This document shows, piece by piece, positions 1-64,000 of a DNA stretch of 64,000 nucleotides; positions within the stretch are counted from its first letter, which is position 1, and each line of letters starts with the position of its first letter. The notes below the pieces were generated by a model that was not told the origin of the DNA, did not search any database, and saw only the letters and a program-made list of their open reading frames with translations. Location: positions 6,412,083 through 6,476,082 of the forward strand of contig JAJEKV010000073.1 in the NCBI GenBank assembly GCA_021234155.1. Reading direction: 5' to 3'. This stretch comes from Isoetes taiwanensis. Lineage: Eukaryota > Streptophyta > Lycopodiopsida > Isoetales > Isoetaceae. A program made the position numbers and the translations under genes.

Positions 1-179
1 TTCCGTGTATTTTTCCTCGCTTGAACTCCATTGTTTGTCGGGCAAAAGCTATGGTGTGTTTGTCCCAAGCAGAATAGCTAAGCCTATGGCTTTTTAGTAA
101 TAGTAATGTAGACCCTCAAATGGCTTGGCCAAATCTGGTTTTTAGGAGAGTTGCTTCACAAATGGACTTTATAAGCAAC

Positions 180-1198
180 TCAAAAGACTCTTGGCAACTG
201 ATGACCATGTGACAGAACATACTTTACTCGATTTGGAAATCCCTCGCCTATTCTTGTCAACTTAGAAATAGGACTTATAATGTGAGCAAAATTAGGAATA
301 TACATCCTAAGAAAACTAGTCATGCCAATAAAACTTTTGACCCGCTTCGTGTTTTGGGGCACCCGCTTTTTGAGAGCTTCAACCTTTTCTTGTGCCACCT
401 GTGATACCATTGTTGGATACCTCATGTCCCAAAAGTTGTCCTTTTGATGCAAAAAATACATTTCTTTGGATTAAGGTTGACTCCAGATTCCCTACACAAA
501 GAACATATATTTTTGCCAACAATTCCAAATGATTAGTAGGGTGAGATCCTAAACAAAGGTCATCCAAATAAACTGAATTTTGAGGAGACATAGGCCTAAA
601 AATAACATCCATGGCTCTCCGAAAGTAGCAGTGTGCATTCATTAGTCCAAAAGGCATTCTTTTTCATTGCATAAGTTCCCCAAGGGGTAATAAAAGAGGT
701 CTTGGGTTGGTCTTCTTCTTTAATACTAATCTGATTGAATCCCGAGAAGCCATCTAAAAATGAATACACCTCTTTACCCTCGCTACAAAGATATAAGATT
801 TCTTCTAAAAAGGGCAAAGGGTAACAATCTTTGATGGTAGCTTTGTTGAGATCTCGATAGTCAATGCAAATTTTAAAGCACCACTTTTCTTTCCACAGAA
901 CAATACAAGATACCCATTCGGATTAATAATTTCAATAATAACACCTGTGATCCAACATCTTATCCAATTCATCTTTAATTAGTCCCATTAGTGAAGCATT
1001 AATCCTTCTTAATTTTTGAAAAACAAAGTTTACAACCTTCTTTAATCTTAATTTCAAATTGACATACATCAGTTTGATAATTGATAGCTCAATAATCCCA
1101 AGCAAATACATCTTTCCTTTCTTCAAAAACACTTGTATGTTCTCTTTGTTTTGATATTCAATCAAATCCCCAACAAACAAGGTTCGAAGTCTTACCAT
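180..1198 (-). pseudogene. gypsy reverse transcriptase, frameshifted
   Basis: Four overlapping minus-strand frames together make a Ty3/gypsy RT. 932-1198 carries the pre-RT segment KLRRINASLMGLIKDELDKM. 596-817 carries FLDGFSGFNQI and KTSFITPWGTYA. 379-657 carries MPFGLMNA and the catalytic YLDD (about 559-570). 180-461 carries the thumb/connection motif SFIGM...YIPNFAHIISPISKLT. At least three frameshifts separate the pieces. The catalytic aspartates are present but the reading frame is dead. The sequence left of 180 continues without a recognisable gypsy RNase H. Confidence 0.88.
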
Positions 1199-1291
1199 TC
1201 TTAGTGATTACAATCTCTTCGGGGCCTTTTTTTCTCGATGCATCAATGGTCAAAATAGGGAGAAAGTGCTTTTACCTCATTGTCATCAAGA

Positions 1292-1822
1292 TCATCTTCG
1301 TGGATAGCTCCCTTTAGTTAAGTGTGACATGAGAGTCTCCCTACACAAGGCATCGCCCAAAATTTTGTTCTCGGGGATATGAGTGATTTCCATGAAGCAA
1401 AGCTCGAGAGCACTCCCATTGCTTGATTCTTCAAGAGCTCCATATCTGCATTTTTTGTTTGATAGTCTCCCCTCAAACTTGTCGCAGATTAATTGTGAAT
1501 CACCATAAATGTGAATATTGGCAATATTCATAGATTTAGCTTCCTGGAGACCTGCAATCAAGGCTTTATATTCTGCCACATTAGAAGTGACTTGAGGAAA
1601 GATCCTTCCTATTTTAGCTAAAAGTTTGTGAGAAGAGTCTTTCAAAATAGCAGCAGATGATGCAACATTTAATTTTTTAGAGATACCTCCATCAAACCAT
1701 AAGAACCCCGTTGGTCCTTGTATGCTGGGAGGTGCACTTTCCATAATAAGAGGAACCATTTCATATTTTCTTGGTTTTGTATTTTTATCCCCAGAAGATC
1801 CCAAAGGTTCTTCAATTAGCAT
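1292..1822 (-). pseudogene. RNase H domain (archaeal/plant type) of the gypsy element
   Basis: This 176-codon open frame is a type-I RNase H fold of the kind found as an extra domain in plant Tat-type gypsy elements. The four acidic catalytic positions can be read in order: the D of FDGG, the E of AEYKALIAGL, the D of YGDSQLIC and the D of GDALC near the end. HIPEN precedes the last one. The frame itself is intact, but it is joined to the upstream protease by a one-base frameshift near 1860. It lies between protease and RT. In the Tat elements I know of, the extra RNase H follows the RT and its own RNase H. Confidence 0.8.
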
Positions 1823-1853
1823 TTCTTTAATAAAATGTACCTCTTCCTTGGAG

Positions 1854-2207
1854 TCATAGGAGCCCCTTGGTTATAAATTGTAGCAACTGAGAGCCATTGG
1901 AGATGGTACATCTCCCTTGAGACCAGACTGGCCTGGCATCCACAGTGGCTAACCATCTCCTCCCCAAAAGTAAGTCATAAATATCAGATTCATCTCCTAT
2001 ATCTTCAAAAGCCACCACAATAAAGTTAGCAGCTACAGTTATGCCTTCTGTATTAACAGGCACTTTAGTCACCACACCAATAGGAGAAATCTTAGCATTA
2101 TAAAAAGATTTCAATAACATAGAAGCCTTCTTATCCACTTCAAAACCACACTTCTTCATAATATGATATGGCATGATATTTAGGGGAGAACCCCCATCAA
2201 GTAACAC
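1854..2207 (-). pseudogene. retropepsin-like aspartic protease of the gypsy element
   Basis: This 117-codon frame contains the active-site motif LLDGGSPLNIMP, with DGGS in place of the usual D-T/S-G. A flap region follows, then the C-terminal YDLLLGRRWL signature typical of plant gypsy proteases. It would act as a dimer to cut the gag-pol polyprotein. The frame ends at a stop at 1854. The next domain (RNase H) resumes in another frame within a few bases, so the original polyprotein was continuous here. Confidence 0.82.
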
Positions 2208-2720
2208 ATTAGAAAAGGTATACCCTCCTAAAGCAAAATGAACATGTGAATGCTCGTGGTCTTCTTCATGCCGTATAGAATAAGGTCAAGGGCATCAAGA
2301 AAATTCACACAAGCATTTAATACCTCATTATTAGTTTGTTGAAGTACCCTTTTCCTCAGAACTATGTGCAATCTTTAATAAAGTAAAGAGATCCACACTC
2401 ACCTTGGAATTTTAAGCAAAACATCAACCTCATCAAAAAGTCTTGATCTTTTCTTACCATATTTTTGCCGAGGGGGTGGAGCTATGATCCTGAACAGTGA
2501 TTCCATTACAGTGGCACAGCCCCATAAAGAGAATGCTTACTTGGTTCAAGATGTACTTGAGCTTCATTCATGCTTCTAGTTTGCACCACCATAACTTCTT
2601 CAGATTTAGGAACTTCAGAGTTTGAATAAACCTTATAGAGGTGCTTGGTTCAAGCAAATCTCATGGGGTTTAGACTCGGTCTTTTCTTTTTCTTGTTTAG
2701 CAAAATATTCCTTAACAAAG

Positions 2721-2808
2721 ACACCTAGCATCAATATGGCCAACCCTTTACAAAAAGAACAAACAGACATTCCTTTCCAAAATGGCCTTTTCTATTACAT
2801 TTGGAGCA
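2721..2808 (-). pseudogene. gag nucleocapsid: two CCHC zinc knuckles
   Basis: On the minus strand 2767-2808 encodes CSKCNRKGHFGKEC, a perfect C-X2-C-X4-H-X4-C knuckle. After a few residues, 2721-2761 encodes a second knuckle, CSFC then GHIDARC, with one base missing between the halves. Tandem knuckles bind the genomic RNA in gag. The gap 2208-2720 between knuckles and protease has no clean frame but lies in the same decayed polyprotein. Confidence 0.8.
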
Positions 2809-2925
2809 CACTTGCCAATAGCATATTTCTGGATGGGTGAAAATTCCTATTGCAATGAATACATTCAGATAAGTTTTGCTCGCTTCTTGCAGCCTTGAGT
2901 TCAACTAATTGTTTAGTTATTTTCG

Positions 2926-3490
2926 CTAAGGCTTCAAGAACCTTGGATAAGTCCGACTTGACCTCGAACTTGGGAATTGGCTTCCTCCTCTTTTGATTTC
3001 TTTTTTTTTTTTTTGTATGGCATAAACCTGAATAGAAGGATGATGATCATAATGTGCATCAAGAGCATCGTGGTAAAACGGGTCGAGTATGATGAGAAGC
3101 ATAATGTTTATCGTGCAAAGTAGAGAGCATCCGGGTCGATCGCTGGTTTTGGCAAAGACTTTGTAAATGGAATCAAACCCTTCAAAGCCTTTGGATTTTG
3201 AGCAACTTTTTTGATATCCGGTCTTCTTTGCGCATTCATTGATAAAGGCAAGAATTAAAAAACAGAGTTGGGATGGTAACTTGTGCTTTTGACACCTGCT
3301 CATGAATGTACTAAACCTCTCCTTGTAACCGATTCACACTTTCTCCTCGCATGTATAGAAAACCTTGCAGTTCATTAACCAAATCTTGTGGAGCAAATTT
3401 AACTTACCAAATCTATCCGTAAACTTTTGACAAGTTCATCCCATGAAGTGGTACCCATGATAGGCATAGAAGTGAAGTGGTGTTCTCATT
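2926..3490 (-). pseudogene. gypsy gag core (retrotrans_gag-like)
   Basis: Frames on the minus strand combine into the usual plant gypsy gag signature. TTSWDELVKS lies at about 3430-3460. LVNELQGFLYMRGESVNR lies near 3330-3390. YKERFSTFMSRCQKHKLP crosses 3270-3320 after a frameshift. The region ends at a poly-T tract (3000-3014) followed by a serine/arginine-rich tail. It is broken by several indels. The capsid N-terminus further right cannot be traced. Confidence 0.7.
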
Positions 3491-3850
3491 GAGCTTTGTA
3501 AAACATTGAGTACAAATGGATCCCCACTAGGGATAGATAAATTTGAAAATATGAACTTTAAATGTTCAAACTAGACAATCATCGAGAGCATGATGAAATC
3601 AAGAATACAACATAAAATATAGTTTAATCCGCCACTTGGTCGATGCAAAGGTGAGAAGACCCTAATGATCGCCCTCATCAGAAGAAGAACCACACCTTCC
3701 TAGGTTTGTGAGGAAACCCAAGCAAGTAGTTGAAGCATCCACCCCTTTGCACTATGGCAAACCACAAAGCCTTAAACAATCCCCGCAAAATCAAGGCGGA
3801 AAGAAAAATAACCCGGCCAATGAGTTAGATGCCATAGGCAAGAAGACTCC

Positions 3851-4155
3851 TGAGGCTCCGTGGCCACGCCGAGAAAGAAAACAACACCACCAATCGGGAA
3901 CCATCCAAGGAATGACCATCGCGGAAAAAAACAATCGATAATGCCGCCGAGGCTACAGCCACACCGAGAAAAAACATAAATATGATCTCGAGAGGCAACA
4001 ACGCACAATGACAGAGAAAACATGAATAATAAATATGGACTCAGAGGCTACAAAGCCACACCGGGAGAAACATGAATGAATAAATAAAATACTAGTGCCA
4101 TGCCGAGAAAGAGTGAACTAATAAGTATGCCACGAGGCTACAAAGCCACCGAGGA
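3851..4155. repeat. degenerate ~45/93-bp tandem repeats with GGCT...AGCC cores
   Basis: Variants of gaggctacaaagccacaccg followed by gagaaa recur at about 3851, 3949, 4044 and 4134, with weaker half-units between (for example near 3990 and 4092). Each core can form a small stem, GGCT against AGCC. The array sits just upstream (minus strand) of gag and probably belongs to the 5' leader of the gypsy element. Confidence 0.6.
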
Positions 4156-4239
4156 AATAAAGAATGCAAATTTAAAGGACATAGAAAAGGAAATAACGAA
4201 CATGATCAAATGAAAAAACCATCAAGGGAGGGAGGGTGA

Positions 4240-4394
4240 GGGAAACTGATAGGATAGAGAAGAAGGAGAAATCTAGCTCAAGAGAACGCCGATGATAGAA
4301 CAATGAAGAGAGGCTGAATAAATAGGAGGAGTGATAGGACGCGCCCCCATCCAGAATGTCGGTTCTATTGCTGTCGCAATAGAACCGTGGCATT
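4240..4394 (-). repeat. promoter-like 155-bp direct repeat, copy 1 (LTR-like)
   Basis: This segment is repeated at 9495-9653 in the same orientation with only scattered changes. On the minus strand it begins TGCCACGG and contains a hairpin. It then has a TATTTAT-type TATA-like box (plus-strand gaataaatagg at about 4316-4326), followed by a pyrimidine-rich leader. The layout suggests the promoter/R part of an LTR feeding transcription leftwards into gag. Similarity stops abruptly at both ends, so full LTR boundaries could not be drawn. Confidence 0.6.
4360..4387. repeat. perfect 11-bp inverted repeat, 6-nt loop
   Basis: CGGTTCTATTG at 4360-4370 and its exact reverse complement at 4377-4387 flank the loop ctgtcg. 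The corresponding site in the 9495-9653 copy is a decayed version of the same stem. It sits at the upstream end of the LTR-like repeat. Confidence 0.8.
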
Positions 4395-6166
4395 CCTAGG
4401 ATGGGTCCTATGATAGGCATATACTGGCCGATAGAAGAGGAACAAACTCAAAAAAAAAAACTACGCAGCATGGAAACTGAAAAGAAGAGAAGCTAAAGAG
4501 AAACATAGTATAAAGAAAGGAAGAAACGAGTCTACAAGGTCACTGGAAAAGAATGCATAGACAAGGCTGACGGCAATCAGAGTAAAACGAAGGAAGAGGA
4601 AACTAAGAAAAAATGGAGGAAAAAGGGGATAAAGAGAAGACAGAGACAAGGAACAATGAAGAAGCAGAAAGAGCAAGTAATGCCGGAACGCAAACAATGG
4701 AATGAATAAAAATGAAGGAGAACACGATGGAGGAAAGCTATGAGAGATGGAAACGGGAGCATAAGAAGGAAGAAGACAATGGAATAAATAAAAAGAAGAG
4801 ATGAGGGAAGGAACTTATGGGACAACAGCAAACAGAGCCACGAACATGATGTCATCATCAAAGTAATGATCTCGAATGACTAATGTCCAATAAATACTAT
4901 ATCAACAAAGATACTATAAAAGCAAACTATCCTAACTAGCAAAAGAAAAAGACCAAGAAGACAAAGAAACCACAAGAAGGAACCAATGTGACAAATATAG
5001 TAAGAATGTCACTAGAGTTTAACGAAACAATAAGCTAAAGAAAAATAAATTAAGGAAACAATGCAAACACAACCAAAATAGAGAAATGATATCAAATGGA
5101 GCTACCGAGATAATGAGGAGTGTAATGAAGCATGTAGAATCTAAGAAAAGCGATAGAAAATATGGAATAAAGAAAGGGAGGAACGAGTCTACAAAGGTCA
5201 CCGCGAACAAAAATAGAATGCAAAAAATGAAGTTGATGGGACACATGGAACAAGTGGAGTGAATTCACAATAGAGACAAACAAACGGATCAATGCGAAAA
5301 GACATAGAAACAAACACCCAAGTGACCCAAGGGACCCAATATAAAACACCTAGAAGCAAAAACAAATCGACCGATAGACTGGAACAAATGGAGAAAAAAG
5401 GCACCAAGTACTTTAAAAAAGGGAAAATATGGAAAAAAGATGAGCAAAGGAGAAAAAAGCACATTTAGATAATGAAGCAATGGCAAATGGATGGATTAGA
5501 ATAGCAAAAACATGTCCAGGGAATACATAATAACCGGAAGGATGATATCAAGAAAAGAAAATGTAACCTAGAGCAAAAAGATAACCGTGGATAAACCTGA
5601 CTAAGCATAAAAAATTTTAAAGACTTGGCAAAGGTGCACAACTCGCAGCTAGAAGCATAGAAAAGATATGCAAAAGACCCGAGTGAAACAACTAAAACAA
5701 TGACATAAAAGAACTAGAGGTACCAACCACAGAATGGCAACAAAGGGATCAATATCTATGCTAAGCAAAAAGTCAATCAAGCAAAGGACTAAATGTGGCA
5801 TGCAAAAGAACTTATGAAAGCATAAGAAAAAATGCCATAAGGACAATGGGTTAATGAAACAATGAACAAAAGCTTACCAAGCAAAAAGACAAAACTAGAA
5901 ACCCATATGGCTAAATCGAAATAGTTGCAATAACCGGCACCAGAGACGAAAGCTACCGGGCGAAATGCTAGAGGTAACATCGATAACCATACAAAGGTAA
6001 CATGATTGGAACAACACAACCACTAACAATATACATGATATCCTATGCATGGATCAAAGATCAAATGAAACAAATGAGTTATAATGCTAAAAAAGGATTA
6101 GAGAAGCGTAATGCATTAGCGTAAAAAACCGATACGACATGTACAAAGCCTAAAGTACAACAAAAG

Positions 6167-6597
6167 CCATGTAGTACAAGCATCATCTACCTGATGCAGA
6201 GGACCAAAATATGCATAAAACAAACTGTGGTTGAATGTTGAAGGCTAACGGACAAAGAAGCAACATGGGATACAACACCATAAACCACTCTAAAGTTCTC
6301 CAAGGCCCGGTGGAGGTATCTTCAAAAGACGATAAAGATGATTAGGACAACAAAGTCCACTTAACAAGATACGTAATATCCAAAGATGGCACCGCCTTCA
6401 AAAAGAAACCAATGAATAAGAAACAAATGCTAAGAATGAATCAATACCCACACATTTCTAGCGAAGAAGAATGCATCAGATGAAACCCTAAAAAAATGCC
6501 CATGGCACAACGAAACTATGAAGTACAAGCATGATCTACCCAATGCACATGACCAAAATAAGCCTCAAACATACTATGCAAACGTTGAAAGCCAAAA
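6167..6597. repeat. diverged direct repeat, ~345-bp period
   Basis: 6167-6252 and 6512-6597 align over about 85 bases, sharing gtacaagcat.atctacc, gaccaaaata and tgttgaa.gc. Flanking text is weakly similar, suggesting a tandem unit of about 345 bp that has decayed inside the T-rich spacer. Confidence 0.55.
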
Positions 6598-8220
6598 GAA
6601 GAATATAACTGAAACTCAGAATCGAGGATATGAAATTATCGAACATGAATGTCACCCATCAACTACATGTAGAACCTTACATACCAAGAATTCAACAAAA
6701 AAGAATGCATAGGATTCCAAACCTCAGTGAAACCTAATACAACAAATAGTGAGGCAAAAGCACTCCCCGAGCACGTTTTTGGTTAACGACTCCAACTAAA
6801 TGCACAACTCTGCAAAAATAAGAGAAGACGAAAGAACAGTCTCCTACGAGACCATGGTCCCCCTGAACCCATAGAACATGAGAGATGGGCAATCATCCAA
6901 GCCAGAAACGGCAAAACAACTAGTAAGATGTGTAGAGAGAGCAAGATCACACGAAAAAAGGGTGAACAAATTAAAACTGACCCAAGGTCGTATAAAAACA
7001 AGTAAAGGCAATCGCGGGTCACACAAGAAGGTGCCAACCACAAGATCAATAGTAAACCAAAAAATAACCCTACAAAACACGATCAACCCAGAACACCTCA
7101 AAAAGTAGAATCAAAAAAAAAGAGATTGTCAACAAAAAAAGAGAGTAAAACAAGATGTCAAAAAAGAAAAGGAAATAACCCCTAGCACGGTCCGACAATT
7201 GAAAACCCAAGAAACTATAGTGGTACCCCCAAAACAGTAATGTAGGCATCAAAATGAAAATACTAGATAGCTAAACAAATGATACCTGCCCAACACGTGC
7301 ACTAATAGGCTCTGTGGAAACACATTAGAGCAAGAGAGCAACAACTTGATGAGTCATAACCAATGGCAAGAAGAAACCCCTAGAATAAACTCAAAGACTC
7401 AAACAAGAATGTCAATCAAAATACAAGACTAGCTGGGGTGGAGACCTATGAAAGACACGCACGTAAGTAACATGAAAACGAACCACCTAGCTATGGAGCA
7501 TTATACAACATAGCGAAGCTAAACTAATAACAATAAACAATGTTCAACAAACAAAAATCGCGGAGTCCGTACACGCCCAATGCAAAGTTTGGCAATCGAC
7601 AAAGGGTGACGAATGAAATGAGATAACAAAAATATACCTAGGTTGGGCTAAAAATCCACAAAATAAAGAAAACCCAATGCAACCCAAGTTATGGGCATGC
7701 TAAGCAAAAAGAACTGGACAAATAAGGAATAAAATAACCAAATCTACATACCTCTAGACCCCGCAAAAAAATGCGCCATCGAATGTTGATCTCTAATGTT
7801 ATGAAATCGAAAGGAACCCAACAATGTCGATGACATAATGCCCGCCCTGTGAAAATGAGTCGCTCATGTTGTACCTCTAATGTTGCCAAATCAAAATCGA
7901 GAGCCCAATATTGTCAACCACATAATAATCGACAATAACAAAGATAAGGCCGAAAAACAAATATAGCATAACGAACAAAGCACACCTCTACTAGAGCAAA
8001 GTCTAACCTTGGCAAAAATAAAACATAAATCATAACCATGACAACAATGATGGTTATTGACTTCAAACTTTGTTCAACAAAAAGAAAAAAGGCGAGCATA
8101 ACGGAATATGGGAGGTGCCACCATTGTTTCCAGGGTCCGCAACAGAAAGGACTTTGCAAGGAGCATTGGCAAGAGAAAAATGTGTGAATGAAATGAAAGA
8201 AAAAACCACCGAGAAAAAGG

Positions 8221-8375
8221 CTCAAAACACATGGATCAATAAAGAAACAAATTTGTAAGGCGAAAATTAGACTAATCCCAAGACCATAAGCACAGAGTAG
8301 AAAGCTCAGAGCACATGGGTCAATAAAGAAACGAATTTATAAGGCTAAAATGATAATCCCAAGACCACAAGCAGA
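8221..8375. repeat. ~82-bp tandem duplication
   Basis: Two adjacent units (about 8221-8300 and 8303-8375) share gctcaga/acacatgg, tcaataaagaaac, aatttgtaaggc and aatcccaagaccataagc. They differ at roughly one base in eight. Confidence 0.7.
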
Positions 8376-9494
8376 ACAATTAAGTCAGATGACAAACCAT
8401 CATTAATCTAAGAGAAAGCCCAGTATGGTACCATTCAAAAGAATAGAATCGTGCACAAGACCATAACCGAATCAAAGAGAACCATATAAACATGGGACAC
8501 CAGGTGCTGGCATCCCATTACTAAGCTACAAAAATAGAAAAGATCAAACTGAATCGAGGCTGGGCGAAAGGATCGGCCGATTTCATGCAGCAAGGCCATG
8601 CCCAAATCCAGCGCATGCTTTTCAGATCAGGATGCCACCGCCATCAAGATGCCATCGCAATCTGGAGATCCAGTATTTCCCATCCACTATTGCAGATCCG
8701 ACGCCAAAGCCCTCCAAATCCATTGCACTTCAGTAGCATGGCCAAACCTGGAGTTGCACGATGCCAAAAACAGAATAAAAAAATCTTATAGCCAGTCTAC
8801 CTGCTGTAATTGAGACCTCTGTTCTCTGATAACTTTCCCATAGTTTAGATCGGACAGTTTCGAATCTGTTAAAACTGATGCAAGATTCGTTAGTACATCA
8901 AGATTTGTCTTGCGAGTGTCTTAGGTGAGATAAAAGAAATCAAGAGCCGTAAATTATGGAAACGAAGATAAAAAAAAGCTAGCTATCACTTGAAAACCAT
9001 GCCCGAGATCGGTTTATCATGAACGCATTGAAAACCACAGATTGAGCAAACCCATTCACAAAAAACAAACCGATACCCACCTAGGCAATCCCGTAAAAAA
9101 GAAAAACAAAATCAAAAGAAAAACCCTAAGAGATCGCTATGCCTTATCCACAGATAGATCTGATCCTTTCCCAAAAACGGACCCTAAACTTCACAGAGAT
9201 GCACACAAATCGATTCACACCTAATACTGGAAAAAAAGAAAACCAGATCCAAAGAAAAACCATCATAGATAGCTATGCATCATAAAAACCGCCATCATGC
9301 CATGAGCAATGTGAGCCGTTTAAAACCCTTAAGCCATCGCCATGAATCATCAAACGAGCCATGATACCATGAGTAGCTATTGCACCGCTCCATAGTGTAC
9401 ATGGCTACCATGAGCACCGCACGCGACCGCTCCATAGTGTAAAGCAACCGTAAATGCACCCTCGTGTGATAGAGAAGAACTAGTAGGTAGGATA

Positions 9495-9653
9495 GGGAAA
9501 CCGATAGGATAGAGAAGAAGGAGAAATCTAGCTCAAGAGAACGCCGATGATAGAACAATGAAGAGAGGTCAATAAATAGGAGGAGTGACAAAGGGACGCC
9601 CCCATCCAGGAATGTTCGGCTCTATTGCGACAAAGAATAGAACCCGTGGCATT
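9495..9653 (-). repeat. promoter-like direct repeat, copy 2 (LTR-like)
   Basis: This is the second copy of the 4240-4394 segment, with the same pyrimidine leader, TATA-like box and upstream stem, although the stem here has mismatches. Together the copies bracket the 5.1-kb T-rich spacer, as expected for partial LTRs of a non-autonomous or rearranged element transcribed leftwards. Confidence 0.6.
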
Positions 9654-11600
9654 AACTTCTCATAAGTTAACTAAGCTCCAGCTTCACTCTCATCTTTGAA
9701 ACATTTTTCAAATTTCAAAGCTTGCATCCTTTCTTGAAACCATAATCCCCGTAATAGTCTTCAAATATTCTCAAAAGTGGTTAGCACTCATGCCGGAATC
9801 AAAGGTAGGCAAGGGAATTGGACATTCAACTCAAACCGGTATGGCATGTTTTGAAGTAAGCTAGTTGAGAAACTTGAAGGCAATGGCCTTTCTCCAATGA
9901 TCCGGATACATCAACATCTTCTAATGGTTCTGTTTCTGCTGGAAATTTTGCTTTGGAGCCATGAGTTCGGGAGATCCGTGAAGATCTCTAGAACTTCCAA
10001 GATGTTGACCCTAAACCCGGGCTTAAAGGTCAACCACAAGGAACCAATTCAAGTTTTCACTCAAATTGGGGTTAGAACCTCCCGATCACTTGAGGTGATC
10101 ACCATGCAAGGAAATCCCAAAAACAAGTTCAAAAAAGTTCGAAGTTCTATACCTTTCCCATTTCAAAAAATAGTACCTTTGCCAAAACAAATGTGGTGTC
10201 GAGATGCGATCGATTTTTAAGTCGATGCAATAGACTTGGTCAAAAAAAGTGGTAGTTAACCAACAAGAAAACCTCCCGACCAAGTCGAGACTTAACTGTG
10301 GGGAGTTCCCAAAGTAGATAGGTTGAAATGATTTTAGGGAAGAGGGGCAATCAATCAAATCTTCATTTGATATGTAAAAGTATTTTTGTGGCTAGATTTG
10401 GCAAAATATACCAAAACCGCCCAAACCCGAGAGCAATTTTTTTTGAATTTGAGCTATACTTGGTATTTTTGAATGATTCCAACTCCTTTGACCGCAGACA
10501 TGTGTCCTAAGGATAGATGGCAAGTGGTCCAAAGGAATAGAAAACACACTAGAATTTTTTCAGACTATTTTGTAGCAAGAATTGTAGAATAATATATCGT
10601 AGATGGATTTGACAACTTGGCAATCGATTTGAATTGATATGGAAGTAAATATATCATGATAATGTAATATAAGGATGCTTCATAGCTTTAAATCACAGGA
10701 AAATAATCTTCTCAAGTCAATAAATAATTTTTGAAGGTAATGTCAATCGATCTTGTGGATCCAATTGAGGAGAGCTCAAGAACTTCAAGGATCGCCCGTG
10801 ATCTTGCTCAAGAATGATCAATGTAGGATCTGAATACTTCTGGGCCTTCAAATTTTTCTCTGCCTTCGCTTTCCCATGTATATAGATTTAGATTTTAACT
10901 GCTCCTGATCTTAGAGCTTAAATTTAGGCTTGATTGGATGCTTAGGGGCGGGAATACGGAAGTAGGTAGTTTTAGAGTCCAAGGCTTCCATCCTGCAAGT
11001 GATTCGAAAGCAAATGCTTTTTTTCAATTTTAGGGTTCTTTCACCAGATTTTTTCCAATTATGCTGACACGGTGGGTTATTTTTGGGAGTATAAACCAGG
11101 AATATGTCAGATTTAGCCATTTAGAAATGTTAGGCCATGGTTTCAAAGGGTGCCTTATAAAATAATTAGATAGATAGATCAATTGAGGAGATGGCAACCC
11201 TAATTTTTGAGGAATATGCTAGGCTTAGATACCATGCATTGGGATATTCCATGGGTAGCATGAATATTTAGGGCACAATGGTGGACAAAGCAAAGTGGTC
11301 ATAAAATTCCAAGCTAGAAATGGGCTAGGGGTATTTATGAAGGTGTGATAAGAGTGGGAAAAGGGATATGAAATAAGGAGGCAAAAAGAATTAAGCAATC
11401 AAGGTGTGATTTGGCAAAAAAAATGAACAAGGGAAAATATAAGCATAAGGGGAATATGACTAGGGAAATGGGGGTAAGAATATGGATAAAAATGACTAGG
11501 AGGTGGAATCTAATGCCATGGGATCTTCCAAACTTTTAACTTCCAATCTTCAAAAATTGTCTTCCAAACTTCATAACCCAGAATCTTCTAGAGCATATTC
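9654..11600. other. AT-rich intergenic DNA, no gene recognised
   Basis: Short open frames exist on both strands but none shows a known domain, codon bias or conserved neighbour. No RNA gene or clear repeat was seen. Confidence 0.5.
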
Positions 11601-11619
11601 TTGACTAAGCACTTTGACC

Positions 11620-14249
11620 TTAAATAAAGTACCTCATGTGAGTTTTGAACCTTGAGCACATTGTTGTCTTGTAAAATGAACATCCTTTGACCTTCATATC
11701 AATGTTGACTACCAAGTCCTCTTTTGACTTAGCCTTCCTAACTAGTATGTTGCCCTTTGGGGGCAACACCTCCTCATTACATGTGATTGGATACTTTGGA
11801 AGAGGTATGCCTCTAGGTGCATTGGTCCCCTGAGTTAGATGCAGCTCCAACCTGGGCCGCACAGGCAAGATACGCGCCTCACTTCTATTGATCATTACAT
11901 GGGTGACGTAGTATTGAAATTCCTTAACCATTTTCTTGCTAACCCACCCCTGTTCTTCATAAGCACCCGTGGAGATATGTGAACTCCCCTGGATCTGACT
12001 TTGGCTGTACAAGCAGCTTGGCAAGTGGACAGATCTCAAGAACATGACGATGTGATACACCTTTACAGTTGGCATGCTTGCAATCCTGCTGAAAAGATCC
12101 GTGTATTTTTTCACCCAGGCAGTGTTGAAACTGCGCATGTCAATAAAAACCATTGTAGCATTTTCTGATACTTGCCCCCGCACAAGAATACCAGATTTTG
12201 TTACTGCTTGCACAATGTTTCTCTTTTCTTTCTGTTTCCGTGCTTCATCTTGTTTGAGTATAGCTAGAATAGCTTCTAGGAAAACAGTCGGAAGATTTCC
12301 CTGGACGTGATCCTTGTTATGGTTGGCCTTGATATAATCAAAATCCATACCTGCTATATCAAGTAGCCTCTCTTCATTGAGTTCAGGGAATAGTGCCACA
12401 AGCTCCTCCATGCTGCCGTATTTTTTATCTAGCAAGCAATTGGCATATGATAGCACCCCACGGTGCATCAAGGTTAGAGTTCTGAGGTCTAAGCCCCTCT
12501 CTGTTTACAGTCATGCCTGCCTGTATATCCAGGCTGCACCTTCAAAAATGTCTTTCCTTCAAAAATCTCGTCCATAAAAATCTTTTGTTGGCTTTTCCGC
12601 GTTCCCATGATCATCACGGTAGTTTTCGTGGTGCTGCCCACTTATTTACAACCTCCATGAACTTTGCCCATGGTTCGCCGTCGGCATAAACGTAAACCGC
12701 TGCCTTTAAGTTCTTTCACCTTCAATGTAGTGGTCGCCACTTCAACAAAATCCTCGTAATGAAATGTTAGTTAGATCATGGTCGCGATTTGATTCAAAGC
12801 AAAAGGTGAATAGGCTAACCTTCCAAGCCGATGTTATCGGGCGTGCCGCTGGTCCTTGTGGAGGGCAACCGAAAGCCTTGTGCTGATTATGCAGTTGCTG
12901 AAGCTTCTCCACTAGTGGCTCTCTGTACACAGTGTCTACAATTATGTCGTTGCATTGAATAGATAATTGGATGTACTCCCTGTTGGACAGGTTTCCATTG
13001 AGCACCCGCGTTCTTCTCTTGGCGTAAACTTTAGCAAACTCCAGGCGTTGTTCAACGCTGCCCATCACAGAGCAAAGGATCTGAGCAGCAAATATGCTGG
13101 GTTTCCAGAAATAATGTAGAATTTTTTGTTGGCAAGCTCCTCAGGTCTCGACCAAGTAATTATTTTCCTGCGAAAGAAAGTAATTTAGTATTTTAATACA
13201 TAACACTAATGTATGTATACAAAGTACTTACTTTATGATGGGGTCAAAAGGCACAACATCTGCCGGAGTAAGAACCTCTGTGGGGCACTTCTTGAAGCTC
13301 CTTATTAGAGTTTGCACGTGATCGTTAGAACGAAATCAGTAAGGCCATTGTAGCCGGAGCCGTCTCGCAATCGAAGATACTTACTTTTGTGAACCAATTC
13401 ACTCCCATTGTATAATATTTTTAAACACTTCGAAGTTTTTTGCTTTTTTCTTCGCAAAGCTTTTTTCCTCGCCAGGTTGAACATCAGTTCCTCAGGCATA
13501 CGAGTAGCAGAAGGCCAAGTTATTGGAGTTGGAAGTGGCTGTTGGGACACCTGATGAGGTAGGCGTAGATGACGTAGAAGGCTGGCTCTTATCATCTACA
13601 TTTAACTTCCGAAGTTTAATCTTGAACGTATTTGTCTTCTTTTGTACTGGTTCTTACTTTTCAATATAATGTACTATAGGGGGAGGCATGAGCAATTTCA
13701 GAGCAGTAGGATCCACAACTGTTGAAGAAATTGGATTAGCAGAGCAAGTCACAACTGGTTCTTTCGGTGCAGATGATTCACGAACTGCAGCCAATGGAAC
13801 AACAGTCCTTTTTTCAAAGAATCGCGACGCAACCAATTTGTATCCATAATGCTAAGGGTAGCTTGTTGTCTTTAGTAGCCTTTAAGGCACAAGAAGGAGG
13901 CTTCTTATCTACCGACAATCCCTTTCTGCACTTGCTGAAGCCCACAAGAAGGTCTCTGTTGCACTTGATACCAGAGAGAGACAAAGAATCATATGATGGC
14001 AGAATCCAACCATAGCCCTTTGCACTGGGTTGGCACACCCTTGCCACTAGCCGACTTGTTATGTTTGCTTGCGACCATGATGGAAGGGTCGTAGTTCTGC
14101 CATCGCAGAATGTACTCTACAAACTGCAACTGCTGCGTGTCCTCTACGCTACATATAATAGCATCCCTGACGTTATTCTTCACCCTCGCAGACATGGCAA
14201 CGATGATGCCCAATCGTTTCAAAGTCATCCGCCCCTTTCCTATCCCCAA
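11620..14249 (-). pseudogene. decayed gene of unknown family, divergent partner of the DUF7869-like gene
   Basis: Minus-strand frames join into one protein-like path of roughly 800 codons that I do not recognise. 13989-14249 is the N-terminus (MSARVKNNVRDAIICSVEDT). Around 13500-13660 is a Ser/Thr/Pro-rich linker and a lysine-rich stretch. 13232-13330 reads HVQTLIRSFKKCPTEVLTP. A 64-bp intron (13168-13231) separates this from WSRPEELANKKFYIISG and VEQRLEFAKVYAKRR (12990-13160). Then comes YVYADGEPWAKFMEVVNKW near 12650, and a clean 283-codon C-terminal frame (11620-12471). At least five frameshifts are needed. A real intron plus continuous sense across frames argues for a once-functional gene rather than chance ORFs. 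Its upstream region holds six palindromes like those upstream of the gene at 16480. Confidence 0.55.
13168..13231 (-). other. 64-bp GT-AG intron in the unknown minus-strand gene
   Basis: The minus strand reads ATAAA|GTAAGTACTT at the donor and a pyrimidine-rich CTTTCTTTCGCAG|GAAAAT at the acceptor. Joining the flanks keeps one frame (DVVPFDPIIK then KIITWSRPEEL). The splice signals match plant consensus. The length is near the lower limit for plants. Confidence 0.7.
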
Positions 14250-14482
14250 GAAGAGGCAGAGGTCCTTCCCCGCGACGCCTTTGATATGTGGTATTGCTCA
14301 GTGCAATTTCTATGCACCACTTCCGACTTTTGTCGGGAGTTACTATGTGCATGGGTTCAACGTTTGGCCCTCGAAAGAGGTCAAGTGCTGCATGAAGATG
14401 ATTAAAAGGTTAAGGACATCGCCATGGCTTTTACGTTTAGCTAATTTTAAGTTAACAAACATCTTAATACAAAAGAGCCTCC

Positions 14483-14847
14483 AAGGAACGCGACCGCGAT
14501 CCTTTATATAACTATATGCTACTTATTATAAATCAACCCCTCAAAGAAATCGCGGCCGCGATTAGTGAGGGCACTTGAAACCTCAAACGTATAAATATAT
14601 ATGTAAGCAAACATGTTAAAACAAAAGTCCTTCCAAGGAACGCGACCGCGATCCTTGGAAGCAATGCAAACAAGAATGTCCCTGTGTTAGGTTCTCAAGG
14701 ATCGCGGCGGCGATCCTTGAGATAACTATAGGCTATATGTTATTGATAAACCGCTCTCAGAAATCACGCCCGTGATTTCTGAGAGGACTATAGACCTTAA
14801 ACTTAAACACAAAGAGATCGACAGCATCGCGGTCACGATCCTGTCGA
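14483..14847. repeat. array of six GATCGCG-type palindromes
   Basis: Six inverted repeats follow one another: 14483-14504, 14548-14563 (AATCGCGGCCGCGATT), 14631-14660, 14693-14722 (13-bp perfect arms, 4-nt centre), 14754-14785 (15-bp perfect arms, 2-nt centre) and 14818-14847. They share a core close to ATCGCGnnCGCGAT, but the outer arms differ: AAGGA, TTCCAAGGA, TCTCAAGG, CTCTCAGAAA, TCGACAG. Each pairs with its own partner. Intervening text shows that units 1-3 and 4-6 form two copies of a ~215-bp higher-order repeat (ataactata...tgct near 14508 and 14723). The array lies 5' of the minus-strand gene. Confidence 0.85.
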
Positions 14848-15049
14848 GCTCTTTTGATTGAAAATATAAGATGCTAATGGTGTGAATTGACTAGTGCTAA
14901 AAAAAAGGCGCGGAAAATACCTTCTTTAAGGAGGGTTGATCGAGACATGAAGGCTGAAAAGTTTTTCAATGCTGGATTATTCAAGGCGCAAGGAGATTGT
15001 AATGAAAAAAATTGCGAAATAAATGGGCTTAAGTAGGCTCCAAGATCGC

Positions 15050-15300
15050 CGGGTCATCGCCATCGCCGCCATAAATGCCATGTCATAATTGCACGCGGTC
15101 GAATTGCACGCGGCGAATTTAATGCCGGCGACACTGGGCCATAAATGGGCCCTCTTAAATGCCCTGTCATAAATGCCCTGACATAAAAGCCCTGTCATAA
15201 ACGCACCTGTCATAAATTTCCCCGTCAGAAATGCCCCGCAGCATTAAGACGGGCGCGAAAAAATATTCCCCGTCAGACAGAAAATTCCCCGTCATAAGGA
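15050..15300. repeat. degenerate short tandem repeats, GC-rich
   Basis: Variants of cataaatgccctgt recur about every 15-16 bases from 15062 to 15240. Then ccccgtcag and ccccgtcat units run to 15300. A (tttgaa)n tract lies at about 15415-15446. No coding sense was seen in the divergent intergenic region 14850-16250 apart from these repeats and the next one. Confidence 0.6.
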
Positions 15301-15699
15301 CGGGATACGGCTGTCAGAATATGCTTCGTACAAAATGTACGATGACTGCGACAAACCGCAAAGGGCCCGGGACGTGAGATAGTTGGAGATGTCGACAGGG
15401 ATAGTGCTTGTAATTTGAATTTGAATTTGAATTTGTAATTTGAATTCGACAAGGACATTGATTTGAATTTTGAAAAGAAATTTGCCCGCCCATGCCACAG
15501 TGTTTGGAGCAATTCATTCCAAACAAGTTCACAGGGAATTACTAGTTCAGGCGCTCGAGAGATTTCTACAGAGGCGCAAGGGAGGCGGCTACTGGCGCTC
15601 ACCATAATCTAGCAGCTAGACTACATATAAGTGGCGAATACAGGCAAGAACCGGGAGGATTTGAAATGCATGTTAAAATTTACTGTTCGAATTCTGTTT

Positions 15700-16145
15700 C
15701 TCGAATCGTTGCATGCCTTTATAGGGTCTGTGCATAACTATTCCATCCTACTGTTGCATTCTTGTTGTTTTAGGGATAGTAGTATTCTTCTGGATCATTT
15801 GTTGCATGAATTTGATAAGTCACTTACCTTCGATTGCATTGTTCTATTCCATGAATTGTTATATGCCTTTAGTAGGTCTATCTAGAATAATTCCATTCTA
15901 CTGATGCTTTCGTCTAGTTTTTGGGACAGTAATATTCTTCTGGATGATTTGTTGCATGAATTTGATAAGTCACTTACCTTCCATTGCATTGTTCTATTCC
16001 ATGAATTGTTATATGCCTTTAATAGGTCTGTCTAGAATAATTCCATTCTATTGTATGCCTTTGATAGGTCTGTTGCTTTTGTATGAACTATCTTGCTACA
16101 TAAAGGAAATGCACGTTGCTGCATAAAGGAAATGCACGTTGCTTG
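15700..16145. repeat. 150-bp tandem repeat, about 2.5 copies, plus 22-bp duplication
   Basis: The string gaatttgataagtcacttac starts at 15808 and again at 15958, giving a period of 150. The flanking text ttcttctggat.atttgttgcat and tgcctttagtaggtct repeats with it, including a partial third copy ending near 16080. A further 22-bp duplication, aaaggaaatgcacgttgct, lies at about 16100-16145. Confidence 0.8.
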
Positions 16146-16254
16146 ATGCTGTTAGAGAACTTGCAGCATATCGGGACCTTTTTAAAACTCCTAATTTTTG
16201 GTACAGAAGATTAGGACTGTTAAGCATATCGGGAGCTTCCATCTGCTCAACCAG

Positions 16255-16447
16255 ATCGCGGTCGCGATATATTGCAGTTGTCTTGGAGTACCTGGCTCTT
16301 ACTAGACCGTGAGTAGGTACCTTTACTGTGGACCGTGAGTGCTGAACCAGATCGCGGTCGCGATCTAACGCAGCAATTTCCAGGTGCGTTGAGTTGTCCC
16401 ATCTTTAGATTGACAGATAGTGCTCCACCAAATCGCCACGGCGATTT
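16255..16447. repeat. three GATCGCG-type palindromes upstream of the DUF7869-like gene
   Basis: 16255-16268 is ATCGCGGTCGCGAT, 16349-16366 is AGATCGCGGTCGCGATCT and 16430-16447 is AAATCGCCACGGCGATTT. The third is variant in sequence but still palindromic. They end 33 bp before the ATG at 16480. A small duplicated gaccgtgagt lies between the first two. The same core is found in the 14483-14847 array 5' of the divergent gene. Confidence 0.85.
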
Positions 16448-16479
16448 CTTACAGCATTCCATTATATTTTTATGTCAGG

Positions 16480-19400
16480 ATGGACGAATTGAGGTCTATT
16501 TTATTCAATGGGACCAAGGTGGGGGAGGCTCGTCTACACAAGTTCACAAAGCACCATAACTTGCCCTTGCCCGAGGGTTTCGCTGTAGTGTCTGTGGAAG
16601 TCATTCTTGATGGGAGCATTCCGTTGCCTTATCCGGAACCCGAGATTTCAATACTTGCAGAATCCAGAGGGAGTTTTATTTTGTGGCCCGAGAGAGATGT
16701 AACTGGGCTTCAAGATAACACTGCCGTCTCCACTCCGCCTAGACAGATAAAAAAGGTTGTTGTTAGAGGATCCCACGACTCCCTTTGGTTCACTACATCG
16801 TCAAGGGGGCATTTCTAGGGAAGAACTTCTCGAGAGGAATTGCACACTTTTGCATGAATGCTGTGATATGCCTTATGGCTTGGGTGTGATCATCTTTACC
16901 GACCCTAATCAAGCAGTTGCTGATACTAGATTAGGTGATGACTTCCTGGCTGCCACCTTGATGAAGCTATGCCCCATGCCAGAAAGACCGTCAATGAGAT
17001 GCCAAGCTTGTGCTGAAATGCCACAGTTGCACGACTTGGTGAGGTCGTCTAATGCTTTGGTGTTAGTAGACAATGTTGTTGTGTCGACACTCATAAAGAC
17101 TGTGAGAGAGACAATCATTGAAGAAGAACCCTATGCCATGCAAATTGAAGTTGAAAAGGCACCCAAGAGGATGTACAGAATGGTGAACCGGAGTCCACGT
17201 ACAGCTGCTGTCACCACTAAAGCTGAGAGAAAGATCACTGCAGCTTCCATTTTAGACTTTACATCTTCGCTTTATTGCATGCGAAGATGCTGCGCAAACT
17301 TCTCCACAGCCGAGATTAGGTGCATGCGTAGTTTCTTTTGGAACTTGAGTGCTTCAGACAGGACCACATTTGTTTTTAACATGTTAGACGTTTATTCAGA
17401 GAACGGACAGGTCAAGATGCTCATGCTAAATAACAAGCAGGTATGTTTGAAAGCATGGCATATAGCCTATGGTATTCCAATGTCCACTTTCTATAAGTGG
17501 CGAAGACTTTTCCTTGCTGGTCATAGAGGAACATGGTAACACGGGCTCGAAAAAGCCGAGGCCTCACACTCTAGCAGGAAAGGTCGTGCTGTCTATGTAC
17601 ATAGATGAGAATGTTGAGACGATGCCCCACAGATCGAAAATCACTGCTGAAGGGGTGAGAGAGAATGTGAAGAGGCTCCCTTCTGTCCTAACCAAAAAAG
17701 ACATTCTTCATGAGGTGGACGCCAATGTGATGGAGATGACAGGCAAGCACATCTCTCATTCTTCATTCTCACGTGGGTGGAAGCTAAATCACACAGAGGT
17801 TGCAATATCAAAGAGGATAGCTTTCTCTAAGTGCAATACCTGTATTGTAATAAAAGAAAAAATGGCTAAGACGAGAGATCCACGGGAGAGAAGAGAATTG
17901 CAGATTGAAAGGAAGGCACACATGACTGCCCATATCTCTTGTAGGAGCTTGTACTGGTCATGGAGAGCTCTGTCCCATCGATCACCGGATCAGGCGCTCA
18001 CTATCATACATGATAAGATGGACCAAAACAAGACTATGATTCCAAGACTGGAGAAATTAGCAAAATCAGTATGGAGAGGTGAACGCTTGAAAGTTAGTGT
18101 GACTGGTGCACTGATGCATGGCCACGGCACATGTGCCTTAGGACATTTCTCACTCGACCTTTGGAAGGATGATTCAAACTTTCATGTTGGTTCCTTGAAT
18201 CATGCTATCAAAACACTGGAGGATACTTCCGAAGATAATTGGGGCCATTTGAGAGAAGAAGGTCGGCCTGAGGGCATGTGGGTCAACTCACTCCTCGACA
18301 GTGCGGGGTTGAGGACCAAAAAAAGCAATTGCACTGGGCAAGACTTTGTAGCACCTCCTAAGCAACCAGGGCACCTTAAGATGTTACCTAGGCAGCTCTA
18401 CTTGCAGCTAGACAATTGCGCCGGGCAGAACAAGAACAGATATATCTCTTCTCTTATATATCCTACCTTGTGTGGTTGGGTGTTTTTGATCAAATGCAGC
18501 TTGGCTTCATGATGGTAGGCCACACTCATGATGACATTGATGCACTATTCGGTAACTATTCAACGTTAATGCGCAGGTCGGATGCTCTAACTATTCCAGA
18601 ACTAATGCAACTCTTCCGAGAATGTAGCACAAAGGCACCGGACACCATACCTTGTTACCTTAGGGTTCCCAGGATTGGAAGGGTTTCATCGAAGGATACA
18701 TTCACGATAAGAAGGACCGTTTGGTTGGTCACTTGGAGCCCTTATTGTTTAAGTTACGCATGAATGATAGGTGGGATAGAACGTATTACAAGATGAGACA
18801 CAGGCATAGAGAATGGTTACCGAAAAGGGTATTGGATGTGGAAAGCGGATGATGGGTTTGCCAAAGATACCGACTGGCTCACCCAAGACTGTCAAGCCAT
18901 ATGCAAGCCTCAAGGACATAGGAGCATTGAGGTCGTCCATTGTGAAGTACATGGTGCATTGGGCTAATATCTCCAGGGCTGGTGTGAACTCGTGGTCCAA
19001 TGCCTACATGAACGAGGTCATAGACTCTTGGTGCAAAGTGATGCGTGTGCTAGGTGAAGTACCCTCGGGCAATGCAGAAATTCAGAACTTCTGGCCTCGA
19101 ACAAGGCAAGTTGTGCTTGACGAGCCTGAATCTATTCAGGTCGATCGATACGACGCTCCAACTGCCTTTGTTGGACCTGCTAAGGATAAACCCAAGAATG
19201 CGGTGGAAATATTTGACCCATACCAAGATGTACGAGAAGGTATGTTTTACGCTTGTAAGACCGCGGATGCATGTCCTACATGGGTAGCCTATGCAGAGGA
19301 GGATCCTATACAAGACCCCCATTGTCCCTCATTATAACGAGGTTTTTGTGTCTTGGTGGGAGCACGTGGCTATGAAAGGTACCGCGATCACGCTCAATGC

Positions 19401-19613
19401 AAGATTCGGGGCTGGCGGCATAAAAAGTGGAGGCCGAATTTTAATGACAGACCACGTTATCAGCCTCTCAAAACGATAGACTATGCTTGGTTAGTTGAAC
19501 CGAAGCCATTATTGGTTGTGATCCCAGCTAGCGTAGGAATCCAGGTGCAGGAACTATTGGCTAAAGAGGCCTCAGAGGACGGAGATGAAACTTGCGTCTT
19601 CAAGGTACATTAA
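16480..19613 (+). pseudogene. DUF7869-like transposase/integrase-related gene, frameshifted
   Basis: The path starts at the ATG at 16480 (MDELRSILFNGTKVGEARLH) and changes frame near 16780, 17530, 18480, 18670, 18800 and 19340. A Cys-containing helical region (17260-17500, RCCANF...VCLKAWHIAYGIPMSTFYKW) resembles the N-terminal module of these proteins. The core follows: SVTGALMHGHGT (about 18100), LYLQLDNCAGQNKNRY (18400-18445), GFMMVGHTHDDIDALFG (18505-18555) and WKGFIEGYIHDKKDRL (18676-18725). DNCxGQNKN followed by GHTHxDID is the hallmark I associate with DUF7869 proteins, which are multicopy and transposon-like. An RNase H-like catalytic fold is an inference. Upstream lie three palindromes and a TATA-like tatatttttatg at 16463. 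Confidence 0.72.
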
Positions 19614-19727
19614 AGTAGTTATTTTATATTGCTCTCTGCTTTTTTCAGATTAATACAAGTGCTCTTATGCATTACTATATCTTATATACCAGAACATCAC
19701 TACAATATACATTGTTGAATAGGTGAT

Positions 19728-19970
19728 TCACTCATCATCAACACCTGCTGAGGTGATCCCTGATATCTCGTAGCTATTGCGCTCAGGAAGCCAAATAAGG
19801 TGGATCATAACATGAGTTAGCCCGGGGCAACGAATCTCAACACCATTAGCTTTGGATTGCAGGTAGGGATCAAGAAGAATACTCCTTATTTGGCAACCGA
19901 CAAGATCATTGTAGCTCATTGAGCACTTGATCGCCTCGATGTGGTGCACAGAAGATGGCGAATAATCCAT
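19728..19970 (-). CDS. small protein of unknown family, tandem paralog A
   Basis: This intact frame of about 80 codons starts at the ATG at 19970 (MDYSPSS). That is the position matching the start of paralog B, so it is preferred over an upstream in-frame ATG at 19997. About 45 of 72 aligned residues match the protein at 20371-20613, including YNDL, LDPYLQSKA, EIRC, a WLP motif and the identical C-terminus ITSAGVDDE. There is no signal peptide, membrane segment or known domain. The gene converges on the DUF7869-like gene, with 115 bp between their stop codons. Retained frames in both copies suggest function. Confidence 0.55.
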   Translation of the reverse strand: MDYSPSSVHHIEAIKCSMSYNDLVGCQIRSILLDPYLQSKANGVEIRCPGLTHVMIHLIWLPERNSYEISGITSAGVDDE

Positions 19971-20005
19971 GGGAAATGAATGACCTCTACTGCCCAATGG
20001 AGCTA

Positions 20006-20014
20006 CTTTTATAG
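20006..20014 (-). promoter_or_regulatory. TATA box of small gene A
   Basis: The minus strand reads cacTATAAAAG 36-44 bp before the ATG, implying a very short 5' UTR. Further upstream (about 20080-20100) three GTAC cores cluster around gtacacgtacaag. GTAC is the core recognised by plant SBP-type factors. Confidence 0.6.
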
Positions 20015-20370
20015 TGAAGTAAAATTATTGATGTGAATTATTGGTGTAGATTGTAGCGCCATTATTGAGCATGTACAAGAGTCATGTACACGTACAAGTA
20101 TAATGCATATTTTGTATGGATATATGTGGCATGTGAAATCATGCTTTGTATCTTGGAATTTAGTAAGGTAAAAGTATTTGTGCTTGAGTAAATTAGGTGT
20201 GCTTGAAATTAGGGACTGCTTGCAGAAAAAAGTGGAGGTCGAAGAGCACACCGTTACAAATTACTCAGGTTCGATACATCAAATAATATTCATTATGCTT
20301 ATACATCCTTACATATTTCAGAAGTGCTTATATCATTATATCCTTAACAGGTACACAAGTCATCACTGAT

Positions 20371-20613
20371 TCACTCATCATCAACACCTGCTGAGGTGAT
20401 GGCATTCAGCTCATAGATCTCCTGATCAGGAAGCCAATATAGGTGGATCACAACACGAGTGAGCTCGAGGCAACGAATCTCAGGACCATCAGCTTTGGAT
20501 TGCAGATAGGGATCAAGTTTGACACCCTTTCTCACGCATTCACCAAGATCATTGTAGTTCATGTAGCACTTGATGGTTTGGATGTGCTCCGGACGAGGAG
20601 ACAAGGAAGCCAT
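20371..20613 (-). CDS. small protein of unknown family, tandem paralog B
   Basis: This intact 80-codon frame begins MASLSPRPEHIQTIKC and ends NAITSAGVDDE. It is the homolog of the frame at 19728-19970, with start codons 643 bp apart. The duplicated block covers about 19722-20210 and 20368-20850. Upstream sequence is about 95% identical between the copies over some 135 bp, whereas the proteins are only about 62% identical. Function is unknown. Confidence 0.55.
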   Translation of the reverse strand: MASLSPRPEHIQTIKCYMNYNDLGECVRKGVKLDPYLQSKADGPEIRCLELTRVVIHLYWLPDQEIYELNAITSAGVDDE

Positions 20614-20648
20614 GGGAAATGAATGACCTCTACCACCGAATGGAGCTG

Positions 20649-20657
20649 CTTTTATAG
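20649..20657 (-). promoter_or_regulatory. TATA box of small gene B
   Basis: It has the same cacTATAAAAG and spacing as gene A, in an almost identical upstream block with the same GTAC cluster near 20715-20740. Confidence 0.6.
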
Positions 20658-20870
20658 TGAAGTAAAATTATTGATGTGAATTATTGGTGTAGATTGTAGC
20701 GCCATTATTGAGCGTGTACAAGTATCATGTACACGTACAAGTATAATGCACAATTTGTATGGATATGTGTATCATGTGACCTCATGTATCTTGGACTCAA
20801 GAAGTAGGTGAAAGTTATTGGTGCTTGAGCAAATTAGCTGTGCTTGAAATTCTCAAAATTGCGCTATTCT

Positions 20871-22150
20871 CTCCAATTAATGAAATCATGCTTAATTGGC
20901 TAATGTTTTATGTCCTCTTTGTGGCCGGGGGTTTCCGCAGAAGAAAATGTGACACAAGAGCTGTACGACATCCATATAAGACGCTTATGTGAACAATTAT
21001 ATTTTGATAAATTAAGATAACAGTCTCGTGGAAAAGGGTCTTATTCTAGGTAATATCTTGTCCATATCTGCTCTTGATTACCTGTTTCGATATAAAAAAA
21101 GTTCAGATTTGCAGCTAAACCATGCGATAGGTCCCATAAACTTGCAACAAGTAACTAAGACTGGATAAAGTGCCAAAAAATGAGTTAGTTCCAGAAGATG
21201 ATGCAATATTTACAATTCCTAGTAATTCTTTGACTTGAAGATAAGTGATTCACTTGGAGATAATTGGATGGTTCGACCCCAACTTTTCCTTTGCTACTTA
21301 GCCCCGCAGAAGGCGATTTACACCACTCCAGAATGCTATCTGCAGTCTGTGTATTCGCAAAAGCTTCACCGTTCAACCTGATGATGCCAAAAATGTTCTT
21401 TGAATTTATGCGATTACCATATCCACTTACAATTGCCAGTTTAGGACCGATGGTGGGAATATCTAAGCATATATACTAGCATAATGTAGCGAATATGCTC
21501 ATCTCGACATATATCGAGAATATTCTCGATCCACGAACAACAATAAGCTTAGCGAGTGGGTTTGCCCTTGAGGGCAACCCAAAAATCACATTATTCTGCG
21601 AGATATAACAAGTTCTTTGTCGCCCAGAGGGTTGCCCTCTAAACCGGAAGTGAAGAAAAATAAAAAACTACGTTCAAATGCACATCAAAACCACATAATG
21701 CAACGTGCAACTTTGATTTCTTAGTAAATATATTTTTGCATCGTACATTATGTGCTTCATATCCGATAGAAACAAGAACCATTAAAAAGGGAAAAGGCGA
21801 ACATATTTGACAAAGCGAAATCAATAAAATGCCTCGGTAAACTTCAAAACAAAGGAAGCTAGAGGTGGGCCGAGAGAATTCGATATTGGGATCAAAATGA
21901 AGGGACAGGCTATGAAGAATCTTTGCGGCGACCCTTTTGCTATGATTTTCAATCCGCCTTAAGATATTTTCAACTTTCTACCTGCCCGTGATTTACGTGA
22001 GTTAATTCTCAAGTCAAGCAAGGTGCATTGGGAGAAAGGCAGGATGGAAGCAAGGTTACGAGTAGGGAACTCCTCCTCTCAATCGATCAGGCCTTGAGCA
22101 CATGTGTCTGAATATGATCGAGCCAAATTAGGAAACAAGCGTGAACTCAA
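20871..22150. other. intergenic, no gene recognised
   Basis: AT-rich DNA. The only structure noted is a near-palindrome, gggtttgcccttgagggcaa at 21558, with a reverse-oriented relative at 21626-21644. Confidence 0.5.
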
Positions 22151-22316
<166 letters not shown>

Positions 22317-22337
22317 GTTTCCTACATGCAAGCAAAT

Positions 22338-22369
22338 TTTTATCTCTCGCTATCTCGTGAGAGATAAAA
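22338..22369. repeat. 11-bp hairpin beside the TC tract
   Basis: TTTTATCTCTC at 22338-22348 pairs exactly with GAGAGATAAAA at 22359-22369 across a 10-nt loop. The region 22400-23500 that follows shows no gene. Confidence 0.8.
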
Positions 22370-23507
22370 TTTGTACATATTAAAGATAATTATCTCTCAT
22401 GCCTTAACCCCATTAGTTAGTGATTTTTTTGTTGGCGGGACCTTAGCCGAGGCGGGCGGGCCGAGGCAGGCAGATTTTTTTTTTTCCTTAGGCAGCTATG
22501 GCAGACACTTTTTCTATCGAACCTCATTATTTTTTTGGGGCTTCTACCTAACTTCTGTGGCTTCTATCTAGTTTTTTACGTTGCCGGAATGGCCCGGATT
22601 TGAGGTCTTCTTCATGTGTATCTGATGCCCTGATTATAAGTTCCACTCCATAGGCAGAACTGGATTAAAAGGTCGCCCTCTTATTCAAGATTTATTTTCT
22701 GTAGAACTTTCAAATGGCTATTTATTTTTGTTTGAAACCTGTTGGAGATCCTGTCTGTTAGAAACCTGAAACCTGTTCCTTCCTGCACCGGCCCGACCTT
22801 CAACCACAGGCGGAAGCATCCAACTGATCACTCCAGTTCGTTTTGCAAGCTTAGAGATCCATGGGCTCTGTTTCTTCCAAGATGTGCTTTCGGGCTTCAT
22901 TTGAGGGGGTAGGATTTATCCTGGCGGGAATAGAATTGCAAGGAAAAAAAACAACACAACCGGATCTGTGAAGGCTTCCATTTGGATTGTTTTGCTCCAA
23001 GCTGTAACTAGATTTTTGGCAGTTGAAGGCTTTTATGGATCGAGTGCTCAAAATCCCATGCCCCACCTGCCCTGCCCTGCTGTGCCCAAATAACAAAATA
23101 TGATCCAAGCTGTCTAGGTATTTTCCACTTTCTAGCATCTAGCACATCATCTACTCAAGCTCTTCAATCTCTGTAACACCCAAATCCTTTTCCCCGCCTT
23201 CAAATTGCCGGATTCCATCTCGTACCCGGATTGCACAATACACGGGTTCATGTGTTTCCTTCTCACCCTAAAAAGAAAATGCGCCGCGAATTTTTCATAT
23301 CCATAGCCATGGGGCATTTGTAGTTGCCCGGTGCCCATACCGCCTGCATACGATGTGCTTTCGAAATGCCATGCCCTGCTTTGCCTTGTCCAATATCAGG
23401 GTATACCCTGCCCGCAAAAAATAGAAGGGAAAAAGGCTTAACTGGTGTCGGTTAATGGGAAATGGTCCGCGGCCCGGGTTAAGCCATAAATCCCTCTCAC
23501 ACGAAAA

Positions 23508-23535
23508 GGTGAGAGTGGGGTTTTCCACTCTCACC
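23508..23535. repeat. perfect 11-bp hairpin, 6-nt loop
   Basis: GGTGAGAGTGG at 23508-23518 and CCACTCTCACC at 23525-23535 flank ggtttt. It lies about 70 bp before a CCCT/CT-rich tract and a LINE fragment. Confidence 0.85.
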
Positions 23536-23606
23536 TCTCTCCCCCCTCGCCCCCTCTCTCATGCTCTCTTAAAAAATTTGGAGCATGTGGGAGGCTCGCT
23601 CTCCCC

Positions 23607-23661
23607 TCCCTCCCTCCCTCCCTCCCTCCCTCCCTCCCTCCCTCCCCTCTCTCTCTCTCGT
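23607..23661. repeat. (CCCT)n then (CT)n simple repeat
   Basis: About ten ccct/tccc units are followed by ctctctctctctc. It immediately precedes the LINE coding remnant. Confidence 0.95.
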
Positions 23662-24366
23662 GAAAGAACACTATATCATGTACTTGTGCAGTCAGTCATC
23701 CTATATAGATGTGCCAGGTCTAGCAATAGATACATGGAAGCGGGTAGAGAAAGTTCAAAAAAAGTTTTTAAGAGCTGAATTGGGAGCTAAAGCTCAAACA
23801 CCATACGATATGCTGCTTCAGAATGCGGTATGTTGCCCTTGGAGTCGGAGGCGCTGTGTAGGCTGCTCACGTATCTTTGTAAGATACAGTTTGAAATGAC
23901 AGGAGATTCTCTCCTGCGTTTGGCGTTGGAGGAAACTAGACACAAAGGATGGTTTGTTGACATTGTGATATGGATGAGAAGATGGGGAATGGATATAGGA
24001 GAGCTAAGTGCACATCGGGATGATATTTGGACTTGGGTATATGACCATACCATGAGGAAGAACTGGGGTGTCCCAGAGGTAAAGAAAAGAATTTTCTGGG
24101 CAATCTATCAATCCTTCATTACAGGGAAGCAAAAACATTTGAAAGAAAACCTATCATTGAACATTAGACATCTAATTAGCAGAACGAGACTTAGCTCGCA
24201 CAGATTTGGAGTGGAGATAGGGAGATGGAGTGACATCCCTCATGAGGTAAGATTCTGCAAAATTTGTGATATGCAAGAAGTGGAGGACGAACAGCATGTG
24301 ATCATAAGATGTCCATCTTTTGCATGGCTTAGGCATAAGCATTCTATAGAATCAGCTTTTTGCTAG
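23662..24366 (+). pseudogene. LINE (non-LTR retrotransposon) ORF2 C-terminal fragment
   Basis: Two plus-strand frames (about 23680-23840 and 23830-24366) form the region after the RT of a plant LINE. DTWKRVEKVQKKFLRAELG and AQTPYDMLL are followed by helical sequence and the terminal zinc-like motif CKICDMQEVEDEQH with IIRCPSFAWLR. This is the usual CxxC...EDExHxxxxC signature near the end of ORF2. One frameshift near 23830 splits it. The endonuclease and RT catalytic parts are missing (5' truncation). The 3' UTR has aataaataaa at about 24610. Confidence 0.8.
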
Positions 24367-24522
24367 AATTTTTTGAGCTACCTGGTCACATGATTGGGAA
24401 ATACTTAAAAGAGTTAATGCTCCAAAGAGAAAGTATACTACAATGCAGAACAATGAGAGAAGAAGAGTTTGATGGAGCTAATCTTGTCTGAAGATGCATT
24501 AGAAGATATATTCTATAATGTT

Positions 24523-24618
24523 GAATGTACATAACTAAACCTCTCATAGACCTGGTGGTCTGAATGTACATAACTAAACCTCTCATAGACCTGGTGGTCT
24601 GCAGACGTAATAAATAAA

Positions 24619-24652
<34 letters not shown>
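24523..24652. repeat. 39-bp tandem duplication and (TC)n at the LINE 3' end
   Basis: gaatgtacataactaaacct and the next 19 bases occur twice in a row (24523-24600). After a polyadenylation-like aataaataaa comes a (TC)16 tract at about 24622-24652. Confidence 0.9.
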
Positions 24653-24655
<3 letters not shown>

Positions 24656-26175
24656 AAGACATTCATCCATACCCCATACCATTCATAACGTATATCCACA
24701 ACATATTCCAAAAAACTCCATGATCTCGCCTAGGGTTTGCCCTAGGGCAACCCAAAAAAGGTGCCTCAAAGTTTTTGCAAAAGAGCACCTTGCGGATTTA
24801 TTACCTCATGGACAAATTTTTACCAAAAATTACCTTTTCCCTTTAGGCGCTGGTTGTGAGTCTCTGGGTAAGATTATCCGCGAAGTGACCACATCACAGG
24901 CTCTTGGTGTCCCACGAAATGGCGTCGACTCTTGGTGGTCAGCCATCCTGTGCATTGCCCGCATCGATGAGTCGCTTAGCCTGTGCCCTTTGTCAGGTTA
25001 GTTCATGCATTGGTAGAATGTCAGGCTTTTTTGTCTCTGAATATAGTCTGATTGACTGAAGAAAGATTTATTTGGACTGACGAATTTCACTATGCTGGTG
25101 GCAGAGAGCATTTTCGAAGACTTGTGTCCGAGATGCTTTAAATTGGACAATAACAACTCCATGTCTTACCAAACAATTGAACCCTCAAGCATTGCTAAAA
25201 GGTGTAACGTGCAGCTCAGTTTATTATATATATCTTTAGGCATATTCACTGCATGCTTAAAGGTGTAACCGTGTAGCTCAGTTTATTATATACATCTTCC
25301 CTTGCATCATCTCATCCATGCACCCTCCAGTAAACAACCGTTATCTGGAGGAGGAAGATGCGAATAAGAACAAGTAAATCCTTGATGGCAGATATTTATT
25401 TTATGCCCCCAGAGCTCGAAACGCATAATATAACACTGATGGTCCGCTGCATAGTGTGTTAGACTGGTACACAATACACTCATGCGCTTACATTGCTTTC
25501 TCTTGCATTAGCTCACTTGTCCATTACCTTTCTTGGTTAGAGGCTAACTAACTGTCCACTTCCACGTTTTTCCATTTCTGGAATTTATTCCAAAGCTTGA
25601 TTTTGAAAAATTTACAACAGAGGAGACTCAAAAGAAGAAAATAACTAACAATTTCTCTCCACTCCTTACCGCAACCAATAAATCGTTTGCTGCCCAGAAT
25701 AAAGCTATACCCAAAACAACCATTCATTCCATTTTTTCCATACGTATCTATGCTCATGTGAGAATTTAGATGCTCAGATATGTTAAGGGGTCACAGAAGA
25801 AAACAAGAGATTAAAAGAAGATGTTCTAGCTATGTTGGTGGCAAAAAACCTTAAAATTTGCCGGAAGTTGTTTGCAAAAAGGAAAGCAGAAAATATGAAT
25901 ACAACTGAATACAACTGGGGTGACGTATTTGTCAAATAATGTCGAGATGAAGGGAGTGAGAATATTTGGAAGCCTGAACGTAGCTCATAAGTTGATTCTC
26001 TTCCATAAAACTTATCCGACTTAGACAAACACCTTAATAGGGTTTGTGAATCCAAGCTTCCAACTTGTTCTACTTTGCACTTTTCAGGTAAAAGCCTTTG
26101 AAGGACACTCTCTCTGAGTCCATAGGCAACGATACAAATCTTGTGCGAGCAAGTTCGACAACTAAAAACATTCAG
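24653..26175. other. intergenic or AlaRS 5' region, no confident gene
   Basis: An open plus-strand frame at 24720-25001 has no recognisable domain. A ~60-bp tandem duplication is visible at about 25198-25298 (aaaggtgtaac.gtg.agctc). An upstream AlaRS exon (transit peptide) could lie here but cannot be identified by eye. Confidence 0.4.
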
Positions 26176-26448
26176 GTTTTGGCATCAACTTGTATTTTTG
26201 CATCAAAAGGCAAATGTTCCATGAATCTGATGATTGTTATTCGGTTAGGAACAGAGAGGATAGAGGAAGAATCAAGTCTATTTTGTGATCCCTTAAGTAG
26301 TGGCAATGCTATTCGCAAAAGGTTCCTTGATTTCTTTGCTTCAAGGGGACATACGGTCTTGCCTGGTTCTTCGTTGGTGCCAGATGATCCAACAGTACTT
26401 CTCACAATTGCTGGTATGCTGCAATTCAAACCAGTGTTTTTGGGGCAG
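26176..26448 (+). pseudogene. alanyl-tRNA synthetase exon (organelle-type), N-terminal catalytic part
   Basis: The frame reads [29 protein letters not shown] and [17 protein letters not shown]. This is the start of the class II aminoacylation domain of AlaRS, in the bacterial/organellar version that plants target to chloroplasts and mitochondria. AlaRS charges tRNA-Ala. The exon ends at CAG|GTGATT (26448/26449). A plausible acceptor, acattcag, lies at 26168-26175 and leaves the frame open throughout. The N-terminal ~40 codons are not conserved and would be presequence or linker. The next exon found is at 36904, about 10.45 kb away. Because that exon carries indels, the gene copy is probably dead, although long-read error is an alternative. 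Confidence 0.72.
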
Positions 26449-27359
26449 GTGATTACTCCCTAGACTTACTAATTCCATGCCGTCTTGAATATGTTAGATG
26501 ATTTAATTGATCCAGAACAGGTTACCCATAATTTTGGAGAAAATTGGTTATCTAAAGCAAAAGAGCCCCCCTTAGATAATAAGAACTATGAGTAATCTGT
26601 GCTTGAATAACTTGAGATTCTGCTCTTTTCCTAAGGCCAGATTCTATATAATAGTGTTCTAACGTAGTGGAAATTGATCCCTATGTAAGAAATGCCCGAT
26701 TTCCTTTGGACTGACCTTCTCCAATGCAATCCTTGCCATAAGCCTGGTTGCTGAATCTGGTCTTAAATATAGCCTGGCGTAAATATAATCTTCCTTAAGG
26801 GTTGACCAAAGGGCATTTCTCTTTCTAGACGGAGTCTAAAGCTCTCCAATCATCAATTTTTTCAGAAAATTCTGTCTCCCATCCCTCTTCTCTCAATCAG
26901 CTGTTGCCATGACAAAAGTGAGCGATTCAATATACTAGACAAAAATGACTGCACATGGCCTTTTATGTGAGCCATGTCAGTTGGTGGCATAGCACAATCT
27001 CAGTCACTCATCTATTGATACATAAGTTGATTCAGTTTATGATACTTAAGTTGATTCAGTTTCATGTAGAGCTGATTATGAAGAGCATTGCAGTCTCTAC
27101 CAAACCAGTCATTTTGCAACATTTGTCCGCTTAATATTTGAGGCATCTGTGAACAGAATTTGTAGAGCAACCGCGGTACCCAGTTCCGAATCTTTATTTC
27201 CGACTATAAGTTATTTTGGCATTCTTATTAGACTTGAGGCTCCAAATCAAACACACAGAGACATGCTAGGACATCATCATCATGGAATTGCCAGTTCTTT
27301 CAAGGCAGATAACCTTTATAAGGTAGGATGCTGGGAGCAAAACATCGTATTCACTAATA
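26449..27359 (+). other. AlaRS intron sequence, no gene
   Basis: AT-rich with no recognised domain. A small 23-bp tandem duplication (aagttgattcagttt) lies at about 27015-27062. Confidence 0.5.
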
Positions 27360-27606
27360 AGGTTAAAAAAAAAAAAAAAAAAAAATCCTCACAGAAAGCC
27401 GGAGGGAATGAAGATTATTCCCTCCAGCTAAGATATGGTACCTATACATACATGTATATCCATGTACATACACGTGTACATATCCATGTACACATGGTGC
27501 CTATTTATTCTGTATGATACTCATTTATCAATGGAACTGTTCGTCCCATTTCCCTCTTTCTCTTTGCGTCTCTTGTTGATCCTTAACACTAACATAGTAT
27601 CAGAGC
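27360..27606 (+). mobile_element. LTR 3' end and primer-binding site of a plus-strand retrotransposon
   Basis: A stretch ending ccttaacactaaca (27594) is followed at once by tagtatcagagc (27595-27606). That is one base off the tRNA-iMet PBS TGGTATCAGAGC. This LTR-end/PBS junction lacks a matching internal region because the minus-strand copia begins at 27808. A poly-A run (27364-27384) and imperfect GTAC-rich inverted repeats (27435-27500) lie inside. Confidence 0.5.
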
Positions 27607-27807
27607 TCCAGGTTTGAGAGTTAGACAAGGCTAGCTTGCTTTTCATTCTAGATTGAGGAATGATTTATGGTTCTAGATGCAAGAGACTGATATAGATCAG
27701 AGAAATGTGCTCAAATCAGAGAATCTGTGAAGAAATATCAAGATATCTCAATCCAGGTCGAATTTGACTAAGGAAACTTGTTTTCTCTTACAGATCTGTC
27801 TGTTCTC

Positions 27808-28085
27808 TGATGGAACTTATGATCTAGGCTAGAACCAACAGCAAACAAGAGAGAAACAGAGATCGAGTGAAAACTCAGAAAATGAGAGATGATGGATTGA
27901 GTGTTTTCTTTCGGTGCTACAGAAGATAGTCACATATGTGACGAGTAGAGCACAGCACATGGACATGTTAACTATATCCTAACCTATCTAGGGGCATACA
28001 TGAATGTAAATACATGGTAAACTATAGACCATGGTCCTATGTAAATACATAGGCTAGCATGTCAGCACATATGTGTGCTTAACCA
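27808..28085 (-). repeat. copia 3' LTR
   Basis: It aligns with 35435-35735: acttatgatctaggctagaa, gctacagaagatagtcacat and atgtaaatacataggct are shared. The outer edges are approximate. The boundaries TG...CA are inferred from the copy next to the PBS. Confidence 0.8.
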
Positions 28086-28391
28086 TTAAGAGTTATTTCT
28101 GGCATCCTCCTGAGAACAAAAGAAGCTACAGCTTATCATGGTAATCCTCCCTAAGCTGAGCATTGAATACCAAGCTGAGTCTTGAATTTCTGAAATGTAG
28201 ACCCTGCGTGGCTTGGTGAAGAGGTCAGCCAATTGATCTCTGCTTGGGCATTGATGAAGATCGAGCTGACCATCGATGACCTTCTTTTGCACAAAATGAT
28301 AATGTGTTTCAATGTCTTTGCTGTGGGCATGAAATACAGGACTATTAGGAGCTTTGGTTATCACAATGAAGTGAAATAGTGCTGGTGTCAA
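28086..28391 (-). pseudogene. copia RNase H C-terminus
   Basis: The frame reads PNSPVFHAHSKDIETHYHFV and CPSRDQLADLFTKP, the conserved end of copia RNase H where the element's own substrate-strand degradation domain terminates. The domain's front half (28390-28520) is frameshifted. Confidence 0.85.
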
Positions 28392-28524
28392 AGCCTAATT
28401 CTGCAAAAGTTTGGCTAACCAAAGCGGATTCAGCAGCAGCAATTGCTAAGGCTTTATTCCATGCTGGAAAAGAGAGATAGAGGGCTGGCGCTTGCTGAGC
28501 CAAGTAATGATGTTCTTACCAAGG

Positions 28525-29405
28525 TCAAAAACATGACCTGGTGACTGCAAAGGTAAATAAGTGCACCAACAGTGAGCGATACAAAGTAGCATCTACCTGA
28601 GGAGACTCATCATAGGCGGATAAGTTCAAACCAGGCTCCATGGGCTGTTTGGCAACCTTGCAATCTGTCATATGGAATTTTGTGAGAAGATCTTGGACGC
28701 ACTTACCTTGAGACAAAGTGATGCTATCGTGAGTTTGCCAATTTTCAATCTGCCAAATTTCAATCCCAAGAAAGTAATGGGACAGACCTAAGTCTGTCAT
28801 AACAAATTCATGTATAAGCGAAGTGCGCGATTGATCAATAAGATCGTGGGCATCTCTTGTAAAGCAATCATCAACGTACAACACAACAATGCAGAGAGAT
28901 GTACCTTTGGTTTTAAAGTACAAACTGGGATCTGCTCTGGAAGAAGAATAGCGGTGCACTTTAAGATAAGAATCTATCTTATGATTCCAGCACTTATGAT
29001 ACCCTTGTGCTTGTTTAAGGCTATAGAGACTCTTCTTCAATTTACAGACTAGTTGCCCTTGCCCGTCCGAGACAAAACCTGGACAAAACCTTCTGGATGC
29101 TGCATATAAACTTTATCAGACAGGTCTAGATTCAAGAAGGCACTTTGGAAGTCCATTTGATATAAGGGCCAACCCTTACTTGCTGCTAAAAGGCAAAAAT
29201 AGAGCATGGTTGACAGTCTTGCACCTGGAGCAAAGACTTCATCGTGATCAATGCCATGCTGCTGAGCAAATCCTTTGGCAACAAGTCTGGCCTTTGGCTT
29301 TACTGAGAGAGCCGTCTGCATTGTATTTTTCTTTAAAGATCCATTTTGAGCCAATCGCTTTCTTCCCTTTAAGAAGGGAACTTTAGGAAGGGGACCTGAT
29401 CCCAA
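28525..29405 (-). pseudogene. copia reverse transcriptase
   Basis: Two frames make up the RT. 29049-29405 has KARLVAKGFAQQHGIDHDEV, the aspartate motif YQMDFQSAFLN and VYMQHPEGFV. 28525-29040 has KSLYSLKQA, catalytic LYVDD (YVDD at about 28867-28878), LSHYFLGIEIWQ and PQVDATLYRSL. A short break at 29040-29049 separates them. Catalytic residues are preserved but the polyprotein is not continuous. Confidence 0.9.
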
Positions 29406-29740
29406 GTCTCATTCTTAATCATATTCATGTTTCATCGCACCCACCCAATCTGGATTGGTAAGGGCTTCAACAAAACTAGAAGGTGTAACGATGTTCATAG
29501 ATCTTTGCCGTCAAAGCAAATTTTTTTTTTTGAGTCTTTTTTTTTTTTTTGAGCAAAGCAAAATTACAAGTGTTAGTAACACTTGGTTGTGCATCAGATA
29601 AGGCCTTAAATTAGCTCAGATAAGCCTAAGAGGCACACCATCATCATGATTCTCAGCAGGAGACAGGAGGCGGGGCTAGAGCAGTCCTAGAACTTCTGAG
29701 CAGCGTGATTTGCAGCCGAACATCAGACAAAGCATCAAGA

Positions 29741-29949
29741 TACGGATCATTTTCGTCATCGTCACTATGATCACAAGGGCTGGTGGGTACAGCAGCAATT
29801 GGAGCAGCGTTAATTGCATTCTTCTGAGTATCAAAATCAGGCAAAGAATAATATCGAAGGATACGGATCATTTTCGTCATCATCACTATGATCACAAGGG
29901 CTGGTCGGTACAGAAGCAACTGGAGCAGCATTAATTGCATTCTTCTGAG
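29741..29949 (-). repeat. ~121-bp tandem duplication in the copia INT-RT linker
   Basis: Units starting at 29741 and 29862 both encode NAINAAP, VPTSPCDHSDDDENDPY on the minus strand. A further partial unit (tatcaaaatcaagcgaagaa) resumes at 33100 after the nested insertion. Confidence 0.85.
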
Positions 29950-30186
29950 TGATAGAATCCAGTGAACTCATGAAGAATGTAAAGAAAGATGCAAAATACA
30001 AGCGCAAGCTAACCAATGCTATGGAGTGAATCACTCGTATGAGGCTTGACAATGGCTAATATATGGAGTGCCATGTCAGCAGCAACAAATGATAACTAGC
30101 GTGCAAGCATGCAGTGTGCCAGGTCAGCAGTGATGACTCAGCATGCACAGTCATCAATACACCTGGAGTATGATAATACTCTAACA
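29950..30186 (-). repeat. 3' LTR of the nested element
   Basis: Begins TGATAGAATCC and ends CTCTAACA on the plus strand (TGTTAGAG...ATTCTATCA in element sense). Contains an extra aagcatgc relative to the other LTR. Confidence 0.95.
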
Positions 30187-30195
30187 GCCCCCCTG
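30187..30195 (-). promoter_or_regulatory. polypurine tract
   Basis: The minus strand reads caggggggc immediately before the 3' LTR, the expected primer site for plus-strand DNA synthesis. Confidence 0.75.
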
Positions 30196-30795
30196 ATGAC
30201 GTGCATGGCTGAAAATCAAAAAGAAAACTAACAGAAAGGAAAGAGCATCCCCACTGAGATCAAGCAGTGCTCATAAGATAGAGCAAACTCAACCACCAGA
30301 TAAGCCATAGCTGCACACGTAGAATCATCCCCCCTGAGGACAAACACTGCTGCAAACTCAAAACACCTGTAGAAGAGTTCAGCATATGGAGAAGAGTGAG
30401 CCACAAAAGTAGCCATGCCTGCCTCGAAATGTTGGTTTTAAACCAAATTTTTCTGCCCTGTACCATTCTCTACACTTGTCCTGTGGACGCTACTGAGAAA
30501 TGCATGCCCTTGCTTGAATGCTTAAATTCAAAAACTGAAACTGCTCTGCCAAGATTTTTGCAGAAGAAAATTTGAAACAATCATCGTAGCACCTGCATGT
30601 GCCCCTCCTGTTCCCTTGCACACCTCAGAAATTAAAAGTCTGCTCAGGCGTTTGAAACTGCCCTTGGAATAAATGAGAACTATTTGCAGCTAAATCATGA
30701 CTGGAAATCAGATTTGAAGATTCAAGTAACTCAAGAATACTTGAGAACTTGATTTCTTAAATGCAAGCATCTGTAACTGACCTTTAGCCTATTGG

Positions 30796-31116
30796 TTAAT
30801 CCTCCAATACCATACCAGGATAAGAAATATACCCCAAACAATCATCCAAATTAGAATGATCCTCCACTTTCCCATCATGTGTGCAAGCAAATGGAATATG
30901 TAGATGAATATAAAGTGGAGAATGGACTTCATGTGTACTAAGCTTGGTGATTATAGAACTAAAACCAGCATTCTGCTCATATATATCCATCCAAGGAAGT
31001 TGAAGAACGAACTCATCTTTGAAATCTTCACAGAGCTGGGACATGATAGAAGCAAAATCACAAATCTTTGCATCAAGCTCCAGCCAAGGAAACTGGACAA
31101 GCAATTCTTCTTCCAT
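30796..31116 (-). CDS. second acidic frame of the nested element
   Basis: This 106-codon frame begins MEEELLVQFPWLELDAKICD. It contains two similar blocks (VQFPWLELD...SIMSQL and LQLPWMDIY...SIITKL), and a weaker third block (LELPCLDSE...LKELW) lies in the preceding frame. It is probably the C-terminal continuation of the gag-like protein after a stop or shift at about 31120-31190. The function of the repeated L.FPWLE motif is unknown. Confidence 0.5.
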   Translation of the reverse strand: MEEELLVQFPWLELDAKICDFASIMSQLCEDFKDEFVLQLPWMDIYEQNAGFSSIITKLSTHEVHSPLYIHLHIPFACTHDGKVEDHSNLDDCLGYISYPGMVLED

Positions 31117-31186
31117 ATCACTGTCATGAGTAAGTGATTAGTTCCTCAAATTAGATGTGTCATGAAGTCCTGCAAACTGATCTGCA

Positions 31187-32131
31187 TCATGCATAGAATC
31201 TGAATGAGGCCTGGTTGATTCTGCTCAAAAACTGTGAAGATACAAGTAGATGTGATAGATCAAGCTTAGGCTCCACAAAACCATCATACTTTTCTTGTAA
31301 TATGCCAATGTCCTGTTCTGCCTTTGCTAGAATATCATTCCAAAGTTCCTTCAGAACACAATAATCATTGTGGATAGAATGAAATTCACTATCAAGACAA
31401 GGTAATTCTAACTGTTCAGGTATAAATGCTTGAATGCTCTCTGAACCCAATGAAAGATACTTCAAAGTCTGATACAAATTGTGATTTCCACCTTCACAAG
31501 ATCCAAAGCCTGTAACAGGATAGTGCTTGTCAAAATCTGTTGGTAAATGAAGAGTACCTTGCTCACACAAAATCAACTTGCTCGTGTTACTAGCATTGCT
31601 AGGAGCATTAAGAAAATCTGATCGATCCAATACTTGAGCATTTTCCATATATGTAGCCTCTTCGAAAATATTTCTGAGATAATTAGAATCAGAAGAAGAA
31701 TCATGGATCTCAGGAACAGGAACAGAAAGCATAAAATTAGATATCCCAGAACTAACAGTGGAAACAGTCAAAGCATGTTCATGCTTCTTTTCCTTTTTCT
31801 TTTTCTTTGTCTTTTGCTTCTTCTTCCTCTGTAACTTACACTCAATAAAATCCCAGAGTTCTTTAGAACTTGTAAATGGACCTGATACCCAGGGATGAAC
31901 ATGTAAATCTATTGTTGCTCGAATCAAAGCCAATGCAAGTCTGTCTCTCAACTCATACCCTTGATGATTGAGCTCTGATTTAGTAACCTGACCATGAACA
32001 ATTTCCAAAATACCTTGTATGGATAGAAGCTGTGTCATAGAAGCCTTCCATTGAGGATAATTGTCATGAGCTAAGAACCTAAATCCAAAATCAACTCCTT
32101 CAAATGACAACATCTCTAACACAGTACACAT
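31187..32131 (-). CDS. gag-like protein of the nested element
   Basis: This 314-codon frame has an N-terminus resembling copia gag (DUF4219/UBN2-like): NYPQWKASMTQLLSIQGILE, then ELWDFIECKLQ. A lysine-rich basic stretch follows (KKQKTKKKKKEKK, about codons 100-115), possibly for RNA binding or nuclear import. After that comes an acidic region rich in Ser/Asn/Leu. There is no zinc knuckle and no pol domain. It is the first long frame after the PBS. The start codon chosen is the most upstream ATG. The frame is intact, consistent with the element's youth. Confidence 0.7.
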   Translation of the reverse strand: MCTVLEMLSFEGVDFGFRFLAHDNYPQWKASMTQLLSIQGILEIVHGQVTKSELNHQGYELRDRLALALIRATIDLHVHPWVSGPFTSSKELWDFIECKLQRKKKQKTKKKKKEKKHEHALTVSTVSSGISNFMLSVPVPEIHDSSSDSNYLRNIFEEATYMENAQVLDRSDFLNAPSNASNTSKLILCEQGTLHLPTDFDKHYPVTGFGSCEGGNHNLYQTLKYLSLGSESIQAFIPEQLELPCLDSEFHSIHNDYCVLKELWNDILAKAEQDIGILQEKYDGFVEPKLDLSHLLVSSQFLSRINQASFRFYA

Positions 32132-32852
32132 TAGTACACATTACTGGCTTAAAATCTTCCCAAACAAAAGATGCCAATCTTGAGCCAACTGCCCACAAAG
32201 CCCAGATCCCAGCCCAAACTTGAGATCCGGCACAATAAACTTGAGATCCGTCAAGAACTGTGCCGCAAAATCCAGATCCAACCAAATTCAGAGCCAAATC
32301 GGGCTCCAAGTTCTAAATGCGGTGCCCCCTGCCGTAACTCCAAGTGTGGCCCTATCCGACCAACAAAAATAGAACCAAAAATAGAACGCACCAAATCCGA
32401 GCAAATCTGTCAAATTCTTTGCCGTAAACATCAGATCTAGATCCGGCCAATCTATTTGGCACAGAACCTTCAGATCCACCAAATCAACACAGATTCCGTC
32501 CAATTTGCAAAGCTACCAGTCTATGCCCGTTCTTGCAAAGAAACGAACCCTAATGCTTGCAAATTGCAGCCAGTTCTTGGCTTGTCAAGGCAAATCCGCC
32601 TTTCAGCTAATTGATCTTGCAAGAAACTCTTGCCAAGAAATCAGCTCGAATGCCTCCGATTTCAGCTAATTGATCTTGCAAGAAACTCTTGCCAAGAAAT
32701 CAGCTTGAATTCCTCCGATTCAGATTACACCAGGATGCTGCCTGTGTCAATCTGATCCAGCCCTTGAAAGCTTGGCTCCTAAAGCAAACTTTCTTGAAAA
32801 TTTTTGCTGATCAAACCCAGATCGATCCTACACTCTCTTCCTTCTTCATGTA

Positions 32853-32865
32853 GGCTCTGATACCA
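32853..32865 (-). other. primer-binding site of the nested element
   Basis: GGCTCTGATACCA on the plus strand is the complement of TGGTATCAGAGCC, matching the 3' end of plant initiator tRNA-Met. It directly abuts the 5' LTR. Confidence 0.95.
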
Positions 32866-33094
32866 TGATAGAATCCAGTGAACTCATGAAGAATGTAAAG
32901 AAAGATGCAAAATACAAGCGCAAGTTAACCAATGCTATGGAGTGAATCACTCGTATGAGGCTTGACAATGGCTAATATATGGAGTGCCATGTCAGCAGCA
33001 ACAAATGATAACTAGCGTGCAGTGTGCCAGGTCAGCAGTGATGACTCAGCATGCACAGTCATCAATACACCTGGAGTATGATAATACTCTAACA
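32866..33094 (-). repeat. 5' LTR of the nested element
   Basis: Copy of 29950-30186 lacking 8 bp. It starts TGATAGAATCC and ends TCTAACA on the plus strand, and is followed by the target duplication CTGAG. Confidence 0.95.
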
Positions 33095-33162
33095 CTGAGT
33101 ATCAAAATCAAGCGAAGAATGAATATCGAAGGGTGCTCCAATATCATGTTCGAAAGCATCAT

Positions 33163-33316
33163 AGTAGCCATCCTCCAAGAATTTTGCATCACGGCTGTGA
33201 TCTTAGTGGCTGGATTATAGAATTTGTAAGCTTTATATTCACAGTAGCCATCCTTCAAGAATTTTGCATCACGGCTGTGATCTTAGTGGCTGGGTTATAG
33301 AATTTGTAAGCGTTAT
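33163..33316 (-). repeat. 80-bp tandem duplication in the copia integrase C-terminus
   Basis: agtagccatcct.caagaat through ttatagaatttgtaagc occurs at 33163 and 33243. On the minus strand each encodes KFYNPATKI and AVMQNS, the post-integrase segment ending in the usual Y-NP-TK motif. Confidence 0.9.
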
Positions 33317-33377
33317 ATCCATCAGCATACCCAATAAAAATGCATTTGACTCAATAAAAATGCATTTGACTGCCCGG

Positions 33378-34187
33378 TCATCGTGTTTCTTCAATTTTGA
33401 ATGAGGATGCACAAAAGCAGGACAGCCAAAGATACATCAGGTTTTTACCATAGAACACCTCGAAAGGTGTTTGACCTTTCATAATTTTTGTGGGAGCTCT
33501 ATTCAAAAGATAGGCTGCTATTTTAACTGCTTCACCCCAAAATGACATTGGCAAGCGTATATAAGCAAGAATGCTTCTTGCCAAATTCATGAGAGCGAGA
33601 TTCTTGCGTTCAACTACACCATTTTGTGGCGAACAATATGGAGCACTCAACTCGCAAACAATGCCAGAATCTCGAAGATTGGCGTCAAAAGAATGATTCT
33701 TGTACTCACCACCCTTGTCGGACCTGAATGCCTTAATCAACTTCCCTGTTTGTTTTTCAACCATAACCTCGGACTCCTTAAACTTAGAGAGTACATTGGA
33801 TTTGTAATGCAAAGGGTACACCCACGTCATCCTAGAATGATCATCAATAAATGTACAAAAATAGCGTGCTCCACTCACGGGGGCAACAATTTCAGAGTCG
33901 GGAACGACAGGGCGCATAGGAGTAAGTATAACTTCTCCTTGTCCAAATATAGCATACAAGCCACTGTTATCAACCTTAGAAACGGACATCAAATTTTCTT
34001 CAAGTGCAACAATGTAAATAACATCTTTAACATACTTTTTTCCTGAGTAGAAAACTTCCCTTGAATCTGATAGCTGAAATAAATTATCAGCAAATTTGAC
34101 TCGACCATCATCCATTTGCTGTAGTTTAGAAAAATACCTTTTTTTTCCTATCATGTGCGAAGTGGCACTGGAGTCAAGGTACCACAA
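33378..34187 (-). pseudogene. copia protease start and integrase core
   Basis: This 269-codon frame starts MWYLDSSATSHM, the copia protease signature with D-S-S in place of D-S-G. The GAG-pre-integrase domain is largely deleted or out of frame. The integrase core follows with FIDDHSRMTWVYPL (first Asp), AFRSDKGGEYKN (second Asp) and SPQNGVVERKN (Glu). NRAPTKIMKGQTPFEVFYG comes at the end. The D,D,E residues are present. The frame leads into the 33100-33320 region and then into the nested insertion. Confidence 0.88.
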
Positions 34188-34465
34188 TCACTATCAGATC
34201 TGTCCAAAGACATCTCAGAAGCTTTGAATAAGCATTCAATATCAGCACTTTCTGGTTCAAATTCAGCAGCCACGAAATTAGATCGCGCCTTAAGATCATG
34301 CGCCGACTGATCTTTATTTGCTGTAGCACCTTTGGTTTCTTTCTTTAAGCGCTTTGGGCAATCACTAATCGAATGCCCTTTCTCATGGCAATATCTGCAG
34401 GGATATCTGCTTGAACCCCCTCTTGCTCCTTCTCCTCCGATTAGAATTACTACAAGAAGACTCAA
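34151..34465 (-). pseudogene. copia gag C-terminus with zinc knuckle
   Basis: CRYCHEKGHSISDCPKR is a CCHC knuckle (C-X2-C-X4-H-X4-C) in this frame. It is followed by an acidic linker to the protease, which continues in the overlapping frame. The rest of gag (34466-35400) is present only as decayed fragments. Confidence 0.82.
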
Positions 34466-35421
34466 GAGGATTTATTTCGAGAGAACCTATCAGTGTCCTT
34501 GGGATTATATTTTGAAAAGAAAGCATTCTAATTTGACTGCCTTTTCAGCTCTAATTCAGTCTGAAGGAGAAGATTAGGCAAGTCTTTCAGCTTAGTTGAA
34601 TTGTCTCTTGCAGCTAATGAATAAAAGGGTGATAGTCTATAGAAAGGCCATGAAGCAATGGGGAAATTACCTCACCATCTGGTACTTGCTGTTTCATATC
34701 ATCCAGTAACCTTTTTGGCCTTAGAAATATAGTCAAGCATATCCTTTTTGCTGATCTAGTGCTTCAGACAACAATTTACAACCCTTGATATGGCACTGAA
34801 CTTTTGGTGATAACAAGAACTTTCAACAGGCGTAAGCCTTTCTTGTTTTTTGACGAAAAATTCACATCCTTTATATCAAGGAGCCATCAACTAGTCTGTC
34901 CAAACTATGCATGAGGAGATAACCTTCAAACCGTCAATCCACGATAATAATTATCTCCCTTCAAGATAGCATTTGAATTGTTAAATTTGATAGAATCCAT
35001 TCCTGAAGGTCTTAGAGCTTACCAAAGAGCACTAACAGAGAGAGTACTAAGCTTTAGATGCACAAAGAAGACAAATCAAGGGAATTACTGAATTACTCAG
35101 ACAGATGGTATATCACAGAAACTAAACTGCATCAACATTGCTCAAACGTCACAAATCTCTCACAAAATTGCTCCCAGAACCAAAATTGCCAATTATGCAA
35201 GCTTTCAGCACAAAAATGGCACAAGACGGCACAAAAATAGCCCCCCTGTGCAACGAAATTTTGAGTTTCGTGAACAGTACACAATTTGTTGACGGCGTGA
35301 CAAAAATTGGCACGATTGTGTAATTTTGGTTGAAGGCGCCCAATTCGGCACAATGTTGCCAACTTCTGAATTCACCTCGATCATGACAAATTTTCCTCAC
35401 TGGTTGATTTTAGCCACCCTG

Positions 35422-35434
35422 GGCTCTGATACCA
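35422..35434 (-). other. copia primer-binding site
   Basis: GGCTCTGATACCA on the plus strand, complementary to tRNA-iMet, directly before the 5' LTR at 35435. Confidence 0.9.
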
Positions 35435-35472
35435 TGTGAAACTTATGATCTAGGCTAGAACCAACAGCAAGA

Positions 35473-35522
<50 letters not shown>

Positions 35523-35735
35523 CAGAAAATGAAAGATGATGGATTCAGTGTTTTCTTTCAGTGCTACAGAAGATAGTCACATATGGGATGTGTCGAGCAC
35601 AGCCCGTGGACATGCTAAGTATATCCTAACCTAGCTAGGGGCATACATGAACATACATACATGGTAAACTATAAACCATGGTTCTATGTAAATACATAGG
35701 CTGCCATGTCAGCACATATGTGTGTGCTTCATGGG
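35435..35735 (-). repeat. copia 5' LTR, with GA microsatellite
   Basis: Related to 27808-28085 over its length, but carrying a (GA)n expansion at about 35477-35520 where the other LTR has non-repetitive sequence. The right edge is approximate. Confidence 0.8.
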
Positions 35736-37083
<1,348 letters not shown>

Positions 37084-38280
37084 TGTATTTGTTTTCTTTT
37101 GTAATCTATACCATATGCATAAACTGTGGATGCTTCTAGATGATAAAAGAATTTATTGATGTATTTGGGCTTAATAAAACAGTGTGCATGCATTAAAACC
37201 AAAATCATTCAGGCTGAGGCTGTCAGATAACCGTATGCTGTTGAATCCTAAGATCTACTTGTATGCAAGAAAGCAAGTACAGAAGAATATAAAGCAAGAA
37301 AAGAGGCGCCTTAAACTTATTTAGACAACCATAGACTACATGTTTTATAAAATATTGTCTATAACAAATTTCAACATCTAATGTTTAGATACACACCTAA
37401 TGATGTAGTATAAATATAGGTTATACTTCAATATCTTCCCTTAAGCCATACCTGGTGTTATGATTCACAACAGGTTCATGCCCTTCAAGGACATAGCCTA
37501 TTTGATTGGTAAATTAGCAGGCTATATAAGAGGTGTTGTGCTAGAGATCATCAACACTACTTGGCTAGCTAACTCTCAGCTTGGGGTAGTTTGATTAATC
37601 TGACCCTGGGTTGGTGAGAGTTCTTTCAAAATCTCCGCTGTCCTCCTTACTTAGCCATTACATTGAAGTAGAGAGTAAAATCGACAGAGTGAGAGCTGTT
37701 TCCCGAGCTAAGGATGGTTTCTTAATTTCTTGGAGGGTTTATTAGGTTCTTGCTGCTGGGATGAGAATCTTGGGGCAGAGAGTTGTTAAAATGAAAGATC
37801 GATGAGATAATGAAAAGGAATCTGACGGCAACTGGCTCAATTGATAACTAATATGAATAGGCACTCCGTGTACATATATTTAATACCGCGTAGACATCAG
37901 GTATCAGCACATGTACATATGTACACATAGAAATTCCATACTCAAAAACATACACAAAAACCAGACACATCCCTCGCGTGTACACTCTCCCTGAAACTCT
38001 ATGTGGCGAGCATCCAAACCTGTACAAAAACTCAAACCTGTACACATCCTCAAACCTGTACAAAAACCTTCAGACCTGTACAAACCTTCAAAACATGAGA
38101 TAAGAATCTCTCCCGAATCAAATCTCATCCATCAGATGACGGGAGGTATGTCGGTACAGATCCTTACAGCACTGTTAAGCGGAGTAGATAAATTAATTCC
38201 CGTATAGATGTTTATTTACTCCTACATGGATACTTTTATGCTATGTACAATACATTACATGATACATTGCACCATTAATT
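37084..38280. other. no gene; possible LTR promoter and a short tandem array
   Basis: A TATA-like ggctatataagagg at 37519 follows a TGTTATGATT start at 37455 and might be part of an LTR. At 38011-38094 a ~20-bp unit (cctgtacaaaaactcaaa) repeats about four times. Confidence 0.4.
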
Positions 38281-38283
38281 AAC

Positions 38284-39301
38284 ATGCTAACATTTGCCTG
38301 CTGATTCCACCAAACCCGCAGTCCATTCTTCAACCTATTTGCCTGCTGATTCCCCTTGGAAACTTTATGGCATGCACGCGGACATGTTGGAGGCAGGGCC
38401 ATTGGTGAATTATCTCGCCCCAGGAATGGTGGGTGGCTTACCAAAATTGAAGAGTACATCCTTAACGTGTCATGCATGTCATTTAGGTAAGCAAACTCAG
38501 CAAACCATATCCTCCAGAAGCTGAATTTAGAGCTACAAAAAGAATTACTTTATATGGATCTTTGTTACATGCCCACTCTTTCTATGGGAGGGCTCACTGG
38601 TTCTTCACTATTGTGGATGATATAGCAGATTCACTTGGGCTTTGTGTCAAAAACAAGGGATCAAGTATTTTGTCAAGTTCAAAGAATTACGCCTATGTTG
38701 AGGCGAATTTCACACATCTCTGCTGTCAGGAAGATAATGGACCAGAATTTGTCAATAAACAGTTCAATGACTGTTTACTTAGTCACAAGATCAGAAGAGA
38801 GATAACAGTCCCTCACGGCTCATGCCCAAAATGGGGTGGTGGCAGAAAGAATCGCATTGTAAAATCTTACTTAAGACCCATGCTCATTCATGACGAAGTT
38901 ACCAGCATATTCTTTGGGAGTCATGGTTACAGCAGCCTATTTGGCCAATAGGGCCCTACACTAGCCAACCCTCATGGAACTCCTTATGAATACGCCTGGG
39001 AGGAAACCAAATCTTGATAATCTACAGGTTTTGGCAGCTTGGCATATGCTATCATCTCACAAGAAGAGCTTCAAAGTTTGGAAATTAGCTAAAACAGGGC
39101 TGCTAAATGTATTTTGTATCCATAAGTCAAAAAAGGAAAAAGGATGGAAGTTGTACAATCCCAAAACAAAGCAAGTCTTTATTTTGGAAGTGTTGACTTC
39201 GTAGAAAGTGTTGATGGAGAAGGTGATCTGAACAAACAAAACACTATGGAGAGGGGGAAAGGAGAAGCAGCAAAGCAACTAAGGAAGAGCAAGAAACTTT
39301 G
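38284..39301 (+). pseudogene. plus-strand copia fragment: GAG-pre-integrase and integrase
   Basis: Frames give GMVGGLPKLKST and CHACHLGKQTQQT (GAG-pre-integrase, 38400-38515). FTIVDD (about 38593), EDNGPEFVNKQFND (38733-38774) and a degraded PQNGVAERKNR-like GGGRKNRIVKS (about 38840) mark the integrase. The C-terminal segment KGWKLYNPKTKQVFI lies at 39130-39185. A linker frame continues to 39301, where the LTR of the minus-strand copia begins. The RT half is absent, so it looks interrupted or truncated by that insertion. Confidence 0.82.
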
Positions 39302-39501
39302 TGTTAACTAACCCATTTGATGGTACATATATATAAATTGCCGATCCTCATGTTGGGTGGCAAATAGGGAAAAAGATAAAAATAGGGCCCCATGGGCTAA
39401 TATAAAATGTCCTCGCGGTACAACGTTAAATTATAAAGTTACAACGTTAAGTTATAATGACTTAACATGTCCAATGTATATCACATTATACTATTCTAAC
39501 A
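39302..39501 (-). repeat. candidate 3' LTR of the minus-strand copia
   Basis: Begins TGTTAACTAACCC and ends CTATTCTAACA on the plus strand, with an A/T-rich tatatatata stretch. It is placed exactly where the plus-strand copia coding sequence stops. No second copy was found in the window. Confidence 0.55.
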
Positions 39502-39539
39502 CTCTTAATGATATTCCAGACTCTTTCCACGCCAAGAGC

Positions 39540-40900
39540 TAACCTGAAATCTTCAAACTTGGCTTTCCTAATGGTTTGTATAAAATATCTGCAATCTGAT
39601 CTTCTGACCTGCAGTATTGGATATCAATTTCCCCATTCTCAACTTCATTTTCAAAATGGTGAGTAGTCTCAATATGCTTAGTTCTGCCATGAAAAACAGG
39701 ATTGGTTTGCAATGCGTGAGCTGCTCATATTATCAGTGAAAATGCAAGTGGGGACTGCTGTCTGTTGATCCCAATTTTTCCATGAATTTTTGAATCCAAG
39801 CGATTCACATGCCAATGTCACTATAACCTTTATATTCTGCTTTCAGCAGTGCTAATTGCAACAGTGCTTTGTCTCCTGCCTTTTCCAAGTTACAACACCA
39901 TTTCCAATTGAGAATGCATAACCACTTGTGGATCTTCTCGGTTCAACACAACCGTTACATAACAGAGTCTGTGTATTAACTACATGAGCTGACTATTTGA
40001 TTCATACAAAAAAATACCAAAAATCATGTGCTCCTTTGATGTATCTCAGCACTCTCTTAGTAGCAATCCAATGTGTTTGAGTAGGATTAGCCAAAAATCT
40101 ACTAATACTCCTATAAATGATATATCAGGGTTGAATGCAGGAGATAGTTCAACCTTCCTACTAATGCCCCTAGAGTGTTGCATCGAATGATTTTGCACCT
40201 TTCTCCTTAGGCTGAAAGTTTAATGCCAACCTCCATTGGCGAAGCTGGTTTAGCAGTCTCCATATGGAATTTCTTAGTAAATCTGCTATTACTTCTTCTG
40301 ACAGATAAAGATTCCATTGGCAGCCTTCTGCACTTCAATGCCCAAAAAGTAGTGTAGCTCTCCAAGATTTGTCATGTCAAAGAACTCTCCAAATTGTTTT
40401 ATCTCATGTTGAATCAACCTTGAGAGAATTGCCCATGACAAATGAGATCATCTACATATACTACGACAAAGTGTAATGTCATCACCATGATGCTTGATAT
40501 AGAGACTAGAATCTGCACTGCTCCTTACAAGTTTTGCTCAACAAGTAACTATCAAGTTTGGAATGTCAAGCCGAGATGACTGTTTAGCCCATACAATGCT
40601 TTGTTCAGTTTGCAAACAAAAATTGTTACCTTCATGCTTGTATCCGGTGTTCTCCAAATAGACCAACTCCTTGAGCTCTCCGTTCAAGAAAGCTTTTCAC
40701 ATCAAGTTGATACAACTTCCATCCAAATTGAGCTGCAAGTGATGGCTAACCTTACTGTTTTTTCCATTTTGGCTACCGGAGCATGGGTGTAAGTAATCCT
40801 TCCCCTTCTCTTTGAGCAAACCTTTTGCCACCAGCCTGGCTTTGTTCCTTTAGGAACAGTTCCATCTGGCTTTGTTCCTTTTGAACCATTTCCATCTGCA
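39540..40900 (-). pseudogene. copia RT and RNase H of the minus-strand element
   Basis: Minus-strand fragments across frames include VYVDDL (YVDDL at 40445-40459), NLGELHYFLGIEVQKAANGI, KAFLNGELKELVYLENTGYK and AFSIGNGVVTW. Near the left end is a RNase H tail resembling NPVFHGRTKHIET and YCRSEDQIADILYK. There are many frame changes. Confidence 0.8.
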
Positions 40901-43689
40901 TTTACTTTATTATAGACCCATTTACATCCAATGACATTTCTATCCTTTTGGTCTTGGCACCAATTCCCGTATTGTTGACTAGTATGGATTTATACTCCTC
41001 ATCCATTGCGTCTTCCATTTCCTTTAGAATGCCTAGCATCTTCAAAAGAAATGGGTTCTAAATATTAGTGTAAATCGCATTGATGAGCTGCTGCATCCTT
41101 GTTTGGGAGTCAATATTGCCTTGGCTTCTTGTAAATGTCCTTTGTGCCAAAGGTGCCACATTGGTATTAGGGGCTGGTTTCGTTCAGCTGAGTTGCATCT
41201 GACCCTTGCTGTTGGTTTTTCACCAATGTCTTCTTTTGCCTTCCTTACCCTCTTCTTTCTTAAGTAAGCACTTTCTCTTATCGGGCCAAACTTTTGGTTG
41301 ACATTGAGGTAACAGGCCTGTTTTTAATCCTTCATCTTGTTGCCATTTTGGAAATTCAAATATTTCCTCCTTGTTTGCTTTTTGCTGATCAGTGACTGAT
41401 ATGTCGGGACCTGCAGTGTTCATCAAATGTCATTGCCGTCCGGAGACAATTATTTTCTGCAGCAGGATCCCATAATCATAAGCCTTAGCCCCCAACTATA
41501 GCCAAGCATTGTACAAACTCTTGCCTTGTCATCAAATTTCTTCTTGCCATCCTCCTTAAAGACATGCGCATAAGCTACATCCAAATACATGCAAATGATT
41601 CACACCTGGCTTTTCTTTTGTAATAAACCTCATGTGGAGTTTTTCCATCTAAACTCGTCCCTGTTTCTATTCAGCAAATACACAGTGAGTATGCTTCAAC
41701 CCAAAACGATGGTGGCATCTTCCATTGAGCCATTAGGGCAATTTTGCCATTTCGTCAAATTGTCCCATTAGCCCTTTCTACCTACCCCATTTTTGTTTGT
41801 GGAAATGAGGCGTTGTCAATTGTCTTTTGATCCCATTGTCTTCACAAAATTGTTCAAACTTTGTGGACAATAAAAATTCTCCCTCCGTTAGCATAGTCCT
41901 TGGGTGAGTATTTTTCTGCCCGTTTCAGATTCCACTTCTTCCAAAGACCTTGAAATGATAGAAAGCTTCTGATTTTGTTTCAGAAAAATAAACCCACATT
42001 CTTCTTGAAAGTAATGGGTCACTCAAAGAAGAAATGGTTAATCCACCAATGGATTTTGTTGGCATAAAGTCAAGAAAGAGATCAGCGTACTAAATTCCAA
42101 TGGTTTTGCTCTAAATTCAGATTCTTGAGGAAATGGAGCTCTATATGTTTGTTTTCCCAACACCAAGGCTCACATACATGTTTGTCATCATGTATTTGTG
42201 GTAAACCATGCACATTTTCTTGCTGGGAAGCGTCATAAACTATAACTAATATGGCCATACCTTTTGTGCCAAATCTCTGATTATTGCTGCTACCTGCTAC
42301 TATATTGGCCTGATTTTTAGGCAGACAATCTCCATGTTACAAATTGCCTTCTCTTCTTTGCGAGCAATCACCTTCATCTTTCTTATCATCTTCATGAATT
42401 CTTCATTGGCTGAAAATTATTGCTTCATCTTCATCAAAACTTTTGCAAAATCCTTACAAGTAATGCAAACCCAACAAAAGCAGATTTCTTTTAAATCCGG
42501 CTAAAAAGCTTGACATTTGAAATGTCACAATAGCTTCTCCTTTCACTCCCGTTTCCATTCCCTTTCTATCGCTAGTAAGTGAGGAATCATCTCCTAAAAG
42601 GATTTATCTCCATCATACTTTGTAAATTTTGAGGAAAAGAGATTCATCACCTCACCTGTTACATAGGTTGAGCAGCCACTATCCAAACGAGCAAGCACCA
42701 CTAGATCGGGCTGACATCTTACATGATCCGGCTTCATCTGAACATTTGCAAAATCTTATTGCAGCTTAGAAGTTTGCTCCTTTGAGCGCCAGAAGGTGAC
42801 CCTTCTTCAAAGGTAATCGACTCCTTTTAAGTTTCATCTTCAATATACTCCTTTTTTAGAGGCAATCATTCACCATATAGTAACTTCATCTATAATAGCG
42901 TTGATATTTTTTGTTGGATGAACTCCAAAAGCGTTCTACCTCTCCCTCTACCTCTATTTATGCGGCCTCTTTCATGGCCTCTTCCTGGATTGAGGGTTCT
43001 CCTCGTTGAAGCTCAGTTTACGGCGATACCTTCTTATTGAGTTTGGCTGTACCTTAAATTTCTCCAATTTCCTCGACCCTGCTCCTTCTATTTTCTTGAT
43101 TGTCTGAAATTTCTTCTTGATTGGCTGAAATTAATACTCCGTTTGTTCCAAGATTTGTGATCTCAAAACTTTCTGTTTAGGGCTGCTGCAAGCTCTTCAA
43201 AAGCTAGGCTCATTCTCCACGTGCTTGAAAAGCATCAAGAAAGTGCTCATATTCAGGTGCTCCCTGATATATGGCATTTAGGAGCCTCATCCTCTTCAAC
43301 TTCAACTCCAATAGAAGCCAATTGTGCAGCAATTTCAGTGATCTTCATAATGAAGTCACTCACATCTTTATTCCCTTAACTTTAGGCTGTTCAGCTGTTC
43401 CTTAAGAGCTGCTTAATTGTATGATTCTTTGTCTCATATATTTGTTGAAATCTCTTGTAAACTTCACTAGCACTTTTCACTCCAAGTATGCCTTTGCATG
43501 GAATCATCCACTGCAAGTTTGATGAGCAACAGAGCCTTTTGTTTTATGGCCAGGATAAATAAGAAAGTGCCCTTTACAAAACTTGTTATATTAATGTCTC
43601 TGAGACCACTTGGGTCTATGAGACCAAATATACACCAATCTGTGTCCACGTAGGGACATGCATTTACAGTCACCTAGAGATACAAACCC

Positions 43690-46600
43690 ACACCGAAAGA
43701 TCCCAAAGTCAGCCTGCACCGAGTGGCGGGTAAGTGGCCTGCTTATACAAGGAAAGAGTGAACTTTGATATGCAATATTGGGGTGTGTGTGTGCCCAAAA
43801 TAAGAAAGCAGGCTGGCGGGATTTTAAGGGAGGAAAGCCAACTAAAAGCGCTGATCAATCAGATAAACACGGTGATATCAATCATGGCAACCCAATGGCA
43901 AATGTTTTTGGTCAAAGGTAAGAAAATTACCTCAACAATGCAAAGGTAATGTGATTAAAGCACTGGCGTGAAATGCAGACGCCATAGCGACGAAGTTGAT
44001 ACCTTAGGCTGTAGCCATAGACCCAAACTCAAAAGAATAAGAAGGAGGATGGAATTTTGAATCCTTAGCTAATTAACAAGTTACTCATCTTTCATTACCT
44101 ATTTCCGATGAACTGGCAGAATTAATTTTTATAATTCATAACCAACCTCCTGTGACTCCCCTTGCTTTTGTTGATGTTTTGTGCCCGGCTTTATAGGATT
44201 GGTATTATAGTGGTGGAAAAGGGTTTATAGATGGTATCATAGGTGGTGAAAACGGAAATTATATTTCTGATAATAATTAATTTGTAAATAACAATAATAG
44301 AATGAATAAAATAGAATAGAATAGAATTGGTTGTCCCTTAGTGCCCCTCGGTATCCCCTTATCATTCAACATTATATAAAATATCATATAATGCATCCTA
44401 ATGCAAGAATGCATTAGCCCTCCAAACCATTAACTCAACTTTTATTATGGATGCTTTATAGTGGTTTATCTAGTTGAATATTTTGTATTTTCCGGAGTAA
44501 ATACCTATTAGGTTTTCTTTGGTGGAGGCTATTTGAAGTTTGTCCTCGGCTGCGGTTTCCGGCCCGGCCACGCACGTACCTCGCCCACGTCGCCACCCTA
44601 TTCACCTTACGCACGTATCAACGGGCGCAAAATACACGCCGCGTTTTGGCTTAATTCAAATGCAATCGTTCCTCGCCAGTTTTCTCTCCCACTCCATCCC
44701 AGCCTAACTACATCCCAACCTCCACCAACTACCACGGTTCCCAAATTTTTCTCCCCTCGTCCAACAAACACTACCCACCATCAACTGTGGACCTCTGTAA
44801 TCCAACTCCCCGTCACCAATTTCCACCACTGGCCTCTCACTTGGCAACAAAAGCTCATGGCAGCCAAACATGCCCGTATATTTGAGAGGGAAAGGAAAGC
44901 CAAGATGCATTGGTCAAGTAGGCTGCTTAAATTTTCGTGGCCGTTACTTTTTGTAAATGGGAGTGGGGTATGCGGTTACCGGCACGGAACCCCAAACGAA
45001 CCGTGCAAAGTCATAGTGTGGATTGGCTTTCAAAGACCAAAGAATGTCTCTAAGTGGGGAAGAAGTTTTCTTGCTTGCTGTGCCAATTTCACCGCAAAAT
45101 TTGTAAAAGGACTTCGGCTATGGCATCCCCTTTGCTCCGGACCACACTCCATGAATAAAAGGTGTAAAAAGATTGGGTGGCATTAACATTGGTTGTGAGA
45201 GAATTCAAGCTTCATTCTAAAAATTCAAAGAAGCCTTTGACAACAACACCGCTGCTCACCCCTACCGTATCCAAACAAGGGATAAGCTAGTAGCAACTCC
45301 ATGCAAGTAAGCTGTACAATGTGTGGAGTTCTCTGGTGCAAGAAGGAAGGGTGGTAGCCTTGGCGCCCTAAGAAGATAAATGCCTAAACAACGCTATTCA
45401 ACACATGATCAAGAACTTCTAGTCAAGTAAGAGTTTCAGATTTGAAGCATTATTTGCGCTTGCGGTGGTACCGCCAGATGCCCACTCAATGGAGCATCCA
45501 ATACATTTTCAACACAAACCAATTCTCAATTTTGAGGCAAAGACGCCGGATGGAATTCCCTGAAGAAAGTATGATCCCCCGGCGATGTAGTCCGCCACAA
45601 ACCCCACAAATTAAATGTGGCTGCCTAATTGACCTCCCAATCATCTCTGGTGACCCCAGAGCGCATCGCAACGCCATCCGAGTGAGCTTGGGTGGCTGGG
45701 GGGAGTAGGGGCGGAAGTGCACGGGGTGGGCTTGGTAGGTGGTGGGTGCATGGGGTAGGTATGTGCGGCTGCAGGCAGCAGGTTGGTGCAGGTGGTGCGG
45801 GGCATTTTGCGGGCCATGGCTGCCTTGGCGCCTCTTGGGTGCTGTGGGTGCAGCGGGCTGGCCATGGCTCATGCAGCTCGGCCGTGTCCTCCCTCCTCCT
45901 GGCGCTGCCAAACGCCAAATGGGAGTGCCGTGAGTACGGATTTTGGCAACCGGAAACCTTTGCGCTAAAACGCCAAAGAAAGGCCATGCCGCCAATGGTC
46001 GCGGCTCTACGTTAATAAAAGATGGCTTCAATTTCTTTTGCCGCGGAGCTGGAATTACATATATAAGAAGTGATACCGCTTTTGTTTTGAAGAGCGATTG
46101 TATGGATGTTGGTATCATTTTTTCGAGATCTTGTGTTTGCAGCGCTTTTTGCGCATTATTGAGTTTGTATAAAGAGCCCACTACCGGAACCAATCAAATC
46201 GGAACAAGTAACAATTAATGCCGAGGAACCATGTACGAACAAACAAACAAAGTGACCATACTAATTTCAGCAGAGCTCTGCATACAACATTAAGGAGGGG
46301 AATTTCGGTGAATAAATTTCTTTTCATAAATCTATGGTTATTAATATTAATACCGGGGACACTTTGCATACCCCAAGTTCAGAAAGAGCTTTTAACAATG
46401 TTGATAAGGGGTAAAGAATGAAGTCGGAAGTTTTGAGGTTATTTATTGGTGTTAGAAGTAGGTGCCGATAAAGAGTATAGCGGATGGCATAACCAAAGAG
46501 AATTCCAAGTAGGGGATGGGTCGTTTGGCTTTAAGATAAAAGTTAAACAAGCAAAGTCAATCTAATTGCAAGAAGTCATTCGTACACCTACTAAAGTTGT

Positions 46601-49600
46601 TCGCATAATAGGTAAACTTCAATCCCTCTATAAATTCGATCATTTCATCCACTTGAAGGTCTGGCGAAAGTCTCTCCATGTGTTTTTGAAAAGTATACCC
46701 CCAATCCAGGAGATATATTAAGAGAGACACCAACTTTGTTAGGGGAAATGTGATCAAGAAATCAACTGAGATTTGTTCTAGGAAGCCTTCTTGGACAAAA
46801 GCATATATAAGAAAAAACAAGGGAGATCTCGCCCTCCCAATATTTTGAGATATTTTGAAGAGGTATATAGGGCTTTGGCCTGGGATTTTGAAAGGGGTGG
46901 ATTTGGCTATGGAGTAATGTTGGGTATTTCGGCGGGTGATACAGCCGCGAAGGATTTTGGTGGTATTTGGTAGGGAGATTTCGGTTTCTACTGCTGCGTA
47001 ATGCATTACGCGTTTCACGCGCTACGCATCACGTAATTTAAACGCCCTACCACCCCTGTCCACCGGCGCATGACACTTTTAAATCCCACAATTCCATGCT
47101 ACCAATACGTACCGGCCGGCGATGCATTTGCGCTCAACCCGCGGTGCTACCAGACATCATCCAAAGTACGACATGCATCATCACCAACTATGGTAGGCGT
47201 TGGCACAACCTACGCCTGTGGTCGCCGCATCTCACGCAGGCCGCCAAAAGGGACCATTAGAAAACTCGCCATAAATTACTAATTAAACTAACATGATGTG
47301 TGCTCTTAAAAAGTCAATACAGGGATTGCCGGGTGGGAGTATTGATTATGATAAATAAGTTATAATATTTTGCCCATTCCACTCCCACCCCAAATCGACC
47401 CAAACCAACAAAGCCGAGGCTGCCACAGCACATGACATTATATGATGTGTGTTCACCCATGTAAACACTGGAGGACAACATAATATGTGAGAATGTGACG
47501 CTTCCTCTTACAGGCTGAGCAGGTGGCTGTGAGAGCCTTTGGCTGCAGCTTATATATTTTGGCATTACAGATTTTAGAGAGTATATGATTGAAGGACCGG
47601 GGTTATTCATAACTTAGCCAACCTAAGGCAGCTACTCCACATGGCTCCTCACCCTTTATGTAAGGCATACTACAGACGTTACATTCTGGCGGGGAGCCGC
47701 GGCATTCATGTAAACCCTAACATATAAAAAGGCTAAACCTCAAAACCCTGAAGCCACTTTCTTTGGTTCACCTCGCCAACCCCAGACTCACAAATAATGA
47801 CATCGAAGCTCCCACTCTCTAAGACCGCCTCGACACACTGGCTGCAGCCAGCTGTGAGGAGGATCATCTTCTCCAACCACTTTGCTGGTGAGATGGAGAA
47901 CTGTGTGGGAATTAGCTGGGTGAAGGCCGGGCCGGGTATGTATTTCATTGATTCCAAGACAGTAGAGCTATTCTAGGGACCTTATTTCAACATGCCATCC
48001 TAATCACGAATCCTAACTATGTTAGATGTATGTGATTAGGATTGTTGATAAGCGATATTGGTTGATCTCATATTTGCACCCTTGTGTATTGGGAAGGGGG
48101 TAGAGACCTGCAGCCACTCAGTAGAAGATGCTCCTGGGTTTAACTCATTAGTTCCCATTATTTTGGCGGTCAAGGCATTGCCCCAACCGGCCACCTGAAG
48201 CCATGGAGCGACCCAACCAACCGGCCCGCCATGAAAGTGGCTTAACTCTACCAAACCGTTCAGCTTGGGCAGGGCTTTGGCAGGGAGCTTGAGAGTGCAG
48301 GGCAGTGGAGGAGCTGTACCTCGCGTGCTCTGCTGGGCTTCTGCTCTGCCCTACCACCCAACTCCCTCACCCACCTTGGCGGGCATGCAACCCTCCCACC
48401 CCCACTCCCACCCATGTTCCCAAGTCCTACCTCCCATGTCTCCACTTCAGCCTCAACCTTTCTGTTTCTACCTGTCTGGCCCAACCCCAGCCATCGCCCA
48501 CGTCAAAGTCACGGGTCACAACCTGCCCCAAGCCTCCCATCCAGAGGCCCCACAAGCCCCAAGTCCCAGTCTCCCTCGTGGTTTCATTGATGTATTTGAT
48601 GCATTATCGTGTTGTCAGATGGATGACATGGATGGATGGGATTCTCGACACCTCACCATTTGAGGCAGTTTGTTGTTGCTGGTCATAAGTGCTTTCATGT
48701 TGCATTTCAGCTCAAGGATTCTCTGTAGGGGATTTTGGATGCATGATACTTTTCAGGAGCCTCGGTATTGGACGGGTCCACCGGAAGTTAGACGGGGTGG
48801 TGAGGGTCTGTCGACGCGGGTATCGCTGACGTGGGAAAGAAAGGTCCTTCGATGTATGCACGAATTTGCCGTCGGAGGCTGGAAGCGCCAGGCGAGCCTA
48901 CCAAATGCGCAATAATTGCTTTCAATTTTGAAGGCAAGAGTCTCTGTCCCTTGGAAAAAATGAAGAACACAATTTTAGACTGGTGTGTGCCAAGGATTCT
49001 CTCTTAAAAGTTTGAACAATCACATAATGTATAGGATTGATCACATGAAATTTCTCTTGCGAGGTAATGTGGATTTTTGGACCAGAAATGTCTCGTGGAC
49101 AACAACTCTAGAGCAAGGAATCATCCACATTGATGAATATAATACACTCAATTTGTATTTCTTTTAAGAACAAGGGTCCACCCTGCACACAGCCGACTAA
49201 TGTCGACCCTCCCCTCGACCGAATGCAGAATGGTCTTACCAATTTAATGGGGTGTCTCTAACCAAGGGGGTCTTTTTTTCTTGGCCGGAATGCTATTCCT
49301 TGTGCTGGATGTAATGCGGCAAGAGCGAAGGCGATATGATACATGAAAGTATTCGAGCGTATAAAGAATATGTCGAAATGGGAAGTCCCATATGGATGTT
49401 GCGAGAAGAATCCTTGTTTACGTTATTAAACCTTGAGATGGTAATCCTTGAAGTTATAACGATTAACCATCGTAAGGAACACAATGTCCTTAGGATATGC
49501 AGAGAAGTTAGTGGAGTGTGGAATGCTTGAGGTTTTGATTTTACAGTATTTGTGCGCAAGGCAGCCGAGTGCAGGCGGAGCAGGGCTGCAGATGTGCACA

Positions 49601-52600
49601 GGCCTTGGATGAAGCAAGTAAGGGGCTGCTTGCACGGTGGCTTTTGTACCTGGTATTGGTAGCGGGTGGCGTTTTGCCTCCCATCCCAAGGCATTCTCGA
49701 ACGCACAGCACAATACAATAAAATGCACCAGCCGCAAACTTCATTCAACTTCAGTGGTCATGAACTTTAACTCCCTCTCGGCAAACTCATCATGGATGGA
49801 TGAGTTTGAGAGGAGAAACAAGGCCGATGTAAAGTGATCACAATGTTACCCTTCCCCACGGATGAATTGCTGTTTTGCTTTTCTTCTGGAAATACTTAAC
49901 CACCCGGCTGGATAACACCTCTCAATATTTTTTTCATCTCTTTCTTGAGCTTTTTAGATTTGATTTTAGAGTTGGTACTTTGTGGGAGAGAGGTTAGGGA
50001 GAGCCATTTCAGGGAGCCTCTGATGGGAGTCTCCACCCACCCCACCCAAGTTTCTGAGTCATGCCGATCATGGTGCCATGGAGGAAATTCCAGCAGGCCA
50101 GACACCACGCTAATTGTATTTAGTTTGCATTACTTCAGGCCAATATTCCATGTTTGGCAATATATTCTTAAACGTTGTAGACCATGTTGGTCTTTATCTC
50201 GGACCTTCTGGATGGAACTTCGGTAATGTACTTGTCTGCCACTCTATCACAATGATTTTGCAAACCACAAGGATATATAGCTCGGAAAGAGGGAGAAAAG
50301 TGATATCTGAAGTCGCATCTAAATAACACAAGGGATGAATCTAACTTTTACCCAGATCTGGTCTTGTGGTTTTGTTAGGCTAACATTTTTGACGTAAAGC
50401 ATTAGTTGAGCTTTTTGATTTTATTTGGTATACATACTAAACCATGTGCTCCCCAATGATGAAGTGCTTTTTGAAATTGGCAGTACGATAAGTGCCACTG
50501 CCAAAGGCCGACGTAACTCCATCAGGCAAGGCCTCGACTTTACGCGATATGGTTTGTAAACCGTTTCAACAAGGATTTTGAAGTTTATTATTGGGTCAGG
50601 TGGCCTTTGATGTTGTTAAACCACGCTTCGCCGCTTTGACATTACCGGGACTCCACCAATGCTTTTGAAAAGGGATAATATTAGTTGATTTGAGGAATTC
50701 AGTATTTTGGTATTGAAGATTATATTATATATTAATCTTATAAGCTTTTATTTTCTCATTTTATGTGAGAGGTATATGTACTAGTTGATCCAATAAAACT
50801 TGATAATATGTAGTAAACTCAATGGCTGCTAAATCCGTCAGAAAAGAACCAGAATCATCAATGCTCCCAACCATTGAACTGTGAAACTTCCCTTTAGAAG
50901 AATAGCATTCACGATCAATGGAAGTCCGCCTGTTAATGCCATTCCCTCCCTCCCTTATCTGCGTGTAAGGCAGCCAGATCACACGCGCACCCAAGACAAT
51001 GGTGCTCATACAGTCAGATATCTCGTTATGGCGTCAACTCCTACTCCTCTGCTATCATTGAAGGTGCTTTTCCTCATATTTGTTGATGAGATCTTGAAGC
51101 AGGTTTTGCAGTAGGCGCATCTCGAAACCAGACCGCAGGACTTTGGGCAAAGTTCAAGGAGTCAGTCCGTCGGCATGAGCTTGTTCATGAAATGGATAGT
51201 CCTGGTAAAAGGGATACTTCAGGAAGCGTTTCTAACTCCAATGAAGTGCAGGTGGCTGGGTGGCTCTAAGAATTTTCAAGGGAGTGATGCAACGCCAAGT
51301 CAATGAAAGGTTTGGCTATGGATTAATTGCTTAAGCAGTTTCCACCCCATCCCATCCCCCTCCTGTAATCCTGTCCTCTTTTCCCATCCTAACCCACTCC
51401 CACCTTTTTCCCCGCCTCTGCCCCACCCCATCCCCACACCCATAGACAGAGCCAGGAGACTTCTACTGCCTTCAGCCTGTGCACTCGTGAAAATACTTCT
51501 GTTCCTGCTTGCATGGCCAGTTCCCAGCAGGATAGGCAGCATCGGCTGTGTTCTCTCTACAGTGGAAGGTACCTATATAGAAAGTGTATACTCCTCGAGA
51601 AGTGTGCAATATGTTGAGGATACTGGATTCAAAAACGGTGTCCTATCTCTTGGTTTCATTATAACAGCTTATTTAGGCTTGACACAAGTACCTTCTTTCT
51701 AATGGTTCAGTACTTCATTCTACAAATCTATCGCTAACTGATGATCCATATATCAATGATTTGAAGTACTTTTAGGTCTCCCCACCCCCAAGCAAAAAGT
51801 TCCTATTGCTAGTTACAGGGTAAGCTCTGAGATACTTTGATGATGTCGAGAATGGAAATCATGTTGTTTTAAGGAGGTATGACAGCATTGCAGCTCAATC
51901 TTAAAGATACAAGTGCTATGCCTTAACTGTCAGGTTATGTCCTCTTTCCAATGTTACTTGAGTTCTTAAATAGGTAGAATAATAACAAAGTTGCAGAATG
52001 GGGCACATGAGAGAGCTGGCCCAAATACCTGCTGGGAAGATTGTAGGTCCAAGGACATCTTAGAGATGTTTCTGCATACAATTCTTGGTGTTGAGTTTGC
52101 GGGCTTACTTTTTAGATTGAGGCTGGTCAGGTAAGGGATTGCATATAGGGATATGCTTCTCTTGTACAGCTAGAAAACAGTAAAGCACAACTCATTTCCA
52201 AGATGTTCATACAAAGCCTTCCTGTCGACATGCTGGTGAAGCCTATGCCTCATACCAAACATGGTTGACCAATGTTTCCACGACCGGGGTCAACCGAAAA
52301 CTCTCCTCCAGAAACGATTGTTCATCTCCGGCCTATCACGCTCGCCGAATACACGAAACCCTCCGAAGGCCGTGAAAATCAAGCGCAGGATGAGTGGATA
52401 GGCATTTGCGGATGGCTAATTAAGCAGAAGGTTGTGAAGAGGGTTAGAAGAAGGGCAAGACCGCAGGCACTGCTGGTTCGGCGACATCTGGCAAATTGCT
52501 TGAGGACGGGCTTCATGCAGTCATCCCACCTTCATCACAGTACATCTTACTCAACCGAACCCCTCAACCGTGCTGTGCCAACGTACTCGCCACCCATTCC

Positions 52601-55600
52601 GGCGGCCCATGCTCAAACCCCAACGTTAATCCGCCTGCCGCTGTTCCGGCGGGCGACAAACACACCGTCGCTGCGAGCATTTGGCTCACCATGCGCCCTC
52701 GGACATTTCCGGGATACGATTCGCCCAATGCTTTACGTACCTGGCCAGCGCTTCAGGAGCGTCACCCCTCACCAGGCCGCAGACTGAGTACGATAGGCTA
52801 AAAATGGTTGGTCGTGAAGTCCAACCTACTACACATCATTATAGAGACAGATATGCCTTTTTAGAGAATTTGCACACACTTTACGGGATAGTTTGGGCGG
52901 CCAGCATGACCGCAGCCCGCATCTCACTCCCCTGCATACGAACCATCCCCTGCATGGCAGGTTCAAAACGCAAAAGCGATCCAACGGGCCCGTTCAGAAA
53001 CAAACGTAACCCACTTTTCCTCATCTGACAATTGGATGATAAGATAGGGAGCCTTTGATTTTCGTGAGCAAGGTGGTGACGTATAACTGGTTCAAGAAGA
53101 TAAAACAATCAGCAGTTATGAATATAAAAGGTCTTTTCCAGAAGAAAGAAAGAAAGATTATATTAACGTCTACGAGAGACCGTTTGTCTATGGAGGCATC
53201 AAATATACATCAATCATGTCTGAAGCTAGCGATTTGTAGCCACCACCTAGAGATATTGCATAAAAAAAGGAAAAAAAGAAAACTAAAACAATGAGATTAA
53301 GAAACTTTTTGTCTTCTTTGGCCATCGGCTCAAAGTGCATAAAGTGTAATGTCAGACTTGTTTTCTCTTTGAAGGACTGCTTTTATGTTTATCCTTTACC
53401 GGCCCTGGCTTCTCTCCCCCATTGACCCCCTCACGGTCACCCCTGATTGATGAGATGGTCCGGGAGACCTTCCTCGCTATTATCATTATCACCTCCAATG
53501 AGAAAAGAAAGTGATCAGTCTTTGGCAGGGATATGTCCCCGCCTTCCCCAGCTTCGTTCCTTTAATAGATTTCTTCTATGTACTGTGCCTTCATTTGGTG
53601 AAGGCTAGGTGCATATGCGTACATTTCTGATCCTCATAGGCTTATCACTGGGCTTGAGATAGGTTCCCCGAAATAGGCAATGGAATTCGCCCCCGTGATT
53701 TCATAATAGACTGACATGTGAAGATGAAATGCTCTGACTCACTACATCCAAGGCCCTGCAGATTCTTTTAAGGTTTTAATTTTGGTTTTATTAGCGCATC
53801 GGCTTCAGTTTTTATTCTCCTTGAGGTTGAGGATAGATCTTTGAGTTGACTGAGTAGGTGAGTGTTTCGCACGGAGGGGGTGGTGGGACTAATATTCTGG
53901 TTGCTGAGGAAATTATTTTGTTGATTGCGGAGCGATCTCGTAAAACGTACTCCTGCAGGGAACACTTCAAGCCGGGATCCGTCCCGATGATGCGCACTTC
54001 CGGTGATCGCGCCGCTACTTGTCAAAGCCCCTGCCCGCGCTCCACCGCACAGCCACTACGCCGGCGCGCGCCGCAGCCAAGCCCACGCTACGCCCCTACA
54101 ACCAAACATCCTGCCAACCCCTTCAGCCAGATCTCTGAGCTCCGGAGAGCAACCACGGAAAGCCCGTATCGTCTTGCCAAGCAGGACCCAGGTCAAGCAT
54201 CCTTACGCAAAAGGAGACCGAACCGGAACGTCCAGCCAGCCGAAAATCTCCTGCCAATACACTGGTTCACAATCATTTTGACAGAAAATACTTGTAGTCT
54301 TTCTTATATGACTTTATATTCTTTGTTGTTTATGGTCTATTCCCCATTTCACATCAAAGTCTTATATAGAGTAGTTATTCCATCCAGTATTAGGTAAGAT
54401 GAATCTTGTTGATATCCTGAAAATTCGTTGTTTTTGAAATGCTTTCTTCTAGTATTGTGGTGCTATTGGTCTTGTGAGCTCGTCCATCCTAACCCCAAAC
54501 CCTATCACAATGAGAGACCACTTCAATTTGCTGGACTACGAAAAAGGAAGCTGCCAGCCACATGCATGCAAGCATGATGTTGAAAACCATCACTTTGTTT
54601 TGTCTCGTTCACTTTAAGCTTCCTTTTGAGCTTGGGAAATTCTCAAGTGCCACATACAATGATGCTGAAGGCCCCTCAGGGAGAAGTTGTAGGAAGGCAA
54701 GATATGGGCACCACATCATCCAGAGATACAGAAGGACATTTGATATGCATTCATCAGCTGCAGCAGATCCTGCACTCAAGTGCTGGGCAATGGGCTTCCA
54801 GCTCGCCAATGTACACACCGGAAGAGTGGGGATGGGTGGGATGGCCTCTGTTTAACCCCAATTGTGCTGCTTATGTCATCCCACCAGCCCCCAGGAATTT
54901 ATCATCTTTTCTCCTGCAAACATTATAGAGCATCAAACGGCTCATATGACTTGATGCGACAATCCAAGTTCGTGTGTAAGTCTATGAAATAGGCGACATT
55001 GGATCAGACAAAGCTTTATGAAACTGAAAGGTCAATAAACTTTTAGAGCTTTTGTTTTAGTTTCTCAATGATTGACCAGGAAAGATATGACCCATTGCCG
55101 AGAAATTCTCCTGAAACCAGCCTTCAGCCCGGCCCCTGCTCCATAGAGACGCATTCCATACCACCGGATAACAAGTCCAATGCAATAATTCATATAATCT
55201 CGCTACGACATGTCCAATCAATATAAGGCTGCAGTTTGGACCATTGGCCAATCGGCCCAAAATTGGCTTGATGACAATAACGGTCCACGCTTCGGAAAGC
55301 TTCACATAATAGCATTACCTGTTAGCGCAGGAACATCGGATTGGACCTTAGCTTTGAAGTAAAATCTTCACACAATCTTTTGCTTTTCCAGTGTTCTCCG
55401 CTACAATTTGGCTTGGTAGCTTCCCTCGGACGGGTGGGAAGTAGAGAAAAAGAGAGGAGGGATTGGGGTTGGGGCTGTAATCCAATGCCGGGCACCCCGT
55501 ATTATCTAGGGAGCTGCTTTCAGTATAACTGGTCTCACCTTTGGCTCCAGAGGTAACTTCAGATTTCGAAAGCATGGAAGCGGCTAAAATTTCTTAGTAG

Positions 55601-58600
55601 ATGGAGCACACGTCCCGCCTCGGCCACCTTCCTCAACTCTACACCCTGCCAAATGCTAAATACCGTACGTTCCTGTCGCCCGCAACATCCCCAACGGTTT
55701 TGAGGCATCTCAGCACCGCCACGCGGGAAGCGAAACGCTTCTGGAAAAGTTCCTTATGCAGGCTTCAGGTATAGCAGATGTGAGCAACGCGGGTCTCTTT
55801 CTTCCACATTATGAAAGATACGGGATGTCCCCTCAATCGCGGTGTCAAGCTCAAGGTTATAGATGAGGATCGCTTAGTGGTCAAACCGAAAAACCCAGCG
55901 GCGGTTCCTTTACACGTGCTTTGTCCAACCTGCCAAAACAATATTTTGAGGCAAAAGAGGAGAGGAGAATGTCCCCAGCGTAGGGAGAAAGAGGGTGGAA
56001 CTGAAAACTTTCGATCTTTTTTGCTGGAGAAAGAGATTCCATTGATAATCTTACTCATCTATGTTTCGCTTTTGAGGGATTATAGAGAAGATCAATCTCC
56101 GGGTTAGAATCCCACAAACACATCAAGCATCCGTCCAAACCCAAAGAAGGCCCACATCTAGCAATCAAGACACATCAAATGACCTCTCCACGGCACGGGC
56201 CCTCAAACAGAGACAAGGACGGCAAGACAGACCACCAAACCAACGGACCGAACCCCAAGCATCCCAACCCCCATCAACCAACCTGCCAACCCTCCAGCCT
56301 GCACACTCAACGATATCATCAGCCATGTGGGCGAGAGCTTTCTGTATCCATATCAGCATAATTGTGAATTTTGAGGAAGTAGCATGCAGCAGTGTATATG
56401 TAATTCTCCTCAGAAGTTCTGGTCTCCCGGACCCACAAAAACCCTGTTGCTTCATTTCCTCCTTGCCATGGAAATGATTCTGATAATTTGATTTGTAAAA
56501 GACTACACCCTCCTGATCCTTTCGCTACCTTTCTATCGTAGACGGAGTCCTGCGTAACCCTCCTCCTAATATCTGGGAGACCTGTTTCTGTTGTTTCATG
56601 TGTTTCACAAAAGATAATATCTCCTATTTTGACAGGTCCATAAGACCAATACCTGGATCTCGATCTTAAGGTCCCATTACACCTATGCCGCCATAGCTGG
56701 CGATTTGATGGTGGTTCGACCCTAGTTCTTGGCTTTGTGGATCTTGTCGCGATGACTCGCCATTCTTATAGACAGCCTTATTGGCTGTGACGCTTCGCAA
56801 CCCTGCGCATTACTCCGCTTCGCCTCAACCCGCATTGGCGAGATCTCAACTACGAAGACCTCGAATTCAGCAAGTTTTTTTCCTTGTTTCTAGGGTGGTT
56901 GCCTTATTTTCTTTCTATGAATCTTTATTACTTCAGAGCAGCTTCTTTTATACACTCTTATGTAGTTAATGTTATGATCAGAGATGCCTTAAAGTGGTCA
57001 CAAAACCTCACAATTGCAAACGAGGGGATCACGGTCATGTCGCTTCCAAGGACTCTGATATGTTGCTTTCTCAAAGATCTTTTTCCTTTCCTCCTCCCCA
57101 CGTGGCATTGATTGTCCCTTGCCGGCTTCTTGACATCCAATTCATTTAGGAAGTTTCTTCCTGAGGGAGCCCAACCCCGGACCCTGCTCAATCCCTTCTC
57201 ACCGGGATGAAGGCAAACCCCTGGTCAACGCACCCCCAGACTCAATGCCTCCAACCAACCTGGGTACCGGGCCCCTACTGCACCCTGCCCTCACCAATTT
57301 GCCTCAACTGCGGGGAATCATGCTTGCCACTGTCTGCTGGAGCATATCGTACTACAGGCTTCTGGAGAGATGCCTCCACTAATATGCATCTCAAAAATTC
57401 CCATCCGGCTTTGCAGTGTTCCATCCCCTGTCAGTGTCAATTTCTGGACCAAAGTATGGAATTGGCCCGTTCCTAAACCCGGCTTTCAACCCTGCGCAAG
57501 GTTTCGGCGAGTAACCATCAACCGATAGCTGAAACCGCCAGGGTCATGCGCAGCGGTAGGTCAGCTGGTGAAAATACCAGCCGCCAGCCAGAGAGCATAC
57601 ACAAGAGGGCTGAGCATCAAGCATCAAAGCAAGCCGGAAGAAAGCGGGCATACATTGGCGAATTACTTGCGCGGTGTTACAGGAACGGAATGGGTTTTAT
57701 TCCACAAACCCCTACCCGAGCAGATATTTTGTGATTTTGGCCATAAGTTCCCCTTAACTCGGGATGGAGCCTTAGATGATAATTGGGAGCTCGACGGATT
57801 TTATAGAGGGAGTCTTAGACTTTTGTTTCACGTAGCATTAATAAATCTTCTTTCTTTCTTTTCTTCTTCTTTTCAGCTCTTGGATATACCTGATCGTAGC
57901 ACTGACTCTAATATCTACTATAAAAAGGATCATACTAGAAAGAGTGTTGAACCCTGACAAGGAGGGATAAATGCATACCTTTTTCAGCTTGATATGTACC
58001 GGAACATCAGCACCGGACCCTAATATCTACTGGCGTAAAAGTGATCACATTCTACATCTCGATCATGATCCCTTACATGTGGCATCGAGGTGATCTCCAC
58101 GAAAAGCGATTCTGAGATCAGAAATTTTGCTGCCAAATTCTTCAACATATGAGTGGAACTTTGAAACGATTTCATCCCTTTTTTTATGGCTACAAAACCC
58201 TCCTTAAGTGAATATGTCGTGAATTGGCGTTACTACTCAGGGAGAATCAATGTGCCATAGACATGTCGCAGAGTGATATAAATCCATGTGCTATTAACAC
58301 TGAACTGTGGTGGTTTCTGAGTTCAGCAGCATGTTGAGGGATATGGTGGTTGTGTTGGTTTTGCTTTGACAGTCTTGCGATTTGATTCTTGAAGATGGTG
58401 TTTCACCATTCTGAGGTTGGCTAATTCTCCAATGGCTCTTTGCCTCCACGGGCCAACTTCGCTACGCTGGCAATTTTGCAGCGCCACGGCGTCCGTCACG
58501 CATCCAACCGCTTCGTACACCCAACGCAACCACGCGTCAGCGCGCGTTGACTCGGAAGCGCCCCGCGGCGTGAACCTCGGCGTTTCATTTAGATATGTTC

Positions 58601-60180
58601 TTTCATTGGGGCTATGATAAGTATACTTTTATTGGGGCCGAGATGGGGCTAATTTTGTTGTAACATTGCTGCTCGCACGTACCAACCGCGCCCATCAACC
58701 CCCGCGACGTTTAATCGCGGCGACCATCTATCCAACCCTACACCGATGTGGGTGACAGCACACTGAGAAACCCCCCGAATGCTGAGGAAAGCCAGACTAG
58801 GGGAAGTAGGGCGGATCTGCAGGCCAGGCAGATATTTCCTTTACTAAAAACACTCGACAGCAGCCCCGACACACCCGCGGTCTGTCACCACACTTTCGCT
58901 AACCCCCGGTCCGTGCCACCCACCAACCTCCCCGCCCCAGGTGGCCCTGCACTGGAACGACCCTTTACCTCGGCCAGTGCGCCAGGCAAGTGGATTGAGT
59001 TAATATTCAAGCAAAAGATAAGCAGGTGGATCCACTGCTTTTGGTGGCGAAGTTCTTTTCCTTTATCTTTTATGTATGCTTGAGCATTCGTTGTTGATGT
59101 TTGAACTCTTGAAGTTTAGCAATTTTGCTTCTATTTACCTATGAAAGGGAGACCGTTCACTCTTGACTTTGAATACCACTACTTATTGAGGGATCCTCCA
59201 TGACAGCATGATATTTTCACGACTTTAGTTCCCTTTGGGTGCTTCGCTTCGAACGTTTCGCAGCATCAGTACATTCTTCAATTGAGTTTCTCCATTGCTG
59301 CTTGATATGCTTTGACTCTTCCTTAATGCCTAGGGTCTGAGATTCCGCAAATAATCCCAACATTTTGAATGCTGTAAACCAGCAAGCTGCTAGGGAATGC
59401 ATGTAAGAGCAGACGAGATCAAGTGCAGACATTCATTAATCAAGGCAGATTAGCATTGTAACGCAGGCAGACCACATCCTGGTTTTAATTACAGCCTCGA
59501 AGTTTGCGTAATCCAAGAAAACCTTGAAAAAATTTTGTGCCGGCCAAGTTGGGGTTTAGATCCACTCACGGATCTGAAGCATAAGTGAATATCAACTCTT
59601 AAATTAGGCTAGATCTGTTTGAATGATGGATAGGTTTCTAATTTTGGTAGTGAATTGAAGCGAGCGAGTTTTATTTTAGTCGATCGGTTCCCGCAGGAAC
59701 CAATCGGCCTCGATTTTGTTGGCGGGTGGAAGCGGTTGTTATTTTTTCGTGATGGACTGACCGGTGCTGCCATGGCGGTGAGCATTGGCGCAGACAGTGC
59801 AGCCAGCGGCAAGTATTACGCGAAGTATCATTCACGGCAAACATACGGCCATGTCAAGGCGTACATAAGGCTTAGTTCTCATACTGTGATGTACATGTAC
59901 TTAGCTGTTCGTGGCAGCAGTCATCTGGCGAAGTCCCCAACTCTTGCTTCCACCATCCCAAATCTTATCCCGCACTGCCAGTTCTGGTTATTGTTCATAG
60001 CTTTATTATTCAAATCCTTGAGGTTTTAGTAGCGATAGCAATTTTGGGGATTGAAAATGCTAAGGGATTCCAGTAAGAATTGGCAATGAAAAGAGATGGA
60101 GGGCAATGAAAATTCGGGGCCGATTATTGGAGAGCGAAAATTACATTTGGAATAAGGGCTGCGAATGAAGCAGCCTAATG
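43690..60180. other. no recognisable gene; AT-rich DNA with C- and CpG-rich patches
   Basis: Over 16 kb I find no known domain on either strand. Open frames up to 235 codons exist (44533-45186 +, 45486-46193 -, 46557-47018 -, 52272-52787 +, 53858-54397 +) but have abnormal composition and no family resemblance. Patches rich in CCAACC/CCCACC and CG dinucleotides occur near 44550, 45600-45930, 47040-47270, 48170-48560, 51340-51470, 52280-53010, 53980-54250, 56180-56310, 57170-57320, 58440-58980 and 60180-60300. Confidence 0.5.
46996..47011. repeat. 16-bp perfect palindrome
   Basis: GCGTAATGCATTACGC is self-complementary and is followed by related CACGCG and acgcatcacgtaattta, in a locally CpG-rich spot. 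Confidence 0.75.
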
Positions 60181-60326
60181 CATCCCACACGTCGCCGCAA
60201 CCTCCTGCCACCACCGCCCACGCCCACCGGGCATTCTTATGGCGCTTTCACAATAAAGCGTGCCGTACTGAGGCGCCAGTGGTCCCAGTCACTACTCTGC
60301 TCTCTCTCAACCGTACACAAAAGCCA

Positions 60327-60339
60327 TGGTATCAGAGCC
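60327..60339 (+). other. primer-binding site (tRNA-iMet)
   Basis: TGGTATCAGAGCC in plus orientation, directly after a CA-ending sequence. Confidence 0.85.
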
Positions 60340-62394
60340 GGGCATGGTCCTGGAGATAAGCATCTAGGCATTTCTGGATTGAGCTCCGATTGCGCCGCCT
60401 GGGCGTGCCAATTTCAACTACTTTAACTCTGTCGCGGAAGAATTTTTTTGCTATTTCGGATACCTTTGTCACTCTTGCCAGATATCTACCGTGACGTGAG
60501 CCGTTTTAGGTTTCGTTTCAGTTACGCTTAGTTGAAATTGCTTTTACGATCTTTGATTTTGCCCCTAACGCACCGGCCCACCCCAACCCGGCCCTCCACC
60601 CGACTCGACCCCACCAACCTCCCAGCCCAGGAAGTGGCAAATTGCTTGATGCACACACTAGTCCCTGGCAAGATAATAATTTAGAAAATCAATCTCTCAA
60701 GGCTGAATGATCTAGAGATGCTGCTCTCACATGGTCTCCTCTTTACTCCAGAAGACCAAAAAGAAGGGATAGTCTCTAGACTATATATGTTGAAGGGCTA
60801 CTGTCGTGATGCTTTTAAGAGATAATCTTTAGTAAGTATTTCCAGTTTTAAAAATGTTTTCTTTTCTCTTTCTTCAGCAACTTGTGTCCAAAAGCTGGTT
60901 AGCAGTTAGCAATTAAGGCTAAGATGAATAGTCTTTAGATTGTAAGATTGTTCGCATTGGCGAAAGATTATGGCAGGAATCGCTGAAGGCGCAAAGGAGA
61001 AGCATATTTTGAGTTGGTGGAATTGATGATCCCACCTTTGATTACGCGAGCAGCTTTTGTTTGACTAGAGATATAGGCGAGTATTTTGATTATTATGGGT
61101 GATACAGTCACATTCCTTTTATCGCCGCCAACTACTCTGATGCAGAACTCTCAAAACAAAAAGGGTATGATCAACTTTGAGTCAGCCTCATTTTCAAGCG
61201 CGTTCAATCTCTTCCTAGTGTCAAAACCTTTGCCCATCTCGCCTCCCACAACTCCTCAAGTGGCCGCCACAAGCTTAAAACGAGAGTGGTTCTGCCAACT
61301 CTTTTGTTGGCACCGGCGGGTAAAGAAGGGTCATTATAGAAAGATTGTGGCAATTGCAGAAAGATTTGCTCAATATCTTAAAAGATCAGGCACAAAATCT
61401 TTTCTGGATTGCATCTCCAAACATCCGGTAACAACCTTATCACCTATTTTCTGACCGCTCCTTCATCACTTCCTACTACTAAAGTTAAGAACTTTCGTTT
61501 CTTTACCATATGTTCTTTTCAAGAAACCGGAGACCGGTTTCACCCAAAGCGCAAAAAATTCCCCACCTTCTTCCCACGCCCAATCCCATAGCCAATTCTC
61601 CCACCGGCCCATCCTGGCTCCCACACCCTCCCACCTCCCATGATCAAACAGTTGTGAAAATGGCGGATGGTAACCCTTGCTCCGAAAGGCACCGCCTGTA
61701 CTCAAGTAGACAAGATCATCGCACTCCACCTCAACAACCGAGACATCATTCCTGGCACCTGGCTCCCTGGCAAATTCATTGAGCAGTTTCGGAATTTGAT
61801 CGAAGAATGGGATATTCAGTCATTTACCAAGAGACGGAAGTGTTCATGTTATCAAAAAGAACCTTCCTGCTTCAGATTCCAGGCCCTTACCTGTAGCGTT
61901 TGCAGGATATTGAATGATGAAGGCTCTTGGCTACTCGAACAACACCGGACCTCGGGCGGAGTCCCTCAGGCAAGCAGTCTCCAAGACCCCTGGAGCATCC
62001 CTTGGCCATACTTATCGCACTCGGTGCCAAAGTCCCAAAGCCGCACAATCCCACGAACTCTGGCCAAACCCCGGGTCCTCAAATCTTTGAACTCATTCAT
62101 GCGGGCATATTTGAGAGAGCCGAGCAGGAGGGAAAGTGAGAGCTTTATTTTTCGTGAAGTTTCAGGCATAAAAGTATGGTTTTTCTTTTGGATAAAGTAG
62201 TAATATTTTGATACTTTAGTAATCTTATTAGTTCTTATGTTTCACACAAATGGGTGGTTGAGCTGCGAAGAACAGAATCCTTCTTCTTGATTTTTCTTGG
62301 TGCACGTAGTATGATCGGGCATAAAACACTACTCTCTTGATTTTGGCTGAAGCCATTAAACAGTAGCTTATATTCTAATAGAGCACCTGTCCTT

Positions 62395-62560
62395 AAATTT
62401 GAAGACTCTTTTGAGGTTTCTTTATGGAGTTAAACTACGATGTCAGCCATTTCCTCAGTATTTGGTGTTTGGCTTATGCTTACAGTCCCGCCATACTCCA
62501 CAAACAGGGCAAAACCAGCCGATAGGGCCTCGTCATTTCTCATTGGTCATCCCGGATACT
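62395..62560 (+). pseudogene. copia integrase C-terminal segment
   Basis: Across frames it reads KTLLRFLYGVKLR (for KTPFEVLYGVKPR), then SIWCLAYAYSPAILHKQGK (for HLRVFGCLAYA...) and FLIGHPGY. This is the segment following the copia integrase core. Confidence 0.65.
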
Positions 62561-63089
62561 GATGAAAGCGGCGGAGGGGTATCTCTTTGGTTTAAGAAAG
62601 TATTGGTAGCCTAAGCGAAAGAAGATTTGTGTCGATTTCAGATGGCGGATATTACAATTCATTAGTGATGACTAAAATTTTCAAGACTTTACACCCCACT
62701 ATGTTTTGACCTGACTCTGTTTCTTGTACCATCAGTTTGTTTCACCAACAGCCTCTTACCTTCTTGTTTTCTATTCCATCTTCGCATTACCTTACCCCAT
62801 TCCAACAGTCCACTATCTCTTTTCTCCTCCCTTCATTGTATATCTTCATATTACAGCCAGATGTTCCAGAAGCTTCTCGAGTGCATGATGAAGTTTTCTT
62901 CATATGTTTAAAGCGAGAGGGATCATGCCGAGCCTCCGATATTCCATCTTCAACCCCATTGTTCCGCCCCACAAAATCGGTCATTTCGAGTTAATTAGAT
63001 GGAACCCTACGAGATCTCGCAGATAAGGTGTTATCCTCCTTTTGGAAGTTTTTGTAATTTGCTTTTGATGGCCAAAAAATACAAGACTA

Positions 63090-63900
63090 CGTAAGGAACC
63101 TACTACTTTTTCTCAAGCCGCTAAAGATTCTCATTGGCTCCAAGCTATGGATGAAATTGGATATGCTTCATAAGCAAAATGCATGGGAGTTAGTTCCCAG
63201 GGCCATCCTGACAACAAATATTATGAAAATGGCCCAAGACCAACTTCATTCCGATATTCCTCATCCAAAAACGCAATTCCGCCTTGTGGCCAAGGGTTTT
63301 ACACAGCAGGAGGGGTTTGATTATAATGAAGTTTTTGTTCCTGCTTGTCTGCCTGGATACTTTGCTGCTGTTCCAGCCTTGGCAAGATCCAAACTTTGGC
63401 CTGTTTGTATTTGATTTCAAGTCGCCTTTCTAAGCCTTTTCTAATGGAGATTTAGAAGAGGATATTTACATGCAGCAGCCCACAGGTTTTCAAGATCCTA
63501 CATATCCACATTATGTTTGTAATCAAGCAGGCCAAGATGTTGGCATCGAAAATTAATTTTTCTTTTTAAGTCTTGGCTACCAAAGGTCACATGTAGATTG
63601 TAATTTTATTATAAGACCATTGGTTCTCGAAGTTTCTATTCTTTCTCTTATATGTTGATGATATGGTACTCACAGGAGATGTAAATCTGATCTTATATCA
63701 AGTACTGCCAGCCTCTTAGCACCAGCTTTGAGATCACGATTTAGGGTCTTATGCATTATTGTCTGGGACTAGAAGTTTGGCAGCAAATTCATGGAATCTT
63801 TTCTTGCTCAATGTAAGGCGGTATATTAATGAGGTACTTCATAGGTTCAACATGGCGTGCATCGTAAGTCGCCAAAATCTCCTCATGATCCGTGCAATGT
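63090..63900 (+). pseudogene. copia reverse transcriptase fragment
   Basis: Frames include EPTTFSQAAKDSHWLQAMDE (63090-63155), HKQNAWELVPR, FRLVAKGFTQQEGFDYNEV (63270-63330), DIYMQQPTGFQ (63460-63495), a YMLMIW/YVDD-like site near 63650, and LMHYCLGLEVWQQIHGI (63740-63795). Several frameshifts are present. RNase H would lie beyond the window. Confidence 0.85.
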
Positions 63901-64000
63901 CTTTAACTTGATTGATAACAAGAAGATGAGATGCAACTCTATAGGCAGCTGGTTGAGCACTTTTTTTATTAACATTGTTACCGCCAGACATTGTTTACAT

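Follow-up and report, generated by a model that had tools for sequence, protein, structure and literature searches.

Palindromic site clusters before both divergent genes of a DUF7869 transposon in Isoetes taiwanensis as candidate protein-binding sites

A transposon with two divergent genes

The palindrome array that we investigated belongs to a DNA transposon whose termini are short inverted repeats, and it separates two divergent genes there; the window, by which we mean the whole 64-kb stretch of Isoetes taiwanensis DNA analysed, holds most of this element. Copies from elsewhere in the genome align from the left terminus, found in c908 and c919, through a minus-strand gene, the array and a plus-strand gene to the right terminus at window position 20893. 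Pieced together from these copies the element measures about 10.6 kb, 9.1 kb of which lie in the window; no single whole copy occurs among the stretches compared, and c919, although complete at both ends, is missing the central part of the right gene. On the left, the homology of the window with other copies ends at about 11767, and c908 and c919 continue for about 1.45 kb to the left terminus. The right terminal inverted repeat (AAGCATGATTTCATTAATTGGAGAGA read inwards; 20868 to 20893, minus strand) matches this left terminus of c908 and c919, an end that the window does not have. The terminal inverted repeats read AAGCA..GATTTC(A/G)TTAATT(A/G)GAGA, with mismatches in some copies; the left end is present in c908 and c919, and the right end in the window, c919, c1034a and c1082b, of which c1082b duplicates the region of the window. 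In c919, alone in having the two ends, TAAG stands on both sides, a putative target-site duplication recognised by eye. The copies thus share terminal inverted repeats as class II elements do, and the element that carries the array is a DNA transposon present in many copies in the genome.

The left gene (11767 to 14352, minus strand) is broken by stops and frame changes, and its start is placed at the ATG at 14352 by inference. No profile family, ParB and N6_N4 methylase included, scored above the cut-off in the pieces of this gene that were scanned. Its C-terminal piece, which is present in other copies only, has a weak likeness to N6_N4 DNA methylases (PF01555) in three copies, with E values of 0.038, 0.057 and 0.0064 that all fall short of the cut-off; in the c908 piece the unrelated family SPOB_ab is slightly ahead of PF01555 at E 0.033, and the PHROGs methyltransferase match of the gene has an E value of 0.36. 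A stretch reading SGNH looks ParB-like by eye only, without profile support, and the single-sequence fold prediction for the piece at 12745 to 13140 was poor (mean pLDDT 50).

The right gene (16480 to 19610, plus strand) is broken by frame changes and encodes DUF7869 (PF25273), the sole Pfam family above the cut-off among the scanned pieces of both genes; pieces from the window match it at E 5.5e-13 and 6.4e-20, and copy c1034a matches at 6.9e-40. The Pfam entry names no function, and DUF7869 was not named in the literature searched. A sequence search of PDB chains with the DUF7869 piece of the window gave no match at E up to 1, and viral contigs gave no pattern match to the DUF7869 piece. The gene product is probably a transposase: its motifs LQLDNCAGQNKN and MVGHTHDDIDALFG, taken together with the mobile context, suggest that they may form part of an RNase H-like (DDE-like) transposase core. 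A helix-turn-helix match in the right gene (HTH_23, E 0.062) is sub-threshold, and no DNA-binding domain reached the cut-off in the scanned pieces of either gene.

Several further repeats lie in and around the element. At least 19.7 kb of the window (4509 to 24248) recurs about 132 kb further on in this contig (c1082b) with an identity of 92.7-94.0%, the length being a lower bound because the match reaches both ends of the stretch compared. A different long imperfect palindrome, CCCCATCC..CGGTTCTATTGC/GCAATAGAACCG.., is found at 4340 to 4405 and again at 9595 to 9655, about 5.26 kb apart; the two perhaps mark the ends of another element, and the counterpart of the second in c1082b is more perfect. 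Between 3000 and 10000 a strong A-over-T skew, up to 0.53, extends over several kb. Between the two promoters of the transposon, 15156 to 15236 is a tandem array of about 5.6 copies of the 14-bp unit TAAATGCCCTGTCA, with a related stretch in copy L025, and upstream of the right gene a 150-bp unit is tandemly duplicated at 15740 to 16058, with matching secondary alignments in several copies. Near the right terminus a direct repeat of about 480 bp occupies 19724 to 20210 and 20367 to 20851.

The palindromes and their common core

The original prediction described six inverted repeats with a common core, and both base-by-base reading and a repeat search confirm them at 14476 to 14850: each has an ATCGCG-NN-CGCGAT-like core, in agreement with that sequence at 10-12 of the 12 positions, and arms of its own (no strand is assigned to these or the other core sites). 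Their centres fall at about 14493, 14555, 14645, 14707, 14769 and 14832, in steps of 62-63 bp with a single gap of 90. P3 (14628 to 14663; CTTCCAAGGAACGCG-AC-CGCGATCCTTGGAAG) has 14 of 15 pairs, P4 (14690 to 14725; TCTCAAGGATCGC-GGCG-GCGATCCTTGAGA) has 13 perfect pairs around a 4-nt centre, and P5 (14752 to 14787; CTCTCAGAAATCACG-CC-CGTGATTTCTGAGAG) has 15 perfect pairs around a 2-nt centre, in line with the originally described arms of up to 15 bp and centres of 2-4 nt; the z scores of their predicted DNA hairpins are -5.8, -7.1 and -7.0, respectively. The other three are weaker or interrupted: P1 (14476 to 14511; AAGGAaCGCG-AC-CGCGATCCTT, interrupted; -5.9 kcal/mol, z -2.4), P2 (14538 to 14573; inner AATCGCGGCCGCGATT and outer CCCTCA/TGAGGG; z -3.0) and P6 (14815 to 14850; GATCGACAGcATCG..CGATcCTGTCGAgCTC, interrupted; z -3.1). 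When scored at +1 per pair and -2 per mismatch, 14400 to 14900 contains five palindromes that reach 8, P1 not being among them, and three that reach 11; across 300 dinucleotide-preserving shuffles of the same stretch the mean number reaching 8 was 0.07 and none reached 11, with a top score of 10. Older direct duplications inside the array relate 14482-14591 to 14696-14805 (75%) and 14448-14504 to 14600-14656 (86%). A search for RNA families over 11700 to 20950 returned none at E up to 1.

The same core recurs at other places in the element. Matches to at least 10 of its 12 positions with a spacer of 2 number ten in the 64-kb window, and all ten fall within 12775 to 16445: the six array sites, three at 16255, 16351 and 16432, and a degenerate one at 12775. 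Other spacers give six further 10/12 matches, which are scattered. The three sites upstream of the right gene are R1 (16244 to 16279), which has the same core (ATCGCGGTCGCGAT) with weak arms and a hairpin not above shuffles (z -0.4), R2 (16340 to 16375; TGCTG..AGATCGCG-GT-CGCGATCT..CAGCA; z -3.0) and R3 (16421 to 16456; TGCT..AAATCGCC-AC-GGCGATTT..AGCA; z -2.7), the last ending 24 bp before the ATG at 16480. An outer TGCT...AGCA is common to many sites, those of the right promoter included. The degenerate core (12775 to 12788) is the window counterpart of sites that are intact in other copies: c908 and c1082b have ATCGCGGTCGCGAT there, with TGCT and AGCA further out, and c919 has TGCT..TAGCA. 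Further sites lie near the left end, at 9935 and 10045 in c908 (terminus 9703) and at 10157 and 10272 in c919 (terminus 9925; 3-bp spacer at 10272), that is, in both copies one site is 232 bp inside the terminus and a second about 110 bp further in; a core scan of the right end of the element saw no subterminal sites.

Across the genome searched (1,658,258,908 bases in 1110 contigs) the exact core occurs at 2244 sites, compared with 9 for a reversed-pattern control. Among the first 50 distinct core sites listed, 34 have a neighbour within 2 kb. A spacing of 34 bp is seen six times among these 50 and one of 63 bp four times, and six spacings fall in the range of 1200-1846 bp; these values resemble the steps of 62-63 bp in the window and the 1.43-kb gap between its two promoter clusters.

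The different arms were also said to pair each with its own partner, which proved correct for the middle arms on average and wrong for P1 and P2 individually. Over 12 sites (nine of the window and three of other copies, with the degenerate site at 12775 replaced by its intact counterpart in c1082b), self pairs numbered 6.83 of 11 versus 4.69 cross pairs (permutation p = 8e-5), and with P1 and P4 removed 7.0 versus 4.92 (p = 0.0008); as the sites were chosen by hand and some are related by duplication, these p values are only a guide. For two sites a foreign right arm is a better partner than the site's own: that of P3 for P1 and that of P5 for P2. The excess of self pairing lies at arm positions 7-13; at positions 14-17 cross pairing is about as good as self pairing, which points to a shared motif.

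Change among copies and between subfamilies

A search with the 501-bp array region, scoring 40 of 54 candidates, yielded at least 56 matches, to which some copies contribute a second one. The aligned set comprises 40 places including the window, with longer stretches around several. In most of the 40 aligned rows the sites hold their positions; some rows lack single sites or have extra ones. This constancy within most copies of one larger element shows that the palindromes are not separate insertions, and we reject the possibility, named beforehand as one that would count against the original prediction, that they are independent MITE insertions. MITEs and foldback elements likewise contain inverted repeats, but the Isoetes palindromes are fixed in place within one larger element and do not form the short non-coding elements, each inserted separately, that make up the MITE class. 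On contig C1006, the part matching window 13905 to 17274 recurs head to tail every 3.3-3.4 kb at 386-406 kb (L041, L042); this contig has five array matches in one orientation and three more, in the opposite orientation, at 359-368 kb. Here the double promoter with its palindromes has been turned into a tandem array.

Counts of CpGs, of divergence, of changes at mostly paired arm positions and of the P4 change described below leave aside L025, L033, L037, L038, L039 and L040 as partial or rearranged. Counts of broken and kept pairs over 17 positions per side, and the comparison of subfamilies, use 31 rows in three groups, with L034, L035 and L036 additionally set aside; the subfamily majority sequences come from 36 rows in four groups, of which group D (L034-L037 and L039) has rearranged units and was not relied on. 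Several copies in the alignment of 40 rows have scrambled cores. The part of PMC8566536 available to us describes the Isoetes taiwanensis assembly as nanopore reads polished with Illumina, and part of the scrambling may be uncorrected long-read error, which would inflate the counts of broken pairs.

In the 31 rows of the three subfamilies, counted over 17 positions per side with the cores, pairing was disrupted by 242 single changes, survived 13 double changes and was lost through 15 further double ones. At the arm positions that are mostly paired, 222 changes were one-sided, and double changes preserved the pair 17 times and abolished it 11 times; 7 of the 17 are one and the same change in P4. 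A search for compensatory substitutions, which the original prediction had suggested, produced one clean double-sided case, the C.G to G.C change in P4 (7 of 32 rows, probably one shared event), against the 242 single changes that break pairs. Mismatches do accumulate freely in the arms, an outcome named in advance as adverse to selection on pairing, though dead copies would decay anyway: today's broken copies would drift whether or not a working element is under constraint, so these counts only weaken a structural reading. Of 49 single changes at mismatched positions, 16 created a pair, close to the third that chance predicts, so that no arm-to-arm correction is visible in the present copies. 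Cores diverge from the majority by 11.8%, arms by 10.2% and the remaining positions by 10.0% (34 of the 40 rows). In the same number of rows, cores retained 609 of 773 CpG cells (0.79), arms 63 of 68 and the remaining positions 276 of 372 (0.74); core CpGs decay at about the same rate as others, which lends no support to the special CpG retention that had been claimed for the cores.

As a proxy for ancestral working elements we compared the subfamily majorities. Cores differ at 2/84 (A-B), 4/84 (A-C) and 2/84 (B-C) positions, or 2.4-4.8%, and flanks at 12/255, 30/228 and 31/228, or 4.7-13.6%, with Fisher p values of 0.53, 0.040 and 0.003 that are uncorrected for three comparisons sharing data. 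The arms, with 12/132, 10/132 and 13/132 differences, are not significantly different from the flanks (p 0.12, 0.12 and 0.32). A kept core with ordinary arms favours a site that is read as sequence over one that is read as structure. Pairs that differ between subfamilies do so on one side, except for one compensated pair at P4 position 11. Nevertheless, 75, 77 and 78 of 102 positions are paired in the three subfamilies, so that pairing as a whole was neither gained nor lost; shared ancestry could be the cause of these similar totals. In group C the arms of P5 (TGCTCTCAGAAATCGCG-GC-CGCGATTTCTGAGAGCA) reach 17 bp.

What may read the sites

We favour, with moderate confidence, the reading that each palindrome is a putative recognition site with dyad symmetry for a dimeric (or tetrameric) DNA-binding protein, which the transposon itself most likely encodes; the left-gene product and the DUF7869 protein would be the candidate binders. 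Each site would offer an inner pair of half-sites, ATCGCG-NN-CGCGAT, and many an outer pair, TGCT...AGCA. With clusters preceding both divergently transcribed genes, six sites on the left and three on the right, and further sites near the left terminus, binding would control both promoters and might possibly mark or fold the element for transposition. The pairing of middle arms with their own partners would then be a leftover of an origin by inverted duplication combined with dimer symmetry. The fixed core sequence and spacing, with all ten spacer-2 matches of the window confined to 12775-16445, argue for such binding sites, as do the core being the part least changed between the three subfamily majorities, the 2244 exact cores against 9 in the control with their clustered spacings, the outer motif common to sites at positions 14-17, the left-end sites, the terminal inverted repeats together with DUF7869, and the sub-threshold HTH_23 match in the right gene. 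Against them count the lack of a DNA-binding domain at the cut-off in the scanned pieces of either gene, the self-pairing of positions 7-13, which a fixed binding motif does not require, the core divergence of single copies (11.8% versus 10.0% for their neighbours), and the A-B comparison, in which core constraint is not significant.

An alternative explanation is that the array is a relic of mutation, its palindromic units having arisen by inverted duplication or template switching and then been tandemly amplified, with neither arms nor array under selection. The older direct duplications in the array (75% and 86%), the tight 34-bp spacing among listed core sites elsewhere in the genome and the free decay of single copies are all consistent with such an origin. 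However, local amplification alone leaves unexplained why the same core is found at two promoters and near the left terminus, and why it changed so little between subfamilies; changes at mismatches, pair-making in only 16 of 49 cases, also give no sign of present arm-to-arm correction. We therefore regard this explanation as possible but doubtful. Somewhat less probable still is that the sites work by extruding as cruciforms, or by folding into RNA hairpins within 5' leaders, and that pairing and not sequence is selected. The self-specific middle arms, the strong hairpins predicted for P3-P5 (z -5.8 to -7.1), the compensated change in P4 and the similar pair totals of the three subfamilies would fit. 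However, pair-breaking single changes far outnumber pair-keeping double ones (242 versus 13), differing pairs between subfamilies are one-sided but for P4 position 11, the arms are not significantly off the flanks, R1 folds no better than shuffles, and the best-kept part is the core sequence, which pure structure does not need. The selection on a cruciform or hairpin that the original prediction proposed thus goes unsupported.

A bolder combination, in which more than 2000 bipartite dyad sites across the genome, their middle arms kept self-complementary, are read as extruded cruciforms by a methylase-like protein of the element, in a lineage with a presumed transposase that is so far just a domain without assigned function, strikes us as a long shot. 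We give even less credence to a host factor, either a repressor or the methylation machinery, binding the sites in place of a transposon protein: the CpG-dense core could be a methylation target, but its CpG retention is close to that of other CpGs.

The binding-site reading has a likely parallel in plant CACTA (EnSpm) transposons, the only elements that came close, by title, in the literature searched on transposon palindromes. The passages of PMC2613891 that we consulted describe 14 potential stem-loops of inverted subterminal motifs in the soybean element Tgmt*, the largest formed by 17-bp motifs, with 12 stem-loops at one end, 2 at the other and two sub-motifs; a plant DNA transposon carrying arrays of short inverted motifs with stem-loop potential is thus on record, contrary to the original statement that no such plant element was known. 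The same passages state that TNPA, a transposon protein, recognises the subterminal repeats of Spm/En (PMC2613891), and the Isoetes sites probably work like these TNPA sites, by analogy, but placed at two divergent promoters. The repeats of CACTA elements are subterminal, whereas the large Isoetes clusters are internal, before the two genes, and only two sites lie subterminally, in c908 and c919, where they are some 230-350 bp from the left terminus. The Isoetes element also differs in its termini (AAGCA..GATTTC), in its one testable duplication, of 4 bp and not 3, and in having DUF7869 and no tnp2-type domain above the cut-off in the scanned pieces; termini, duplication and domain all place it outside CACTA/EnSpm. 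Target duplications of 4 bp are made by the Sola superfamily, and the TAAG of one Isoetes copy resembles these in length. Sola appears as a DNA transposon superfamily in the part of PMC4455052 available to us.

What looked like a structural oddity thus becomes a testable regulatory architecture, in which corresponding dyad sites occur at the two promoters of a DUF7869 transposon with many copies. With 2244 exact cores in one genome, whether the arms are selected as structure or just inherited could largely be decided by counting.
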